Positions 1 to 64,000 of a stretch of 64,000 bases of DNA are shown one piece after another. The position numbers and the translations under genes are program-made. This DNA comes from Nitrososphaerota archaeon (lineage in GTDB: Archaea; Thermoproteota; Nitrososphaeria; Nitrososphaerales; Nitrosopumilaceae). Every line of letters starts with the position of its first letter. The first letter of the stretch is position 1. The DNA lies in NCBI GenBank assembly GCA_016872055.1, contig VHBH01000005.1:1-64000 (forward strand), read 5' to 3'. The notes under the pieces are model-generated. The model did no database searches, was not told the origin of the DNA, and worked only from the letters and a program-made list of their open reading frames with translations.

Positions 1-1646
1 GCTTCATGCATCATCTGGCTTTTTGCACAACCAGCTGCAAGCTCATCGCCTTTTCCTCTTCTCATAAGGCCTCTATACAGACCATCTTCTAGTTTGACAC
101 CCTCTCTTTGCTCCCATTCTTCTACAGTAATGGAATATTTCTTTTGGATTCTGTCTCTGTACCATTCTGGAATGACATTGAATGCACAGAACGGAATGAT
201 TCTAAGATCTGGAGTCAAATAGTGAATATCACATCTTTGCAGTCTTTCCAAGTCCTCGTTGTATTTGTCCTGGAAATGCATCATGCCTAGGAATAATCCC
301 TTGACATGCCAAGAGCCAACTGCATCAAATGATCTCTTCATTAGGATATTACCAAACATCTTTGCCAAGTCTAGACCTGCTGGCTGTTTTTTCTTGTCAA
401 CAAAACTTGAAAGTTTTCTTACTACTTCTAACATTGTAAAGTACTTGTTTTTGCCAGAACGAATTTCCTCTGCTTTATCTTCGAATAATTCCAACATACC
501 CTGAATGTCTGCAAATCTTGGCAGTGGAACAAACTTTTTGGTCTCTGCATCTTCAAAGACATAGGTGCCTGCACCACATGCAAAATGAATTGATAATTCG
601 TATTTTGGTTTGCTAGAGAATGCCTCAATGACATTGGTCAGTGGCATGCAGCTTGGGACTGGGAACCAGTCATCAACTGTAACTTCGCCATTTGTCTGCT
701 CTTCGATTCTCTGTATGCAATCAGGAATTGTGATTCTGTATTTTTCACGCTCTGCTTTGCCCATTCTGCCAGTAAGTGATACTGGTTGGAAGTTTACTGC
801 GTGAACTACATCCATGTTCTTTTGAGCGTATCTAATGATGCCGCCTAGTTCATGGTCGTTAATTGATTTGATAACTGTTGGAACAAAAACAACTGTTGTA
901 CCAGTCTTTCTGCAACTATCTAATGCAAATGGGATCTCCCAGTGGTTCTTTGGATTTGTTCTTGCAGTGACGCCATCGAAGCTCAGATACAAATTGTTGC
1001 ATCCTGCTAGTCTTACTTCTCTTGCTGCCTCTGGGTCTAGTGCATGTCTGATTCCGTTTGTGTTCATCTGTACATGATCAACACCTTCTTGCTTCATAAT
1101 TTTGATTAAATCGGTAATATCATCTCGTAGCATCGGTTCTCCACCAGTAATCTGAATAGAGTTTCCTGGAATTGGTCGCTCTGCTTTGAGGGTTTTCATC
1201 ATTGCACGAACTTGATCATGTGATGGTTCGTACATGTATGCACCTTCAAGGCCCTTCTTTACGTAAAAGAAGCAGTACCAGCATGTCAGGTCACACCTGT
1301 TGGTTACAATCATGTTTGCAAGACCACTATGTGATAGGTGATTAGAACATAAACCGCAATTATTTGGACATGAACATTTCTCAATCATTACGTTTGGTGC
1401 ATGTGCGCCCTTGCCGTCAGCCCAATAGGTGCTGAACTTTTTGTACATTTCATAAGAGCCAAAGTACAATTCTTCACATTCACCGTGTGTTGGGCATGTT
1501 TTGCTCATAAAGACGCGTCCGTCCCGCTCAAAGACCTCTGCATCCAAAATCATGTTACAGTCAGGGCAGATGCTCTGGGTGAATCTGATTGTGGATTTCT
1601 TTCCAAGCGTCTTTGTCGAGTTTCTTGAGAGCTGAATTAGCGACAT
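1..1646 (-). CDS. tes: Tes-type radical SAM tetraether lipid synthase (3' end cut by window)
   Basis: The reading frame is open from ATG at 1646 to the window edge, giving 548 codons with no stop, so the C-terminus is missing. The radical SAM motif CDLTCWYC has Cys at residues 118, 122 and 125 and is followed by FFYVKKG and YMYE. This is the signature of the MJ0619/Tes family, which joins two archaeol lipid chains into tetraethers. Extra cysteines (27/30, 51, 91/93/97/100) fit the additional metal centres known in Tes. Ammonia-oxidising archaea make GDGT membranes, so the role fits. A TATA-like box about 30 nt upstream suggests a nearly leaderless mRNA. It is divergent from a TrmB-DtxR pair. 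A related radical SAM paralogue of other function cannot be excluded. Confidence 0.85.
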   Translation of the reverse strand, partial: MSLIQLSRNSTKTLGKKSTIRFTQSICPDCNMILDAEVFERDGRVFMSKTCPTHGECEELYFGSYEMYKKFSTYWADGKGAHAPNVMIEKCSCPNNCGLCSNHLSHSGLANMIVTNRCDLTCWYCFFYVKKGLEGAYMYEPSHDQVRAMMKTLKAERPIPGNSIQITGGEPMLRDDITDLIKIMKQEGVDHVQMNTNGIRHALDPEAAREVRLAGCNNLYLSFDGVTARTNPKNHWEIPFALDSCRKTGTTVVFVPTVIKSINDHELGGIIRYAQKNMDVVHAVNFQPVSLTGRMGKAEREKYRITIPDCIQRIEEQTNGEVTVDDWFPVPSCMPLTNVIEAFSSKPKYELSIHFACGAGTYVFEDAETKKFVPLPRFADIQGMLELFEDKAEEIRSGKNKYFTMLEVVRKLSSFVDKKKQPAGLDLAKMFGNILMKRSFDAVGSWHVKGLFLGMMHFQDKYNEDLERLQRCDIHYLTPDLRIIPFCAFNVIPEWYRDRIQKKYSITVEEWEQREGVKLEDGLYRGLMRRGKGDELAAGCAKSQMMHE

Positions 1647-1670
1647 GTACTAGTTGCAGTTTTTCGAATT

Positions 1671-1680
1671 GATATTTAAT
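1671..1680 (-). promoter_or_regulatory. TATA-like box for tes
   Basis: On the minus strand this reads ATTAAATATC and is centred about 30 nt before the tes ATG. That predicts transcription starting within a few bases of the start codon. Pattern-based only. Confidence 0.5.
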
Positions 1681-1729
1681 GTATTTCCCACCCTGCCCCG
1701 TGGTATTTGGTAGATTGATCGGTTCTGTG

Positions 1730-1737
1730 TTTAAATA
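1730..1737 (+). promoter_or_regulatory. TATA-like box for trmB-dtxR
   Basis: TTTAAATA lies about 28 nt before the TrmB ATG at 1762, the archaeal box A spacing for a short or absent leader. It lies about 50 bp from the divergent tes box, so one bound regulator could affect both promoters. Confidence 0.5.
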
Positions 1738-1761
1738 CTGAAAAACTACGCATTAGATCTG

Positions 1762-2529
1762 ATGAACATTTCGGATAACACACGTAAGTCGCTTGAAAAG
1801 ATCGGCCTGACAAGCTATGAGATCAGGACATATTCTTCTTTACTAAAAGGGGGTGAGCTTACCGCGTCTGATCTGAGCCAAAAGTCAGGCGTGCCATATT
1901 CCAAGATTTATGAGGTACTCGGATCGCTTGAGGAAAAAGGCTGGATCGGCTCTGACGATTCCAGACCCACAAAATATTTTTCAAAATCCCCGGCAACTGC
2001 GCTAGAGGCAACAAAGCAAAAGATAGAATCTGATTTTAAGGAAAATGAGAATATTGTTTTGCGGGAACTGGTGCCATTATACGAAAAAAGCGGCGTAAGT
2101 GAGAGGCCTGACATCTGGGTTTTATCAGGCATAATGAATATTGCATCGAAAATCCTAGAGATGGTTGATTCTTGCAGAAATGAGGTATTGATCGCCCTGC
2201 CAAAGGCAAACGAGATGTTAGTAAAGCAGGCATTGCCGAAATTGCGCCAGCTACATGACAAAGGTGTTGTAATTACAATATTGATGTCAGATGAGATGGA
2301 CAGGGAGTCGCTCAAGGCTTTGGCCAGAGTATCCACAGTCAAGGTCAAAAAAGGTCTGTTTGGGGGAGGAATAATTTCGGACAAGCGCTATGTGGTGATT
2401 TTGCTTGGTCCAATCAACGATGCCTCAGAAGGAGAGGCAGTAGCCATTTGGGCAGACCATGCAGGTTTGGCTGTCTTTGCAAGGGAATACTTTGAATATT
2501 TGCTCAAAGATGCAAAGGGTGTATCATAA
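1762..2529 (+). CDS. TrmB-family transcriptional regulator
   Basis: 255 aa. The N-terminal third is a winged helix of TrmB type: residues about 8-75 with GLTSYEIRTYSSLLKGG and SGVPYSKIYEVLGSLEEKGW. A helical linker and a C-terminal effector-like domain follow (residues about 110-250). TrmB proteins bind promoter DNA and often respond to sugars or other metabolites, but the ligand here cannot be read from sequence. Its stop overlaps the next gene's ATG by one base (TAATG), so the two are probably co-transcribed and translationally coupled. It is divergent from tes. Confidence 0.85.
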   Translation: MNISDNTRKSLEKIGLTSYEIRTYSSLLKGGELTASDLSQKSGVPYSKIYEVLGSLEEKGWIGSDDSRPTKYFSKSPATALEATKQKIESDFKENENIVLRELVPLYEKSGVSERPDIWVLSGIMNIASKILEMVDSCRNEVLIALPKANEMLVKQALPKLRQLHDKGVVITILMSDEMDRESLKALARVSTVKVKKGLFGGGIISDKRYVVILLGPINDASEGEAVAIWADHAGLAVFAREYFEYLLKDAKGVS

Positions 2530-2975
2530 TGGATTCGACAAATGATGAGATACTGTTCGTCGGAACTGCCGAGGCAGAACATGTTGAAATGTACCTAAAA
2601 GCAATCTGGCACATCAAGGAGAGAAACGAGCCAGTCAAGATCAGTACAATTGCCAAGATGCTAAATGTCAGGCAGCCAAGCGTAGTCCAGATGCTAAAAA
2701 AGCTAAACGAGCAAAACTTGGTAAATTACAGCAAGGCAGGCGTATCTCTGACAGAGGGAGGCGAAAAGGTGGGTTCTAGTATGATGCGAAATAGTAGACT
2801 GCTTGAGGTCCTAATGGATAGCGCGTTAAAGGTCAAAATTGATGAGGAGATGGTTTGTGGAATAGAACACCACATGAATAAACAATTCACAGACGCATTA
2901 TGCACAATGCTAAAGCATCCACGCAAGTGTCCGCACGGACACGCTATTCCACCAGGCTCTTGTTGTTCTGCGTAA
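2529..2975 (+). CDS. DtxR/MntR-family metal-dependent regulator
   Basis: 148 aa. The N-terminal winged helix (residues about 10-75) contains the DtxR-like segments EMYLKAIWHIKER and VRQPSVVQMLKKLNEQNLV. It is followed by the helical metal-binding and dimerisation region (EEMVCGIEHHMN) and the typical HPRKCPHG tail. The family senses Fe2+ or Mn2+. There is no C-terminal SH3-like domain, so it is a short-form regulator. The gene starts in the TAATG overlap with trmB. The C-terminal CC pair (SCCSA) could be an extra metal ligand; this is inference. Confidence 0.88.
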   Translation: MDSTNDEILFVGTAEAEHVEMYLKAIWHIKERNEPVKISTIAKMLNVRQPSVVQMLKKLNEQNLVNYSKAGVSLTEGGEKVGSSMMRNSRLLEVLMDSALKVKIDEEMVCGIEHHMNKQFTDALCTMLKHPRKCPHGHAIPPGSCCSA

Positions 2976-3005
2976 GGTTATATCATAGAATATAGAATTT
3001 CTAGC

Positions 3006-3170
3006 ATGGCATGCTTTTGCGGATGCGAGACATATGTCAAAGACAAATATGGATTCAAGGTAGGTTGTGTAAATTGTACACATGGCCCGCAAAACCACGA
3101 TGATGAATTTCGATTCGCATCTCGCAAAAATGAAAGCGCTAGTCAAAAGCGAGATGTAGATTTCGGATAA
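3006..3170 (+). CDS. Small Cys-rich protein (54 aa), putative zinc-binding
   Basis: ATG at 3006 to TAA at 3170. The N-terminus is MACFCGCETYV, with a further CVNC at about residues 21-24. This gives five closely spaced cysteines plus His 26 and 31, as in small zinc-binding proteins. It starts 30 nt after the DtxR gene on the same strand. Its stop codon is immediately followed by the stop codon of the opposing yjbQ-like gene. No known function is recognised. Confidence 0.6.
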   Translation: MACFCGCETYVKDKYGFKVGCVNCTHGPQNHDDEFRFASRKNESASQKRDVDFG

Positions 3171-3590
3171 TCATTCCCCAATAATTTTGACTAGAACTCG
3201 CTTTGGTCGCATCCCATCAAATTCTCCGTAAAAGATTTGCTCCCAAGGTCCAAAGTCCAGTTCGCCGTCGGTTATTGCTATTATGACTTCGCGCCCCATG
3301 ATTTGTCGCTTAAGGTGTGCATCTGCATTGTCTTCCCCGGTGTCATTGTGTTGATATTGGTTTATTGGTTCGTGTGGTGCCAGTTTTTCCAGCCAATTTG
3401 CATAGTCTTTGTGAAGACCAGACTCGTTGTCGTTGATGAAAACACTTGCAGAAATATGCATTGCGTTGACAAGACACAGGCCCTCCTTGATTCCGCTTTT
3501 TTTGACTAGTTGACGCACCTGTGGTGTAATATGTACAAATTCTAGTCGTTTTTTTGTGTTAAATGTCAGATATTCTGTTAGGAATTTCAT
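3171..3590 (-). CDS. YjbQ / UPF0047 family protein
   Basis: 139 aa, the normal family length. Family hallmarks are visible: [17 protein letters not shown], then [13 protein letters not shown], then [13 protein letters not shown], and a C-terminal [14 protein letters not shown] with P-K-R-V-L-V. The conserved histidines in these blocks form a metal-containing site. The E. coli homologue has weak thiamine-phosphate synthase activity, but the physiological role is unsettled. Convergent with the 54-aa gene with no gap. Confidence 0.85.
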
Positions 3591-3722
3591 TATTCTTGGA
3601 AAACAAATTTTGAATTAAATCTTTTAGCAAAAATGCAGGCTCAGAACTCAAGATCTATATCATTTTTAGAATCAATGGGATAAGGTCATCAACGCCTACG
3701 TACAATATAGTAGAGAGGGATT

Positions 3723-3729
3723 TTTAAAA
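3723..3729 (+). promoter_or_regulatory. TATA-like box before the 141-aa gene
   Basis: A TTTTAAAAG-like stretch lies 22-25 nt upstream of ATG 3748, which supports that start and a leaderless transcript. Confidence 0.45.
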
Positions 3730-3747
3730 GAAGCTTGATAAGGCGCA

Positions 3748-4173
3748 ATGCCAGTGCTAAAGAAAATGGTTGCAATCGACGCTCCAGCCTCACTTGAAAG
3801 CTTTAGACGATTCATCGTAGCAAGTACATGCAGCTCATACATGCCCCGAAGCTATCTTGAAGACCCAGAGGTATTTCCAGAGCGAGAGGAATCACTGGGT
3901 TCCATTTACGTAGAGGCGGCAGACAAGGTAACACTAAAGAAAATTCGTGACATTACGTTTGTAAACGCACGAGACGTCTTGGGTATAATTTACAACTCAA
4001 AGAGCGGCAATACAACACTAAAGTGGAGGCAGCTTAGAAGAAGGGGCGGCAAAGTGACTGGTGAGGCATCATCTAATTCGCTTGTCAATTTGGCAGAAGG
4101 TGGTGTAATTACGCCAGACTGGGTTGATAATTATCTGAAAAAGAAAAATATGCAAAGTACCAGTACTGTATAA
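3748..4173 (+). CDS. Conserved-looking hypothetical protein (141 aa)
   Basis: Soluble, with no signal peptide or membrane segment. The middle is acidic (LEDPEVFPEREESLG). A basic patch (LKWRQLRRRGGKV) sits near residue 90, and the C-terminus is lysine-rich. The basic patch could bind nucleic acid, but I recognise no domain. It sits 24 nt upstream of the Pelota gene on the same strand and may share its transcript, which hints weakly at a translation-related role. Confidence 0.6.
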   Translation: MPVLKKMVAIDAPASLESFRRFIVASTCSSYMPRSYLEDPEVFPEREESLGSIYVEAADKVTLKKIRDITFVNARDVLGIIYNSKSGNTTLKWRQLRRRGGKVTGEASSNSLVNLAEGGVITPDWVDNYLKKKNMQSTSTV

Positions 4174-4197
4174 TATCACTTTACACAATACCATTCC

Positions 4198-5250
4198 ATG
4201 ATTACAAAAATCATCGACGACAATACTGTATCATTTTTAGTCGAAGAGCCGGATGATTTGCTGGTATTGCGCAGAATTATAAAAAATCAGGACACCATAA
4301 TCTCAGATACAACGCGTGTAATAAAACAGGACAAGGATTTCTCCAGGCCTGACAGGGGTGAGCGAATCAGGATTCGCATAGCACTGGAGGTTGAAAAAAT
4401 AGCGCTTGATGCAGTATTTGACAAACTGCGAATCCACGGCACCATTACAGAGTCAACAAATGAGGCAGTATCAAAAGGACTGCACCATTCAATTCTGGTA
4501 AGAATTGGGGATTCATTTAACGTTGTAAAAAAGAAATGGCAGTCAATTGAGCTGAAATTGATCAAGACAAAAGACGAAAGTCTTGGGTTTGTCTTGGTTG
4601 CAATTGACAAGGGTGACTGTGGAATAGGCAAGCTAAAGGGAACTCATCTGGAATTAATGCAAAATATGTACTCAGGCTCTAGCGGAAAGCAGTACAAAAC
4701 TAATTTTAATATTCAGACATTTTTTGAAAATGTTGCAAAAGCACTAAACACGGTACTCAGGGAAAACTACAGTCTAGTCATTTTTGGACCTGGCGAGACA
4801 AAAAGACAGTTTGCCAATTATTTAGCAAAAAGCCCCATCTCAAAGGCCCACAAAATAGAGACAGTTGACGGAATCGATTCTGGTGGGGAAGATGGAATTT
4901 ACACGTTTACCAAGTCCCGGGCAATGCAGCAGATACTGGGTCAGAGTAAGCTTGCCAAGGTGTCAGCCATACTAGAAGAAGTAATGATTAGGGCGAACAA
5001 CAAGAGTAGAAAATTCACCATGGGTTTTGAGGAGACAAAAAAGGCAAACGACCTTGGGGCAGTAGAATCACTTGTTTTTTCAGAAAAGATAATCCAGACT
5101 CATGATGAAGAGCAAATAATACAGTTCCTAAACGATGTTGAATCCAAGGGAGTCAAAGTTTACGCATTGGATGCGTCAACCGATATCGGCCTCCAAGTAT
5201 CAGGCCTTGGCGGAATTGTATCCCTTCTCAGATTTGCAGTGGATGTCTAG
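4198..5250 (+). CDS. pelA: Pelota (Dom34) ribosome-rescue factor
   Basis: 350 aa, typical for archaeal Pelota. It has three regions: an N-terminal Sm-like domain (residues about 1-130, MITKIIDDNTVSFLVEEPDD), an eRF1-like middle domain from about residue 130 (GFVLVAIDKGDCGIGKLKG), and a C-terminal domain ending in ASTDIGLQVSGLGGIVSLLRF. It lacks the GGQ motif of release factors, as expected. It recognises stalled ribosomes and, with an EF1A-like GTPase and ABCE1, promotes subunit splitting. The stop codon shares a CTAG palindrome with the opposing cutA gene. Confidence 0.95.
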   Translation: MITKIIDDNTVSFLVEEPDDLLVLRRIIKNQDTIISDTTRVIKQDKDFSRPDRGERIRIRIALEVEKIALDAVFDKLRIHGTITESTNEAVSKGLHHSILVRIGDSFNVVKKKWQSIELKLIKTKDESLGFVLVAIDKGDCGIGKLKGTHLELMQNMYSGSSGKQYKTNFNIQTFFENVAKALNTVLRENYSLVIFGPGETKRQFANYLAKSPISKAHKIETVDGIDSGGEDGIYTFTKSRAMQQILGQSKLAKVSAILEEVMIRANNKSRKFTMGFEETKKANDLGAVESLVFSEKIIQTHDEEQIIQFLNDVESKGVKVYALDASTDIGLQVSGLGGIVSLLRFAVDV

Positions 5251-5558
5251 CCAGTAGAGTCAATAAGCCATTGTAGATATGGTTTGTTTAGATCTTTTAT
5301 TGTTATTTCGGCAATTTCCGGTACTTTGTATGGATGTGTAAGCTTGATCTGTGCTTTTAGTTTTGACTTGTTTTTTTGTGTTGTTTTGAATACTGCCAAT
5401 ACTTCGTCTGTGTTTTCTATTTTGCCTTGCCAGGTATATACCGAAGATATTCTAGTCATGTTTACGCACGCTGCAAGTCTTGACCGTACAAGCTTGTTTG
5501 CTATTTTTTGAATTGATTTTTTATTCGGATATGTGGATAAAATCACTACTCCTTTCAT
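5247..5558 (-). CDS. cutA: CutA1-type divalent cation tolerance protein
   Basis: About 103 aa from the ATG at 5558; an upstream in-frame Met at 5633 would add a non-conserved extension. CutA features include MKGVVILSTYPNKKSIQKIANKLV, RLAACVN, VYTWQGKIENTDEVL and the C-terminal THPYKVPEIAEI block. CutA forms trimers with a ferredoxin-like fold and binds metals; its physiological role is debated. It overlaps the pelA stop by 4 nt in convergent orientation. Confidence 0.92.
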   Translation of the reverse strand: MKGVVILSTYPNKKSIQKIANKLVRSRLAACVNMTRISSVYTWQGKIENTDEVLAVFKTTQKNKSKLKAQIKLTHPYKVPEIAEITIKDLNKPYLQWLIDSTG

Positions 5559-5607
5559 AGCAAACGATAAATGGGCGTCATTAAAAAAAGTAGCAATTAA
5601 TTTGAAC

Positions 5608-6804
5608 TTGGATTTTTTATCGCAGAACGCCATAATCTATGTTTTAATGGCTTGGGTAATCATACTTGGGGTAACCAAAGCACTCAAGCTGGAAAGGTAC
5701 GGATTTGAGATAAAGCCGTACAGCCTCGTATACAAGAACACCCAAGTTCAGGTAGCACTGACCAAGATGCTTGGTAGAACCAGGCGAGGCATACGCGTCT
5801 TTGCCGATGTAAGCGTGATTGCGGGCTTTATTATGATGGGCTTTGGGTTTTGGTTTTTGATAGACAATGTTACTAAATTCTTTGACAGGCCGGAAGAGTT
5901 CTCAGAGTTGACTGTTTTGATTCCAGGTGTTACATTGACGTCATCTTCTGCAATTTTGTATTTTCTGTTGTCCATTCCAATTGTACTTGTAATACATGAA
6001 GGGGCTCATGGCATAGTTGCAACTCTGGAAAAGATCCGAATCAAAACAGGAGGATTTGCCATATTCATTGCAATGTTTGCCGGATTTGTAGAGCCGGACG
6101 ATGAAGAATTCAACAAGGCAAAAAAAATCTCAAAGCTCCGAGTAATAGGTGCAGGTGCTACTTCAAATGTCATATTTGCACTTGTGCTTGGCGCCATTTT
6201 ACTGACAAACCCGTTCTTTGCAATCGTTGTGCCAGAGCCAATACGAAGTACATTCTATGAGACCCCGCAAGGAGTGAACATACTGAGCATAATGCCTGGT
6301 GGAGGCGCAGAAAAGGCAGGATTACAAATCAATGATGTCATAACATCGATTAATGGAATTTCGGTTATAACACCGATTGATTTTGCCAAGGTGAAGCTTC
6401 TACCAGGAGAAATTGCCAAGGTCACAGTATTTCGAGACGGAGTCAGCATTGATCACCAAGTAGAGATAATGCCTTCTCCTGATGATCCCACCAAGGGCCT
6501 AATTGGGATAACACGCGATAATTCCATATCATACAAGCCAGTCTACAATTTCATAGAATGGAAGAGTCCTGAGCTGTCAATGTTTTTGCTGTGGCTATGG
6601 ATGATCTCATTTTTCATAGGAATAATCAACATGCTTCCATTACCAATCCTTGATGGGGGCAAGTTCATCCACAGCATAATTGACAAAAAGCTTTCAGATT
6701 CAATGGTAAATCGCACAATGTGGGCAATCTATGGCTTTACCTTTACCCTGTTTGGCCTAAACATTGCGTTATCATATCTAAAATCAGGCTGGTTTACAAT
6801 CTAG
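5608..6804 (+). CDS. Site-2 protease family (M50) membrane protease with PDZ domain
   Basis: About 398 aa from TTG 5608. An ATG at 5533 is in frame but lies inside the divergent cutA gene, so the later start is preferred. Hydrophobic segments surround the zinc motif HEGAH (residues about 130-134) and a second motif LPLPILDGGKF near the C-terminus, together the S2P active site. A PDZ domain lies between them (VNILSIMPGGGAEKAGLQINDVITSINGIS). The enzyme cleaves membrane proteins within the bilayer, often releasing regulators; the substrate is unknown. Confidence 0.88.
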   Translation: MDFLSQNAIIYVLMAWVIILGVTKALKLERYGFEIKPYSLVYKNTQVQVALTKMLGRTRRGIRVFADVSVIAGFIMMGFGFWFLIDNVTKFFDRPEEFSELTVLIPGVTLTSSSAILYFLLSIPIVLVIHEGAHGIVATLEKIRIKTGGFAIFIAMFAGFVEPDDEEFNKAKKISKLRVIGAGATSNVIFALVLGAILLTNPFFAIVVPEPIRSTFYETPQGVNILSIMPGGGAEKAGLQINDVITSINGISVITPIDFAKVKLLPGEIAKVTVFRDGVSIDHQVEIMPSPDDPTKGLIGITRDNSISYKPVYNFIEWKSPELSMFLLWLWMISFFIGIINMLPLPILDGGKFIHSIIDKKLSDSMVNRTMWAIYGFTFTLFGLNIALSYLKSGWFTI

Positions 6805-6843
6805 GGCAATTATCGTTAAATTTGGGCTACTGGCACCAAAGCC

Positions 6844-7755
6844 ATGAAATGCGACAGATGTCAAAACACTGCAGCCTATTCTAGGAAATATTCTGGCGAG
6901 AGCCTATGTTCTGAATGCTTTTCAAATTCCATATTGCGTAAAACTGCGAAAACCATTTCAAAATACAACATGATCCAAAACGGCGAATTGGTTTGTGTGG
7001 CAGTCTCTGGAGGAAAGGATTCACTTGCATTGTTGCACGTATTGTCAAAGATGGCAAAAAATCACAATTTTAGAATTCATGCGGTGACAATAGATGAAGG
7101 GATTCCAGGATATCGCGATGAGGCACTGGACATAGTAAGGGATTTTTGTGCAAGGCTCGGAGTAGAACACACCATATACCCATACAAGGACTTGTTTGGT
7201 TTAACATTGGATGAATCACTAAAACAAAATGAAGACGACAGATTGTCATCGTGCTCCATTTGTGGTACATTTAGAAGGCGTGCAATGGATCATGCAGCAA
7301 AGCAAATTGGGGCAGACATTATTGCGACGGGTCACAACCTAGACGACACACTCCAGACATTTGTCATAAACACATTATCTGGAGACACTAACAAAATTGG
7401 CTGGATGGATCCAGACACCTCCGATAACACCCTCCGAAAAATAAAGCCATTTTGTGAGATTTACGAGTCAGAAATCGTCTTTTATGCATTCACAAATGAT
7501 TTGCCATTCCAAACCGAGCCGTGTCCCCACATGAATGAGGGAATTCGGACAGAGATTCGCGAGTTTTTGAACAAATTAGAGAACCATCACTCTGGAATAA
7601 AGAACAACATGTACCGATCTGTTCTAAAAATATCGCAAACCATGAAGGATGTCAATTATAAAGAAAAGATCAAATGTGCAAATTGCGGCGCAGAGTGCAC
7701 TGGTAAGGTTTGTTCTGTGTGCAAGATGATCATAGATCTGCGCGAAAAACCTTAA
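6844..7755 (+). CDS. NcsA/TtuA-type tRNA 2-thiouridine synthesis protein (TIGR00269-like)
   Basis: 303 aa. An N-terminal zinc finger (C3, C6, C22, C25), the PP-loop ATP-pyrophosphatase motif VSGGKDSLALLH (residues about 54-65), central CSICG and GHNLDDTLQTF motifs, and a C-terminal CANCGAEC...CSVCK finger match the TtuA/Ncs6 family. It activates tRNA uridine by adenylation for thiolation (wobble U34 or U54). Which position it modifies cannot be settled from sequence. The SRP RNA gene follows immediately. Confidence 0.9.
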   Translation: MKCDRCQNTAAYSRKYSGESLCSECFSNSILRKTAKTISKYNMIQNGELVCVAVSGGKDSLALLHVLSKMAKNHNFRIHAVTIDEGIPGYRDEALDIVRDFCARLGVEHTIYPYKDLFGLTLDESLKQNEDDRLSSCSICGTFRRRAMDHAAKQIGADIIATGHNLDDTLQTFVINTLSGDTNKIGWMDPDTSDNTLRKIKPFCEIYESEIVFYAFTNDLPFQTEPCPHMNEGIRTEIREFLNKLENHHSGIKNNMYRSVLKISQTMKDVNYKEKIKCANCGAECTGKVCSVCKMIIDLREKP

Positions 7756-7759
7756 TGCA

Positions 7760-7767
7760 CATATAAC
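7760..7767 (+). promoter_or_regulatory. TATA-like box for SRP RNA
   Basis: CATATAAC is centred about 25 nt before the predicted 5' end of the SRP RNA. Confidence 0.45.
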
Positions 7768-7787
7768 ATTACGTCGTAACTATATTC

Positions 7788-8102
7788 GGTAGTAGGTAGG
7801 ATCGGGGCGCTAGCCGTGCCCTTTTCTGAAACCGGCTCTATGCAGAGGTCAGTAACTGCTGGATAAACTTCCAGATGGATAATTCCCGCTTGATGTACTG
7901 AAATGAAATCACGCCGAAGCGGGTGGATACAGGCACGTGATTGCTCGAAGGAGTAATCTTAGTGTCGAATTGCCGAAATGGATGAGGTCCGGGAGGGAGC
8001 AATCCTAAGGCAAAGTATTCACGCTACTTCGTCAACGTGGCGGATCTTGTACATCTTGAGATGGGGTTACTTGTCTGGATCGGAACTGGCAGATCTACTA
8101 CC
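7788..8102 (+). ncRNA. ffs: Archaeal signal recognition particle (7S) RNA
   Basis: About 315 nt, with ends set by a terminal helix: GGTAGTAG at 7788-7795 pairs with CTACTACC at 8095-8102. The helix-8 core lies at about 7985-8015 (GGTCCGGGAGGGAGCAATCC then TAAGGC), matching the conserved SRP54-binding loops and a GGAG-type tetraloop. The region fills the only long coding gap in the window. The SRP RNA, with SRP54 and SRP19, targets nascent membrane and secreted proteins. The exact ends are my estimate from pairing. Confidence 0.9.
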
Positions 8103-8137
8103 ACTTGAATTATTTAGTATTATATCAGTTCATAAAT

Positions 8138-8467
8138 ATGGATGGATTGTTTTTGGGGCCAAAAAGAAACTACGAAGACTTTAAAAAACAGATACCAAAA
8201 TCGGCACTTTCCATGTTTGGGTCATTAAGGGAATATTGTCTTTCGCTTGGGAATAATGTAGTAGAAGACGTCCGTGCACACAGAATAGTGTTTGGAAAAT
8301 CGCTTTCATTTAGGTGGTTTGTGGACCTCGAACCAGAGGGAAACTCCATAATTGTCAAGATACAGCGAGACCGAAAAGAACCGTTTCAGATCAAAACAAT
8401 AACAAACGAACAGGAATTGGATGCACTCAAGGCTACAATTTCTGATGCATATAACACCATACGCTAG
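8138..8467 (+). CDS. DUF5655-like small protein (109 aa)
   Basis: Starts at ATG 8138, 36 nt after the SRP RNA; an upstream Met at 8105 is less likely. The pattern of an N-terminal helical region (FGSLREYCLSLG), then HRIVFGKSLSFRWFVDL, then strands with IIVKIQRDRKEP, resembles the DUF5655 domain found alone or fused to nucleic-acid enzymes. The function is unknown. It overlaps the opposing acylphosphatase stop by 4 nt (CTAG). Confidence 0.65.
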   Translation: MDGLFLGPKRNYEDFKKQIPKSALSMFGSLREYCLSLGNNVVEDVRAHRIVFGKSLSFRWFVDLEPEGNSIIVKIQRDRKEPFQIKTITNEQELDALKATISDAYNTIR

Positions 8468-8742
8468 TACAATACTTCAAACTTGGCAAATTCGCCTTTG
8501 AATTTTTCATTTCGTATTTCTACGTCTTCTACTCGTGCGTTTGCAGGACCTGCGTGGCACCACTCCACCACATTACTGACATCAAGATCTTCGCCTTCGA
8601 TTACTGCCTCGACTCGGCCATCTTTGAGGTTTCTAACCCAGCCTGTAGTGTTATTCTTTTTTGCAGTCACTTTCATTGCCTGGCGAAAAAAAACGCCCTG
8701 TACTTTACCCTTTATGAGAAGATGAACGCGTTGTTTTGCCAA
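8464..8742 (-). CDS. acyP: Acylphosphatase
   Basis: 92 aa, the usual length. The signature KGKVQGVFFRQAM carries the catalytic Arg, and TTGWVRNLKDGRVEAVIEGE carries the catalytic Asn. It hydrolyses acyl phosphates. It lies downstream of rpl2 on the same strand with a 55-nt gap, so co-transcription is possible. Confidence 0.95.
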   Translation of the reverse strand: MAKQRVHLLIKGKVQGVFFRQAMKVTAKKNNTTGWVRNLKDGRVEAVIEGEDLDVSNVVEWCHAGPANARVEDVEIRNEKFKGEFAKFEVLY

Positions 8743-8797
8743 TTAGGAATTGATCTTGTCTTGATCTTAATCAATTTTAGGGTGCAGAAAAATTGGA

Positions 8798-9529
8798 TTA
8801 TGCTCTTTCTTTGACTCGAGATCGTCCAGTCTTTCTTGCCGCGATGCTTCCTACTTTTGCTCCTGGCGGTGCATCTCTTGCGACTGTTCCTCCACCACCC
8901 ATGTGTTGGTGTCGTCCTCCTCCGTGTGGATGGACATATGCTGCTTGAGCTACACCCCTGACTATTGGATATTTGTGGCCCTTTGATCTGTATCTTCTCC
9001 ATTTGTTTCCTGCATTAAGGAATGGTCTGTCTCCAGCTCCTCCTCCTGCCAGTACTCCAATCATGGCGCGATTCTTTGGGTTTAGTGTTGTAAATGCTCC
9101 AGACGGTAGTTTTAAGATAACACCGTCCGTACCATGCGAGAATACGGTTGCAGAGCCGCCTGCGCTCTTTGCAATTGCTCCACCGTCGCCAAAGTGCTTT
9201 TCAACGTTGCACACGACGGTTCCGTCTGGAATGTTTTGAATGCTAATTACGTTTCCTTGCTTAAGATCTGCGTTTAATCCAAATTTGATAGTGCTGCCAA
9301 TGGTTGTTCCGAGAACTGCAGGAATCATGGAAACGGATCCATTTTCAAAGCGGACTCGTGCAAGCGGTGTGTCCCGGCCGCTCTCATGGACCAGATCGAC
9401 TACTGTGCCTGTGTGATCTTCTGCCAAGTCAAAATATGGGTATTTTGCTGGTGAAATCTTGCTAGTTGCGGCTGCTCTGAATTGCATGCCTCCCCGGCCA
9501 CGTCTTCTAACTAATGGTCGCTTACCCAT
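8798..9529 (-). CDS. rpl2: Ribosomal protein L2 (uL2)
   Basis: 243 aa, an archaeal-length uL2. Hallmarks are MGKRPLVRRRGRGG at the N-terminus, the RNA-binding core, and a C-terminal VRGVAQAAYVHPHGGGRHQH with the His needed near the peptidyl-transferase centre. It is located outside a classical ribosomal operon here, flanked by acyP and the divergent cdc48 gene. A TATA-like box lies about 28 nt before the ATG. Confidence 0.97.
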   Translation of the reverse strand: MGKRPLVRRRGRGGMQFRAAATSKISPAKYPYFDLAEDHTGTVVDLVHESGRDTPLARVRFENGSVSMIPAVLGTTIGSTIKFGLNADLKQGNVISIQNIPDGTVVCNVEKHFGDGGAIAKSAGGSATVFSHGTDGVILKLPSGAFTTLNPKNRAMIGVLAGGGAGDRPFLNAGNKWRRYRSKGHKYPIVRGVAQAAYVHPHGGGRHQHMGGGGTVARDAPPGAKVGSIAARKTGRSRVKERA

Positions 9530-9553
9530 TTTTGGTGATGGTTGAGACTTTGG

Positions 9554-9561
9554 ATTTTAAG
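9554..9561 (-). promoter_or_regulatory. TATA-like box for rpl2
   Basis: The minus strand reads CTTAAAAT, centred about 28 nt upstream of the rpl2 ATG. Confidence 0.45.
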
Positions 9562-9592
9562 CTTTGTTTTATGTGGAGAAAAAACGCCAAAG

Positions 9593-9600
9593 ATATAAAA
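9593..9600 (+). promoter_or_regulatory. TATA-like box for cdc48
   Basis: ATATAAAA is centred about 27 nt before ATG 9623, predicting a leaderless mRNA. It sits back to back with the rpl2 box, within about 40 bp. Confidence 0.5.
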
Positions 9601-9622
9601 AATACGCTGAGATGATAGAAGT

Positions 9623-11827
9623 ATGAGCCAGAGCGCCCTTTCTCTCAAAGTTCTTGAAGCATACACACGAGATGTTGGACGTGGGGTGGCAAGAATCGAC
9701 TATGATTCTATGGACACATTAAATGCCTCAACTGGTGATGTCATTGAAATTAAAGGAAAAAGAAGAACCGTTGCAAAATGCCTTCCACTATACCCATCAG
9801 ATGAAGGTAAGGGAATTATCCGAATTGACGGCCTAGGTAGAAACAACGCAGGCATTGCAATTGGCGATACCATTACAGTTCGCAAGATAAAGGCAGTGGC
9901 TGCCGAAAAAGTCGTAGTTGCACCACTAGAGGCAATCCCCCCAATTGATGAGAGATATTTGGCAGACGCATTAGAAAGTGTTCCACTAATCAAAGGCGAC
10001 AACGTAATGGTGCCATACTTTGGAGGACGATTGACATTTCAGATAATTGGTGTTACTCCCGCAGCTGATGCTGTACTGGTTACACAGAAAACAGTTTTTC
10101 ACATTGCAGAAAAAGGAGAAACACTTCGCGGTGTACCACAGGTAACATACGAAGACATTGGCGGACTAACTGATGAAATCAAAAAGGTCCGTGAAATGAT
10201 CGAGTTGCCGCTACGACACCCAGAGATATTTGAAAAACTCGGAGTCGAAGCACCAAAAGGAGTTTTGTTGTATGGTCCACCAGGAACTGGAAAGACTTTG
10301 CTAGCAAAGGCAGTTGCCAATGAGAGTAATGCTCACTTTATCAGCATTTCAGGCCCAGAAATAATGAGCAAGTTTTATGGTGAAAGCGAGGCAAGACTCA
10401 GAGAAATATTCAAGGAAGCCAGAGAAAAATCACCATCAATAATTTTCGTAGACGAAATCGACTCTATTGCGCCAAAAAGAGAAGAGGTAACTGGTGAGGT
10501 AGAGCGACGTGTCGTATCACAAATGCTATCACTAATGGACGGATTGGAGGCAAGGGGCAAGGTAATTGTAATTGCCGCAACAAACAGACCAAACGCAATT
10601 GATCCAGCACTGAGAAGACCAGGCAGATTTGATAGAGAAATCGAAATCAAGGTGCCAGACAAGAAAGGCCGAAAAGACATTCTAAATATCCACACAAGAA
10701 ACATGCCACTTATCACAGAAGAAAACGATGTGGGTTATGTCAATATAGATAAAATTGCATCAGTTAGTCATGGCTATGTAGGCGCAGATTTGGAATATCT
10801 TTGCAAGGAAGCAGCAATGAAATGCCTTCGAAGACTATTACCGGAGCTAAACATGGAAGATGAAAAACTACCTCCAGAAACGCTAGACAAGCTTATTGTG
10901 AATAACGATGATTTCCAAAAGGCACTCATTGAGGTAACCCCCTCAGGAATGAGAGAAGTTTTCATTGAGAACCCAGATGTAAAATGGGACGACATTGGTG
11001 GACTAAAGGAAGTAAAGCAGCAACTCCAAGAAGCAGTAGAGTGGCCAATGAAGCATCCGGCACTATATGACAAGCTGGGCCATAGAATGCCAAGAGGAAT
11101 CCTATTGCATGGAGCGAGTGGTGTCGGAAAGACATTGTTAGCAAAGGCAGTTGCAACTGAAAGTGAGGCAAACTTTGTCTCAGTGAGAGGACCAGAATTG
11201 TTATCAAAATGGGTTGGAGAATCAGAGCGAGGAATCAGAGAGATATTCCGACGTGCAAGACAGGCATCACCATGTGTTGTATTTTTCGATGAAATTGATT
11301 CTATTGCACCAATTAGAGGAGCGGGTGCTGAAACAGCAGTAACTGAGCGAGTAGTAAGTCAGCTCCTAACAGAACTGGACGGAATGGAAAACATGCACGG
11401 AGTAATTGTTCTTGCAGCAACTAACAGAGCAGACATGATAGATCCAGCACTACTAAGGCCTGGACGATTTGACAAAATCATACAAATCCCAATGCCAGAC
11501 AAGGACAGCAGACGACAGATCTTGGAAATCACAGCAAAAAGCATTCCTGCAGTATCTGACAAAAATCAACTTGACTACGTCAATTTGGACAAGATTGCAG
11601 ATCTCACAGATGGAATGAGTGGAGCGGACGTAGCTGCAATTGCAAACACAGCAGTGTCCATTGTAATTCACGAGTATCTAGACAAGAACCCAACAAAGGA
11701 AGAGCTAGAAAAGGCATCAACTGACGCCAAAGTAACTATGAGACACTTTGAGGAAGCAGTCAAAAAGGTAAAGACCCAAAAAGACCTCAAGATTGGCCAA
11801 AAGATAGCAGTGCCTTACTATAGATAA
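9623..11827 (+). CDS. cdc48: Cdc48/VAT AAA+ ATPase
   Basis: 734 aa with a VAT-type N domain (residues about 5-185) and two AAA modules. D1 has Walker A GPPGTGKT (about 218-225), Walker [12 protein letters not shown] and the arginine-finger/SRH segment [18 protein letters not shown]2 has the variant Walker A GASGVGKT (about 497-504) and Walker [13 protein letters not shown]. The hexamer unfolds proteins for degradation or extraction. The C-terminus (KIAVPYYR) resembles the HbYX tail used to dock on the proteasome. Confidence 0.97.
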
Positions 11828-11859
11828 CTAAAATAACAACAAGACTTAGTTTTTCGTAA

Positions 11860-13143
11860 ATGTCAGAATACAGAGGCTACAATGGCAGGGCCCTAGAATT
11901 CCTAAAGCAAAACAAAGTCAAAGTAGGAGACACTATCAAAATTACAACTGATTTTGAGCAGACTGCTACAATAATGCCGAGATATGAGCACAGTGATGAC
12001 TCCCACATTGTTGTAAAATTCAAGAGCGGTTACAATGTGGGCCTAGGTCTAGAAAAGATAAAAAAAATCGAATTTCTGTCCAACAGTTCCTCTGCTTTGG
12101 AAAATGATAACACCATAAAATATAATTCTGCATTACCAAAAATTTTGTTGTTATCCACTGGTGGAACAATTGCAAGTAGAATTGACTATAGAACCGGCAG
12201 TGTTACACCAGCACTCACTGCGCAAGAGCTAAATGCATCCGTGCCAGAACTGGCAGAAATTGCAAATATTGATGCCGAAGTGTTGTTTTCTGAATATTCA
12301 GAAAACATAACACCAGAACACTGGGTAAAAATTGCGCAAAAGCTCGACTCGCTTGCAAATTCCGAGTATAAAGGAATCCTAGTTGCGCATGGAACTGATA
12401 CAATGCAGTACACTGCAGCATTTTTGTCATTTGCACTGGCTGGTTTTCCAAAGCCAATTGTATTGGTCGGCTCTCAGAGATCATCAGATAGGCCTTCATC
12501 TGATGCCGCACTAAACCTAATTGGAGCTACAAAGTTCATCGTAAAATCTGGCGTGAGTGGCGTCTTTGTTGCAATGCACAATTCTGAAAACGATAACGAC
12601 ATTGCGTGTCATCTTGGAACACGCGTACGAAAAAACCATACTAGTAGGAGAAGTGCCTTTGAGACGGTCGGTGCCAAGCCTGCTTTTGTTGTATCTAGTG
12701 ATTCGGTAATTCAGAACTTTACTGGACAGTACTACACCCAAAAAAACTATACTCCAAAAATAGGACTAGACTCCAAAGTGGCGCTGGTAAAGTATCATCC
12801 AGGATACGATCCAAAACTAGTTGAGAATTTACTAGACCAGGGATACAAAGCAATAATTTTTGAGGGGACTGGTCTTGGGCATGTTGGCAGAACAATGTAC
12901 GATGTGATTAAAAAAGCAAAACAAAAAGACATCTTTGTGGGAATGGTATCGCAGTGCTTGGACGGTCAAGTAAACATGGCAATCTATGAGAGTGGAAGAG
13001 ATTTGATGCATTTTGGCGTGATACCTTTGTCTGATACGATTTCTGAGATTGCACTTGTAAAAGCAATGTGGGTATTAGGCACAGATGCTAAAAACATCAA
13101 AAATATTATGTTAAAAAATATTGCATCTGAATTTAGAGAATAA
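11860..13143 (+). CDS. gatD: Glutamyl-tRNA(Gln) amidotransferase subunit D
   Basis: 427 aa. An N-terminal GatD-specific domain (about 1-85) precedes an asparaginase-type domain with the first catalytic block LLLSTGGTIASR (Thr near 100-103) and the second block VAHGTDTMQYTA. GatD releases ammonia from glutamine or asparagine for GatE, converting Glu-tRNA(Gln) to Gln-tRNA(Gln). It is followed by gatE after 29 nt, the usual archaeal operon. A tRNA-Gln gene also lies in this window. Confidence 0.97.
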   Translation: MSEYRGYNGRALEFLKQNKVKVGDTIKITTDFEQTATIMPRYEHSDDSHIVVKFKSGYNVGLGLEKIKKIEFLSNSSSALENDNTIKYNSALPKILLLSTGGTIASRIDYRTGSVTPALTAQELNASVPELAEIANIDAEVLFSEYSENITPEHWVKIAQKLDSLANSEYKGILVAHGTDTMQYTAAFLSFALAGFPKPIVLVGSQRSSDRPSSDAALNLIGATKFIVKSGVSGVFVAMHNSENDNDIACHLGTRVRKNHTSRRSAFETVGAKPAFVVSSDSVIQNFTGQYYTQKNYTPKIGLDSKVALVKYHPGYDPKLVENLLDQGYKAIIFEGTGLGHVGRTMYDVIKKAKQKDIFVGMVSQCLDGQVNMAIYESGRDLMHFGVIPLSDTISEIALVKAMWVLGTDAKNIKNIMLKNIASEFRE

Positions 13144-13172
13144 GATTTAAGGCAATCAGAGGTAGGTTTTGC

Positions 13173-15059
13173 GTGGAGCCTCAAATAGACAAAATTGGCT
13201 TAAAGGTAGGCCTTGAGATACATCAGCAGTTAGCCACCAATAAAAAGTTGTTTTGTGGCTGCAAACAGCTAGAACTAGATGAATATCCAGTCCAGTTTAC
13301 AAGAAAATTGAGGCTGGCAAAAAGCGAGCTCGGTAAATACGACCCAGCGGCGCTCTTTGAATCATCAAAATCAAAACAAATCCAATATTTTGCAAATCCA
13401 CAGAGTAGTTGTCTTGTGGAATATGACGACGAGCCACCTCACAAGCCGGACCAGGACGCAAAAGACACTGCGTTGATCATTGCCTCTGCACTAGGTTCGG
13501 ATATTTTTGATGAAAGTTATGTTATGAGAAAAATAGTAATCGATGGTTCTAATACGTCAGGATTTCAGAGAACCATGCTGGTATCACAGGGAGGACACAT
13601 TAGGGTAGACGGTCAAGATGTTGGTGTCCAGACAATTTGCCTTGAAGAGGATGCTGCAAAACTGCTCAAAGATACAGATAGCACACGAGAATATGCAGTT
13701 GACAGACTTGGAGTACCACTTTTAGAAATTGCACTAGAGCCAGTCGAAGGTAATCCGGCATTTGTAAAAAAAATCGCACTGACGCTTGGAAGACTGCTCA
13801 GAGTGACTCGCAGAGTGAATCGTGGAATAGGATCAATCAGGCAGGACGTAAATGTCTCAGTTTCTGGTGGTGGAATTGTAGAGGTGAAGGGAGTCCAACA
13901 GCTAGACCAGCTTGAAAAAGTGATTTTGTATGAGGCAAGTCGACAGCATGGATTACAGCTAATAGCACACAAACTGGAAAAAATCGATCATGGCTCCATA
14001 TCAAGGGAACAGAGTGTTGATGTTACGGCATTTTTTGCAGATTGTAAATCAAAGATAATTCAGAAATCAATCAAGGATGGTTACACCATCAAATCACTAG
14101 GAATCAAAAATTTTGCTGGCATGTTTGGATATGAACCATATGCGGGAGTACGACTAGGAAAAGAGCTTGGGCAACAGGTACGGTTTTTTGGAATTGGTGG
14201 TATTTTTCATTCTGATGAGCTGCCAAATTATGGCATAGAACAAGACTATGTTGACAAATTGCGTGCACTACTAAAGTTAGAAAAAAATGATGGATTTTTC
14301 ATAGTTGCAGGTCCAAAAGACAAGCTAGAGTTTGCGCTAGATGCAGTGATTAACAGAATTAAAGCTGCAAAAAATGGGGTTCCTGCAGAAACCCGTGCTG
14401 CAACAAATACTGGTGAGACGGTATTTTTGAGGCCGAGGCCTGGTTCATCACGAATGTATCCGGAAACAGACATTCCTCCAATACTAGTAAGCAAACAAGA
14501 ACTTGAATTTGCGCAAAAAAATATTCCAAAATCTTGGGATGAAACAATAATAGAACTACAAAAAAAATACAGACTAAACTTGCAGTTAGCAGAACAAATC
14601 TTTGATTCTGATTATTTGGAGTTGTTCGAGTCAGTTTGCACAAAATATCAGAATCCAAATTTCGTTGCATCAGCCTTGTGCTCTACTATAACTAATCTGC
14701 AAAGACAAGGACTAGACGAGATGCTTCTCAAGCCAGAACACATTGCAAGAACATTTGAGTTATTGTCAGATGACAAAATTGCAAAAGAGTCAGTCGAGAT
14801 TATCTTTGAGAATATAATGTCGGACAAAATAAAGTCGCCGGATGAATTTGTACAGGACCAATCTTCCTTTGACGAAATGAAACTAGAAAAATTCCTCGAC
14901 GAGTTGGTTCAGAATAATATCAGCATAATACAAAAACAAGGCACTCGTTCTGCAGGCATGCTAATGGGAATTGCAATGAAATCGCTTCGCGGTAAAGTTT
15001 CAGGCGAAAAAATAAGCATATCCCTAGAGTCAAAAATTACGAAAATATTAGAAAAATAG
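13173..15059 (+). CDS. gatE: Glutamyl-tRNA(Gln) amidotransferase subunit E
   Basis: 628 aa with a GTG start. The cradle domain begins KVGLEIHQQLATNKKLFCGC and contains the conserved YDDEPPHKPDQD region. A GAD/AspRS-like insertion (about 290-415) and a C-terminal tail domain that grips tRNA follow. GatE is the kinase/transamidase subunit and is specific to archaea. It forms an operon with gatD. Confidence 0.97.
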   Translation: MEPQIDKIGLKVGLEIHQQLATNKKLFCGCKQLELDEYPVQFTRKLRLAKSELGKYDPAALFESSKSKQIQYFANPQSSCLVEYDDEPPHKPDQDAKDTALIIASALGSDIFDESYVMRKIVIDGSNTSGFQRTMLVSQGGHIRVDGQDVGVQTICLEEDAAKLLKDTDSTREYAVDRLGVPLLEIALEPVEGNPAFVKKIALTLGRLLRVTRRVNRGIGSIRQDVNVSVSGGGIVEVKGVQQLDQLEKVILYEASRQHGLQLIAHKLEKIDHGSISREQSVDVTAFFADCKSKIIQKSIKDGYTIKSLGIKNFAGMFGYEPYAGVRLGKELGQQVRFFGIGGIFHSDELPNYGIEQDYVDKLRALLKLEKNDGFFIVAGPKDKLEFALDAVINRIKAAKNGVPAETRAATNTGETVFLRPRPGSSRMYPETDIPPILVSKQELEFAQKNIPKSWDETIIELQKKYRLNLQLAEQIFDSDYLELFESVCTKYQNPNFVASALCSTITNLQRQGLDEMLLKPEHIARTFELLSDDKIAKESVEIIFENIMSDKIKSPDEFVQDQSSFDEMKLEKFLDELVQNNISIIQKQGTRSAGMLMGIAMKSLRGKVSGEKISISLESKITKILEK

Positions 15060-15069
15060 GAAAATTAGT

Positions 15070-15324
15070 TTATTCTAATTTTTTTCTTCCTGTTCCTCTA
15101 CCCGTTGAAACATAGCGACCCTTTGTAGAAGGTTTAGCATTTTCTGGAGTATCACCGAGTTTTCTTTTGCCTGTACCACGGCCAGACACAACATATTCGT
15201 CCGCTGCTTTTTCTTTCATTTTTTTCTGGTATTCTCTGAACTTTTCGCCAGCCCATTTTTCATCGTCAGCTTCTGCAACTCTACGTGATGTTCCCCTGCC
15301 GCCGACTTTAACGATTTTTCCCAT
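15070..15324 (-). CDS. Small basic protein with three RGTG-type repeats
   Basis: 84 aa, very rich in Lys, Arg and Gly. Three copies of a short motif are visible: GGRGTSRR (8-15), SGRGTGKRKL (47-56) and TGRGTGRKKL (74-83). They are separated by a charged helical segment and a linker. This suggests a mostly unstructured nucleic-acid-binding protein, possibly chromatin- or ribosome-associated, but I know no named family. It is convergent with gatE with a 10-nt gap. It has its own ATG at 15324. Confidence 0.75.
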   Translation of the reverse strand: MGKIVKVGGRGTSRRVAEADDEKWAGEKFREYQKKMKEKAADEYVVSGRGTGKRKLGDTPENAKPSTKGRYVSTGRGTGRKKLE

Positions 15325-15389
15325 TGGTAAACATTAGAACTAACTATGGTTTAAAGTTGTTCATAATTTTGGTTTTTTATTGTAATTTA

Positions 15390-15474
15390 TGCGGGAGGTG
15401 GGATTTGAACCCACGAACTCCTAGGAGATAAGGATCTGAACCTTACGCCTTTGACCGGGCTTGGCGACTCCCGC
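15390..15474 (-). tRNA. tRNA-Leu (anticodon CAG)
   Basis: 85 nt with a 7-bp acceptor stem (GCGGGAG/CTCCCGC) and discriminator A. The anticodon loop is TTCAGAT, giving CAG. A long variable arm (CTCCTAGGAG) is typical of leucine tRNA, and the T-loop is GGGTTCAAATCCC. No intron is seen. Confidence 0.97.
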
Positions 15475-15537
15475 AAACAGTGGTTTTTGCTTCCAAAATA
15501 AAAGTCATTTATTAGTAGTACAGCAGGATATGTACAA

Positions 15538-15699
15538 TTGGAATTCAAGGAAATATACTGCAATAACTGCAAAAAAATACTAGGGCGCTATAACATCAGG
15601 TATTTTTCTGATGCTAAGATTGCCGAGTTGCTAAAATCAACTCACACATCACACTTTAGAAATGGCCACCAAATATCAATAAAAAAGATCAGTAAGTAG
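15538..15699 (+). CDS. Small putative zinc-binding protein (53 aa)
   Basis: TTG start at 15538; the nearby ATG at 15530 is out of frame and ends quickly. The product starts EFKEIYCNNCKKILGRYNI, with a CxxC pair followed by His residues in STHTSHFRNGHQ, which could complete a zinc site. It ends 1 nt before the opposing dnaJ stop. No family is recognised. The intact frame, CxxC and flush gene spacing support a real gene. Confidence 0.5.
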   Translation: MEFKEIYCNNCKKILGRYNIRYFSDAKIAELLKSTHTSHFRNGHQISIKKISK

Positions 15700-15700
15700 A

Positions 15701-16789
15701 TTATTCGAAGGTTTTACCGAGTTTTTCCAGCAATTCCTTTTGCTGCTTGTTCAGTTTTGTCGGTATGTCTATGACCAGTCTTACATACTGATCACCTCTT
15801 CCCCTAGAATTCATGTATGGGAGGCCTTTGCCCTTTAGTTTTGTAATTGTGTTTGGCTGTGTTCCTTCATCTACTTTGACTTTTTCTGGCTTTTCTAGTG
15901 TAGGTACTTCGATTGTTCTGCCTAGACATGCATCGACTATAGAGATCTTGGCATCATAGAAGATTTCTGCGCCATCCCTTTTGAAATGCGGATGTGGTTG
16001 AACTCTGACTCGAATTACAAGGTCGCCATTTTGGCCATGTGGTATTGATTCGCCCTCGCCGGATATTACATAATCACCGTTGTCAATTCCTGGTGGAAGT
16101 TCAAATGAAAGATGTTTGGTGCCGCGGATTTTTCCAGATCCCTTGCATCCAGAGCAAGGTTTTGAGATGAATTTTCCTTCGCCATAACACTTTGAGCACG
16201 GCTGAACAGTAACAAACGTGGAAAATCCCATGTTGCGTGTAATTCTGACTTGGCCTTGCCCCTTGCAAGTAGGGCATGTCTCAGGACTAGTACCTGGTGC
16301 ACAACCAGAGCCGTTACAGTCCTTACAGTCAATATTTTTTTTGATGTCGATTTCTAGCTTTTTGCCCCTAAATACATCATCAAGAGATACTGATACTTCG
16401 TGCAAAAGGTCTTGGCCTCGCTGTCTTGAAAATCCTCCAAATCCCCCACTTCTTCCAAATAACGACTCAAAGATAGAATCAAAGCCGCCTGAACCAAAAT
16501 TAGAAAATACTTCGTCAAAGTTTCCTCGTGCCCCAGAGAAAATATCCTCTGTAGAGTATTTGCCGTCGACTCCAGCATGCCCATATTGGTCATAGAGTTT
16601 TTTCTTTTCAGAATCAGAAAGTACTGCATAGGCTTCCGAGATTTCCTTAAAGTGTTCTGCCGCCTCAGGAGACTTGTTTCTGTCAGGATGAAATTTTAGC
16701 GCCATCTTACGATATTGCGATTTTATTGTATCTGTGGAATCAGATTTGGATACTCCCAATACCTCATAATAGTCTCGTTTTGCAGACAT
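15701..16789 (-). CDS. dnaJ: Chaperone DnaJ (Hsp40, type I)
   Basis: 362 aa. It has a J domain with HPD (KFHPDRN, about residues 33-39), a Gly/Phe-rich region (about 75-125), four CxxCxGxG zinc repeats (CKDCNGSG, CPTCKGQG, CSKCYGEG, CSGCKGSG) and a C-terminal substrate-binding domain. It stimulates DnaK ATPase and delivers clients. Last gene of the operon, 27 nt after dnaK. The full type I architecture is of bacterial kind. Confidence 0.97.
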   Translation of the reverse strand: MSAKRDYYEVLGVSKSDSTDTIKSQYRKMALKFHPDRNKSPEAAEHFKEISEAYAVLSDSEKKKLYDQYGHAGVDGKYSTEDIFSGARGNFDEVFSNFGSGGFDSIFESLFGRSGGFGGFSRQRGQDLLHEVSVSLDDVFRGKKLEIDIKKNIDCKDCNGSGCAPGTSPETCPTCKGQGQVRITRNMGFSTFVTVQPCSKCYGEGKFISKPCSGCKGSGKIRGTKHLSFELPPGIDNGDYVISGEGESIPHGQNGDLVIRVRVQPHPHFKRDGAEIFYDAKISIVDACLGRTIEVPTLEKPEKVKVDEGTQPNTITKLKGKGLPYMNSRGRGDQYVRLVIDIPTKLNKQQKELLEKLGKTFE

Positions 16790-16816
16790 TTCTTATTGTA
16801 ATGGATTGATTAGTAA

Positions 16817-18643
16817 TTAGTTTGTAGAGCCTGGATTCTGCGTGTTTTGTTCAGATGGGCCTGACTGTTGTTCTGGTTGTGGTGGTTGCTGGACATTTTT
16901 GTATAATTCGGTTGTGATTTGATTTACCAGAGTTTTTAGTGCCTCAAGCTTTGGTTTGATTTCATCTGGGGTTTTGTCCAAGACTTCTTTGAGTTCTTTG
17001 ACAGACTCGGAGATTTTTATTCCTTGTTCTTGCGTCAGTTTGTCTTTGAGGTCTTGGGTAAGAAGCTTTTCAGTAGTATAAACAAAGCTTTCTGCCTCAT
17101 TTTTGATGTCTACTGATTCTTTTTTCTTTTTGTCCTCTTCGGCAAACTTTTCTGCATCTTGTTTTAGTTTATCAATTTCCTCCTTGGACAGTTTTGTCCC
17201 CGCCTGAATCGTTATTTTTGCTTCTTTTGACGTGCCAAGATCTTTTGCTGTGACATTTATGATTCCATTCGCATCAATGTCGAACTTAACCTCGATTTGA
17301 GGGATTCCTCTTGGTGCTGGCGGAATTCCGGCGAGATTGAAGCTACCAAGTGATACATTGTCAGCTGCCATCGGTCGCTCGCCTTGAACTACATGAATCG
17401 TGACTGCCGTTTGATTGTCTGCTGCCGTTGTAAAGACCTTGGTTTTTGAGGTCGGAATTGTTGTGTTTCTTTCAATTAGTGGTTCTCGTAGACCGCCTAG
17501 TGTTTCAACTCCTAGGGTTAACGGAGTTACATCCAACAATACAATGTCACTGGTAACATCACCTGCGATTATTCCTGCCTGTATTGCAGCACCCATTGCA
17601 ACTGCCTCCATTGGATCAACACCAGATTCTGGGGTTTTGCCAATGACGTCGCCTACAAATTTTTTAACCATTGGAATTCGTGTAGGACCACCAACCAGTA
17701 CGATCTTTGAGACATCTCCAGTAGAAAGTTTTGCATCACGTAATGCGTTATCAATTGAGGTTCTGCATCGCTCTACAATTGGTCTGATTAGTTCCTCGAT
17801 CTTTGCCCTAGTTAGTTTTAGCTCTAGATTTTTTGGGCCTGATGATTGATCATATGAGATAAATGGCAAGTTAATGTCAGTCTCCATTACTGTGGAAAGC
17901 TCTATCTTTGCTTTTTCTGATGCCTCTCGAATTCTTGTCATTGCGGTACTATCTTTGGTCAGATCAATTCCAGTTGTTTTGCGGAATTCATTTACAACAT
18001 GATCAATTAGGATTTTGTCCATATCCGTGCCTCCCAACTGTGTGTCTCCTGATGTGCTCAGTACTTCAAAGACGCCACCTCCCATCTCCATTATTGTGAC
18101 ATCTAATGTTCCGCCTCCAAGATCAAAAACTAGGATCTTCATTTCTTGGCCTGCCTTGTCTAGGCCAAATGCCAATGATGCTGCTGTTGGTTCATTGATA
18201 ATTCTTACAACATCAAGGCCTGCAATTGTTCCTGCGTCCTTTGTTGCCTGTCTTTGGTTGTCATCAAAATAGGCAGGAACCGTGATTACTGCTTTGGTTA
18301 CTGGTTCACCCAAGAACGCTTCGGAGTCTTTTTTGATTTTTTGCAAAATAAATGCAGAGATTTGTTGTGGTTTGTAGTCTTTGCCCTGTACTTTGAAGAT
18401 ATGATCAGAACCCATCTTTCTTTTTGCTGCGATTATGGTATTATCGGGATTTGTGACTGCCTGTCTTCGTGCTGGCTCGCCTACAAGTAATTGACCTTCT
18501 TTTGTAAAGGCAACTACAGAAGGAAATGCTTTTCCACCAATTGAGGTGCCCTCGGCGGCCGGAATCAAGGTTGGCTTGCCTCCCATCATTACAGATGCCG
18601 CAGAGTTACTTGTTCCAAGATCTATTCCAATTATTTTTGCCAT
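16817..18643 (-). CDS. dnaK: Chaperone DnaK (Hsp70)
   Basis: 608 aa. The ATPase domain begins [16 protein letters not shown], has the phosphate loop [13 protein letters not shown] and [10 protein letters not shown], and is followed by the linker and substrate domain ([14 protein letters not shown]). The C-terminal tail is Gln/Pro/Ser-rich, without the bacterial EEVD-like acidic end. Archaea gained Hsp70 from bacteria, and here it sits in a grpE-dnaK-dnaJ operon. Confidence 0.97.
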
Positions 18644-18663
18644 TTTTTCACCATTTGATTATT

Positions 18664-19164
18664 TTATTGCGATTTTTTTGATATTTCGACTAGTGTCGGT
18701 CTAAGTGTCTTACTATGAGAAATATATCCTTTCCTTAATTCCTTTGTAATTGTGTTATCATCAAGAGAATCATCATTTATGATAGCAATTGCCTCATGCA
18801 AATTCGGGTTAAATATCTCACCTAGTGCACTAATTGGTCTAACGCCATAGCTTTCCAAGAGGGAATCAATGTTTTTTAGAATTCCATCGAGGCCTTGCGC
18901 TTCCGGGTTTTCCTTTTTTAGAACTTCTTTTGCACGCATTAGATCATCATATATTGTTAGAAATTGTATCATGAATTTGTCTAGTTTTTCTGCAACACCG
19001 TTTTGTATGTCAGATTTGGTCTTACGCTCCAGATTGATGTAATCAGCAAGAGATCGCTTGAGTTTGTCTTCACAGTTAGTCAGGCTTTGTTTTAGCTCCT
19101 CAATTTCATTGTTTAGTGGTTGCTCTTCAGAAGAAGTGATTTGATCTTCATTTTGTTCTGACAT
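18664..19164 (-). CDS. grpE: Nucleotide exchange factor GrpE
   Basis: 166 aa. A long N-terminal coiled coil (about 15-90, EIEELKQSLTNCEDKLKRSLADYINLERKT) is followed by the beta domain with NPNLHEAIA. It accelerates ADP release from DnaK. It is placed 20 nt before dnaK and 26 nt after the unknown 386-aa gene. Confidence 0.93.
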   Translation of the reverse strand: MSEQNEDQITSSEEQPLNNEIEELKQSLTNCEDKLKRSLADYINLERKTKSDIQNGVAEKLDKFMIQFLTIYDDLMRAKEVLKKENPEAQGLDGILKNIDSLLESYGVRPISALGEIFNPNLHEAIAIINDDSLDDNTITKELRKGYISHSKTLRPTLVEISKKSQ

Positions 19165-19190
19165 GATAAATGAATTTTTCTATTCTAGTT

Positions 19191-20351
19191 TTATTCTTTG
19201 TGTGATATTTCACATAGTGGATTTGCTTTTATTATTATGAGATCATCGTCTTTCCTTTTGCGCATATTTTCATAGTCTGCTTTTGAACATATGACAAGAA
19301 TTGTTGTTTTATCATTATGGAATAGATCCAGATTTGGATCCTCGTATGCTTCCACATCTCCAATATAGTCACGCAGTTTAGTGATGAGGTTTTGTAGCAT
19401 CTCTATTTTGTCTCCTCGCATTTCATATTGGTCCAATGACCATGATAGTGCAATCTTTGTTCTGCTTGCCTTTAGATCGTTTTTCTTTAGAGTTGCACGA
19501 ATTTCATCTATCAGTCTTTTTATGTAACCATCTATTCCCTTGAGGCTTCCATTAATTAGATACATCAATGTGTTTGCACCTTCAAATGAAGTACCAAGTG
19601 AGCGAAGATCATAGAGTCCATTTACCATATCATCTAGGAACAGATTCTGAAAATCGTCTGACTGAAGGTCTGTTTTTGTAGTGTCGTCATGTGCAAACTT
19701 GCATACTTCAAGAACACTGCATAAAGTGGAGAATCTTGAGAGGACGTTTATTGCATGGAAATGTTCTGATGAAGAGATTCCCACAAGCGATAGTTCTTTT
19801 TTAGAATTCGTAAGAAGATTTGTAAGAACAGGATCTGATTTGTTGTTAAACGAGCCTATTACCTTGGGTGGTTGATTTCCCCCTCCAAGTGGATAATAAT
19901 AATACGAAATTGATTTTCCTACTTCAAGCCCAGTCACGTGTTCTAGTAACGAAATGTTTTCGCCATTGCCGCCAATTCCAGTAGGTAGAGTATAGACGAC
20001 AGAGCTGCCCTTTTTGAGTGATGATGTAGCATCTTTGAATTTGGAGTGAACTTCGGTTTTTGTTTCCTGGCCAGTCTTTCTTATTCTTGGTGCAAAAAAT
20101 AGGTATTGCGCCTTTGATATTGCAACGTCGATTGGCTCCATTGCAAGTAATGGTTCGTCTTCTTTTAGCGCAGAAACATTAGGATAGGTCTTTGCGATCT
20201 CTGCTTTGAGTGAGATTGCGGACTGAGAAGACTCATCGATGATAAATACATTAGCTCCATTTATTGCCATTTGACATGCAATAGAGTAGCCTTCAGTACT
20301 CAGACCATAAACTACTACTCTATCAGATGCCAATTCAATAGGGCTAGGCAC
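19191..20351 (-). CDS. Rossmann-like protein heading the Hsp70 operon; possible degenerate nucleotide-sugar dehydrogenase relative
   Basis: 386 aa. The N-terminus (DRVVVYGLSTEGYSIACQMAINGANVFIID) has a strand-loop-helix followed by an acidic strand end, as in NAD-binding Rossmann folds. However, the loop GLSTEG lacks the usual GxGxxG. A helical middle (LGTSFEGANTLMYLING) falls where UDP-glucose dehydrogenases carry their catalytic Cys, but no Cys is present. A third C-terminal segment ends with TTILVICSKADYENM. It is 26 nt upstream of grpE on the same strand. The fold assignment is inference, and enzymatic activity is doubtful. Confidence 0.65.
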   Translation of the reverse strand: MPSPIELASDRVVVYGLSTEGYSIACQMAINGANVFIIDESSQSAISLKAEIAKTYPNVSALKEDEPLLAMEPIDVAISKAQYLFFAPRIRKTGQETKTEVHSKFKDATSSLKKGSSVVYTLPTGIGGNGENISLLEHVTGLEVGKSISYYYYPLGGGNQPPKVIGSFNNKSDPVLTNLLTNSKKELSLVGISSSEHFHAINVLSRFSTLCSVLEVCKFAHDDTTKTDLQSDDFQNLFLDDMVNGLYDLRSLGTSFEGANTLMYLINGSLKGIDGYIKRLIDEIRATLKKNDLKASRTKIALSWSLDQYEMRGDKIEMLQNLITKLRDYIGDVEAYEDPNLDLFHNDKTTILVICSKADYENMRKRKDDDLIIIKANPLCEISHKE

Positions 20352-20398
20352 AAGACTAAGAAAAACTTATTGTATCAAAACTTAGCAGATTTGATGTC

Positions 20399-21415
20399 TT
20401 GAAGATTTGGTTTGATATTTTGACACCAAAGCAAATCTTGTTTTTCGATCCAATGATCAAACGGTTGAGGAAGAACAATTCTATCTTGTGTACAACTCGA
20501 AACTACCGCGAAGTAAACGAGCTTTCAAAACTAAAGAAAATGAAGTTGATAGTAATAGGCAAACATGGCGGAACCACCAAACCCGGCAAACTAGATGCCT
20601 CACTAAAAAGAAGCACAGATCTTGGTACAATCATAGAAAGATTCAAGCCAGATCTTGCCATAAGCTTTTGTTCCCCAGAAGCCTCACGAGTGGCATTTGG
20701 CCTTGGAATCAGACATGTTGCATTTTGTGATTCACCGCATGCAGAAGCAGTAATGAAACTATCAATACCGCTTGTCGATAAGCTGTTAATTCCATGGGTC
20801 ATACCAAAAAAAGAATTTGCAAAATATGGGATTGCTCAAAAGGACATCATACCATACAAGGCAATTGATGCGGCAATTATTGTTAAGAATGCAGCAAGAT
20901 CAAAGATAAGAAAAAACAAGGAAAAAACAATTCTAATCAGAGTAGAGGAAGAACAAGCTGCATACGTACAAAAAAATAATCACACAATACAGATGATTCA
21001 AAAGATCTCCAGTGATCTCCCACAGTACAAGATATTGATACTTCCAAGATATAGATCTCAAATTGTTAAACTCAAAAAAACACTAGGAACTAGAGTTCGA
21101 ATTCTAGGTAGAACTATAGTTGGTAGTGAATTATTACAAAATGTGGATGTCTTCGTGGGATCTGGAGGAACGATGACTGCGGAATCTGCTTTGCTTGGAA
21201 TTCCAACAATATCGTACAATGCAGCACCAAACTTGGTTCAAGATTATCTTGTGAGAAAAAAACTCGTCATACTTGAATCAAATCCAAATAAAATAATTTT
21301 ACAGATTGAAAAGTTCTTGTCCTCGGATAACCGTTCCTTACAAAAAAATGCACAAAAAACTTTGGCATCAATGAAAGATCCTTACAAAAAACTGATCCAA
21401 ACAATCAGAAAGTAA
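20399..21415 (+). CDS. DUF354 family (glycosyltransferase-like) protein
   Basis: 338 aa with a TTG start. It begins MKIWFDILTPKQILFFDPMI, the DUF354 N-terminal pattern (family members start with a similar K-I-W-I-D-I). It has the C-terminal donor-site-like segment VFVGSGGTMTAESALLGIPTISYN typical of GT-B glycosyltransferases. DUF354 proteins are archaeal; substrates are unknown. It is divergent from the chaperone operon and followed by tRNA-Gln. Confidence 0.85.
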   Translation: MKIWFDILTPKQILFFDPMIKRLRKNNSILCTTRNYREVNELSKLKKMKLIVIGKHGGTTKPGKLDASLKRSTDLGTIIERFKPDLAISFCSPEASRVAFGLGIRHVAFCDSPHAEAVMKLSIPLVDKLLIPWVIPKKEFAKYGIAQKDIIPYKAIDAAIIVKNAARSKIRKNKEKTILIRVEEEQAAYVQKNNHTIQMIQKISSDLPQYKILILPRYRSQIVKLKKTLGTRVRILGRTIVGSELLQNVDVFVGSGGTMTAESALLGIPTISYNAAPNLVQDYLVRKKLVILESNPNKIILQIEKFLSSDNRSLQKNAQKTLASMKDPYKKLIQTIRK

Positions 21416-21458
21416 TAGAAAATATCATAATAGGGGTTTTTGAGGAGTCATTATAGGA

Positions 21459-21531
21459 AGCCCGGTAGTGTAGCGGTCAAGCATAGGGGCCTTTGGAGCC
21501 CTTGACCCCAGTTCGAGTCTGGGCCGGGCTA
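21459..21531 (+). tRNA. tRNA-Gln (anticodon TTG)
   Basis: 73 nt. Acceptor AGCCCGG/CCGGGCT with discriminator A. The anticodon stem GGGGC/GCCCT encloses loop CTTTGGA, giving TTG. The T arm CCCAG-TTCGAGT-CTGGG is intact. It is the tRNA charged through the GatDE pathway encoded earlier. Confidence 0.96.
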
Positions 21532-21538
21532 CTTTGTT

Positions 21539-22300
21539 TTACAAATCTAATTTTGTGAGAAGTTTTATTGCAATTATAAACAAAATTGTTGCAACGCTGA
21601 CTAGTACTACCATCTCAAGTATGACAAATTCATTAAATGTCCCAAAGATTCCCGCACGAATAATGTCAACTAGATACGTTAATGGATTTAGGTAAAAACC
21701 GGTTGCCAGAGGCTCTGGTGCTCCTTGTGCGGGATAAAATGCAGTGCTTACAAAGGCAAAAAATAGAAAAACCGTGTTGATTATTACGTTGAATCCCTCA
21801 CTGGATCGAAGCCTAGTTGAAATTATTGATGCAATAGAGCCAAACAGAATAGAGCCAACAATGGAAGCAAAAACAAGAAACGGAATAGTAAGCAAGTTGA
21901 ATTGGACTGATTTGAAAAATAATGGAAAACCAATCAATGTGATCAATGCAGCACTAATCAACCCAACAATAGCTATTGTGTAGATATTACTCAAAATGTA
22001 ATGGCTGCGCTTAAATGGCCCAACCAAAATTTGCTCAAACATTCCATGTTTTCTGTCGTTCCAGATTATGATTCCAGAAACCAACGTACTGTTCATAATG
22101 TTAAAACCAATCATGCCAGATGCGATAAACGCTGGATAATCCAGTGATATTTCGCCGAATTGGACTGAATCGATTAATGTAGTATAAGCAAATCCCGCCA
22201 CAAAAATATACACAATAGGAAATAATACCTGCCACACTAGGAATCCAGGATTCAGGGATATTGTCAGGTTTCTGTTTACTAGCCTAATTGTTGGATTCAT
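21539..22300 (-). CDS. ABC-2 type transporter permease
   Basis: About 253 aa from ATG 22300, which overlaps the ATPase end by 17 nt; an upstream Met at 22336 is possible. It has six hydrophobic segments in the ABC-2 exporter layout, including WQVLFPIVYIFVAGFAYTTL and the C-terminal block PLTYLVDIIRAGIFG. It forms the membrane half of an exporter with the adjacent ATPase. The substrate (drug, lipid or polysaccharide) cannot be told. Confidence 0.9.
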   Translation of the reverse strand: MNPTIRLVNRNLTISLNPGFLVWQVLFPIVYIFVAGFAYTTLIDSVQFGEISLDYPAFIASGMIGFNIMNSTLVSGIIIWNDRKHGMFEQILVGPFKRSHYILSNIYTIAIVGLISAALITLIGFPLFFKSVQFNLLTIPFLVFASIVGSILFGSIASIISTRLRSSEGFNVIINTVFLFFAFVSTAFYPAQGAPEPLATGFYLNPLTYLVDIIRAGIFGTFNEFVILEMVVLVSVATILFIIAIKLLTKLDL

Positions 22301-23222
22301 TTGTATCCCTGACCATTTTAAGAAAGATCTCCTCAAGCGTAGTCGGCATTGCAGATAGATCCTCTATTGCAATATTGTTTTCAATTAGGATCGACAGTAC
22401 CTGTGATAGTACAATTTCCGCCTTGTTTGACTGTATTATGATGTCCGTTCCAGTGTTAAAGTCAATGGTGCACCCAGATATTCCCGATAATAGATGTGAT
22501 AACCTCTCGTGTCTGTCCAGAAGATGGATTTTGATTGTTTTTTCCTGTCCAAATTTTATTTTGAGCTGATCTGGAGTGTCTACTGCCAGAATTTTGCCCT
22601 TGTTAATTACTGCAATTTCATCACAGAGATATTCAGCCTCTGTTAAAACGTGCGTGGTATAGAATATGGTCAAGCCTGCATTTGCTTTTTCTTTTAGATA
22701 GTTCAATAGCCTACGCCTCGCGCTTGGGTCCAAGCCTACTGTTGGCTCGTCCAAAAACAAAAGTTCCATTTCGTGCATGAATTCACGAGCTACCTGTACA
22801 CGCCTACGCTGTCCAATTGAGAGATCTTCGTTCTTTTTCTTTCTTATTTCTCCTAAATCAAACACATCGATTAGCTCCTCTGTTCTTTGTTTTCGGGTTT
22901 TTTTGTCCACGTCCCACATCATTCCATATTTTTCTAGAGATTTTTCCACAGATAAGTTTGGCTCATAGCTTGGTTGTTGCAGTACAACTCCTATCTTTTT
23001 TCTTACCTCTAGAGGGTTTTTGATCGCGTTTACTCCCAAAATTTCAATCGTTCCACTTGTTGGTGGAATCAAAGTTGTGAGCATTTTGATCGTAGTTGAT
23101 TTTCCTGCGCCGTTTGGTCCCAAAAATCCAAAAACTGTACCTGGCTTGATGTCAAGATCTATTCCATCCACTGCCATTAGGTTCCCATATGATTTGAAAA
23201 GCGATCTGGTTGTAACTGACAC
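22284..23222 (-). CDS. ABC transporter ATP-binding protein (ABC-2 exporter)
   Basis: 312 aa. Walker A GPNGAGKST (about residues 34-42), Q-loop VVLQQPS, signature LSIGQRRRVQVAREF (an S-I-G-Q variant of LSGGQ), Walker B LLFLDEPTVGLDP and H-loop FYTTHVL. The C-terminal extension of about 90 aa is typical of DrrA/CcmA-like exporters. Paired with the overlapping permease. Confidence 0.95.
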   Translation of the reverse strand: MSVTTRSLFKSYGNLMAVDGIDLDIKPGTVFGFLGPNGAGKSTTIKMLTTLIPPTSGTIEILGVNAIKNPLEVRKKIGVVLQQPSYEPNLSVEKSLEKYGMMWDVDKKTRKQRTEELIDVFDLGEIRKKKNEDLSIGQRRRVQVAREFMHEMELLFLDEPTVGLDPSARRRLLNYLKEKANAGLTIFYTTHVLTEAEYLCDEIAVINKGKILAVDTPDQLKIKFGQEKTIKIHLLDRHERLSHLLSGISGCTIDFNTGTDIIIQSNKAEIVLSQVLSILIENNIAIEDLSAMPTTLEEIFLKMVRDTNESNN

Positions 23223-23297
23223 TAATCTGCTGTAATCCCATCTCTTAATTTACATTAGTGAAATTCTTATTAGTAATCAAACTATGGATAGATCAAA

Positions 23298-24692
23298 TTG
23301 TCTGAATTTGATGCACTGCTTTCCAAATTGCTGGAGCAAAAACCAGATCTCTCAAAAACTGATGTTGAGGCTCTGATCGCAAAGAAAAAGGAAAAGATCG
23401 GTGCTGGCTATCTTACAGACCAAGGTGCATTATTTTTGGTAGCATCCGATTTTGGCATTACAATCTCAGAGCCACCAAAAAGCGAGATTGCAATCAAGGA
23501 CCTGCATGCAGGAGCAAAAGAAGTGACATTACAGACACGTGTACTCAACGTATCACCAAAGAAACAATTCTCAAGAAAGGACGGATCTCAGTTTTACCTT
23601 CGAAACATGACTGTATATGACAAGGACTCGGCAGTAGTAGTGAAGCTCTGGGATGAAAAGGCAAACTTACCAGAGATGACAAATCTAAGCCCAGGCGACT
23701 TAATCAAGATAATCAAGGCATATGTCAAGTCCGACCTCAATGGTCAACTAACAGTCAACATTGGCTCCGGTTCTAGTATAGAAAGAACAGAGACAGAAAG
23801 CGTAATTCCTTCCATTGATTCCATCACTAAGGATGTTTCTGAGCTAAAAGAGGGAGATAACAATGTGGTAGTATCTGGAGTGCTAGATGGTCCAATTACA
23901 TTTTCAGAATTTACAAACTTTAAAGGAATGCCTGGAACTGCCTTGCGCCTCAGACTAAAGGGAAAAGACGATCGCTCCATGCGGGCAGTGTTGTGGAGCA
24001 AAACAGATTCAGAGATGCCAAAAGTCATTCCATCTGGAACCAAGGCAAGGCTCATTGGTGTCAAGGCAAAGATAAACCAACAGGAACTTGAGATTCATGG
24101 AAACGAATCAACCATACTGGATATTCAGGCAGAAAAACAAGTAGAACCACTGGTAATCAGAATTCTTTCTTCGAATAAAAATGAAAATGGGCAGAAAATG
24201 ATTTTGGGTGTAGATAAACAAAGACAACTCTATAACATTGTCGACACTGCAAACATCACAGAGCAATTTTCGCAAGAAGAAGTACTAGAATGCATGCCAT
24301 CTAAGCTTTATGGAAATAATGTCACAATAGACTCTGAATCATTTGTTAGAAAAATTGACGAGGACTTGCCAAAACTTGTGGATCTTCGAACCAAGATTAC
24401 TGATATCAAGGCGGACAACAACACATATTGCATTGAGGCAATTATTCTAAAGGCGCCAGAGAGAAGAAACGTCCAAACAAAGACAGGAGAAACAATAACT
24501 CTTTCTGAAATGTATGTGGAGGACGACACTGCCCAAATTTGGCTCAAAGGGTGGAGAAACCAAGCACGATTATTAGATGAGTGCACCATAGGCGAGATTA
24601 TCTCAGTTACCGGAGTCACTGCAAAGCAGGGTTTGGAGGGAAGAACTGAGCTGTTCTTGACTCCGTACTCAAGCATAAAGAAGAAAAACTAA
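23298..24692 (+). CDS. RPA-like single-stranded DNA-binding protein (multiple OB folds)
   Basis: 464 aa with a TTG start. After a short helical N-terminus (about 1-65), OB-fold repeats are visible: RVLNVSPKKQFSRKDGSQFY (about 77), VVSGVLDGPITFSEFTNFKG (about 193) and a C-terminal ITDIKADNNTYCIEAIILK (about 370), each ending in a G-x-x-I/V strand. This resembles archaeal replication protein A, which protects ssDNA. It is convergent with the helicase gene, with which it shares a 4-nt stop overlap. Confidence 0.88.
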   Translation: MSEFDALLSKLLEQKPDLSKTDVEALIAKKKEKIGAGYLTDQGALFLVASDFGITISEPPKSEIAIKDLHAGAKEVTLQTRVLNVSPKKQFSRKDGSQFYLRNMTVYDKDSAVVVKLWDEKANLPEMTNLSPGDLIKIIKAYVKSDLNGQLTVNIGSGSSIERTETESVIPSIDSITKDVSELKEGDNNVVVSGVLDGPITFSEFTNFKGMPGTALRLRLKGKDDRSMRAVLWSKTDSEMPKVIPSGTKARLIGVKAKINQQELEIHGNESTILDIQAEKQVEPLVIRILSSNKNENGQKMILGVDKQRQLYNIVDTANITEQFSQEEVLECMPSKLYGNNVTIDSESFVRKIDEDLPKLVDLRTKITDIKADNNTYCIEAIILKAPERRNVQTKTGETITLSEMYVEDDTAQIWLKGWRNQARLLDECTIGEIISVTGVTAKQGLEGRTELFLTPYSSIKKKN

Positions 24693-27436
24693 TCCCAGAA
24701 TCCCCGCGTAGTCACGTACTGGCGCTCGGCCTCATAGATTTGCCGATACAAGGTTTCCTCATCAACCATATTTCTCAGGATTCTTGATGCAGTGTCAACT
24801 CCTACTCCATATCCAGACAGAACTATGAGTGCAGTTTTTCCAAAATTTTCTAAAAGTGACGCCGCCTTCCATGCACGGGAAAACTTGTGATTCTCATCTG
24901 GGGTGATCATTTTTCCTGCAGCCTTTTTTTGTACGATTTTTGTCAAATCATAGTCAGAATAAAATGTTACAGCGATCTGCCTTGCTTTGCAATAAGGGCA
25001 GATTGGGATGTTCTCTATTTCGTTTGTTTTCATTATTCTCTCCCATTTCCCACATCTAGCACAGATGAACCTGTGCGAGGTTTTGAGGAGACGTGCTTTT
25101 ACCAAATCAAGTATACCTTTGTCAATGCTACTAGGTGATGAGTAATATTTTGTAGTATGATCCAAGATTGGATCGGCAAGCTTGGAGAATTTGTTTTGCT
25201 CAAGCCAATGGATTTGAATATTTTGGGATTTAATGTCATCTAGGATCTGTGTTGTCTTTTCCAGATCATACTTGTCATGGAATAATTCTCTCAAGGCTTC
25301 TTTTACAAGAGGGGTTTTGATGTATCTCTCAAAGAGAAATCTCGCTGACTTTTTTTCATATACTGCACCTCGTCCAACGACCCCAAATTTTTTTGCCACA
25401 TTCCAGGTTCGCCAGCTTACATTATGTGTTCCACCTAATGACGCAGTGACTATTTCGTATAGATCGTATGTATCAACAAGAATTTGCTTTACATGATTTT
25501 CTAGGATTCGGCCCTTAGAGGATAAAACAATTCTATACGCATCTGATCGCGCATCTACCTGTAGTCCTGTCTTGGAAGAAAGCATTGATGAGAGTAGTGT
25601 GGCCAAAGTGGAGTTTATCTTTGTGCCAAAACAGCTATGAATCACTATCATCCCCTGTCCGCGCACGGATTCTACTACAATTGTTTTGTCATCAGGAATT
25701 ATCGGCAAATCAAGTTGAGTGATAACGTTGTCAGGTAGAACTAGTGAGCCTGCACGTATCTTGCTTCGAAACTTGCCCACCTTTGATGTGGTTTTGTAGT
25801 CTACTGGAATATTTTCTCCCTCCCAATACGGTACCGTGATTCCACCTGAACGAATTGGTTCCACGTTTACTTTTAGTGAGGATTCATCGACGTTGATGAT
25901 TCTCCACTGTGAGCCGCGCAAGACAAATACATTTCCAGGATCGCCAAAATCCCCTACAAATCTCTGATCAAGGCTTCCGATTATCTTTTTTGACACAGTG
26001 TCGATAACCTTGAATTTTAAAATGTCAGGTATGGTGGACAAATTTTCAAAATAATACCTATAGCACTTAGAGGTTTTCTTAAAGATCATCTTTTCCTTGT
26101 CAAAAAATATCAAATAGTTGGATTCTAGCAGCTCAACGACGCCAACCAGATCATCTATCGTAAGATTTCTAAAGAGAAATGAATTTCTGAGCAGTTCCAA
26201 TGTATCGATGACTGACATGGAACCAAGCTGCATTGATAGTCCTACCAAGTGATGTGCGAGGACATCAAGGGATCCGTCATGGATCAGTTGATCTTCGATA
26301 GAACCTTCATGAATTCTCTCCAAGATTGCTTTTGTTTCTAGCTCATCGTCTACATTGTTCGTTACAATTAGACCTTTGGCGGAAGAATGCTTGTTGTGTT
26401 TGCTTCGACCTATTCTTTGCATGAATTTGGAGACCTGCCTTGGGGAGCCATAGTGTATCACAAGCTCAACTGAGCCAATGTCCAGTCCGAGCTCAAGAGA
26501 TGACGTGCATACGACTAGTCGCGATTTGCCAGATTTGAGGTTGTCTTCTGTCTCTTCACGTACTTGTTGTGACAAAGAACCATGGTGTAATTCAACTGAG
26601 ACGGGTGATTTTTCACGTAAAATTGATGCTAAAAATTCCGCTTCACCGCGCGTGTTTGTAAAAAGCAACACGGGGGAATCCAGATTTAGTTTGGCAAGAT
26701 ATTCTACTATAAAATCAGCCACATCGCTAATGGTTCCATTTACGTGTTTGATCTCTACATCATATTTTCGAATGGTGTTGTCACGAATTATTTGGTATTT
26801 TCTCTTGGTTCCAACCAAGAATTTCGCAGCATCATCTGTATTGCCAACTGTTGCGGAGAGGCCTATCCTTGTGATTGTGTGATTTGTGTTTATTTGTAGT
26901 CTTTCAAGACTAAGCGACAGTTGAGAGCCCCTTTCATTGGATAACAAATCATGAATTTCGTCAATTATGACCCATTCCAGCTCCGATAGTGCATTTAGCA
27001 TTTTTTCCTGTGTCAGTAAAATCACCAGTGTTTCTGGCGTAGTAATCAAAATGTCTGGCGGCAGAGCGGTTATTCTTTTTCTGTCTGCCTGTGATGTGTC
27101 ACCATGACGAATCTCTATTGTCAGGTTTTCTGATTCCGCATACTTGATTATTCTTTTGAATACGTCTCGATTTAATGCCCTTAGTGGGGTAATGTACAAT
27201 GCCTTTATCTTGCCTGTCTGCCTGCTTGAAGATAGAAACGAAAATACTGGAATCACCGAACACTCGGTTTTTCCAGAACCGGTTGGCGCTATGATTAACG
27301 AGTCTTTTTTCTGAATTATTAGTGGTACTGCTTTTTTTTGGATCTCTGTTAGATTCGTAAAACCTAGGCTGTGAAACTTTTCTAAAACAGAGTCAAGTAG
27401 TTTGTTGTGCGTCTTTTTTTGACTTTGCTCGCTCAT
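24689..27436 (-). CDS. Lhr-type superfamily 2 DEAD/DEAH helicase
   Basis: 915 aa. Q motif FTNLTEIQKKAVP, Walker A APTGSGKT (about 50-57), motif II IIDEIHDLLSNERGSQLS, motif III SATVGN and motif VI QRIGRSKH. It then has a winged-helix/Lhr-core region and a zinc ribbon (CARCGKW...CPYCKA). Lhr helicases act in DNA repair or RNA processing in archaea. The 44-nt 5' overlap with a tiny membrane-protein gene is unusual. The exact Lhr subgroup is uncertain. Confidence 0.9.
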   Translation of the reverse strand: MSEQSQKKTHNKLLDSVLEKFHSLGFTNLTEIQKKAVPLIIQKKDSLIIAPTGSGKTECSVIPVFSFLSSSRQTGKIKALYITPLRALNRDVFKRIIKYAESENLTIEIRHGDTSQADRKRITALPPDILITTPETLVILLTQEKMLNALSELEWVIIDEIHDLLSNERGSQLSLSLERLQINTNHTITRIGLSATVGNTDDAAKFLVGTKRKYQIIRDNTIRKYDVEIKHVNGTISDVADFIVEYLAKLNLDSPVLLFTNTRGEAEFLASILREKSPVSVELHHGSLSQQVREETEDNLKSGKSRLVVCTSSLELGLDIGSVELVIHYGSPRQVSKFMQRIGRSKHNKHSSAKGLIVTNNVDDELETKAILERIHEGSIEDQLIHDGSLDVLAHHLVGLSMQLGSMSVIDTLELLRNSFLFRNLTIDDLVGVVELLESNYLIFFDKEKMIFKKTSKCYRYYFENLSTIPDILKFKVIDTVSKKIIGSLDQRFVGDFGDPGNVFVLRGSQWRIINVDESSLKVNVEPIRSGGITVPYWEGENIPVDYKTTSKVGKFRSKIRAGSLVLPDNVITQLDLPIIPDDKTIVVESVRGQGMIVIHSCFGTKINSTLATLLSSMLSSKTGLQVDARSDAYRIVLSSKGRILENHVKQILVDTYDLYEIVTASLGGTHNVSWRTWNVAKKFGVVGRGAVYEKKSARFLFERYIKTPLVKEALRELFHDKYDLEKTTQILDDIKSQNIQIHWLEQNKFSKLADPILDHTTKYYSSPSSIDKGILDLVKARLLKTSHRFICARCGKWERIMKTNEIENIPICPYCKARQIAVTFYSDYDLTKIVQKKAAGKMITPDENHKFSRAWKAASLLENFGKTALIVLSGYGVGVDTASRILRNMVDEETLYRQIYEAERQYVTTRGFWD

Positions 27437-27512
27437 AGATCATTATTCCGACAACTCCAATTACAAACAAGACCACAGAAATCATAGGTATGGAGTCGAA
27501 AATTCCTGCCAT
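27393..27512 (-). CDS. Single-span membrane microprotein (39 aa)
   Basis: ATG at 27512 to TGA at 27393. It reads MAGIFDSIPMISVVLFVIGV, continues through one hydrophobic span (residues about 9-26), then a basic, polar tail (YERAKSKKDAQQTT). The positive-inside rule puts the tail in the cytoplasm. Its 3' end overlaps the first 44 nt of the Lhr-type helicase in another frame. The hydrophobic pattern supports translation, but the frame is short. Confidence 0.45.
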   Translation of the reverse strand: MAGIFDSIPMISVVLFVIGVVGIMIYERAKSKKDAQQTT

Positions 27513-27543
27513 GGCTTGTAGATGTATGCTAGAGTTAAATAGC

Positions 27544-28194
27544 TTAAGGCAGATCAGATAGGCCTTGTTTTGTTATTGTGTATAGAAAGCGATTTTTTTT
27601 CATTGGGTTAATTACTTGGCCTTCATAGTTTGCTTGCATTCTAGCAAGCTTGATCTTGATGTGCGTATATATCGAGATGATGGAATCCATGTTTTCTTGT
27701 TCAAGCTCGTCAACTTTTCGCATCATGTTTGTAATTACAATTGGAATCTTTGTTTGTGATGTGATTTGAGATAGTTTTTTCATGTACGTGGAAAATTGTA
27801 TTGTCTTTTCAAGAATTTGTTCCTCTTTTGGATATTCAAACGAGAAAAGATCAGTGACATTATCAATTATTATTAGAGAAAAATCAGATTCCTGAATTTT
27901 ATCAAGACTTTTTTGTTGTTCCATTACGTTTGTTATTCTTCCAACAGTGATTTTATCAAGAAAGTCTGCATTCATTTCTTTAAATTTTGCCATCTCCACT
28001 AATCGTTCGGGCCTAAAGTTTCCCGTTGTGTCCTGATAGAAGACTTTATTGTTCTCTGACATAGAATTCAATATAATTTGTAGTGCAAGCTGGGTTTTGC
28101 CTGTACCACTTGCACCAAAAATATCAGTGATTGTGGAGCTTTTCAATCCGCCGCCAAGAATTTGATCCACTTTTTCAAGTCCCGTTCTGATCAT
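27544..28194 (-). CDS. radB: RadB-like RecA-superfamily ATPase
   Basis: 216 aa. Walker A GASGTGKT (27-34) and Walker B FSLIIIDNVTDLF. The short length without an N-terminal HhH domain matches RadB, the RadA paralogue that modulates homologous recombination. The N-terminus GLEKVDQILGGGLKSSTITDI is the RadA/RadB/KaiC-type lead-in. It is divergent from the LSm gene. A KaiC-like member is the main alternative. Confidence 0.8.
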   Translation of the reverse strand: MIRTGLEKVDQILGGGLKSSTITDIFGASGTGKTQLALQIILNSMSENNKVFYQDTTGNFRPERLVEMAKFKEMNADFLDKITVGRITNVMEQQKSLDKIQESDFSLIIIDNVTDLFSFEYPKEEQILEKTIQFSTYMKKLSQITSQTKIPIVITNMMRKVDELEQENMDSIISIYTHIKIKLARMQANYEGQVINPMKKNRFLYTITKQGLSDLP

Positions 28195-28304
28195 GCCAAT
28201 GAAATCTACAAAAATACAAAAAATAAACGAATCCAGTATTTTTGCTATAAAATAGGTAAGGCTTTTATTCTGGTTACCAAGCTAGCAACTCAAGAGAACA
28301 ACCA

Positions 28305-28547
28305 TTGTCACAAGTAAGCGCAAAAAGACCTTTAACGACACTACAAAAAAGTACTAAAAAGAAAGTCACCGTACGACTAAAGAACGAGGTAGAGTACAAA
28401 GGTAAAATGGACAATGTCGATTCATACATGAACCTGATTATGACTGATGCTGAAGAAATGCACGGTGGCAAAATTATTGCAAATTATGGTAGGGTCATAG
28501 TTAGAGGAAACAACGTATTATTCATCAAACTAGAAAACGACCTGTAG
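28305..28547 (+). CDS. Sm-like (LSm/SmAP) protein
   Basis: 80 aa with a TTG start. Sm1 motif: VTVRLKNEVEYKGKMDNVDSYMNLIM. Sm2 motif: GRVIVRGNNVLFI. Archaeal SmAPs form heptameric rings that bind U-rich RNA. It ends 9 nt before metK on the same strand, so the two probably share a transcript. Confidence 0.95.
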   Translation: MSQVSAKRPLTTLQKSTKKKVTVRLKNEVEYKGKMDNVDSYMNLIMTDAEEMHGGKIIANYGRVIVRGNNVLFIKLENDL

Positions 28548-28556
28548 GTAATCTTA

Positions 28557-29714
28557 ATGGCACGAAGTTTCCTTTTTACTTCTGAATCAGTAACAGAAGG
28601 ACATCCTGACAAGATTTGTGATAAGGTTTCAGATGCTCTGCTTGACGAATTTTTGCGACAGGATCCAAACTCACGAGTCGCAGTAGAAACAATGACTACA
28701 ACTGGAATTGTCGTAGTTGCAGGCGAGGTAACAACCAAAGCAAAATTTGACATCCAAGATGTGGTCAGAAGAACAATTAAAGAAATCGGATACGACAAGC
28801 CGGAATATGGTTTTGATGCAGACACATGTAGTGTCATGGTTTCAATCCATGCGCAAAGCCCAGATATTTCACAAGGAGTAACTGCAACTGAAAACAAGGA
28901 TCAAGGCGCCGGAGATCAGGGATTGATGTTTGGTTATGCAGTAAACGAATCAGATGAACTAATGCCATTGCCAATACTGATTGCACATCAACTTACACGA
29001 AGACTATCTGAGCTGAGAAAAAGCAAGGGATTACCATGGGTAAGACCAGATGGCAAGTCCCAAGTCACAGTAGAATATGAGGACGGCAAGCCAAAAAGAA
29101 TAGAGGCCATAGTGATTTCAACTCAGCATGCCCCAGAAGTCACCAATGATGAGATAAGAAAGCAGATCATCGAAAAGATCATCAAGCCAGTTTGCGGTAA
29201 ATGGTGGAATGACAAGATCAAAATTCACATAAATCCAACAGGACGATTCGTAATCGGAGGCCCACCAGGAGATTCCGGCCTAACAGGAAGAAAGATCATA
29301 GTAGACACATATGGTGGTGCTGGCAGGCATGGTGGCGGAGCATTTTCTGGTAAAGACCCATCAAAAGTAGACAGATCAGCATGTTACATGTGCAGGTACA
29401 TTGCAAAAAACATCGTTGCCGCGGGTTTGGCAGAAAAATGTGAAGTCCAAGTTGCATATGCAATCGGTGTTGCAGAGCCAGTTTCCCTAATGGTAAATAC
29501 CTTTGGTACAAGCAAAATCCCAGAGGAAGAAATCGAAAATCTCGTGCGAAAGCACTTTGACATGAGACCGGCAGTAATCATTTCCCAATTAGATCTAAAG
29601 CGACCAATTTACAAGGACACTGCAGCATTTGGTCATTTTGGAAGAACCGATGTTGCCTTACCATGGGAAAAAACAGACAAGGCGGATACTCTCAAAAAGG
29701 CAGCGGGTCTATAG
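28557..29714 (+). CDS. metK: S-adenosylmethionine synthetase, bacterial/eukaryotic type
   Basis: 385 aa. Contains [19 protein letters not shown], the ATP motif [12 protein letters not shown] and [17 protein letters not shown]. These belong to the bacterial/eukaryotic MAT family, not to the distinct archaeal MAT family found in most Euryarchaeota and Crenarchaeota. It makes SAM, needed here for radical SAM Tes and the cobalamin methyltransferases. The end overlaps the opposing epimerase gene by 6 nt. Confidence 0.97.
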
Positions 29715-30545
29715 TACAGGAAATCCTAGTTTTATTCCAGAGAGTTTTTCTAGTTTTTTGTGACTAGACGTAAAATCACCAATCATAATATTGAGATCAT
29801 CAATTCCATATGGGATCTTTTTTGGGTTATTAAGTGCGGTAAAATAGGCCTCTTCCAGAGGAATTTTTTTAATTTTTACTTTTTTACCTTTGATGAATTT
29901 TTTTACATAGCTTTCAAAGCTAATTGTCCTTGGGCCAACCAGATCAACTATTTGGCATGAGAGTTTTTTGTTCATAACACAATTCAAAATTACTTTACAG
30001 ACATCATGGATTGCTATAGGTTGTAGCCTATACAGCCCAGAGCCAGGTATTCGTATTGTCCCTTGCTTGATTTGCTTTGAGAGATTTTTTGATAGAGAAT
30101 CATCTGTCCCAATAATATACGACGATCTAAGAATTGTATAGTCAAGACCTGACTTGATGATTAATTGTTCTGCCTTTAGCTTTGATATGAAATACCCAAA
30201 TGTTGTAGTGTCACTAACTCCTAGACCACTTATATAAACAATTTTTTTTATGTGTGATCTTTTGCACAATCGAATGATTTTTTGTATTTGCTTGACATTG
30301 ATCAGTTCATAATCGGCATCCTTGGTTTGAGCACCAATACCAATCAAGTGAATTAGTGCATCACATTTCATTTTAGGGATATCATCCAAATCTGAAAAAA
30401 TAATGTTTTTTTCAGATTTGAAATGCATGTGTTGTTTTCTTGACAAGGAAATTACTGGAATGTTTTGATCTGCGAGAAATTGTCTAAGATTTTTCCCTAC
30501 AAATCCGGTAGAGCCAGAGATCGCAATTGTGAGTTGTTTTGCCAC
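29709..30545 (-). CDS. NAD(P)-binding epimerase/NmrA-like (NDUFA9-type) protein
   Basis: 278 aa. N-terminal Rossmann motif [15 protein letters not shown] (GxxGxxG) and a second block [26 protein letters not shown] with the Y-x-x-S-K-x-x-x-E variant of the SDR site. Extended/atypical SDRs of this type bind NAD(P) and may have structural roles (as in complex I) or act on sugars or quinones. The role is unknown. Convergent with metK (6-nt overlap). Confidence 0.85.
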
Positions 30546-30598
30546 AAACTAGGAAAATCAACTATAATTTTAAATGTTAAACCAGACTAGAATCATCA

Positions 30599-31036
30599 TT
30601 GAATGTAGCTCAGTGCTATGAAATTTTCGAACTACAAAAAGATGCATCACATAAGGAGATAAAACAGGCTTACAGAAAACTGTCACTTAGGTATCATCCA
30701 GATAGAAACAAAAACAGCGATGCTGAGAAGAAATTCAAAGAAATAACGCAAGCATATCAAATCCTAAAGCTGGAGCGAAAAAAGAACAACTCTACACACA
30801 GAGACGTAGAAACAGCACAGACCGAGTTTTGGAAGTATTATGATAAGAAGACCTCTGAAGTGCATTTTGGTTATGAGGCATATAGAGAAGGACTCAAACG
30901 CAATTTTGGAGTCAATGTAGACGAGTTAAGAGAGTCAGAAGAGAGGCCGGTATCACATAAGATGACACATTTGTTGTTATATGGAGGTCTTGGCGCAATA
31001 GCAATGTGGATAATCATTTCAGAGATACTCAAATAA
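30599..31036 (+). CDS. J-domain protein with C-terminal membrane anchor
   Basis: 145 aa with a TTG start. J domain at residues about 3-60, with HPD intact ([19 protein letters not shown]). It then has a charged linker and one hydrophobic segment at the end ([21 protein letters not shown]). It is not type I: there is no zinc finger. It would recruit DnaK to the membrane, for example during membrane-protein folding. It stands alone, 39 nt before cbiD. Confidence 0.88.
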
Positions 31037-31075
31037 TCCAATAAGAGTTATTATCCAAAAATAGAATTAGTCATT

Positions 31076-32167
31076 GTGACTGAAACTGAAAAACCTCGCC
31101 AAAAACTGCGAACAGGTTTTACTACAGGCACATGTGCAACAGCGGCTGCAAGAGCAGCTCTGATATCAATAATTACAAAAAAGAAGATCAATTCGATCAA
31201 GGTTTCACTACCAAAAGAAAAAGAAATAACAATCAACATTGAAAGCTGTGAATTTAGCGATATCACATCAAAATGCTCCGTGATTAAGGATGGAGGAGAC
31301 GATCCAGATGTTACACATGGTGCAGAAATATTTGTCGACTTGGAAATAACAGACAACACAGGCCAGATCGAAATTGATGGTGGGGATGGAGTCGGGCGGG
31401 TAACAAAGCTTGGTTTAGGCCTCGAAGTTGGCTCTGCCGCAATAAACTCCACACCAAAGAAAATGATAATTCAAAATTTGACAGAAGTGGGAAAGGAAGT
31501 ATTGCAAAAAAATGGAATAAGAGTTGTGATTTCTGTTCCAAAGGGAAAAGAGATCGCACCAAAGACAGACAACCCAAGGCTCGGAATTATAAATGGAATA
31601 TCGATTCTTGGTACCACCGGTATAGTAATTCCATATTCTACAGCATCATTTGCTGCATCAATACGTCAAAGCCTTGATGTCAACGTTGCAATGGGAGACA
31701 ACACGGTAGTTCTGACAACAGGTGGAAGATCTGAAGATTTTGCTAAAAAAGAGATCAAGCTGCCAGACCATTGTTTTGTTCAGATGGGTGATTTTTCTGG
31801 ATATACAATTCAGCAGTGTGCCAAAAAATCAATCAAAAAGGCACATGTTGCCGGATTCATAGGTAAGCTAACTAAGATTGCAATGGGCGTAAAGCAGACT
31901 CATGTAAAGGGCTCCAAAGTAGACATGGATTTTTTGGCAAAAATGGCGCAGAAATACTATGCCGGTCAAGAAGTCATACAAGATATAAAAAAAGCAAACA
32001 CCGCAAGACATGTCCAAGAAATCATAATCAAAAACAAGATAGGTGGATTTTTTACCGGTGTTTGCAAGGAAGCCTATGAGCAGATGCGCGCTCACTCTGA
32101 GAATAAAGTTGAGATTGACGTAATTCTCTTTGATTTTGATGGTCATACATTAGGTAGATATCCCTAA
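31076..32167 (+). CDS. cbiD: Cobalt-precorrin-5B (C1)-methyltransferase CbiD
   Basis: 363 aa with a GTG start. The CbiD signature LRTGFTTGTCATAAARAAL is at residues about 10-28, and GDGVGRVTKLGLGLEVG near 105. It methylates C1 of cobalt-precorrin-5B in the anaerobic (early cobalt insertion) corrin pathway, using SAM. First gene of the cbiD-cbiG-cbiX-cbiC run; the gap to cbiG is 36 nt and may hold an internal promoter. Confidence 0.97.
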   Translation: MTETEKPRQKLRTGFTTGTCATAAARAALISIITKKKINSIKVSLPKEKEITINIESCEFSDITSKCSVIKDGGDDPDVTHGAEIFVDLEITDNTGQIEIDGGDGVGRVTKLGLGLEVGSAAINSTPKKMIIQNLTEVGKEVLQKNGIRVVISVPKGKEIAPKTDNPRLGIINGISILGTTGIVIPYSTASFAASIRQSLDVNVAMGDNTVVLTTGGRSEDFAKKEIKLPDHCFVQMGDFSGYTIQQCAKKSIKKAHVAGFIGKLTKIAMGVKQTHVKGSKVDMDFLAKMAQKYYAGQEVIQDIKKANTARHVQEIIIKNKIGGFFTGVCKEAYEQMRAHSENKVEIDVILFDFDGHTLGRYP

Positions 32168-32203
32168 CAAGAAAATTTATCTAGCAACAAAAAACGGCAA
32201 GAC

Positions 32204-33259
32204 ATGGATAAAGTTGCAATTTTGGCAATTACAAAAAATGGTATCAGGATTGCATCTACAATCAAACAATTTTTCCCAGGGTGGGAAATCTTTGCGCCAT
32301 CAAAATTTCAGAATAATGCCATTTCTGCAACATGGTACAACGAGCAAACTTCGGTCAAAGTGGCAGAACTTTTTGGAAGATTCGATGGCCTGGTTTGTCT
32401 ATTTTCCCTTGGTGCGGCAATAAGGCTTGTCTCACCATTTCTTAAGGATAAAAAAGTAGACCCGGCGGTAATAGTAATTGACGATAAGGCAAGTTTTGTA
32501 ATTTCAGCCTTGTCTGGCCACATAGGAGGAGCAAACGAGCTAACAGAAGAGATTGCCAAAAAGATTGGCGCAACACCAGTAGTAACTACGGCAGCAGACG
32601 TAAACAAAACCATACCAGTGGACTTGGTTGGCCAAGAGTTTGGCTGGGAAATAGAGGACGATTCTAGTGTCACTAGAATCAGTGCCTTCATGGTAAATGA
32701 GGAAAAAATTGGGATATACCAAGAGGTTGGAGAAAAGAACTGGTGGAAATCAGAGTTGCCAAAAAACGTCACAATCTACCAAACAATCGATCAACTCATG
32801 CAATCAGATTCGAAGGCATATTTGATCATATCAGACAAGATAATTAGTGACATAATTGCAAAAAATTCTGTGATATACAGACCTAAGACACTTGTTGTCG
32901 GTATTGGGTTACATGGGGACACCTCAAAAGAAAAGATCAAAGAATGCCTCAACCTTACTCTGGCAAAACACGATCTCAGCGCAAAATGCATAGCAAGATT
33001 TGTTTCAATCAAAAAACCTAAAGACGTTCAAGGATTAGTCGATGCTGGAAAAGACATGCAAATACCACTAGAATATTTTGATAGGGAGGAGCTTGCCAGA
33101 GTTACCATCCCAAATCCCTCACAGATGGTGGAGGCCTATGAGGGAACCCCAAGCGTATCAGAAGCTGCCGCAATCAAGAGCTCAGGTGGAATACTAGTCG
33201 TTGAAAAGCAGAAATTCCCGCCAGATCTTACAATTGCAATAGCAAGGATTGAAAAATGA
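32204..33259 (+). CDS. cbiG: Cobalt-precorrin-5A hydrolase CbiG
   Basis: 351 aa. The N-terminal domain has LVCLFSLGAAIRLVSPFLKD and SALSGHIGGANELT; the C-terminal CbiG_C domain has VVGIGLHGDTSKE and PSVSEAAAIKSSGG. It opens the delta-lactone of cobalt-precorrin-5A with loss of a two-carbon unit. It overlaps cbiX by 4 nt, indicating coupled translation. Confidence 0.95.
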   Translation: MDKVAILAITKNGIRIASTIKQFFPGWEIFAPSKFQNNAISATWYNEQTSVKVAELFGRFDGLVCLFSLGAAIRLVSPFLKDKKVDPAVIVIDDKASFVISALSGHIGGANELTEEIAKKIGATPVVTTAADVNKTIPVDLVGQEFGWEIEDDSSVTRISAFMVNEEKIGIYQEVGEKNWWKSELPKNVTIYQTIDQLMQSDSKAYLIISDKIISDIIAKNSVIYRPKTLVVGIGLHGDTSKEKIKECLNLTLAKHDLSAKCIARFVSIKKPKDVQGLVDAGKDMQIPLEYFDREELARVTIPNPSQMVEAYEGTPSVSEAAAIKSSGGILVVEKQKFPPDLTIAIARIEK

Positions 33260-34008
33260 AGCGTGGACTATTACTAATCGATAGGGGAAGTAGAGAGCAA
33301 GAGGCAAAGAATGAGCTGGAATACATTTGTAAAAAGATCCAGCAAAAGAGAGACTATGCCTATGTGAATTACTGTTTTTTGGAAGTGGTTCCGCCGTATA
33401 TTGAGGAAGGAATTACAAATTGCCATAAAGAGGAAATTGATGCACTGACCATAGTTCCATATTTTCTATATCCAGGAAAAAAAGTCAAAAATGCAGTAAC
33501 AGAGGCCGCAAAACTTCAGGCAAAAACCAAGGTCAAGTTCGTGGTGACAAAGCCAATGTCCATGCACAAGAGCATGGTAGAGATTGTAAACTCCAAAATA
33601 GAATTGGCCTTGAAGAAAAACAGTATTGCACTATCAAATAACAAAGTGGATGTTTTGGTGATAGGTCATGGAAGCAAGGACCCAAACGCCCAGATTTCAA
33701 TGAAATACGTAATTGATAATCTCAGACCAAGCTACAGAAATGTCGAACATTGTTTTTTGGAAATAGAAGAGCCAAACATTGCTCAGGGAATACAAAAATG
33801 CGACAAGAACAATCCCGAAGTCCTAGTAATTGTGTTTTATTTTCTGCATGAGGGGGCACATGTAAAAAGAGACATTCACCAAGATCTCAATCCAGCACTA
33901 GAAAAATCCACATTAAAAAAAACCATCATAACAGAACATATTGGAACAGATGATAAGATGATCGATTTTGTTTTAGAGCGAGTACGTGAGGCAGAGAATG
34001 CAAACTAG
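33256..34008 (+). CDS. cbiX: Sirohydrochlorin cobaltochelatase CbiX (two-domain form)
   Basis: 250 aa made of two CbiX-like halves. The C-terminal half keeps the metal-site residues (VLVIGHGSKDP at about 135-145; FYFLHEGAHVKRDI at about 200-213). The N-terminal half has LLLIDRGSREQ and PYFLYPGKKVKN, so both expected His ligands are gone. The protein thus seems to have one active half. It inserts Co2+ into sirohydrochlorin. Start ATG in a 4-nt overlap with cbiG. Confidence 0.9.
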   Translation: MKRGLLLIDRGSREQEAKNELEYICKKIQQKRDYAYVNYCFLEVVPPYIEEGITNCHKEEIDALTIVPYFLYPGKKVKNAVTEAAKLQAKTKVKFVVTKPMSMHKSMVEIVNSKIELALKKNSIALSNNKVDVLVIGHGSKDPNAQISMKYVIDNLRPSYRNVEHCFLEIEEPNIAQGIQKCDKNNPEVLVIVFYFLHEGAHVKRDIHQDLNPALEKSTLKKTIITEHIGTDDKMIDFVLERVREAENAN

Positions 34009-34627
34009 TAAAGGCCAATCAATAGAAGACGAAAGCATGGAGATAATAGAGCGTGAGATCGGCCCACACCCATACAAAGGACATGAATGGAAAATAGTGC
34101 GAAGAGTGATTCATTCTACTGCCGACTTTGACTTTGCAGGCAAAAATGGATTAGTTTTTCACAAAGATGCTGTATCGTCAGGCCTTGACGCCCTAAGATC
34201 ATGTAAGAATATCATAGTTGATGTAAACGGAATAATCGGCCTTCTCAACAAGCAAAACTTGGCTGACTTTAAGACAAGCGTCATTTGCGACATTTCAAAT
34301 CCAGTTGTTGTAAAAGAAGCAACAAGACTAGGTAAAACCCGTGCCCAAACGGCAATGAGAATTAGGGCAAAAGAGATGAACGATGCAGTGATAGCGATTG
34401 GCAATGCTCCTACTGCCCTCCTAGAAGTAATTCAGATGGTGAAAGAAGGAATAACAAAACCGGGCCTAATAATTGGCGTACCAGTTGGATTTGTCTGTGC
34501 AGCAGAATCCAAGGAAGATCTGCAAAAGATGGACATTCCGTTTATTACAAACAAGGGTAGAAAGGGTGGAACTCCTTGTGCCTCTGCAATTGTCAATGCT
34601 CTCTTTAAGATAATTCGAGAAGGTTAG
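33998..34627 (+). CDS. cbiC: Cobalt-precorrin-8 methylmutase CbiC
   Basis: About 209 aa from ATG 33998, which overlaps cbiX by 11 nt; an in-frame Met at 33986 is the alternative. Family features: RRVIHSTADFDFAG with the catalytic His, CDISNPVVVKEATRLGKTRAQTAMR, and GFVCAAESKEDL. It moves the methyl group from C11 to C12 to give cobyrinate. Its stop overlaps that of the opposing cbiA by 4 nt (TTAG). Confidence 0.95.
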   Translation: MQTSKGQSIEDESMEIIEREIGPHPYKGHEWKIVRRVIHSTADFDFAGKNGLVFHKDAVSSGLDALRSCKNIIVDVNGIIGLLNKQNLADFKTSVICDISNPVVVKEATRLGKTRAQTAMRIRAKEMNDAVIAIGNAPTALLEVIQMVKEGITKPGLIIGVPVGFVCAAESKEDLQKMDIPFITNKGRKGGTPCASAIVNALFKIIREG

Positions 34628-35979
34628 GTTTTAGAAAATTTCATGCAATTATTTACAAAATTTTTAGCATGGGCTGCCCTATCAAAATAAAGATGCATGT
34701 ATGACGCTAAAGCATTATCTTGGATCAGTCCGTCTTTTTTGTTTTTGATTCCAACTCCAATTGAAAGATCGTATGCAAATTTTGCATCCTTGGGTATTGA
34801 GCTTAGCTCGGAGTAATGGAATTCATGGCCAAACAATCTTGTTGAGCTTTTTGCAATTATGCAGTTTGAGACCACATTTGCTCTAGTATAGTTTAGTGTC
34901 ATTTTCTTTTCCATGCTTGTTACGGCGTCAAATAATCCCACCATTGAATATTTTTTAGAATCATATTCAATTGATTTTGTAAGGTACATCAGTCCTCCAC
35001 ATTCGCCGTATATAGGCATGTTTTGCTCTGCTAGTTTCTTTATCGATTTTTTCATTGATTGGTTTTTTGCAAGTGGCTGTCCTAGCACCTCTGGAAATCC
35101 TCCTCCAATGTAAATTCCAGAGCATTCAGGCGGAGAATCATCAGAAATTGGACTGAAAAACTCTATTTTTGCGCCATTTCTACGCAGCGAATCAAAGTTA
35201 TCATAATAATAGAAATTAAATGACTTATCAAGGGCAACGGCTACTGTTACCTTTGGCTTTTGCGGTTTTTGCCCAGATGGATTTGGTATTGTGCCGGCGC
35301 GATTTGCAATTGAGATTATCTTTTCAATGTCCAGATTCACAGAGATTGTCTTTGCAATTTTTTTGATTTTCTCCTTGAGATGCACCTGCTCTACTGCAGG
35401 AATTAGTCCTAGATGGCGTGATTCTAACAATAGTTCGGAATTTTTTGGAATGCAACCAAGAACAGGAATTTTTAGTGGCGCAAGCGCTGACCTGCACATT
35501 TCTTCGTGTTTTTTGCTTCCAAGCTTGTTAAGAATTAGGCCAATAATTCTGGAATTTCTATGGAATTTTACATAGCCTAATGCAGTTGCTGCAATAGAGC
35601 GTGCGGTTTTGCTTGCATCCAAGACCAAGATGACTGGCGACTCTAGAATTGTTGCAATATGATGTGTACTGGACTGGTTTGTTGCCCCGGAAAATCCATC
35701 ATAATATCCCATCACACCTTCTATGACAGAAATGTCGGATTGGGAGTTTTTTGCAAAGCCCTCAAGTATTGCATCTTTGCCCATTATCCACGAATCTAGG
35801 TTTCTTGCAGTATTGCCGGATATCGCGGAAAGATACGTAGGATCGATGTAGTCAGGGCCAACCTTATACGGCTGAACCGAATATCCCTTTTGCTTGATTC
35901 CATAGATGATAGAGCAGGTAATTGAGGTCTTGCCTACACCACTTGTGGTACCCGCAATTACTATTCTGGGGATTTTCAT
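34624..35979 (-). CDS. cbiA: Cobyrinate a,c-diamide synthase CbiA
   Basis: 451 aa. N-terminal P-loop GTTSGVGKTSITCSII (about 9-24) and DRAAHAK near the end. The class I-like glutamine amidotransferase domain has YGECGGLMYL, with the nucleophile Cys near residue 325. It amidates the a and c side chains of cobyrinate using ATP and glutamine. It is on the opposite strand to cbiC and divergent from cobO, so its promoter lies in the 62-bp gap at 35980-36041. Confidence 0.96.
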   Translation of the reverse strand: MKIPRIVIAGTTSGVGKTSITCSIIYGIKQKGYSVQPYKVGPDYIDPTYLSAISGNTARNLDSWIMGKDAILEGFAKNSQSDISVIEGVMGYYDGFSGATNQSSTHHIATILESPVILVLDASKTARSIAATALGYVKFHRNSRIIGLILNKLGSKKHEEMCRSALAPLKIPVLGCIPKNSELLLESRHLGLIPAVEQVHLKEKIKKIAKTISVNLDIEKIISIANRAGTIPNPSGQKPQKPKVTVAVALDKSFNFYYYDNFDSLRRNGAKIEFFSPISDDSPPECSGIYIGGGFPEVLGQPLAKNQSMKKSIKKLAEQNMPIYGECGGLMYLTKSIEYDSKKYSMVGLFDAVTSMEKKMTLNYTRANVVSNCIIAKSSTRLFGHEFHYSELSSIPKDAKFAYDLSIGVGIKNKKDGLIQDNALASYMHLYFDRAAHAKNFVNNCMKFSKT

Positions 35980-36041
35980 TTTCTTTCTCTTAAAATTAGA
36001 ACTATACCAATCTTTTTCTAGCCTAAAATGGTTATTTGGTT

Positions 36042-36572
36042 ATGGATGAAGGTCTTGTAATTGTGTATACAGGCAATGGCAAGGGAAAAACCACTGCCGC
36101 ACTAGGCATGGCACTTCGGGCAATAGGACACGATCACACCATTTGTATGATCCAGTTCATCAAAGGATCATGGCATTATGGCGAGATGAGCTCTTCCAAG
36201 AGACTAGAGCCAGAGTTTGAGCTAACAGCAGTAGGAAAGGGCTTTGTTGGTATTTTGGATGACAAGACTCCAAAAGAAGTACACCAAAAAATCGCCAAAG
36301 AGGCAATAGAGATAGCAAAACAGAAAATTCTTTCAGAAAAATACAACATTGTAATCCTAGATGAAATCAATTATGCAGTAAATTTGGAGCTAGTTGATGT
36401 TAAAGATGTTTTAGATTTGATAAAAATCAGGCCTCAAAAAGTAACTCTTGTACTGACTGGAAATCATGTAAAACAGCAAATAGTGGATGTGGCGGATCTG
36501 GTCACAGAGATGCGAGAGATAAAACATCCATTTCAGAAAGGAATCCGCGCAAAAAAAGGTATTGATTTTTAG
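36042..36572 (+). CDS. cobO: Corrinoid adenosyltransferase (CobO/CobA type)
   Basis: About 176 aa from ATG 36042 (an in-frame TTG lies 6 nt upstream). P-loop YTGNGKGKTTAALGMALRAIG and the CobA/CobO motifs FIKGSWHYGE, VILDEINYAV and VLTGNH. It transfers the 5'-deoxyadenosyl group from ATP to Co(I) corrinoid. It follows the cobalamin block and is divergent from cbiA. Confidence 0.94.
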   Translation: MDEGLVIVYTGNGKGKTTAALGMALRAIGHDHTICMIQFIKGSWHYGEMSSSKRLEPEFELTAVGKGFVGILDDKTPKEVHQKIAKEAIEIAKQKILSEKYNIVILDEINYAVNLELVDVKDVLDLIKIRPQKVTLVLTGNHVKQQIVDVADLVTEMREIKHPFQKGIRAKKGIDF

Positions 36573-36608
36573 ACAACATTAAATTATGTAGCCCAAGCCA
36601 GAGCTGCA

Positions 36609-37409
36609 TTGGTCACTCAAACTCAGGAGCTTCCAGAAATAGGTGAGATTGTTCTTGCAACTATCAGTAAGCTGACTGATCACGGAGCATACGTAACTCT
36701 GGACGAATATGATAACATGCAGGGCTTTTTGCACGTATCAGAGATTGCACCCGGTTGGGTTCGCTCTGTCAACAAGTTTGTGCGCGAGGGCGAAAAAAAG
36801 GTCCTCCTAGTAAAAAAGGTGAATCCCGGCCGATCCGAAATTGATCTTTCACTTAAACAAGTATCAAAGGAGCAACAAAAGAAAAAGCTTCTTGAGGTAA
36901 AAAGAATTGAAAAAGGCATAACACTGCTGGATGCGGTGAAGACGTCAGCAGGGTTAACAGACAATGACATTGAAAAGCTAGAGGATGCAATTTTTTCAAA
37001 ATATGATTTTGTTTATGACGCGTTTTTGGATGTAGCGACGAAGGGAATTGTGGCACTAGATGAGCTCAAGCTGGCAAAAAAGACCGAATCTGCAATACAA
37101 GAGACAAGCTCCAAGATAAAGCCGCCATCTGTTGAGATACGCGGAATTTGTGAGCTGACATGCAGCCAGCCAAACGGTGTTGAAGTAATCAAGAACGCAA
37201 TCTTAGATTCCATTGGTGATCAGACAGCAAGCATTTCCGTTACCTATATTGGAGCACCAAAATACAGACTAAGTGTCACAGGTCCAGACTTTAAGACAGC
37301 GGAAAGAATGCTCAAGCCAGTTCTTGACAAAATTCAAAAAATCATAGAAAAGAACAACGGCATCTTTAGCTTTACCAGAGAAGAGTCAAAAAAGACAAGG
37401 GAAGGATAA
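36609..37409 (+). CDS. eif2a: Translation initiation factor aIF2 subunit alpha
   Basis: 266 aa from a TTG start; the first downstream ATG would remove part of the S1 domain, so TTG is needed. S1 OB domain at about 8-85 (GEIVLATISKLTDHGAYVTLDEYDNMQGFLHVSEIA), then the helical domain and the C-terminal alpha-beta domain that contacts aIF2-gamma. It is one of three subunits delivering Met-tRNAi. Followed by nop10 after one base. Confidence 0.96.
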   Translation: MVTQTQELPEIGEIVLATISKLTDHGAYVTLDEYDNMQGFLHVSEIAPGWVRSVNKFVREGEKKVLLVKKVNPGRSEIDLSLKQVSKEQQKKKLLEVKRIEKGITLLDAVKTSAGLTDNDIEKLEDAIFSKYDFVYDAFLDVATKGIVALDELKLAKKTESAIQETSSKIKPPSVEIRGICELTCSQPNGVEVIKNAILDSIGDQTASISVTYIGAPKYRLSVTGPDFKTAERMLKPVLDKIQKIIEKNNGIFSFTREESKKTREG

Positions 37410-37410
37410 C

Positions 37411-37569
37411 TTGAAGTTCCAGCTCCGCAAGTGCTCAGAGTGCAAAAAATACACATTAAAGGAAGAATGTCCCGCTTGTCAAGCAAAAACCATAACGGCT
37501 CACCCAGCCAAATTCTCACCAGACGACAAGTACGCTCGCTACAGAATAATGAACAAATTCAAGGACTAG
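37411..37569 (+). CDS. nop10: H/ACA RNP protein Nop10
   Basis: 52 aa with a TTG start directly after the aIF2-alpha stop. The N-terminal zinc ribbon is LRKCSECKKYTLKEECPACQ (CxxC...CxxC), followed by the conserved HPAKFSPDDKYARYR. Nop10 is part of the archaeal H/ACA RNP that makes pseudouridine in rRNA. aIF2-alpha-nop10 is a conserved archaeal gene order. Its stop shares CTAG with the opposing STT3 fusion gene. Confidence 0.95.
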   Translation: MKFQLRKCSECKKYTLKEECPACQAKTITAHPAKFSPDDKYARYRIMNKFKD

Positions 37570-40226
37570 GAAATTCTAATACTTTTAATTCGTGCCGCCT
37601 CAAAGTCAACCGGCCTGTCGTTCAGATCAGTTTGCAGTGATGCTATTTTGTCAACTACTTGTTGACCTTGAATAACTTTGCCAAATATTGTGTACTTGCC
37701 ATCTAGGAATGGCGCATCGCCAGTCATAATAAAGAACTGTGATCCTGCGCTGTTGATGTCGGTTCCGCGCGCCATCGACACTGCGTATTTTATGTGCTCG
37801 AGATTACTAATTTCCGCATCTATGCTATAGCCTGGTCCACCAGTTCCCCATGTTCCTGGTGGCTGGTCCTTTGTATTTGGGTCTCCTCCCTGTATTACAA
37901 ATGTGGATATGATTCTGTGAAATAGTGTTCCATCATAGAATTCCGAGTCAGCTAGTTTTACAAAATTTGCAACCGTGTTTGGCGCGATTTCTGGATTTAG
38001 TTCAACTACAATATCACCAAAGTTTGTCGATATTGTTGCAATGGGATTACTCGACTCTGGAGTTTCAATGGGGGTTATCGGTGTAGTGGCCGGTGCGATT
38101 GGAGCTTCTGATGGTACATAGTCCTTGTTTATTTCATAAATCAGAACACCGTTGATTGCTCCAGATTCTTTTATGAAAAAGCCAGGAGACAAGTACGCCA
38201 GCTTTAGTGGACCGTTTCCTTCTTTTGGATACTTGATGTCATCAAGATACACTGGGGTAAATCCCGAAACATAAGAGTCGGCTTGTCTCTGGCTTGCAAG
38301 ATCAACATAGCCATATACAGTAAATGGTATCATTCTACCTAGTAGAGTGTTATTCCAAAATTCTGGAGTAGAACTAATGCCATCATCATAGAGAAATTGT
38401 TGAGAGTCAAAACCACCAATTCTCATAAACCATTGTTTTTTGCTCTCATCACCACCACCCTGGACAAAGAATAGTGGAGGATCTTCACTATTGATTCTCT
38501 GTGCTGCCACATAGATCAGAACATAGTCAGCGTCTATTTCTTGTAGTATTTTCCATCCTTGGTCAGGCGTGCTCAAAAATGCCTGAGCTAGCTGCTCTAT
38601 TCTCCAATCAATCAAAGTAGAATTGTCTGCAACGGATTTTCTCTCACCTAGCGTCGTAATCCAATAACCATAATCCCACCATGACGCCACAACTGCATCA
38701 TCTGGTGTTTTTTCCCTTAGCCAAGTCATGGCATCAAGCCAGTCATTTGTTGCAATTAAAAAGTTGCTTCCGCCGTTCAGTATTGTTGGTGGTGCCTTTC
38801 CACCATTTACCCAGTTTGCACTTGCTGGCACCATCAATGGTGTTATCAGAAATATTGTAATTACAACAAAAAATGAAATCTTGATCGTCGTTGGATGGGA
38901 TTTGACTAGTTTCTTGCTTTCCTGCCTTACGGGTTTGAAAATTTCTTTTGTCAATAATGCAAGGCCGATAGAACCCAATATCACAAGTGCGAGAGATGAG
39001 AACAATTCTAGTCTGATAAATGCGGAGCTGATGTATACGCCAAGTAGGCCGAAGATTAGTGAAAATACTTGGACGTCTCTTCGCTGATTTGCGACATTTG
39101 TGAGATTCTTAAAGATAAGCCAGATCCCGATTCCGGCAAACACCATAAAAACAGAATTGAATAAAAATGACTGAAATATCGTGGTTGTGGCGTGCTCTGC
39201 TACAGAGTCAGTTAAAGGATCAAGTGTGGTCAAAAACGGATTTACTGCATTAAGGTATCTAAAGGCAGGCAGGCTAAACACGTTTGTAGAGAGTATTCCG
39301 ACTCCGGCAAGTATTATTGCAATTAAAAACAACGCAGTATAGCGTTGCACCTTTTGCTCACCAGCAATTTTTTGGATAAATGATGATGCGATCAGGAATA
39401 ACGTCGGGCCGATTATCAAAAGGCCGCTTGCCTTGCCAAAGAATCCAAGGCCTGGTCTTTCAAGTGGCATAAGAGAGATCGCCAGACCCAATATGAACAG
39501 AGGTATTACCCATCTCAGAAAATTCGTATCCTTTCTGGTAAACGGTAATGATAAGATGAAAAGTCCTATTGGAAGGACAAAAAAGTCGGTTCCTCCCCAT
39601 GCCGAAAACGCAAAGCCAAGCAGTATTCCTCCGCCAAAAAGCTTTGCTGCAGCTATTTTATGTGAGGATGATTTTATTCCGCTCAAAAATAGGTACACTG
39701 CAAGCAATCCATAGAACAGACCCAATGGTTCAGACTTGAACCAACCAAGCGAGCCCCTTGTGATTATTGGTAACGATACAGAGTACATAAGTGCCGCAAA
39801 CAAGCCAGCGGTGGTTCCGCCAATTACCCTGACGAGTGCAAATACAACAATTGCAGTTAGTGAGCCAATAACCAGAGGAAACACAATTGTAAATCCATAC
39901 AAATCCCCACCAAATGCGCCATAAAGAACTGCAGTGGTAATATGTAACATGACCTGGGATGTTCCTGCAACATCTCGTCCAAACGGATACCAGCTCATGT
40001 CGTCGTGCCATTCAAAATATGCAGGGATTCCGTTTTCTACTATAAACTGGGTTGCTCTGTAATTGAAAAACGGATCAAACTCGTTTAGATGAAATCCGTA
40101 CTCTGCTGGCTGGCCTCGGATCATTGCAGATATGGAAAATGATAATGACAAAACTCCAATTATGAGCAAGTGGTGTAGGTAAAACTCAAAGCTACCTACA
40201 GAGAATAGTCTTTTATTAGAAAGCAA
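37566..40226 (-). CDS. STT3 oligosaccharyltransferase fused to a C-terminal cyclophilin domain
   Basis: 886 aa with a TTG start. The N-terminal half has about 12-13 membrane spans with the first-loop acidic motif FDPFFNYR. The extracytoplasmic part carries WWDYGYW (residues 516-522), the STT3 acceptor-site motif. A Pro/Thr-rich linker (about 706-725) leads to a complete cyclophilin-type prolyl isomerase domain (about 726-886) with LFHRII, FVIQGGDP, SQFFIMTG and LDGKYTIFGKV. STT3 N-glycosylates secreted proteins such as the S-layer, and the attached isomerase would sit outside the membrane. Last gene of the rps6e operon. The fusion is continuous in frame with no stop. Confidence 0.93.
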   Translation of the reverse strand: MLSNKRLFSVGSFEFYLHHLLIIGVLSLSFSISAMIRGQPAEYGFHLNEFDPFFNYRATQFIVENGIPAYFEWHDDMSWYPFGRDVAGTSQVMLHITTAVLYGAFGGDLYGFTIVFPLVIGSLTAIVVFALVRVIGGTTAGLFAALMYSVSLPIITRGSLGWFKSEPLGLFYGLLAVYLFLSGIKSSSHKIAAAKLFGGGILLGFAFSAWGGTDFFVLPIGLFILSLPFTRKDTNFLRWVIPLFILGLAISLMPLERPGLGFFGKASGLLIIGPTLFLIASSFIQKIAGEQKVQRYTALFLIAIILAGVGILSTNVFSLPAFRYLNAVNPFLTTLDPLTDSVAEHATTTIFQSFLFNSVFMVFAGIGIWLIFKNLTNVANQRRDVQVFSLIFGLLGVYISSAFIRLELFSSLALVILGSIGLALLTKEIFKPVRQESKKLVKSHPTTIKISFFVVITIFLITPLMVPASANWVNGGKAPPTILNGGSNFLIATNDWLDAMTWLREKTPDDAVVASWWDYGYWITTLGERKSVADNSTLIDWRIEQLAQAFLSTPDQGWKILQEIDADYVLIYVAAQRINSEDPPLFFVQGGGDESKKQWFMRIGGFDSQQFLYDDGISSTPEFWNNTLLGRMIPFTVYGYVDLASQRQADSYVSGFTPVYLDDIKYPKEGNGPLKLAYLSPGFFIKESGAINGVLIYEINKDYVPSEAPIAPATTPITPIETPESSNPIATISTNFGDIVVELNPEIAPNTVANFVKLADSEFYDGTLFHRIISTFVIQGGDPNTKDQPPGTWGTGGPGYSIDAEISNLEHIKYAVSMARGTDINSAGSQFFIMTGDAPFLDGKYTIFGKVIQGQQVVDKIASLQTDLNDRPVDFEAARIKSIRIS

Positions 40227-40253
40227 TTGTGTTTTTTGCCCAAAGTGCGTTTA

Positions 40254-40907
40254 TTACTCTTTTGTGGGTATTTGAACTTGGCATGAGCTCACAAGTTTTT
40301 TGAAAGACTCTGCATCATCTTTGTTTCCAACAATGCTTCCATAATGCATCGGTATTGCAAGCTTGGGCTTTACTCCCAGAACAGAGCTAGCCGCCTCTTT
40401 TGCAGTCATGACGTATGTTCCACTTACTGGTACAAAGAACACGTCTGGTGAAAGTTCATTCATTTCAGGAATATAGTCAGAGTCTCCCGCATGATAAAAC
40501 GTCGAATTGTTAATCGTAATGATGAATCCGACCTTTTTGTCCTGCTTTGGATGAAACGGCTGGTTTGTTTGCGGATTTATCTTGTCAAGATTGTACGCAG
40601 GAATTGCCCTTATCTTGATGCCGAAAACAATCTTTTCTTCGCCTGGTTCTATTCCAATTACCTGATTGCTATTTGCCTTGATTTGGCCTAGGCATTCCTT
40701 TGCTGCAATGATTGTGGTTTTCTCTGTGGATGTATTTTGCAGATCGTCATTGCTTAGGTGATCAAAGTGATTGTGCGATACTAGAATAATGTCGGCATTG
40801 ATTTTTTTTTCTAGTTGGTACGGATCAATGCAGACAGTCAGATTATCATACGATAATGTAAATGTGTCATGGCCGTACCATTTGATTTGCACTCCATTGT
40901 ACTCCAT
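40254..40907 (-). CDS. Metallo-beta-lactamase-fold hydrolase (UPF0173-like)
   Basis: 217 aa. MBL motif VSHNHFDHLSNDD (HxHxDH variant H-N-H-F-D-H), then FYHAGDSD and the C-terminal IPMHYGS. These give the full set of binuclear metal ligands. UPF0173 proteins have no proven substrate. It sits 27 nt before the STT3 fusion and 19 nt after the PIN gene in the same operon. Confidence 0.9.
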   Translation of the reverse strand: MEYNGVQIKWYGHDTFTLSYDNLTVCIDPYQLEKKINADIILVSHNHFDHLSNDDLQNTSTEKTTIIAAKECLGQIKANSNQVIGIEPGEEKIVFGIKIRAIPAYNLDKINPQTNQPFHPKQDKKVGFIITINNSTFYHAGDSDYIPEMNELSPDVFFVPVSGTYVMTAKEAASSVLGVKPKLAIPMHYGSIVGNKDDAESFKKLVSSCQVQIPTKE

Positions 40908-40926
40908 GGATATAATTCTGGAATAA

Positions 40927-41310
40927 TCAAGTTAAACCTTTGCTGGCTTCAAGCACTATTCTGTTGTTTGCTATTGATATGACAGAGCCACCGTGGTTTT
41001 TAATTTTGTATTTTAGGGCCTTGTCTATTGTTGCAATTACGCCGCCTGTATCTTTGACATGAGACAGAATAGAGTCGTCTGCAAAACTTCCGCCAATTTT
41101 GATTGTCTGGAAATTCTTGATGTATTGGATGGTAGTTGTCGCCTCTTTGGTTTTTTCCTCTCTTTTTGCAAGATTTTTTAGCTCTGCAATAACAATATCT
41201 GGCACCAAAAACTGGATTTCTCCAATGTCTGTATCAAGTGTGGCCAGATTTTTGATTCGGTGATTAGCTAGATGGATTAGAAAGCTCGTATCGCATATTA
41301 CCTTAACCAA
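40927..41310 (-). CDS. PIN-domain ribonuclease (Fcf1/VapC9-like)
   Basis: 127 aa, a single PIN domain. Acidic residues are in the expected places: VICDTSFLIHLA (D7), DIVIAELKNLAK and DDSILSHVKDTGGVIATIDKALK. The start overlaps the aIF2-gamma end by 8 nt. Genes of this type next to aIF2-gamma are common in archaea and may act in rRNA maturation, not as toxins. No antitoxin gene is adjacent. Confidence 0.88.
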   Translation of the reverse strand: MVKVICDTSFLIHLANHRIKNLATLDTDIGEIQFLVPDIVIAELKNLAKREEKTKEATTTIQYIKNFQTIKIGGSFADDSILSHVKDTGGVIATIDKALKYKIKNHGGSVISIANNRIVLEASKGLT

Positions 41311-42565
41311 CTATTCCTGCACCAATTAGTCTCCATCTGTCCTCTATTTTGCGGCTCAGCGCAACATTACTTTTTTCAAAGAGGCATACTGGTCGCTTGA
41401 ACTGTACCTCGATTTTTTCTGATTTGACTTTGGCTACTTTTGCCAAGACGGGGGCAGTGCCAATATTTAGTCGCAGTGACTCTCCTACCTGTATTGGTAG
41501 TACTTTGATGTCATTCATTGTTCCAACTGCGGAATCAAAGAGGCTTACCTCAAGTCGCGCATCGGATGCATTATCTGGTAGTGTTTCTGGCTTGCCAATG
41601 ACGCTTCCGACAAACGAGTCGCCTCGCGTCATTGATGGATCGAGTTTAGTGCCTATCGCCACTAATCCTCCAGGCTTTACATTGTCTACAATTCCTGCAG
41701 CCGTACCCAAAGAGATGATTTGGGTTCGGATTGGCTCATAAGAGCTCTTTTTGGAGTTCAGGATTCCTGGTTTTATTTCGATTTCATCACCTATCGAGAA
41801 TGTTCCCTGCGTGAGGCTTCCTCCAATTACGCCGCCCTTGATATCCTTGATTTTGGTTCCAGGCTTGTTCACATCGAATGATCTTAACACATGCATTACT
41901 GGCTCTTTGGATTCTGCCCTAGTCGGAGTTGGAATTGTTTCCTCTATTGCGCCAATCAAAGCATCAATGTTCAGTCTCGATTGGGCGGAAATTGGAATTA
42001 TTGGGGACTTGGATGCCTTGGTTCCCTTCACAAACTTAACAATGTCAGCATAGTTTGCAGTCGCATCCTGATATGATATTAGATCAACTTTGTTTTGAAT
42101 AATGACAATTTGCTGGATTCCAAGAATTTGCAGTGCTAGGAGGTGTTCTTTTGTCTGTGGTTGTGGGACTTTTTGGTTTGCCGCAACCAAAAGCAATGCC
42201 CCATCCATTAGTGCGGCGCCAGAAAGCATGTTTGCCATGAGGCTTTCGTGGCCTGGACTGTCCACAAAACTGACTACTCTGGACAGCTCGCTTTCCTTTC
42301 CGCAATTAGGACAGGTCGGCGTAGTTGAATAACCAAGTGGTACCTCGCACTTTTTGCACTTGTAAAATGCCGCATCAGAATAGCCAACGCGAATAGTGAT
42401 TCCTCGCTTTAGTTCTTGGCTGTGAACACTGGTCCACTGGCCAGTCAATGCTTGGATTAGCGTTGTTTTGCCATGATCTACATGGCCTGCAGTGCCAATG
42501 TTGACACATGGTTGATGACCATATTTTTTTACATACCAATCAGGTAAAGTTTCACGCCAATGCAA
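41303..42565 (-). CDS. eif2g: Translation initiation factor aIF2 subunit gamma
   Basis: 420 aa. GTPase with G1 GHVDHGKTTL (about 28-37), G3 DSPGHESLMANML and G4 NKVDL. The aIF2-gamma-specific zinc knuckle (CKKC...CPNC) lies at about 70-91, followed by two beta-barrel domains. It binds Met-tRNAi and GTP. Operon order rps6e-aIF2-gamma-PIN is archaeal. The aIF2-alpha gene lies about 5 kb away on the other strand. Confidence 0.97.
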   Translation of the reverse strand: MHWRETLPDWYVKKYGHQPCVNIGTAGHVDHGKTTLIQALTGQWTSVHSQELKRGITIRVGYSDAAFYKCKKCEVPLGYSTTPTCPNCGKESELSRVVSFVDSPGHESLMANMLSGAALMDGALLLVAANQKVPQPQTKEHLLALQILGIQQIVIIQNKVDLISYQDATANYADIVKFVKGTKASKSPIIPISAQSRLNIDALIGAIEETIPTPTRAESKEPVMHVLRSFDVNKPGTKIKDIKGGVIGGSLTQGTFSIGDEIEIKPGILNSKKSSYEPIRTQIISLGTAAGIVDNVKPGGLVAIGTKLDPSMTRGDSFVGSVIGKPETLPDNASDARLEVSLFDSAVGTMNDIKVLPIQVGESLRLNIGTAPVLAKVAKVKSEKIEVQFKRPVCLFEKSNVALSRKIEDRWRLIGAGIVG

Positions 42566-42596
42566 TGAAAAACTTCGAAAACTGTACTATGTTAAG

Positions 42597-42977
42597 TTAT
42601 GCCTTGTTTTCCACCGGAGGTGCTTCTTCTATTTTGATCTCGCCGTCATAGGAGCAGTTCAGCTGATAGATCTCTTCGGAAATTGTATTTCCTCGGATCA
42701 GTCGTCTTTTTCTTTGGCCATCACTAACTCGTTTTAGGCCAACTCCCTTTGATATGAGGACCTGCTTTCTTGCAGAGCCGTAGATGTCTGCTCTCATTGG
42801 AATTCCGGATTTGTCGCTACCTCCAGTGATTCTAAGTTTTCCTGCAAGGCCTGCAATTGCCGCGTCAACCTCTCCGCCAAGATGCAATCCAATGAAGGTA
42901 TTTGCCTCTTTGTCCTTAATCTCTTTGGAGACTGACTTTCCATTTTTGTCCGATATTGTTAGCTTAAAGTTAGCCAA
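42597..42977 (-). CDS. rps6e: Ribosomal protein S6e (eS6)
   Basis: 126 aa with a TTG start (MANFKLTISDKNGKSVSKEI). Contains the conserved GLHLGGEVDAAIAGLAGKLRITGG and the basic GLKRVSDGQRKRRLIRGN. It is the lead gene of the operon with aIF2-gamma 31 nt downstream. Present only in archaea and eukaryotes. Confidence 0.97.
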   Translation of the reverse strand: MANFKLTISDKNGKSVSKEIKDKEANTFIGLHLGGEVDAAIAGLAGKLRITGGSDKSGIPMRADIYGSARKQVLISKGVGLKRVSDGQRKRRLIRGNTISEEIYQLNCSYDGEIKIEEAPPVENKA

Positions 42978-43051
42978 GTATTGCTCAGTTTTTTTGGCCG
43001 GCTAATAAACCATGTGAAAAAATAAAAGCAAATGATCCGCAATAAACAATT

Positions 43052-43174
43052 ATGAAAGAAGAAATTATGTGCCCCAGATGCAATAACAAAATGGACGACA
43101 TGCAAGCATGCCACATGGTTTGCAGTAATTGCGGTGCGCACCTTGACTGCTCAGATAAGGGCTCTTTCTGGTAA
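43052..43174 (+). CDS. Zinc-ribbon microprotein (40 aa)
   Basis: ATG 43052 to TAA 43174. Reads MKEEIMCPRCNNKMDDMQACHMVCSNCG and ends LDCSDKGSFW. Two CxxC knuckles make a complete zinc ribbon that fills the whole protein, with two further Cys. Divergent from rps6e. Its stop is 1 nt from the stop of a second, opposing zinc-ribbon microprotein. Function unknown. Confidence 0.6.
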   Translation: MKEEIMCPRCNNKMDDMQACHMVCSNCGAHLDCSDKGSFW

Positions 43175-43175
43175 A

Positions 43176-43349
43176 TTATAATCCTGGCCTTTTTGGTAGA
43201 TAATCAATCGACATGTTGACTGCCTTATCCTTCATTATTTCCAAATACGTGTCATAGTCGGCCTCAAAATTGCAGTGCGGGCATTTTACCCGCGTTACAT
43301 CATCGTCTAGTATTGCAGTCCTGTCGCATTCCGGGCACTTGGCATCCAT
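43176..43349 (-). CDS. Zinc-ribbon microprotein (57 aa)
   Basis: ATG 43349 to TAA 43176. It begins MDAKCPECDRTAILDDDVTR, followed by VKCPHCNFEADYDTYLEIM: two CPxC knuckles and a short helix. Similar small ribbons are common in archaea as transcription- or ribosome-associated factors, but no family name is certain. Tail-to-tail with the 40-aa ribbon gene, with a single base between them. Confidence 0.6.
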   Translation of the reverse strand: MDAKCPECDRTAILDDDVTRVKCPHCNFEADYDTYLEIMKDKAVNMSIDYLPKRPGL

Positions 43350-43370
43350 GGTAGTATAATATTCTCAAAA

Positions 43371-43380
43371 CTATATTAAC
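43371..43380 (+). promoter_or_regulatory. TATA-like box for tRNA-Gly
   Basis: CTATATTAAC is centred about 29 nt before the 5' end of the tRNA. Confidence 0.4.
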
Positions 43381-43404
43381 GCTAATTTGCAGAAACCGAT
43401 CTGC

Positions 43405-43478
43405 GCGGTGTTAGTCCAGCCTGGCAGGACGTCAGCTTCCCAAGCTGAAGGTCGCGGGTTCAAATCCCGCACACCGCA
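43405..43478 (+). tRNA. tRNA-Gly (anticodon CCC)
   Basis: 74 nt. Acceptor GCGGTGT/ACACCGC with discriminator A. The anticodon stem CAGC/GCTG encloses loop TTCCCAA, giving CCC. T arm GCGGG-TTCAAAT-CCCGC. No intron seen. Confidence 0.96.
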
Positions 43479-43561
43479 TTATTGATTCAGTATGTTTTGA
43501 GGGGAATTTTGGGAAGAATAATAGTTCTATAAATTAAATTCATGACTAAGATACGTACAAT

Positions 43562-43909
43562 ATGAAGACAATTTACATCATATTTGCAGTTGCCGTAATA
43601 ATTGGAGTTCTAGTTTATTTTGGATTTGTAAATGTGGATGTGTCTCCAAAACAAAAATTCAATGAACGGCTTTCACAGTTAGATGAGCAGTTTGAGTCAA
43701 CTAAAAAAAGTTTTGAGGGGGGATTATTGAGTGAGACAAAATATAAAGAAAAATTAGAGGATTTGATTAGTAAGCAAGAAAATTTGTATGCCGAGGTAAA
43801 AAAATATCCCTGGAATGATTCAGAGATGACAGATTACAATCAATGGTTTAGAGGCATCATGAAATTTCCAAGTAAATTAGAACAGGAATATCAAAAATAT
43901 TTTGGATAG
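43562..43909 (+). CDS. Membrane-anchored coiled-coil protein (115 aa)
   Basis: An N-terminal hydrophobic anchor (residues about 3-22, TIYIIFAVAVIIGVLVYFGF) is followed by a charged helical region likely to form a coiled coil (KFNERLSQLDEQFESTKKSF...KYKEKLEDLISKQENLYAEV) and a C-terminal aromatic-rich part. No catalytic motif. It stands alone between tRNA-Gly and the convergent C39/TPR gene. Function unknown. Confidence 0.7.
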   Translation: MKTIYIIFAVAVIIGVLVYFGFVNVDVSPKQKFNERLSQLDEQFESTKKSFEGGLLSETKYKEKLEDLISKQENLYAEVKKYPWNDSEMTDYNQWFRGIMKFPSKLEQEYQKYFG

Positions 43910-43947
43910 ATATTTCGTCTATATTTTGAGATAAATCTATAGATAAA

Positions 43948-44889
43948 CTACATCTCGTTTATTGCTTGGGTTATGGCGTCACGATCTTTAGCATTTGGAG
44001 TATATTTTAGATAGTTTTCAAAGTCCTGCTTTGCTTGCTTGTTTTTGTTTTGCGACATGTATACAATTCCGCGGTTTTTGTAGATTGGGCCAAACCTGTT
44101 TTCGTTTATCTCTATTGCAGAAGAATAGTTTGATTCAGCCTTTTCGTATTGTTTTGTTTTGAGGTAATAGTTGCCTAGTCCCCTATACGCCAGATAGCAT
44201 TTTTTATTAGAGTCAATGCTTTTTTGGTAAAATGAAACGCATTCTGCCAAATTTTTCTCATTGAATATTCCGCCTAAAAGGCACAATGCCGTAGAATTAG
44301 AGGCATCAAGTGTGATTGCCTCCTTTAGTGACTTTATTGCCTCGTCTTGCTTTGCCTGCAGGTTTAGCTTCTCAGATACAAAGCAGAGCCGGTTTGATTT
44401 TTCCTTGGACTTGTTATCCACGTGTATTTTGGAGATTATGTCTGGCGGAGCAAGCAATATCATCAGCATTCCGTCTTCCTGCCAGAGTTTTTCAAATTGT
44501 TTTTGTGGTATTGCACCGATTTGGTCCTGCTGTGGTATATAGTGGATTATTGTCCTCTCAGAGTCGTCATAGCCAGAAATTACTGATGCGTGCTGGACTA
44601 TCTCGTACAGCCCCGGTAAAATAACAATGGGTGGAATTCCCATGTCTATTATTTTTTTTAGTTCTAGTATAGTAGAGTGTAAAATCAGGCTGCCTAAGCC
44701 GTGTCGCTCTGCTAACTCGATTCCCTCAATTAGAATACTCCCCCGAACATTTGGGTATTTTTTTGCAATTTCCTTTGCCTCCGATATTGGTAGATTAACG
44801 TTCCAGTATTTTGAGACGGCACTTATGGCTAGTGGAAGGCAAATATTTTCCTCAATTACCTGTGGAAGTAAGAGCTCGTGCTCACTCAT
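43948..44889 (-). CDS. C39-like papain-fold peptidase domain with C-terminal TPR repeats
   Basis: 313 aa. The N-terminal 150 residues look like a C39-type cysteine peptidase: LPQVIEENICLPLAISAVSKYW with Gln10 and Cys17, then VQHASVISGYDD with His100. Residues about 175-310 hold about four TPR units (AKQDEAIKSLKEAITLDASN, YEKAESNYSSAIEINENR). C39 domains cleave leader peptides or are inactive scaffolds. No signal peptide, so probably cytosolic. Last gene of the primase operon. Confidence 0.75.
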   Translation of the reverse strand: MSEHELLLPQVIEENICLPLAISAVSKYWNVNLPISEAKEIAKKYPNVRGSILIEGIELAERHGLGSLILHSTILELKKIIDMGIPPIVILPGLYEIVQHASVISGYDDSERTIIHYIPQQDQIGAIPQKQFEKLWQEDGMLMILLAPPDIISKIHVDNKSKEKSNRLCFVSEKLNLQAKQDEAIKSLKEAITLDASNSTALCLLGGIFNEKNLAECVSFYQKSIDSNKKCYLAYRGLGNYYLKTKQYEKAESNYSSAIEINENRFGPIYKNRGIVYMSQNKNKQAKQDFENYLKYTPNAKDRDAITQAINEM

Positions 44890-44924
44890 TGTTTTTTGAG
44901 CCTAATGTTTTGTATTAATACTGA

Positions 44925-45467
44925 TCAGAGTCTGATGAATTTTTCAATTAGGGACAAGCCATCTTGGGTCATTTCTGGATGGAATTGTGTTCCATAGATT
45001 TTGGAATTCTTGTATTGGATTATCTCATATTTGCAGGAATCAGAGTGTGCTAGCTGTATGAGGGATTTGCCTAGTGTGGATATCTCATAGTTGTGGCTTT
45101 GGTACACTTGGATTATACCACTGCATAATGGGTTTTGTTGTGTTGTTCGTATGGTGATTGGTCCCTTTTGTATTGAGGACATTTTACGAATGGTACCACC
45201 AACTGTTAGGGCAAGAATTTCTGCTCCGTAGCAAATCCCAAGCATTGGTTTGCTTTGAGCTATACAATGATTGATGATTTTGGAGTTTAGTGCATTCATT
45301 TTCTGGTCGTTGTGCCTTCGCCCAGAAAGAATTATGGAGTCAAAATTACTCAGATCCGCCAATTGTAACTTGTCAAACGGCAGGGCAGCATGATCTGTTT
45401 TTGCAGAGTCCAAAAAGTCGACAATATTTTTTGTAAATACCGAGCCATTGTCCACTAGTAACAACAT
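44925..45467 (-). CDS. Class I glutamine amidotransferase (GuaA glutaminase-like)
   Basis: 180 aa, a single GATase domain. Nucleophile elbow MLGICYGAE (Cys79) and the His/Glu of FHPEMTQ (about 164-169). Length and motifs resemble the separate archaeal GMP synthase subunit A, but the partner synthetase is not adjacent and the DNA replication context is unusual. Another GATase role is possible. Gaps of 35 nt on both sides suggest operon membership. Confidence 0.78.
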   Translation of the reverse strand: MLLLVDNGSVFTKNIVDFLDSAKTDHAALPFDKLQLADLSNFDSIILSGRRHNDQKMNALNSKIINHCIAQSKPMLGICYGAEILALTVGGTIRKMSSIQKGPITIRTTQQNPLCSGIIQVYQSHNYEISTLGKSLIQLAHSDSCKYEIIQYKNSKIYGTQFHPEMTQDGLSLIEKFIRL

Positions 45468-45502
45468 TAGAGAAATTTAGGGAATACTTCTTTTATTTGT
45501 GA

Positions 45503-48430
45503 TTACTTGCCCACAATCACGGAGATATAATGAAGCTCAGGTACGCCTTCCATTGTCGATAGGACGCCAATGTTGATGGTGTCTTGTTCTTGCCATATCA
45601 GGACTCGCCTTGTCTTTTGCAGTACAAACTCGTCTAGGAATTCATCCAGTAGCTTGTCTGTTGCTTCGGCGTCAACTTGTGAGAATAGTGATACTTCACC
45701 TTCCTTAAACGACAGGGGCACAGACAGGCTTGTAGGTGTGACTATCTCCAACCCCTTTTGTTCAAATGTCAACTTTATCTTGGCAATTCTTGCCTCTTTG
45801 TCAAATCCTGGCTCCGGCTTGGATGTTACAGATGACGGAACTACTCCTGCCAGCTTTTGAAGATATGCCTCAAAGGCCTCTTGTTGTGTGTTGCCCAATC
45901 CGACATAATATTCCCCATTGAATGCGGCTCCGACTGCGGCAATTGTTCCTAATTGTGCTACAACTCCGTCTCCAGAACCTGCAGTATATACTGGAATAAA
46001 GTAAACGTCATGCTCACCTACCTTGTACAGAATATTATCTCCAATTCTTGGAGTTCTAAGCAATGTCTTTAGCTGTGCAAAATTATTGTCTTTTTCTAGT
46101 GCCTCTCTGACCGCAGTAGGTCCGATAAGCTTTGTAGTAGAGTTGAGTGGGACTTGATAGAAATGCATGTTACCAAGTGTTGACAGGTCATTTTCCACTA
46201 TCATGTATCCAGAGAGGTTTTTTCCTCTAGAGTCTCGGAGCTCTAATGACAATAATCCTAGGAACTTAGTACTGTCAAATCCAGGAGGCTTTGCCTGAAT
46301 ATAGTATGCATCTATTCTTTCTGGAATCTGGAAGAATGTGTTTGCTTGGATGAATGTCTCTGTGTCAGTTACGTGGTAAATGTTGAACATTTCTGTCTTC
46401 CACGTGAATAGTTCCTGTGGATAACGAATCTGCTCGGTAAGCCAAGACGGAATTGGCAAAAGCTTGTCGCCATATTGGGATTCCAATATATCTGCAAAAT
46501 AATCATCGCCGTGTTTGAGTAAAGTAATGTCGCCGTCGTATGTATCCACAAGTGCAAATCCTACCAGTCTGAGATACGGATTGCCCATGGACCATGGCAC
46601 TGAATTAGTGTCAAATCCGATTATTAGTGGCACTAGCCAATATGTGCTGGTGCCATCGGTGACTGGATAGATGTCTAGCTTTTGTCCAAATAGATCATAC
46701 AGGAAATACGGGTATAGTGTTTCCATTCTGTCATAGACATCCTTGTATCTCATGACATGGACTGATGTATTTGGATATGAGAGTAAAAAGTTAGGCTCAA
46801 AGACCCAGCTTAGTGGCGGTGCCAGTGTTATTCCGCCTGCGCCTGAATACATAGCATTATTGATTTCTGCACTTGTGCCCCCACGGTTGGTTGCATATGC
46901 AGACCATGTTTCCTGGAACAGCCCACCCTCTCCATAATAAATAGACCTTTGTGAAAATAGATCAGCGGCTTTAACTGACTGGCCTGTTGTTGCCTCCAGA
47001 GTAAGGAATCCATCTGGTACGTGTGTGTAAACTAGGTGTTCGTTGTACCACCTATTTTCAAGACTAACTGTGCTTGGTATTACTGGCTTCATTGATGCAG
47101 TCCAGTACAGAGTATTGTTGAATCGCAAAATGTCATTGTCTCCAAATGTGATATACGGGATTAGGCCGATTTCCGGCTTTAGCTTGGCAAATGCAGCCTC
47201 CCAGTCCCAGATCCTAATAGAATCCAGGACATCGCGGTTTTGCTCCATGTAGGACTTGATGTTGTTTGGAGAAATCGATGTAAGCTTAACATCATTTGGG
47301 GTTACGGTAATTTTGTCTAGTTCTCCTAGGTATCGGTTCAGTGTGATTTGTTGCTGGGTGTATGGACCTAGGTATTCGATTTTGCGAGTGTCTGCAATGC
47401 TGTTGTTTACCGCCATTACTGTTCCAGCAATAATTCCAATTGCAATTAGCGCAAAAACCCGGATGTAAATGTCGCGCTTTATTGGATGAGTCAGGACCTT
47501 GGAGCGAATTTTGTCATAGATGGCAAATGCAATTAGGACAAAGCCTGCGCCTAGTGTTCCACCAATTACGTATTTTGTATTGTAATCGATTTTATCAGTA
47601 AAGAACATGTTGATTCCAGCCCAGATTATGCCGATTCCTATGACTGCCTCCATAATGGAAACATAGTTGAGGTACTTGGGCTTGCCTTGGGATGAATCGG
47701 AAATGTAAGATGTGATTACCCTGATTATAGAGTGCAGTCCAACATAGAGCCCCAACCTTATTCCAATTACACCTAGAAGGGACGGGACTAGAATCGTTAG
47801 TGCCGGAATTATCTCTATTATTGTGAGGGCTGCTTCTGATGACTGCGGGGTGATAAACGGTAGTGAAAACAGATTTGGTAGCTTTTCCAAACCAAGATCG
47901 TTTCCATCTAAGAGATATACTAGTGCAAGGCCGAACGTCATATTGACAAAGAATGCGCCAAAGAGGAAGATCTTGGTGATCTGCCAAATTGCAAACTGCG
48001 GAACACTTAGCTTGTAATCCCTAAAGTTGGAAATGTTTTTGGTTACTGGATCCTGTGCTGTTCTGTTTAGGGACATCACCATTACATGGATTGCATACCA
48101 AACTATTGAGGAACGGTTCTTGGCATCTACGTTGACTAGGGCTATTGCGGCCAAGACCACTGCAGAGATCAAGGAGTATTGAAATGGCCTTGTGAACTGG
48201 TCTCCAAACTCTGTCATATTCATTGATAGCATGACTCCCTGGTTTCCTACCATTACGAAAACAATGATTCCAATTATGCCGACTATGCCAAGTCGGATCA
48301 GCTTACCTGCGCCTGGGGGTGATGAACCGGACTTTGAGGAACTGTACAAATTCAAATTTTGCTCAATTTTGGATAGATTAATGTCTTCGGGATGCTGTAC
48401 GCCTATGAGATGCTTGCACAGCCCTTGCAA
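45503..48430 (-). CDS. UPF0182 family large membrane protein
   Basis: About 975 aa. The N-terminal third has some seven membrane spans; the rest is a large extracytoplasmic part with family segments IEYLGPYTQQQITLNRYLG, LDSIRIWDWEAAFA and WYNEHLVYTHVPDGF. No function is established for UPF0182. The first Met overlaps the priS end by 28 nt, and a later non-ATG start (for example TTG near residue 27) cannot be excluded. Confidence 0.85.
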   Translation of the reverse strand: MQGLCKHLIGVQHPEDINLSKIEQNLNLYSSSKSGSSPPGAGKLIRLGIVGIIGIIVFVMVGNQGVMLSMNMTEFGDQFTRPFQYSLISAVVLAAIALVNVDAKNRSSIVWYAIHVMVMSLNRTAQDPVTKNISNFRDYKLSVPQFAIWQITKIFLFGAFFVNMTFGLALVYLLDGNDLGLEKLPNLFSLPFITPQSSEAALTIIEIIPALTILVPSLLGVIGIRLGLYVGLHSIIRVITSYISDSSQGKPKYLNYVSIMEAVIGIGIIWAGINMFFTDKIDYNTKYVIGGTLGAGFVLIAFAIYDKIRSKVLTHPIKRDIYIRVFALIAIGIIAGTVMAVNNSIADTRKIEYLGPYTQQQITLNRYLGELDKITVTPNDVKLTSISPNNIKSYMEQNRDVLDSIRIWDWEAAFAKLKPEIGLIPYITFGDNDILRFNNTLYWTASMKPVIPSTVSLENRWYNEHLVYTHVPDGFLTLEATTGQSVKAADLFSQRSIYYGEGGLFQETWSAYATNRGGTSAEINNAMYSGAGGITLAPPLSWVFEPNFLLSYPNTSVHVMRYKDVYDRMETLYPYFLYDLFGQKLDIYPVTDGTSTYWLVPLIIGFDTNSVPWSMGNPYLRLVGFALVDTYDGDITLLKHGDDYFADILESQYGDKLLPIPSWLTEQIRYPQELFTWKTEMFNIYHVTDTETFIQANTFFQIPERIDAYYIQAKPPGFDSTKFLGLLSLELRDSRGKNLSGYMIVENDLSTLGNMHFYQVPLNSTTKLIGPTAVREALEKDNNFAQLKTLLRTPRIGDNILYKVGEHDVYFIPVYTAGSGDGVVAQLGTIAAVGAAFNGEYYVGLGNTQQEAFEAYLQKLAGVVPSSVTSKPEPGFDKEARIAKIKLTFEQKGLEIVTPTSLSVPLSFKEGEVSLFSQVDAEATDKLLDEFLDEFVLQKTRRVLIWQEQDTINIGVLSTMEGVPELHYISVIVGK

Positions 48431-49515
48431 ATCATGTAGACTGCGGCATATTTAGGCACACTTAGGTGTTCTTTATTGTATGGACCAAACTTTTTGTTTT
48501 TAAGCCTAAACGATACTGGGCAGTCGGTAATTACGGAAACCTCACTTTCATCAATAAAGCAGGCATCTGAACTTGGGTTGAACTTGGCAATATCCGTACA
48601 AAGCATCTTGGTAAGGCCTGACTTGGAGTTGATTGTGCCGCCTAGTCGGAATATTCGATGAACATCTATTGTAACATTTGGGTCTATTTGCGCGCCCAAC
48701 TCTTTTTGGAGCGACTCTATCTTTTTTTTAAAGGGGAAATATCCTTCAGATATTATCTGTTTTGATATTTTGGCCTTGTTTGATTTTGCACCAAATACTG
48801 CCTTTGATACTCGGCCCAGCCAGCCCTTGTCATCTAGGTCTGGAAATACTGACTTTGCAAAATTTGTCCGAGCTCCAAATGTTTCCGGTGTTACTCCGCG
48901 AAATGTCAGATAATCTATGAGTTCTGCTCTCTGCTTAGAATCTAGGTTCTCGTATACTGATGTGACATGGACGTGAAACCCCTCGTTTCCTGAGAAATAA
49001 ACTGTAATATTTTCCCTTGGTATGCCAAGGTCACTGATTAGAATCGTGATCAGCTTGTCGAGTTCTTTTTTTGCCCCGGCAATGCAGTCATTGCACAACA
49101 CCGATACTGTTTCAAACTTGGTTGCATTACATTGTGGACATGACTCGGAATTGCCAATTTTGCCGCAAGAGGTGCATTTTTTGATCGTATGATTTTGCCT
49201 GCAAGGCAGATGTAGGTCTTTGGCATCAATGTCAAATATGAGATCTGCATTTTGCCAGTCTTTTTCTGCCATTGGTAAATTTGGGAATGAATAACGTGCA
49301 TTAGAACAATATACATCAGCTGGAATGTTTTTCATCAACAACAGGTGCAGTTCCTTGTCTGATTTTAGCGAGATATGTCTAATCATACCGGAATTGAACT
49401 TTTGATAGCCAAACTCACGCATCTCTGGATTTTTTGGCGTATGAATCAGATCAAAGTGATCAAAATAGTATTTTTTGAATGCTTCCTCTAGGAATTTTAC
49501 GTCTTTATCATGCAT
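48403..49515 (-). CDS. priS: DNA primase small catalytic subunit PriS
   Basis: About 370 aa from ATG 49515; an in-frame ATG at 49536 would extend it 7 residues further into priL. The catalytic DxD lies in LIFDIDAKD (about residue 95) and the zinc finger CTSCGKIGNSESCPQC follows. GNEGFHVHV is the conserved nucleotide-binding strand (S-G-x-x-G-x-H). It synthesises RNA/DNA primers with PriL. Overlaps priL by 8 nt. Confidence 0.95.
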   Translation of the reverse strand: MHDKDVKFLEEAFKKYYFDHFDLIHTPKNPEMREFGYQKFNSGMIRHISLKSDKELHLLLMKNIPADVYCSNARYSFPNLPMAEKDWQNADLIFDIDAKDLHLPCRQNHTIKKCTSCGKIGNSESCPQCNATKFETVSVLCNDCIAGAKKELDKLITILISDLGIPRENITVYFSGNEGFHVHVTSVYENLDSKQRAELIDYLTFRGVTPETFGARTNFAKSVFPDLDDKGWLGRVSKAVFGAKSNKAKISKQIISEGYFPFKKKIESLQKELGAQIDPNVTIDVHRIFRLGGTINSKSGLTKMLCTDIAKFNPSSDACFIDESEVSVITDCPVSFRLKNKKFGPYNKEHLSVPKYAAVYMICKGCASIS

Positions 49516-50515
49516 TTGGGATTTTTTTCCTCCCAAATTGTAATGGATTGATTATGTTTGCGCATTCTGGGGTGGCAAAGCAGAGATTTTCGCTTTTCAG
49601 CTTTTCGCATGAAGGACATGCGTATTTGGTGCCACTTCCAAAGTTTCCTGCGAGGTGCTTTAGTTGGTATAGTGTGATTTTCTCGTTATAGTCTGGCGCG
49701 TTTTTGAAAAGAGGTGCAATCTCTTCTATCGTTTGGCCTTTGTTGAGAAGATAAGTTGCCAGCATGAACCTGCCGGAATGAGGGAGATTTTCGCCCTTCT
49801 GTAGTACTTCCAGGGCGTGTTTGATACATGGTGGTCGTTCTGTTGTTTCCACTATTTGGACTGTGAATTTTTTTCCCAGTATCAATAGAGTCTCAATTGG
49901 CTTTCTAAATGACTCTGGTATACTAGGAATGTTTGCAGATTGGATTTTTTTTGCAATGAAATTATCAAGCTCTTTTCGTATCAGGCGGACAGTTTCATGT
50001 GCGGAAAGGAAAACTTTTCCGTCATCTACTAGTCTGTTGACTAGCTTCCATTCTTGTTCGTGAAAATGCACCGAATGCATCAGATAATCAGACGCAGGTA
50101 TGACAAAATAATCTGCTGACTTTGTGACATTCATTGAGAACAGATCCTTGATGATTTTGATTGCAAGCTCCTCGTTTGTGTGAGAGTTGATTAGGTCTTT
50201 TTCTAGGAATTTTTCTGCACGTCTGGCCTCTGCCAGAGAGAATCTTTTGATTAGCGTATTCATGTTAGTCTGCTTGAGCAGTATTACCGCTACAAGAAAG
50301 GAAAAGACCTCGATGTCCAAGTTTTTGATGGAAAAATCAGAATTGAAGATTTTGCCGTCTGCTGCTGTTTGGATTCGAGATAATGCTAGATCAATTATTG
50401 GCTTGAGATCCGCATCATTGCCAAACTGCTCTAGCGTGAATCCTTTTTCGCGCAGATAGTTTCCTGCCTCTGCGAGAAATGGATATTTTGCAATCTCTTC
50501 CGTTCCAAGCTTCAT
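49508..50515 (-). CDS. priL: DNA primase large subunit PriL
   Basis: 335 aa. It is helical throughout, with the four Fe-S cysteines of PriL in the C-terminal half: PPCIKHAL, YACPSCEKL and LCFATPEC offer the ligands, with HSGRFMLATYL in between. It regulates primer start and handover. First gene of the operon priL-priS-UPF0182-GATase-C39/TPR. Confidence 0.94.
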   Translation of the reverse strand: MKLGTEEIAKYPFLAEAGNYLREKGFTLEQFGNDADLKPIIDLALSRIQTAADGKIFNSDFSIKNLDIEVFSFLVAVILLKQTNMNTLIKRFSLAEARRAEKFLEKDLINSHTNEELAIKIIKDLFSMNVTKSADYFVIPASDYLMHSVHFHEQEWKLVNRLVDDGKVFLSAHETVRLIRKELDNFIAKKIQSANIPSIPESFRKPIETLLILGKKFTVQIVETTERPPCIKHALEVLQKGENLPHSGRFMLATYLLNKGQTIEEIAPLFKNAPDYNEKITLYQLKHLAGNFGSGTKYACPSCEKLKSENLCFATPECANIINPLQFGRKKIPNA

Positions 50516-50562
50516 ACATACAATAATACAATTTCTAGTTAAAAATCAGAGCCTGATTTTGG

Positions 50563-50570
50563 TTTAAATT
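50563..50570 (+). promoter_or_regulatory. TATA-like box for endonuclease IV gene
   Basis: TTTAAATT is centred 26 nt before ATG 50592. It favours that start over the upstream ATGs at 50571/50574, which would lie before the predicted transcription start. Confidence 0.5.
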
Positions 50571-50591
50571 ATGATGGTATTGGGAAACAAT

Positions 50592-51431
50592 ATGCGAGTG
50601 GGACTGCATGTATCCATTTCTGGCTCACTTTCTGCAGCAATTGATAATGCAGTGGAACGAGAGTGTTCCGCGTTTCAGATATTTACCCGCAGCCCAAGAA
50701 TGTGGACTGCAAAAGATATTTCAAAAAATGATGCCCAGGAATTCAAGGATAAACTATCTGTAAGCAAAATAGATAGACTTGCAACCGTTGCTCATATGCC
50801 ATACCTGCCAAACTTGGCCTCACCAAATTCTGCCACACATGAAAAGTCTGTTTCTGTCTTGGTAAAGGAAGTCCAGAGGTGTGGAGAAATTGGCATTCCT
50901 TATCTGGTTGCGCATTTGGGAAGCCATATGGGAGAGGGAGAAGAAAAAGGAATATCTCAGCTAATAAAGGCGTTTGAAAAGGCAGCAGAGGTAAAAAACG
51001 ATGTTGTTATATTATTAGAGAATACTGCAGGGCAAAAAAATTCTGTTGGATCTGATTTTTCCCAGTGGTCGGATATATTTTCTAGATTAAAGCCAAAGAA
51101 TAGGTTTGGTGTTTGCCTTGATACTTGTCATGCGTTTGCATATGGATACGATCTAAGATCAGAAAAGGACGTGTCTGAGACATTCAAGGAATTTGATGAT
51201 AGAGTCGGATTTGAAAACTTGAAGATTTTACACTTAAATGACTCCAGGGGTGAGCTTGGATCAAACCTAGACAGACATGAACACATTGGTCTAGGTAAAA
51301 TTGGTGAGCGTGGAATGGCATCTGTAGTCAAGCTCGCGAACAAAAAAGACATTCCCATAATTTTAGAGACGCCAATCGATGGCACGCGTGATGATTTTGG
51401 CAATATTAAAAAGGTAAAAGAGATTGCATAG
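50592..51431 (+). CDS. nfo: Endonuclease IV (AP endonuclease)
   Basis: 279 aa from ATG 50592 (MRVGLHVSISGSLSAAIDNA). Family zinc-site blocks: VAHMPYLPNLASP, PYLVAHLGSH, VVILLENTAGQ, GVCLDTCHAFAYG, ILHLNDSRGELGSNLDRHEHIGLG and IILETPID. All His, Glu and Asp ligands for the tri-zinc centre appear present. It cuts DNA at abasic sites in base excision repair, working with the endonuclease III encoded later. Confidence 0.97.
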   Translation: MRVGLHVSISGSLSAAIDNAVERECSAFQIFTRSPRMWTAKDISKNDAQEFKDKLSVSKIDRLATVAHMPYLPNLASPNSATHEKSVSVLVKEVQRCGEIGIPYLVAHLGSHMGEGEEKGISQLIKAFEKAAEVKNDVVILLENTAGQKNSVGSDFSQWSDIFSRLKPKNRFGVCLDTCHAFAYGYDLRSEKDVSETFKEFDDRVGFENLKILHLNDSRGELGSNLDRHEHIGLGKIGERGMASVVKLANKKDIPIILETPIDGTRDDFGNIKKVKEIA

Positions 51432-51465
51432 CTTGGAATTTATTCCTATATAGGATAGCATTGTA

Positions 51466-52923
51466 ATGAACTATGATAGTGTAATGCAGCTTGCACTGGA
51501 GCGTGGATTTTACTTTCCTAGCTGTGAGATTTATGCAGATGCACAGGCTGGATTTTGGGAGTATGGCCCGTCTGGCGTATCAATGAAGACTAAATTCATT
51601 GAATTGTGGAGACGGGAATTATTACGACGTGATGGAATGTTAGAGATAGATGGCTCACAGATAATGTCAAAGTCTGTCTTTGAGGCATCAGGACACCTGG
51701 CAAGTTTTGCAGATCCCGTTGTACGCTGCATTAGCTGCAAACTAAACTATAGGGTGGACAAACTTATCTTTGAGCAGACAAAAATAGAGATCCCAGAAAG
51801 TGCTGACCTGCATGAATTTGACAAGGTTGTCACAGAGAAAAATATCCGGTGTCCAAAGTGCAAGGGCGAGTTTGAGCGTGCCCGTAAGTTCAACATGATG
51901 TTCAAGGTAGAAATAGGCCCGGAGGCAGAAACAGCATACCTTAGGCCAGAGACGTGCCAGTCCATTTTTGTTGATTTTCCAAGACTGTTCAAGACAATGC
52001 GTGGCAAATTGCCACTTGGAGTTGCCCAAATTGGGAAAAGCTTTCGAAACGAAATATCACCTAGACAGTCATTATTGAGATTGCGCGAGTTTTACCAGGC
52101 AGAAATTGAGGTATTTTGCAATCCTGCCAAGCTAAACGACTTGGATCGATTCACCCAAGTTCAAAATACGACGATTCGGCTGTGGATTGATAATTCTCTA
52201 AAAGCCATGACGTGTCAGGAGGCAGTAGATTCTGGATTATTGCCAAACAAGTTTGTCGCGTATTACCTCGGATTGCTGACTGAGTTTTATGAGAAAACAG
52301 GAATAGACATGACAAAATCTCGATTCCGCAGACTGGGAGAAAAGGAAAAGGCATTCTATGCCACTGTTGCGTTTGACTTTGAGGTGCAAACAACAATTGG
52401 CTGGCTTGAGCTTGTAGCATGCAACTATAGATCTGACTATGATCTGACTAGCCATGCTACAAAATCCAAGGAAAAATTCGAAGTATTAGATGATGAGCAA
52501 AAGGTCCTGCCGCACGTATTTGAGATATCAATGGGAATTGACCGCTCTTTGTACACCATATTAGAGCATGGTTTGCGTGAAGAAAAGGAAAACGACAGAA
52601 TTGTGCTTTCTATTAAGCCGTATTTGGCACCAGTACATGTTGGGGTCTTGTCTTTGGTCAAAAAGGATGGTTTGAAGGAGAAAACTGATGAGATTTTTCT
52701 TGTGATAAAACGAAAGTATGACGCATTTTTGGATCATTCTGGAGCCATTGGCCGCAGATATAGAAGGCTAGATGAGGTAGGCGCTCCATTTGCCATAACG
52801 GTAGACCACCAAACACTCCAGGATGATACAGTGACTCTGAGAAGTCGAGATTCTATGAACCAAAATAGGATCAAATTATCAGATTTAGAGTCAATTCTAT
52901 CCTCTGCAGTGTCATTTCCATAA
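51466..52923 (+). CDS. glyS: Glycyl-tRNA synthetase (class II, archaeal/eukaryotic alpha2 type)
   Basis: 485 aa. Motif 1 region near GFWEYGPSGVSMKTKFIELW, motif 2 FRNEISPRQSLLRLREFYQAEIE and motif 3 near MGIDRSLYTILE. Zinc-type cysteine pairs CISC (about 88-91) and CPKC (about 130) sit in the N-terminal insertion. An anticodon-binding domain is at the end (APVHVGVLSLVKKDG). Charges tRNA-Gly, one of which is encoded in this window. Confidence 0.97.
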   Translation: MNYDSVMQLALERGFYFPSCEIYADAQAGFWEYGPSGVSMKTKFIELWRRELLRRDGMLEIDGSQIMSKSVFEASGHLASFADPVVRCISCKLNYRVDKLIFEQTKIEIPESADLHEFDKVVTEKNIRCPKCKGEFERARKFNMMFKVEIGPEAETAYLRPETCQSIFVDFPRLFKTMRGKLPLGVAQIGKSFRNEISPRQSLLRLREFYQAEIEVFCNPAKLNDLDRFTQVQNTTIRLWIDNSLKAMTCQEAVDSGLLPNKFVAYYLGLLTEFYEKTGIDMTKSRFRRLGEKEKAFYATVAFDFEVQTTIGWLELVACNYRSDYDLTSHATKSKEKFEVLDDEQKVLPHVFEISMGIDRSLYTILEHGLREEKENDRIVLSIKPYLAPVHVGVLSLVKKDGLKEKTDEIFLVIKRKYDAFLDHSGAIGRRYRRLDEVGAPFAITVDHQTLQDDTVTLRSRDSMNQNRIKLSDLESILSSAVSFP

Positions 52924-52997
52924 TCTAGGTCTATAGATCATCGTTCAAATTGATGATGTTACTGTTACTAGAAATGTCTTCAATGTATAGGCATAGT

Positions 52998-53024
52998 CTA
53001 AATTGTTTTATCGTAACAATTTAG
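52998..53024. terminator. Perfect 10-bp hairpin between convergent glyS and cdvB
   Basis: CTAAATTGTT, a 7-nt loop, then AACAATTTAG: a perfect inverted repeat in the 204-bp convergent gap. A weaker hairpin (ATCATC/GATGAT) lies at 52937-52957. It could end transcription from both sides or stabilise 3' ends; archaea do not strictly need hairpins, so the role is inferred. Confidence 0.35.
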
Positions 53025-53127
53025 TTGTGTATGTATAGCATTTGTATAACATTGTAAGAGAGACTAATATGATGAAAAAATTATTCAGAGAAAATTAGTA
53101 AAAACAAAAAGAATTTCGCCGATCAAT

Positions 53128-53778
53128 CTACTCATAAGTAGAGGAGCTTGATTGGGACGAAAGTCCAGATGGTGAAGGAACAGATGGGAATCTGTCGCCA
53201 ATTTGCTGTTCAGCAACCGCTGATGCTTCTTGTAAGATCTTTTCGGTTTCTTCGCTTGAAACGTCAGATCCGACATTGAATGCATCGCCTGCCAGTGAGT
53301 CCATCATCAGACCGCTGAGTGTTTGTGTCATAGAGTTTAGCTCTGCGTCTGCTTCTGGCATAAAGCGTCCTAGTGAGGACTTGAGGCCCTTCATTGTCGA
53401 CATTGCTGGACCTATTGCTACCATTGCATCACCCAAGTCATGGATGGTGGTCAGGCGCAACTGTACTTGCTCTAGTGCCATTCTTGCATTGCCTAGCATC
53501 TTTGTGACTTTACGAATTTCAGCTAGTTCGTTTGATAAGACACGACTTGCGCTGGTGTCATGCTGTTGCATTGCAGCTACGATTCGTTTGAATAGTTGAG
53601 CGTCACGTTCGTGCAATTTGTTTAACATTGAATCCATTTTTGAGATTTGTAATTGCAGTTTGTTGACTGCAGTTTGAATTCTTGGTTTCAATGCGCCCTG
53701 TGGTTTAACAGAGTCTCGAAGTCTGTCTGCCACACTTGCAGTGTCCTGACGTGCCCAATTTTTCTCGAAGCCGGTCAT
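53128..53778 (-). CDS. cdvB: CdvB (ESCRT-III/Snf7-like) cell division protein
   Basis: 216 aa. The N-terminal two-thirds is a helical ESCRT-III core: long amphipathic helices with RIQTAVNKLQLQISKMDSMLNKL and LRLTTIHDLGDAMVAIGPAMSTMKGLK. It has an acidic distal part (VSSEETEKILQEASAVAE) and a Pro/Ser-rich tail (DRFPSVPSPSGLSSQ) that may act as a MIM2-like CdvC-binding site. Thaumarchaea have several CdvB paralogues; which one this is cannot be decided. Confidence 0.92.
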   Translation of the reverse strand: MTGFEKNWARQDTASVADRLRDSVKPQGALKPRIQTAVNKLQLQISKMDSMLNKLHERDAQLFKRIVAAMQQHDTSASRVLSNELAEIRKVTKMLGNARMALEQVQLRLTTIHDLGDAMVAIGPAMSTMKGLKSSLGRFMPEADAELNSMTQTLSGLMMDSLAGDAFNVGSDVSSEETEKILQEASAVAEQQIGDRFPSVPSPSGLSSQSSSSTYE

Positions 53779-53884
53779 GAACCACCGTTTTGGATTTTCT
53801 TCTTAATGGAATTAGTGCATTTTAGTGAGCTAGGTACTAAATTTAGCTAACAAACTGTAAATTGGGTTTTTTCAAAATCCAACT

Positions 53885-54637
53885 ATGGCAAGAATTGTAG
53901 TTTTTGATTCGGGTCTTGGATCACTATCCATCATAAAATCAATTCAGAAATTTACCAAATCGGAAATAATCTATTTCGCAGACCAAAAAAATTTTCCATA
54001 CGGGACTAAAACCAAAACCGAATTAAAAAAAATAATAGATAACACAATCAACAAACTGGAAAAGAAATTTCATCCAAATGTGATCATAATGGCATCAAAC
54101 ACACCGTCAGTGTTGTTTCCAGAATACTTGGACTCTGAAATAATCGGTGTGTTGCCACCAATTAAAAAATCTGTGTCACTTACAAAAACTGGAACAATCG
54201 GAATTCTTACAACAAAAATAGCTACAAAAAGTAAAGAACTCTCAGAATACGTTAGGAAATCATCTCATAACACATATGTAAAAAAAATTGATGCAACAAA
54301 ACTGATAAAACTTGTAGAGACTGGAAAATTCCTAACAAATCCAGATTATTGTGAAAAAGTTATACTAGATGTTCTTGAAGACAAAATTAAAAGAAACAAA
54401 ATTGACGTAATCACATTATCAAGCACGCATTTGCCGTTTTTACTGCCAATGTTAGAAAGAAGATTCCCATCTGTCAAGTTTGTAGATCCCGCCGACGACA
54501 TTGCAAAGACCATCGCAAGAAGAATAAAAAAATCCCCCCGTAACAAACTACGAATCTACACTTCAGCAGATGCAAGATTATTCCAAAAACATTTACAGAA
54601 AATCGGAATTAAAAATACTGTTAATTTTTTACCTTAG
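53885..54637 (+). CDS. Glutamate racemase-like (Asp/Glu racemase superfamily) protein lacking both catalytic cysteines
   Basis: 250 aa, typical MurI length. It begins RIVVFDSGLGSLSIIKSI, keeping the family Asp-Ser (D8, S9), and has FPYG at 37-40. The first catalytic block is MASNTPS (family form A-C-N-T-A-S), with Ser71 for Cys. The second is LSSTHLP (family form G-C-T-H-Y-P), with Ser180 for Cys. Archaea of this group have no peptidoglycan, so a glutamate racemase role is doubtful. It may bind an amino or dicarboxylic acid without racemising it. Ends inside the opposing cbiF end (17-nt overlap). Confidence 0.85.
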   Translation: MARIVVFDSGLGSLSIIKSIQKFTKSEIIYFADQKNFPYGTKTKTELKKIIDNTINKLEKKFHPNVIIMASNTPSVLFPEYLDSEIIGVLPPIKKSVSLTKTGTIGILTTKIATKSKELSEYVRKSSHNTYVKKIDATKLIKLVETGKFLTNPDYCEKVILDVLEDKIKRNKIDVITLSSTHLPFLLPMLERRFPSVKFVDPADDIAKTIARRIKKSPRNKLRIYTSADARLFQKHLQKIGIKNTVNFLP

Positions 54638-55388
54638 CTTTTCTATATCCATGACTAAATGTCTTGTCATATAGTTTGGAATATTCATACGACTTAGGCT
54701 TTATGACATCACCAATTATAACAATTGCAGTTCGCGTAATTTTTTGCGCCCAGACTTTCTTGGATATGTCTTCTAGTGTTCCGGTGATGATTTTTTGGTC
54801 CGGCCAGCTTGCCCTATATACAACGGCCACAGGCGTAGTTTTTGGGTATCCGCCCTTAATTGCCTCCTTCACAATGTCAGATAGTAGGTGTACACTAAGA
54901 TAGAAAATCATTGTAGATTTGTGCTTGGCCAATTCAGAAATTTGCTCTTCCTTGGGAACCTTGGTGCGCTTTTCTGCACGTGTTATAATCATAGTTTGAG
55001 TAACTCCAGGCAACGTCAACTGTAATCCCAATGCAGCAGATGAAGCCAAAAACGACGTAACACCTGGAACCACAACACATTCTATTCCTTCTTTTTCCAG
55101 ATTGTCTGTCTGTTCACGAATGGCACCATAAATTGCAGGATCACCATCGTGAAGTCGTATTGTAAGTTTTTTTTGGGCGACGCCTTGCTTAAGGATCTCA
55201 AATATTTCTTCTCGTACTAGGCCAGCCGCATCATACATCTTTGCCTTTTTGCAAATCTTTAGTATTTCATTTGGAATCAAAGAACCAGAATACACCACAA
55301 CGCCCGCTTTTTGTAGTAATTTTTTTGCCTTGACTGTTATGAGATCAGGATCGCCAGGACCACACCCAACAAAGTAAACCCTAGACAC
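54621..55388 (-). CDS. cbiF: Cobalt-precorrin-4 (C11)-methyltransferase CbiF
   Basis: 255 aa with a GTG start. SAM-dependent tetrapyrrole methylase with VYFVGCGPGDPDLITVKAKKLL, IRLHDGDPAIYGA, ECVVVPGVTSFLASSAALG and the family segment MIITRAEKRTKVP. It overlaps cbiL by 8 nt. Adds the C11 methyl in corrin synthesis. Confidence 0.95.
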   Translation of the reverse strand: MSRVYFVGCGPGDPDLITVKAKKLLQKAGVVVYSGSLIPNEILKICKKAKMYDAAGLVREEIFEILKQGVAQKKLTIRLHDGDPAIYGAIREQTDNLEKEGIECVVVPGVTSFLASSAALGLQLTLPGVTQTMIITRAEKRTKVPKEEQISELAKHKSTMIFYLSVHLLSDIVKEAIKGGYPKTTPVAVVYRASWPDQKIITGTLEDISKKVWAQKITRTAIVIIGDVIKPKSYEYSKLYDKTFSHGYRKAKVKN

Positions 55389-56103
55389 GCTTTACCACCA
55401 TTATGGAAAAATATTTCGTAGTCATTGTATTTTCGTTTACCTCACCCAGCGTCATTTTGCGGACAATCTCATTTGACGTACCCAAATCTTGGCCTATTGC
55501 AAATATGGAATTATCAGAAAAGCCGGCTTCCTTAAGCAATTTTATGACCTGATCAAAATAGCGGCCGTCTTTGAGAAATATCATAGTGTCACAGTTTCTT
55601 GCTGTCTCTTTTACCCGCGACAGATCATAACAAGATGGGATTACTGCCATGGTCTCTGCGCCCTCTGCCAAGCTTATTCCTACCTTTGATGCAAATGTAA
55701 ACATCGATACTATTCCAGGAATGACGTTGATCTTGATGTTCGGATATTTTGTCTGCAATTCTCGATGTAGATATATCCATGTGCTGTACAGGTACGGGTC
55801 GCCCACTGTCAGGTATACTACCTTTTTTCCCTCCATTACTTTATTGGCTAAAATTTTCGTGTTTTTCTCCCATGTTGTTTCCAGTGTGTCTTTGTCCTTT
55901 ACCATTGGAAAGACCAAGTTCACTATTTCCGGCATTTTTGATTTGTCCAATAACGATTCTACCACGGAAAGAGCAATACTTGGCTTGTCCTCTTTTGCCG
56001 TAGGACATGCAATGATTTGTGCGTCTTGAATTGCCTTTACTCCCTTGACTGTAAGCAGCTCTGGATCGCCAGGCCCGCACCCAACACAAATCAAATCATG
56101 CAT
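55381..56103 (-). CDS. cbiL: Cobalt-precorrin-2 (C20)-methyltransferase CbiL
   Basis: 240 aa. LICVGCGPGDPELLTVKGVKAI, YLTVGDPYLYSTWIYLH and INVIPGIVSMFTFASKVGISLAEG match CbiL (the S-T-W/Y-x-Y-L/V-H segment is specific). Methylates C20, the first committed methylation after sirohydrochlorin. Second cobalamin gene of the operon cbiT-cbiL-cbiF. Confidence 0.95.
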   Translation of the reverse strand: MHDLICVGCGPGDPELLTVKGVKAIQDAQIIACPTAKEDKPSIALSVVESLLDKSKMPEIVNLVFPMVKDKDTLETTWEKNTKILANKVMEGKKVVYLTVGDPYLYSTWIYLHRELQTKYPNIKINVIPGIVSMFTFASKVGISLAEGAETMAVIPSCYDLSRVKETARNCDTMIFLKDGRYFDQVIKLLKEAGFSDNSIFAIGQDLGTSNEIVRKMTLGEVNENTMTTKYFSIMVVKRV

Positions 56104-56138
56104 GTAAGACCAAAAAATTTTCCTAGTTAAAAGCGAAT

Positions 56139-56729
56139 CTAGGTCTTTGTTGCAGAAATTATTGTCACCGGATTTCTTGCAAGCATCATTGTTCCAGTAC
56201 TAGTCTTTTTGCTTTTGGATATGGTGATCTGTGTAATATCAACATCAGTAAATTCAAGCTTGTATATTACATCCAGTACAGCATACAAAGTTTCAATCAG
56301 TATTACACCAATTACTACTCTTGCGCCAGACTTTAGTTTATCATTGCACAGTGTTACAATATCTTTGGTATCACCTCCTGTACCGCCAATGAAAATCGCA
56401 TCAGCTAATGGCAGTTCCGGGATTTTCTGCTTAGCATCAGATAGTATAAGCTCCACATTTGTGATTCCGAATTTTTCTAGGTTTTTTCGTGTAAGATCTA
56501 TTGCATTTTTGTCAATGTCTATCCCGTAAATTTTGCCAGACTTTCCTATTTGTATGCCGGCCTCTACTGTTATGGACCCACTACCGCACCCAATGTCATA
56601 GACAGTATCTCCCTCTGATAGACGTGCCTTACTGATCTGTATTGCGCGCACCTCTTCTTTTGTTATTGGGACGTCCTCTGTTCTAAAAAATTCCTCGTCA
56701 GGTATTCCGGGTGTCTTGTGGTTCCACAT
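56139..56729 (-). CDS. cbiT: Cobalt-precorrin-6B C15-methyltransferase (decarboxylating) CbiT
   Basis: About 196 aa from ATG 56729; an in-frame Met at 56819 lies inside the upstream gene. N-terminus WNHKTPGIPDEEFFR with PITKEEVRAI is the CbiT hallmark, then the SAM-binding motif VYDIGCGSGSITVEAGIQI and DAIFIGGTGGD. It methylates C15 and decarboxylates the C12 side chain. No CbiE is fused or adjacent. One base separates it from the EMC6-like gene. Confidence 0.95.
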   Translation of the reverse strand: MWNHKTPGIPDEEFFRTEDVPITKEEVRAIQISKARLSEGDTVYDIGCGSGSITVEAGIQIGKSGKIYGIDIDKNAIDLTRKNLEKFGITNVELILSDAKQKIPELPLADAIFIGGTGGDTKDIVTLCNDKLKSGARVVIGVILIETLYAVLDVIYKLEFTDVDITQITISKSKKTSTGTMMLARNPVTIISATKT

Positions 56730-56730
56730 A

Positions 56731-57150
56731 TTAAATTGGGTTAAGCGGGGCAGTGCCAGTTCCCGGCAGGTGTACCAGTGTGTACGATAAAATCCACATG
56801 AACAAGTACAAGAACACATACGTTCCGATTCCTGTCGTTACTAGTTTTTTTCTGTCAGATGAGGGTAGTCCTATCTTCATACTTTTGCCAATAACAGCAG
56901 ATGCGATAAACACTATAATCATAAATCCAATTGAGGCCCATCTTCGCTCCTCGCCATCTATAGAGTCGAACAGAAACGTTGCAATCACGCCGCCAATTGC
57001 AGCCATCCCTATTCGTATCCAGAATAATTTGTCCAATAGTTTTTTGCGCCTATCAAGCTCGTCCTGACTGTCTGTCGGAGGTACGACCTCTGGGGCTTTG
57101 TCATCAGCAGGATCCGACGGATTTGGGGATTTCTTTTTTGGATGCTTCAA
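56731..57150 (-). CDS. EMC6-like archaeal small membrane protein
   Basis: About 139 aa from TTG 57150; an ATG at 57234 gives 167 aa but sits only 3 bases from the divergent NFACT start. After a basic, Pro/Asp-rich cytosolic N-terminus there are three hydrophobic segments (WIRIGMAAIGGVIATFLF, IGFMIIVFIASAVIG, TTGIGTYVFLYLFMWILSYTL). Pattern and length resemble the archaeal EMC6-like family, linked to membrane-protein insertion. Start and family are both tentative. It heads the cbiT-cbiL-cbiF operon. Confidence 0.65.
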   Translation of the reverse strand: MKHPKKKSPNPSDPADDKAPEVVPPTDSQDELDRRKKLLDKLFWIRIGMAAIGGVIATFLFDSIDGEERRWASIGFMIIVFIASAVIGKSMKIGLPSSDRKKLVTTGIGTYVFLYLFMWILSYTLVHLPGTGTAPLNPI

Positions 57151-57183
57151 TGAAATTTCTAAGGGTGACTCGAGCAAGTCTGG

Positions 57184-57190
57184 TTTAAAA
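57184..57190. promoter_or_regulatory. Possible shared TATA box for divergent EMC6-like and NFACT genes
   Basis: TTTAAAA reads as a TATA-like box on both strands. On the minus strand it precedes TTG 57150 by about 37 nt. On the plus strand it precedes ATG 57238 by about 51 nt, giving a leader of about 25 nt. Inference from spacing only. Confidence 0.35.
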
Positions 57191-57237
57191 CGTTTGGTCG
57201 CACTCAGTTCATTAGTAGAGCACGACTGAGACATACC

Positions 57238-59166
57238 ATGGGACTAGCTGGAATAGAGCTTGCGTTTTTGGTCAGGAATATTTCTGAGAAAACTCGAGAT
57301 TACTATGTCAACAATATTTATTCGATAAACCAGAACAGCATTCTATTCAAGCTGCACCATCCAGAAAAGCCAGACTTGTTCTTGGTGGTCTCGTCAATTG
57401 GGATGTGGTTTACTGGAATCAAAATCGAGGCTTTGGAAGAAAACAAACTTGTAAAAAGGCTACGCGATGATCTATTGCGGCTTAAGCTGGTCAAAATAGA
57501 GCAGATTGGAGTCGAGCGAATCGCATATCTGACATTTTCCGGGTTTGATAAGGAGTTTGTCCTGATTTGTGAGTTTTTTGGCGACGGAAATATTTTGTTG
57601 TGTAATAAGGATCTCAAGGTTTTGGCATTATTACATTCAATCCAAGTACGACATCGGGAGCTTCGTGTTGGTACAATCTATACACCACCACCCCAAAAAG
57701 GCCTCAACATTTTTGAGATAACTCCAGAGAATTTTGTCGAATTAAAATCAATTACAACGCCGATTGCAAAATGGTTTGGCAGAACATTTGGCCTGCCGAC
57801 AAAATATGCTGAAGAAATACTTCGGTCCGCAAATGTAAGTCCTGAACTTGCAGCAAATGTAGTCACAGATCAAAATATTATAGATTTGGTATCATCTGCA
57901 AAAACCCTAGTTGGTACAATAATTTCCGGTAACCATACACCTACAATTGTAAAAACAGAAGACGGTCTAGATGTATATCCAGTTTCTGTTACAATACCAA
58001 ATTCTGAGCAAGAACCCTCCCCAAGCTTCATGGAAGGCCTAGACAAAATATTCTCAAAGATAATACTTGAAAAGGGAAAGGAGATAAAATCTGGCTCACT
58101 CGACAAAAAAATTACAGACATCCAGTCGACAATAGACGAGCAAAGTAGGGCAATATCACTGGTAAAGGAAAAGGCGGAAAAAATCTCCAGTGTGGCAAAA
58201 TCTCTATACACGTTTTCCTCTCATGGTATAACAAACATCACTGACCCTGCAGCATCTGAAAATCTAAAATCACAAAACGCAGAACTAGTCAAGGATAGAG
58301 GAATATTATTTCTCAAAATAGACGATGAGAAAATCCAGATAAAGGCAGACGCGTCGTTTCCTGCACTCGCGTCAACTCTGTTCAACGAGGCAAAGAGGCA
58401 GTCTTCTGCAATAGAATTAATCGAGTCATTGAGAAGAAAAAACCAAAAAGAAATTGACAAGCTCAAGTCCAAGTCGCAAGAGACAAAGAAGGCAGTCTTT
58501 TATACGGAATTTAAGAAAAAGGAATGGTTTGAGAGATATAGGTGGTTTTACACATCTGATGGCCTGCTAGCAATTGGCGGCAGGGATTCGTCGTCAAACT
58601 CAGCCATAATACGAAAGCAACTTGCAAAAAACGACAAGGTCTTTCATGCAGAGATTTTCGGCTCACCGTTTTTTGTTCTAAAGGGCACTCCAGAATCATT
58701 GCCGTTTGATTCTCTAAATGAAGTAGCACAGGCAACTGTCTGCTTTAGTCGTGCATGGCGCGAAGCAATGTATGGCATGAGCGCATACTGGATAAATCCA
58801 GATCAGGTAAAAAAAGCAGCACCAAGCGGGCAGTTCCTCTCCAGAGGATCATTTGTCTTGGAAGGCCACAAAAATTTCATCAAGGCGCCAAACCTGAAGC
58901 TTGCAGTTGGAATTTTGTATCATGATGAGCGATATATCATAACGTGCGGGCCGCCAGAACCAATTAAAAAGATCTGCATTTGTTATGCAATAATAGAACC
59001 AGGACTAGACGAGATGACAGAATGCGCAAAGAGATTACGAGTGGAATTCATAAAATTGCAGGAAGACATTGCAAAACAGTTCACCATTGACGATTTTGTA
59101 CGAGCGCTTCCTGCAGGCGAGAGTCACATTACAGAATCAGGCAACACCAAAGTTGAGTCACCCTAG
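57238..59166 (+). CDS. NFACT-family protein (Rqc2/NEMF/FbpA homologue)
   Basis: 642 aa. NFACT-N (about 1-250, starting MGLAGIELAFLVRNISEKTRDYYV), a long coiled coil (about 280-430, with ITDIQSTIDEQSRAISLVKEK) and NFACT-R (WFERYRWFYTSDGLLAIGGRDS, with D-x-R-like residues). The family binds split 60S/50S ribosomes with stalled peptidyl-tRNA and can add C-terminal alanine tails. Two genes overlap it downstream in a chain. Confidence 0.93.
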   Translation: MGLAGIELAFLVRNISEKTRDYYVNNIYSINQNSILFKLHHPEKPDLFLVVSSIGMWFTGIKIEALEENKLVKRLRDDLLRLKLVKIEQIGVERIAYLTFSGFDKEFVLICEFFGDGNILLCNKDLKVLALLHSIQVRHRELRVGTIYTPPPQKGLNIFEITPENFVELKSITTPIAKWFGRTFGLPTKYAEEILRSANVSPELAANVVTDQNIIDLVSSAKTLVGTIISGNHTPTIVKTEDGLDVYPVSVTIPNSEQEPSPSFMEGLDKIFSKIILEKGKEIKSGSLDKKITDIQSTIDEQSRAISLVKEKAEKISSVAKSLYTFSSHGITNITDPAASENLKSQNAELVKDRGILFLKIDDEKIQIKADASFPALASTLFNEAKRQSSAIELIESLRRKNQKEIDKLKSKSQETKKAVFYTEFKKKEWFERYRWFYTSDGLLAIGGRDSSSNSAIIRKQLAKNDKVFHAEIFGSPFFVLKGTPESLPFDSLNEVAQATVCFSRAWREAMYGMSAYWINPDQVKKAAPSGQFLSRGSFVLEGHKNFIKAPNLKLAVGILYHDERYIITCGPPEPIKKICICYAIIEPGLDEMTECAKRLRVEFIKLQEDIAKQFTIDDFVRALPAGESHITESGNTKVESP

Positions 59167-59626
59167 TTTTTTAACAGACGCAATGCTTGGAACAATAGCA
59201 AAAAAACTCCGAATTTTTGGCTTTGACTGCAAATATCACAATACAATGAATGATAATGACCTGATACTTGCGGCAAAAAAAGAAAATCGAATCATAATAA
59301 CTAGAGACTCTAGACTTGCGGCAAATGCAGTCCAGTCCCACATTACAACAATAGAGCTAGAGACAGACACAGAAAAAGAGCAGCTAGTCGAAATTGCGCA
59401 TAAAATAAACTTGGAGAAATTTTCTATTGACTATTCTAGATGTTCGTTGTGTAACGGTATGTTAGAACAGGTAGAAAAATATGCAATAATAGAAAAAATT
59501 CCGCCAAGAATTGCAGAATCTGTGGAAAAGTTCTGGCAGTGCAAAGATTGTAATCATATCTATTGGGTGGGAACTCATATTAGAAACTTGGAAAAATTAA
59601 TTGCAGAAATAAATGGCATCATTTAG
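59153..59626 (+). CDS. Mut7-C RNase (PIN-like) domain protein
   Basis: About 157 aa from TTG 59153 (frame continues upstream within the NFACT gene). FLTDAMLGTIAKKLRIFGFDC with the key Asp, then IIITRDSRLA, then a zinc ribbon CSLCNGMLEQ...FWQCKDCNHIYWVG. This is the complete Mut7-C architecture. Overlaps NFACT by 14 nt and AMMECR1 by 14 nt. The link to ribosome quality control is positional only. Confidence 0.88.
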   Translation: MSHPSFLTDAMLGTIAKKLRIFGFDCKYHNTMNDNDLILAAKKENRIIITRDSRLAANAVQSHITTIELETDTEKEQLVEIAHKINLEKFSIDYSRCSLCNGMLEQVEKYAIIEKIPPRIAESVEKFWQCKDCNHIYWVGTHIRNLEKLIAEINGII

Positions 59627-60218
59627 CATAACAGATCAGGATGGCCAGCTTCTAGTATCTATTGCAAGAAAAGTTGTGACAGAATTTGTCAGTAGTGGTA
59701 ATAGACTGGCTCTTGGCAAAGACATTGAGACAAGACTGTCCTTTGATGCAGGAATCTTTGTTACACTAAACTCTAAAAATGTTCTACGAGGCTGCATTGG
59801 ATTTGCCCTGCCAAGAAAGATCTCAGAATCATTGCCAGAGGCAGCAATTGCAGCTGCAACAGAAGATCCAAGGTTTTCTCCAGTGGAAAAAGTGGAGCTT
59901 GGCAACATCATATTTGAGGTTACAGTGCTTACACCCCCAGAAGAAATACACGTAAATGATCCTGCCATACTCCCAGACAAGATCATAGTCGGACGGCACG
60001 GCCTGATAATAAAACAGGGATACAATTCTGGATTGTTACTGCCGCAGGTACCGGTGGAATACGGCTGGACAGAAAAAGAATTTCTAGATCATACCTGCCA
60101 AAAAGCCGGCCTACCCTCAAAATGCTGGATGCAAAAACAAACTAGAGTATTTTCATTTGAGGGAATAATCTTCAAGGAAACAAAGCCAGGCGGCGTAATA
60201 ATTCGAGAAGATCTATAG
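59613..60218 (+). CDS. AMMECR1-domain protein
   Basis: 201 aa. The family motif NVLRGCIGFALP is intact (about residues 55-66), with PRFSPV and the C-terminal LLLPQVPVEYGWTEKEFLDHTC. AMMECR1 domains are conserved from archaea to humans; function is unsettled. Starts within the Mut7-C gene. Its stop overlaps the opposing aconitase X small subunit by 6 nt. Confidence 0.95.
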   Translation: MASFSITDQDGQLLVSIARKVVTEFVSSGNRLALGKDIETRLSFDAGIFVTLNSKNVLRGCIGFALPRKISESLPEAAIAAATEDPRFSPVEKVELGNIIFEVTVLTPPEEIHVNDPAILPDKIIVGRHGLIIKQGYNSGLLLPQVPVEYGWTEKEFLDHTCQKAGLPSKCWMQKQTRVFSFEGIIFKETKPGGVIIREDL

Positions 60219-60587
60219 CTTGCCAGAATCAGTGTCTAGTGTGAGGCTGGAACCGTTTTGCAGTTTGTCAAATTCCTGCTCACTTGCAATTACAAGTGGG
60301 ATGTTTGCAAGGGCACATCCAGAGGCCACAGTCAAGTCGACTTTTTTGCAAATCATAGCAGCCGGTGCAGAATTGTTTGATTTTATTGAATATATGGTAT
60401 AGGCCCCGACGCTGCTTCCAACTCCGTTTGGAAAAACAAGAATTGAGTCCTTCATCGGCATGTTAAACAGATCATGCTTTGAATCATGAATTATTCCCGT
60501 TTTTTTGTCGACTGTGCCAAGAAAGTTAATCGGTATGTTTGTCTTGAGAATTTTTCCCTGTGTCTTTCCTGCAACAATAACCTTCAT
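60213..60587 (-). CDS. Phosphomevalonate dehydratase small subunit (aconitase X swivel domain)
   Basis: 124 aa, aconitase X swivel (DUF126) family: VIVAGKTQGKIL, FPNGVGSSVGAYTIY and CALANIPLVIAS. With the large subunit it dehydrates (R)-5-phosphomevalonate in the archaeal modified mevalonate pathway that feeds lipid isoprenoids. Start ATG overlaps the large-subunit stop by 4 nt. Confidence 0.93.
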   Translation of the reverse strand: MKVIVAGKTQGKILKTNIPINFLGTVDKKTGIIHDSKHDLFNMPMKDSILVFPNGVGSSVGAYTIYSIKSNNSAPAAMICKKVDLTVASGCALANIPLVIASEQEFDKLQNGSSLTLDTDSGKL

Positions 60588-61738
60588 CTTGTTTCATCTG
60601 ATATTATTTGCGAGAGTGGTTTGAGGTTTACACCTACGCCATTAGAATTATTCAGGTAATATGCTCCCTTGATGCTGTTTGTAGTAACAGAGTCTATCTC
60701 GTTTTTATCGACAAGTGGAGAAAGACACGTACAACAGTCAGAGAGAATTTCACAGCCTGCTCTCTCTATTTCGTTTGTGTATCCGAGCTTTCTAGCATGC
60801 TCTTGGACAGTTCTTGGGCAAAAAACCATGCATCGCTTTGAAAATTCACGCCCCTTTAACATTGAGGAAAGATCTGCAATTTCCTGCAGTCCAAGCTGCG
60901 GGCTGCCCAGGGTTATGATATCTCCCTTGTCTGCGGTGTTTAGCTCATCATGGATTTTTTGCATTTCCTTTTTGTCAAAGTCGACTTTTTCTGAGCCAGG
61001 TGTTTCTTCTCCTAGAATAAACTTGCCACACCTGCCAGATGTGCCCATCCCACCGCACAATGCCTTGCATTTACGCCTATCCATGCCTGAAACACCAGAT
61101 AACTGCACTGCATTATCAGCTATTTTGCCTGCAAAATATCCAAGCATTCCAAATTCAAGCTCGTCTGGATTTTCTAGCCTCATTCGAATTGTAAGATTTG
61201 GTGTATCGGCAATCCTAAGATCCGAATATGGTGATTTGCCTGAAAGTGCGCTAGCTAAAGCAGAAAATGCGCTTTCCTTATTTGTTTTTAGGTTGCCAAT
61301 CGAATTTGCATAGATTGCCGCATTGCTTTCAGCAAAAGAGACCTGCGTTCCCTTTTCCGGCAGATCAAATATTTCGTATGGAACACACGAAAAAGAAGGA
61401 ATGACTCCCATTTTCTTGTACGAGTCTGCAATGCTTTTTTGTTTTCGTACAAATTCTTCTGACAAATTATATTTTGATACGGAATCAAAGTCAAAGCCCA
61501 TTGGGTTTACTGTAGTCATCACTTTTACCTTGGCATCTAGGGATAATTTTGATAGAAATTCTTCCCCTGCGTCACCAATTGTGTTATAGTTGACGCCGGA
61601 AAGATGTGCCCACTTGATTGGAACTAGTTTTTGTGCATTTGTTGCCTCGCCTGTTGCAACCAAAATTCTATATGCAGTCTCTAGTGTTTCTCCATATTCA
61701 CCCTTTAGTGCAAGCTCTTCTTCTCTTGTTAGCTCCAT
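60584..61738 (-). CDS. Phosphomevalonate dehydratase large subunit (aconitase X catalytic)
   Basis: About 384 aa from ATG 61738 (MELTREEELALKGEYGE); upstream in-frame Met at 61900 lies in the divergent nth gene. Aconitase X features: KWAHLSGVNYNTIGDAG, CGGMGTSGRCGKF and the Fe-S cysteines in GCEILSDCCTCLSPLV. It holds the cluster and catalytic residues. Forms an operon with the swivel subunit. Supplies trans-anhydromevalonate phosphate. Confidence 0.93.
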   Translation of the reverse strand: MELTREEELALKGEYGETLETAYRILVATGEATNAQKLVPIKWAHLSGVNYNTIGDAGEEFLSKLSLDAKVKVMTTVNPMGFDFDSVSKYNLSEEFVRKQKSIADSYKKMGVIPSFSCVPYEIFDLPEKGTQVSFAESNAAIYANSIGNLKTNKESAFSALASALSGKSPYSDLRIADTPNLTIRMRLENPDELEFGMLGYFAGKIADNAVQLSGVSGMDRRKCKALCGGMGTSGRCGKFILGEETPGSEKVDFDKKEMQKIHDELNTADKGDIITLGSPQLGLQEIADLSSMLKGREFSKRCMVFCPRTVQEHARKLGYTNEIERAGCEILSDCCTCLSPLVDKNEIDSVTTNSIKGAYYLNNSNGVGVNLKPLSQIISDETR

Positions 61739-61807
61739 GGTATGAATTGCTTTTTGGCAGTATAATACTTGTTGCAGGTTTATTATTGGATATGCACAAA
61801 AAAAATC

Positions 61808-62461
61808 ATGCAGAGGATTCTCTCCGGCATGATTCAAACCATGAATGCAGTCAAGCCACCAAGAATGACTGCATTGCGGGAGCTTCGTGAATCCGAGCAA
61901 GGAGATCCGTTTGCAATTCTGATTGGTACTATCTTGTCGGCAAGAACCAAAGACGAGAACACTGCCAGAGTCGTAAAATCACTGTTTTTGCGCTACAAGA
62001 ACGCAAAGGAATTGGCAGGGGCCAAAGTAAAGGATGTTGAAAAAATTATCCACTCAATTGGGTTTTATCACGTCAAGGCAAGGCGAATTATACAAGTAGC
62101 AAAGATAATTCACACACAATATAAGGGAAAAATCCCAGAAAACATGGATTTACTGGTGGGCCTGCCAGGGGTAGGCCGAAAGACGGCAAACTGTGTCTTG
62201 GTGTATGCGTTTGAGAAGCCTGCAATACCTGTAGACGTTCACGTACATCGAATCTCAAACAGATTAGGGCTCGTCCAAACCAAGACGCCAGAGCAGACAG
62301 AGCAAGAACTAATGAAGAAAATCCCAAAAAAATTCTGGCTTCAGATAAATGACACATTTGTCATGTATGGCCAAAACATTTGCAAACCAATTTCCCCAAT
62401 GTGTGATGTCTGCAAAATAAAAAAGCTCTGCAAGTATTATTCTATGAAGAACGGCGCTTAG
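61808..62461 (+). CDS. nth: Endonuclease III (DNA glycosylase/AP lyase)
   Basis: About 217 aa from ATG 61808; ATG 61769 is in frame and also possible. HhH motif LPGVGRKTANCVL with the catalytic Lys region, catalytic Asp in VDVHVHRISNRLG, and the Fe-S loop C-x6-C-x2-C-x5-C (CKPISPMCDVCKIKKLC). Removes oxidised pyrimidines. Its 3' end overlaps the opposing secreted-protein gene by 20 nt. Confidence 0.96.
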   Translation: MQRILSGMIQTMNAVKPPRMTALRELRESEQGDPFAILIGTILSARTKDENTARVVKSLFLRYKNAKELAGAKVKDVEKIIHSIGFYHVKARRIIQVAKIIHTQYKGKIPENMDLLVGLPGVGRKTANCVLVYAFEKPAIPVDVHVHRISNRLGLVQTKTPEQTEQELMKKIPKKFWLQINDTFVMYGQNICKPISPMCDVCKIKKLCKYYSMKNGA

Positions 62462-63110
62462 TCAGCAATAGTACGCCGATCAGGGCACCAACTCCGCCTG
62501 CCACAAAGAACGGATAATAATGAAATGGATTCTTTGATGCATCTCCAGACATAACACCCACGGTAAACGTTCCAGAGTTTATTGCCGGAGGATCGGTTGG
62601 CTCGTTTATACCATACACAGAATAGCCACCAACTACAAAGTTTTTTAGATCAATTCCGTCAACTACGGTTCTTTGGCCGTTGTTAACCATAATTCCGTGC
62701 GAGTCGCCGTATGCTATAACCACGTCTTTTCCATCGAACCATCCGTTCTTGTCAATCCTTGTTGCAGGTAGATATCCTTCTTCTGGAAAATTGATTGCAA
62801 CCCAGAACTTTCGCTCAGGTGGACTCCCCATACCTATTTCGACGAACTTGTTTTCTATTTTTGCATCATATAGACGCAGTACGGCGTTTCCGTTTGGATT
62901 TGAGTAAAGGAGTTCATTAATGATAGTGACTTGCCAAGAGACGGGATGTTCATTTTTTAGCGGAATTATTGTGATGTCTTCTCGCATTTTGTTAAAGTCA
63001 CTTGGTGGAACGCTGATGTTTTCTAATGACAGCGATGGGTTGCTGTGTTCATTTGCATATGCAGGAATGGCCAAAGACATTGCAAGTAAGAATAAGATTA
63101 GGAATTTCAT
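62442..63110 (-). CDS. Secreted, C-terminally membrane-anchored protein
   Basis: 222 aa. An N-terminal signal peptide ([19 protein letters not shown]) with likely cleavage after AYA, a beta-rich extracellular domain (about 25-190), and a C-terminal span ([17 protein letters not shown]) ending KRRSS, which anchors it facing outward. No known enzyme motif. It follows the ATP sulfurylase gene on the same strand, overlapping it by 4 nt. Confidence 0.8.
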
Positions 63111-64000
63111 TCTACAAACGACCTTTTGAATGACTGGATTACCTTGACCACTTCTGGTCTCATGATATATTCAGATGGTGACTTGCCCTCATCGATGATT
63201 TGTCGGAGCTTGGTTCCGCTGATTTGCTCATGAAAGTCTGGAGAATGTGGACATGCGCGCTCGTTTGTAAATGCAAGACATTTTTTGCAATAATAAAATG
63301 CCGGGAAGAACAAAGGCTTTATGTCCAAGTCCGGAAAATCAGAGAAGATTTCTTGCGCTGCAAACGGGGAATAGTATTTGCCGACTCCTGCATGGTCTCG
63401 GCCAATTATGATGTTGGTGCAGCCATAGTTTTGTCTCATTATAGCGTGGTGAATTGCTTCTTTTGGTCCTGCGTATCTCATTTCGGTGTGCAGGGTTGCA
63501 AGCGTACACCTGTTCTTCGGGTAATAATTCTCAATCATGGTGATATATGATTCCAAGATTACTTCGTCGACAAAGTCACCGGATTTTTTCTTGCCGATCA
63601 ATGGATTTACAAATACGCCGTCGCATGACAAAAACGACTCTTTTTGCAGCATTTCGTGAGCAACATGAGGGGGGTTTCTAGTCTGAAATGCAGCTATGGT
63701 CTTCCAGCCTGCATGTGAGAATGCCTTTCTTGTGTCAGTTGGGGTTAGCCTGTATTTTCTAATTGGGTCTGCGCCAGGCCTCGTGACATAGTCGATTTTC
63801 CCTCCGATAAGATAGTCATTCATGGATATTGTTTTTGCAACGCCTGGATGATTCACATCAGTTGTGCCGTAGACTGCCTGTGATGTTTTTGTTTTATCAA
63901 AGGTATAGATTTCCTCTACGTGTAATACGGCAAACTCTCCGTGGGTTGTCTTTAGTGTAACATCGCCCGAGTCCTTTGCCTTTTGTGCGGTTTCCTTGTC
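63107..64000 (-). CDS. sat: ATP sulfurylase (5' end cut by window)
   Basis: 297 codons are visible; the frame is open through the window edge, so the N-terminus is missing. ATP-binding motif [13 protein letters not shown], second motif [16 protein letters not shown], and a zinc site CKKCLAF...CPHSPDFHE. It forms adenosine 5'-phosphosulfate from ATP and sulfate. In these archaea it most likely serves sulfate assimilation. The stop overlaps the secreted-protein start by 4 nt. Confidence 0.96.

Follow-up and report, generated by a model that had tools for sequence, protein, structure and literature searches.

Gene and active-site residues at the locus

Within the window, the 64,000-nucleotide stretch of DNA analysed here, an intact open reading frame on the forward strand runs from an ATG at position 53885 to a stop at 54637. 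It encodes a 250-residue protein related to glutamate racemase (MurI), with serine at both positions of the catalytic cysteines. The gene, its neighbours and its active-site features are listed below (AOA, ammonia-oxidising archaea).

53128..53778, reverse strand: divergent upstream neighbour, CdvB/ESCRT-III-like (named from sequence)
53885..54637, forward strand: Ser/Ser glutamate-racemase-like protein, 250 aa (open reading frame, profile matches, AlphaFold2 model, PDB fold matches)
53903..53923, forward strand: FDSGLGS block, residues 7-13, with D8 (the kept MurI Asp), S9 and S13 (alignment)
53996..54004, forward strand: P38-Y39-G40 block of the racemase family (invariant in alignments)
54095..54097, forward strand: S71 codon TCA, first catalytic Cys position (TCN in 105 AOA sequences)
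54317..54319, forward strand: E145 codon GAG, kept from MurI (invariant in Ser/Ser and Cys/Cys rows)
54422..54424, forward strand: S180 codon AGC, second catalytic Cys position (AGY in 105 AOA sequences)
54428..54430, forward strand: H182 codon CAT, the kept MurI His (invariant in alignments)
54621..55388, reverse strand: convergent downstream neighbour, CbiF-like cobalamin methyltransferase (named from sequence)

Both full-length sequence similarity and the predicted fold place the protein with MurI. Its match to the glutamate racemase profile TIGR00067 (2e-37, 128.9 bits) lies under the curated score cut-off of 146.65 bits, which is passed by orthologues of AOA family f3 and missed by bacterial Ser/Ser homologues. 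The gathering score of Pfam PF01177 (Asp_Glu_race) is narrowly passed (32 bits versus 31), and the window's own genome yielded no further PF01177 member. An AlphaFold2 model computed from 28 orthologues has a mean pLDDT of 92.1; all of its first 48 fold matches in the PDB are glutamate racemases. Compared with MurI/RacE (TIGR00067, EC 5.1.1.3; PDB 2gzm, 1zuw, 3ist), the predicted fold is the same along the whole chain, with a TM score of 0.90 to 2gzm.

MurI works by a two-thiol 1,1-proton transfer (PMC8142540). When the window protein was aligned to solved MurIs, S71 (in ASNTPS) fell on the Cys of 'ACNTA' and S180 (in SSTHLP) on the Cys of 'GCTHYP', confirming the initial annotation of a MurI-like protein that has lost both members of the acid/base pair. 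Cysteine occupies both columns in 15/15 Cys-type homologues, to which identity is 21-27%. The blocks described as kept, D8/S9, PYG and THLP, are present as D8/S9, P38-Y39-G40 and T181-H182-L183-P184, and D8, PYG, E145, T181 and H182 are invariant in the alignments, so that the accessory active-site Asp, Glu and His are retained. Besides the two catalytic positions, the Ser/Ser protein differs from MurI/RacE in having Leu/Ile for the Tyr/Phe after Thr-His and Ser for Gly at position 13 (Gly in 15/15 Cys-type homologues). S13, S71 and S180 are the three invariant residues that split the Ser/Ser from the Cys/Cys set.

Across 25 diverse Ser/Ser rows only 18 columns are invariant, among them S71, S180, D8, E145 and H182. 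Some motif positions next to these do vary: N72 is Ile or Val in families f2 and f67 and in part of f3, and two bacterial Ser/Ser homologues have Ala in place of S9 and T73. A further cysteine, C156 (window 54350-54352), is kept in most orthologues from Nitrosopumilaceae and lies on the helix that follows the segment with E145; it is unlikely to be a replacement catalytic cysteine, since other families than f1 do not keep it.

Distribution and descent of the Ser/Ser form

Ammonia-oxidising archaea are among the most abundant organisms of sea and soils. All 105 distinct AOA orthologues whose sequences were read, from four sampled families (79 from f1, 18 from f3, 6 from f2 and 2 from f67), carry Ser/Ser. 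This answers the question raised in the initial annotation, whether the pair is fixed, and rules out both a sequencing error and a local variant among Cys-Cys homologues. S71 is always encoded by TCN and S180 always by AGY, each one base away from a Cys codon, and in none of the 105 sequences has either site moved from one serine codon set to the other. As judged from codons, this constancy agrees with a single Cys-to-Ser change per site that predates the split of the AOA families and has been kept since.

A contig search returned 33 loci, nearly all titled Nitrososphaerota (Thaumarchaeota). Within the phylum, a profile search covering 398 genomes gave matches in 71. Apart from two distant matches outside the window's order, a marginal one in G024 and a Cys/Cys MurI in G160, all belong to that order and to its families f1, f2 and f3. 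The G160 gene (L075, 5884-6687, reverse strand) encodes a genuine MurI with both cysteines, in a genome of the phylum that does not belong to an AOA. Since such a gene was seen in only 2/21 genomes of the order of G160, it was likely gained horizontally.

Searching 121 genomes of the window's order added the fourth AOA family, f67. The racemase-like gene was present in 53/121 (including a contig-end fragment in G465 and a degraded copy in G483) and archaeal amoA (PF12942) in 55/121; 52 genomes had both, 3 amoA only, 1 the racemase-like gene only and 65 neither. The co-occurrence gives a Fisher p of 2e-29, in a test that is not independent of kinship. Because the genomes are related, the association describes a clade and does not independently argue for a functional tie.

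In sampled close pairs the gene is under purifying selection (omega 0.12-0.20 in 9/10 pairs), which together with the intact reading frame rules out a decaying gene at this locus. G102 encodes the Ser/Ser form, and some AOA carry copies broken or split by stops or frame changes (L080, L081, L079, L082, L159). No match to the gene was found in G283, G180, G287 and G307. As several AOA genomes, a few of them in f1, have lost the gene or carry broken copies, it is dispensable. The Ser/Ser clade was probably present in the AOA common ancestor, kept by most lineages and lost by a few. Genomes with broken or missing copies offer a ready-made panel in which to look for genes lost together with the racemase-like gene.

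The Ser/Ser form also occurs in bacteria. A protein search of plasmid records matched 17, of which those of Phyllobacterium zundukense and Fusobacterium vincentii had the highest identity and lowest E-values and were both Ser/Ser; the remaining sequences read were Cys/Cys.

L172:5989-6771 (Phyllobacterium zundukense) and L173, about 1467-2259 (Fusobacterium vincentii), forward strand: bacterial Ser/Ser homologues (FDAG and ASNAPS motifs)

These two proteins (WP_262291953.1 and the product of the Fusobacterium vincentii pSB055A gene) are previously unstudied. They share Ser/Ser, S13 and SSTHLP with the AOA proteins and differ in having FDAG and ASNAPS where AOA have FDSG and ASN/ITPS, at 33-36% identity. 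No informative neighbours of the two genes were found. In Fusobacterium vincentii a canonical Cys/Cys MurI (219 bits) is encoded in the same replicon as the Ser/Ser protein (97 bits), which makes the latter unlikely as the cell-wall racemase.

In a maximum-likelihood tree all 25 Ser/Ser rows lie on one side of one branch (100/99), apart from 15 Cys/Cys MurIs; the branch is less firm (82/80) with two motif regions left out. On the monophyly of AOA relative to the two bacterial sequences, the tree test decides neither way (p-AU 0.38). A scan of viral contigs with alignment A3 found no relatives. The bacterial homologues rule out a retooling restricted to archaea. The initial annotation had tied the Ser/Ser change to an archaeon lacking peptidoglycan. 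That the host lacks it agrees with the window's own genome, rated 98.8% complete, in which no Mur ligase (Mur_ligase_M, PF08245) was found, so a supply of D-glutamate to Mur ligases does not apply there. The wider link stands only in part: the pair is fixed in AOA, but two bacteria have it too.

Gene neighbourhood

The convergent CbiF-like gene overlaps the 3' end of the racemase-like gene by 17 bp. Window positions 53128-56819 hold the divergent CdvB-like gene and, convergent with the racemase-like gene, a set of cobalamin genes (CbiF, CbiL, CbiT-like). The divergent CdvB-like/racemase-like pair is usual in f1, f2 and f67, with cobalamin-pathway genes nearby, and is missing from most f3 genomes. 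The CdvB and cobalamin block itself is common to distant AOA families; in f2 the cobalamin genes lie on the other side of CdvB. Because the pairing sits in this broader conserved block and is lost in most of f3, we do not read it as a sign of function.

In several Nitrososphaeraceae, some f3 genera, the next gene after the racemase-like one, in the same orientation, is HyuA/oxoprolinase-like and encodes about 720 aa (L066, L068-L070, L169, L171). PF01968 is absent from the window's genome, from the listed f2 and f67 genomes and from others that keep the racemase-like gene. A functional operon is ruled out, as no partner gene is consistent across genomes. The CdvB-like, cobalamin and HyuA-like neighbours are context, and none is claimed as a functional partner.

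Possible functions of the Ser/Ser protein

With both thiols gone, ordinary racemisation appears unlikely from the sequence. In HisR, a two-cysteine racemase of another fold class, single Cys-to-Ser mutants lose most activity (PMC11602996). Nevertheless, strict retention of both serines, D8, E145 and H182, together with purifying selection in the sampled pairs, argues that the pocket still does something. The reading we favour, and to which we give about an even chance, is that the protein belongs to a Ser/Ser clade of its own within the glutamate-racemase family and is an enzyme that has abandoned two-thiol racemisation. A retooled function, as the initial annotation proposed, is thus better supported by the fixed serine pair, the crippled or redirected catalysis that follows single Cys changes in relatives and the MurI alongside in Fusobacterium; each of the roles it listed (binding protein, isomerase, lyase or regulator) is a candidate.

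If the protein is still an enzyme, its substrate would be a small molecule, a carboxylate or something resembling an amino acid, bound in the interdomain cleft, where a conserved Asp8/Ser71 side and a Ser180/His182 side would hold and polarise it. Proton transfer would fall to Asp8 or His182 and not to a thiolate; these base roles are drawn from MurI by analogy. The reaction would presumably be easier than removal of the alpha-proton from glutamate, and candidates are a one-sided elimination, a hydrolysis or, with a more acidic substrate, a tautomerisation or isomerisation. More tentatively, and on balance improbable as we see it, the clade may form a separate enzyme class in the racemase fold, in nearly all AOA and scattered bacteria, pairing the serines with Asp/His in a reaction new to the superfamily.

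The strict conservation of the serines fits equally well a ligand-binding pseudoenzyme, and this counts against the reading we favour. Such a protein would bind glutamate or a related dicarboxylate without turnover and serve as a sensor, buffer or regulator. That both racemisation thiols are gone everywhere while D8, PYG, E145, T181 and H182 remain invariant would suit it, and an accessory role agrees with gene loss in some lineages. On the other hand, a dead scaffold is disfavoured because both serines are invariant where drift to Ala, Gly or Thr would be expected. Nearby motif residues that should matter for binding glutamate, N72, S9 and T73, do vary, which argues against an unchanged glutamate site, and the protein has neither an attached regulatory domain nor a conserved partner gene. 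Since the serines never vary and adjoining pocket-motif residues do, the sequences lead us to prefer an enzyme with a changed reaction, and we regard the pseudoenzyme as unlikely, though with an appreciable chance of being correct.

Less probable still is a slow or one-way amino-acid racemase based on serine, which would let AOA use D-glutamate as proposed in PMC12363236. The protein shares its fold and most of its pocket residues with MurI, gene presence tracks AOA, and natural single Cys-to-Thr changes in relatives have given one-way racemases or a dehydratase (PMC8142540), so that one thiol can be lost with activity kept in one direction. Here, however, both thiols are replaced, a change of Cys to Ser severely weakens a related two-cysteine racemase (PMC11602996), and none of the 105 sequences bears out the published claim of the necessary catalytic sites. 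We give very little credence to an elimination in which N-hydroxyglutamate or a similar compound, arising from the hydroxylamine of ammonia oxidation, would yield 2-oxoglutarate and ammonia. MurI itself removes water from N-hydroxyglutamate (PMC8142540) and the racemase-like gene tracks amoA, but the idea is purely conjectural, the bacterial Ser/Ser hosts are not known as ammonia oxidisers, and descent explains the clade pattern equally well.

The same protein family is treated in a 2025 paper (PMC12363236) as the AOA 'GLUR' (K01776) of Nitrosopumilus maritimus and relatives. The AOA-wide distribution given there agrees with ours. The paper describes the protein as a glutamate racemase possessing 'the necessary catalytic active sites', whereas all orthologues read here lack both Cys. 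Our alignment contradicts this intact-active-site reading at the sequence level, as no sequence read carries the catalytic Cys pair, and a working racemase appears doubtful on the same grounds. The AOA copies are counted as glutamate racemase (K01776), account for 32-72% of the genes so counted in samples of deep-sea sediment and serve as an argument for an AOA role in D-glutamate cycling (PMC12363236). If the protein is not a racemase, the inference of AOA D-glutamate cycling falls, and a nearly AOA-universal conserved protein needs a function.

Replacement of a catalytic cysteine has natural precedents in the superfamily. The aspartate/glutamate racemases EcL-DER and MMP0739 have one Cys changed to Thr and are one-way racemases (PMC8142540), whereas here both Cys are changed to Ser. 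Arylmalonate decarboxylase (AMDase, G74/C188; PMC12576825) is likewise a member retooled via the Cys pair; it keeps one catalytic Cys, and the Ser/Ser protein keeps none. The Ser/Ser clade is a natural test of serine replacing cysteine in the racemase family.
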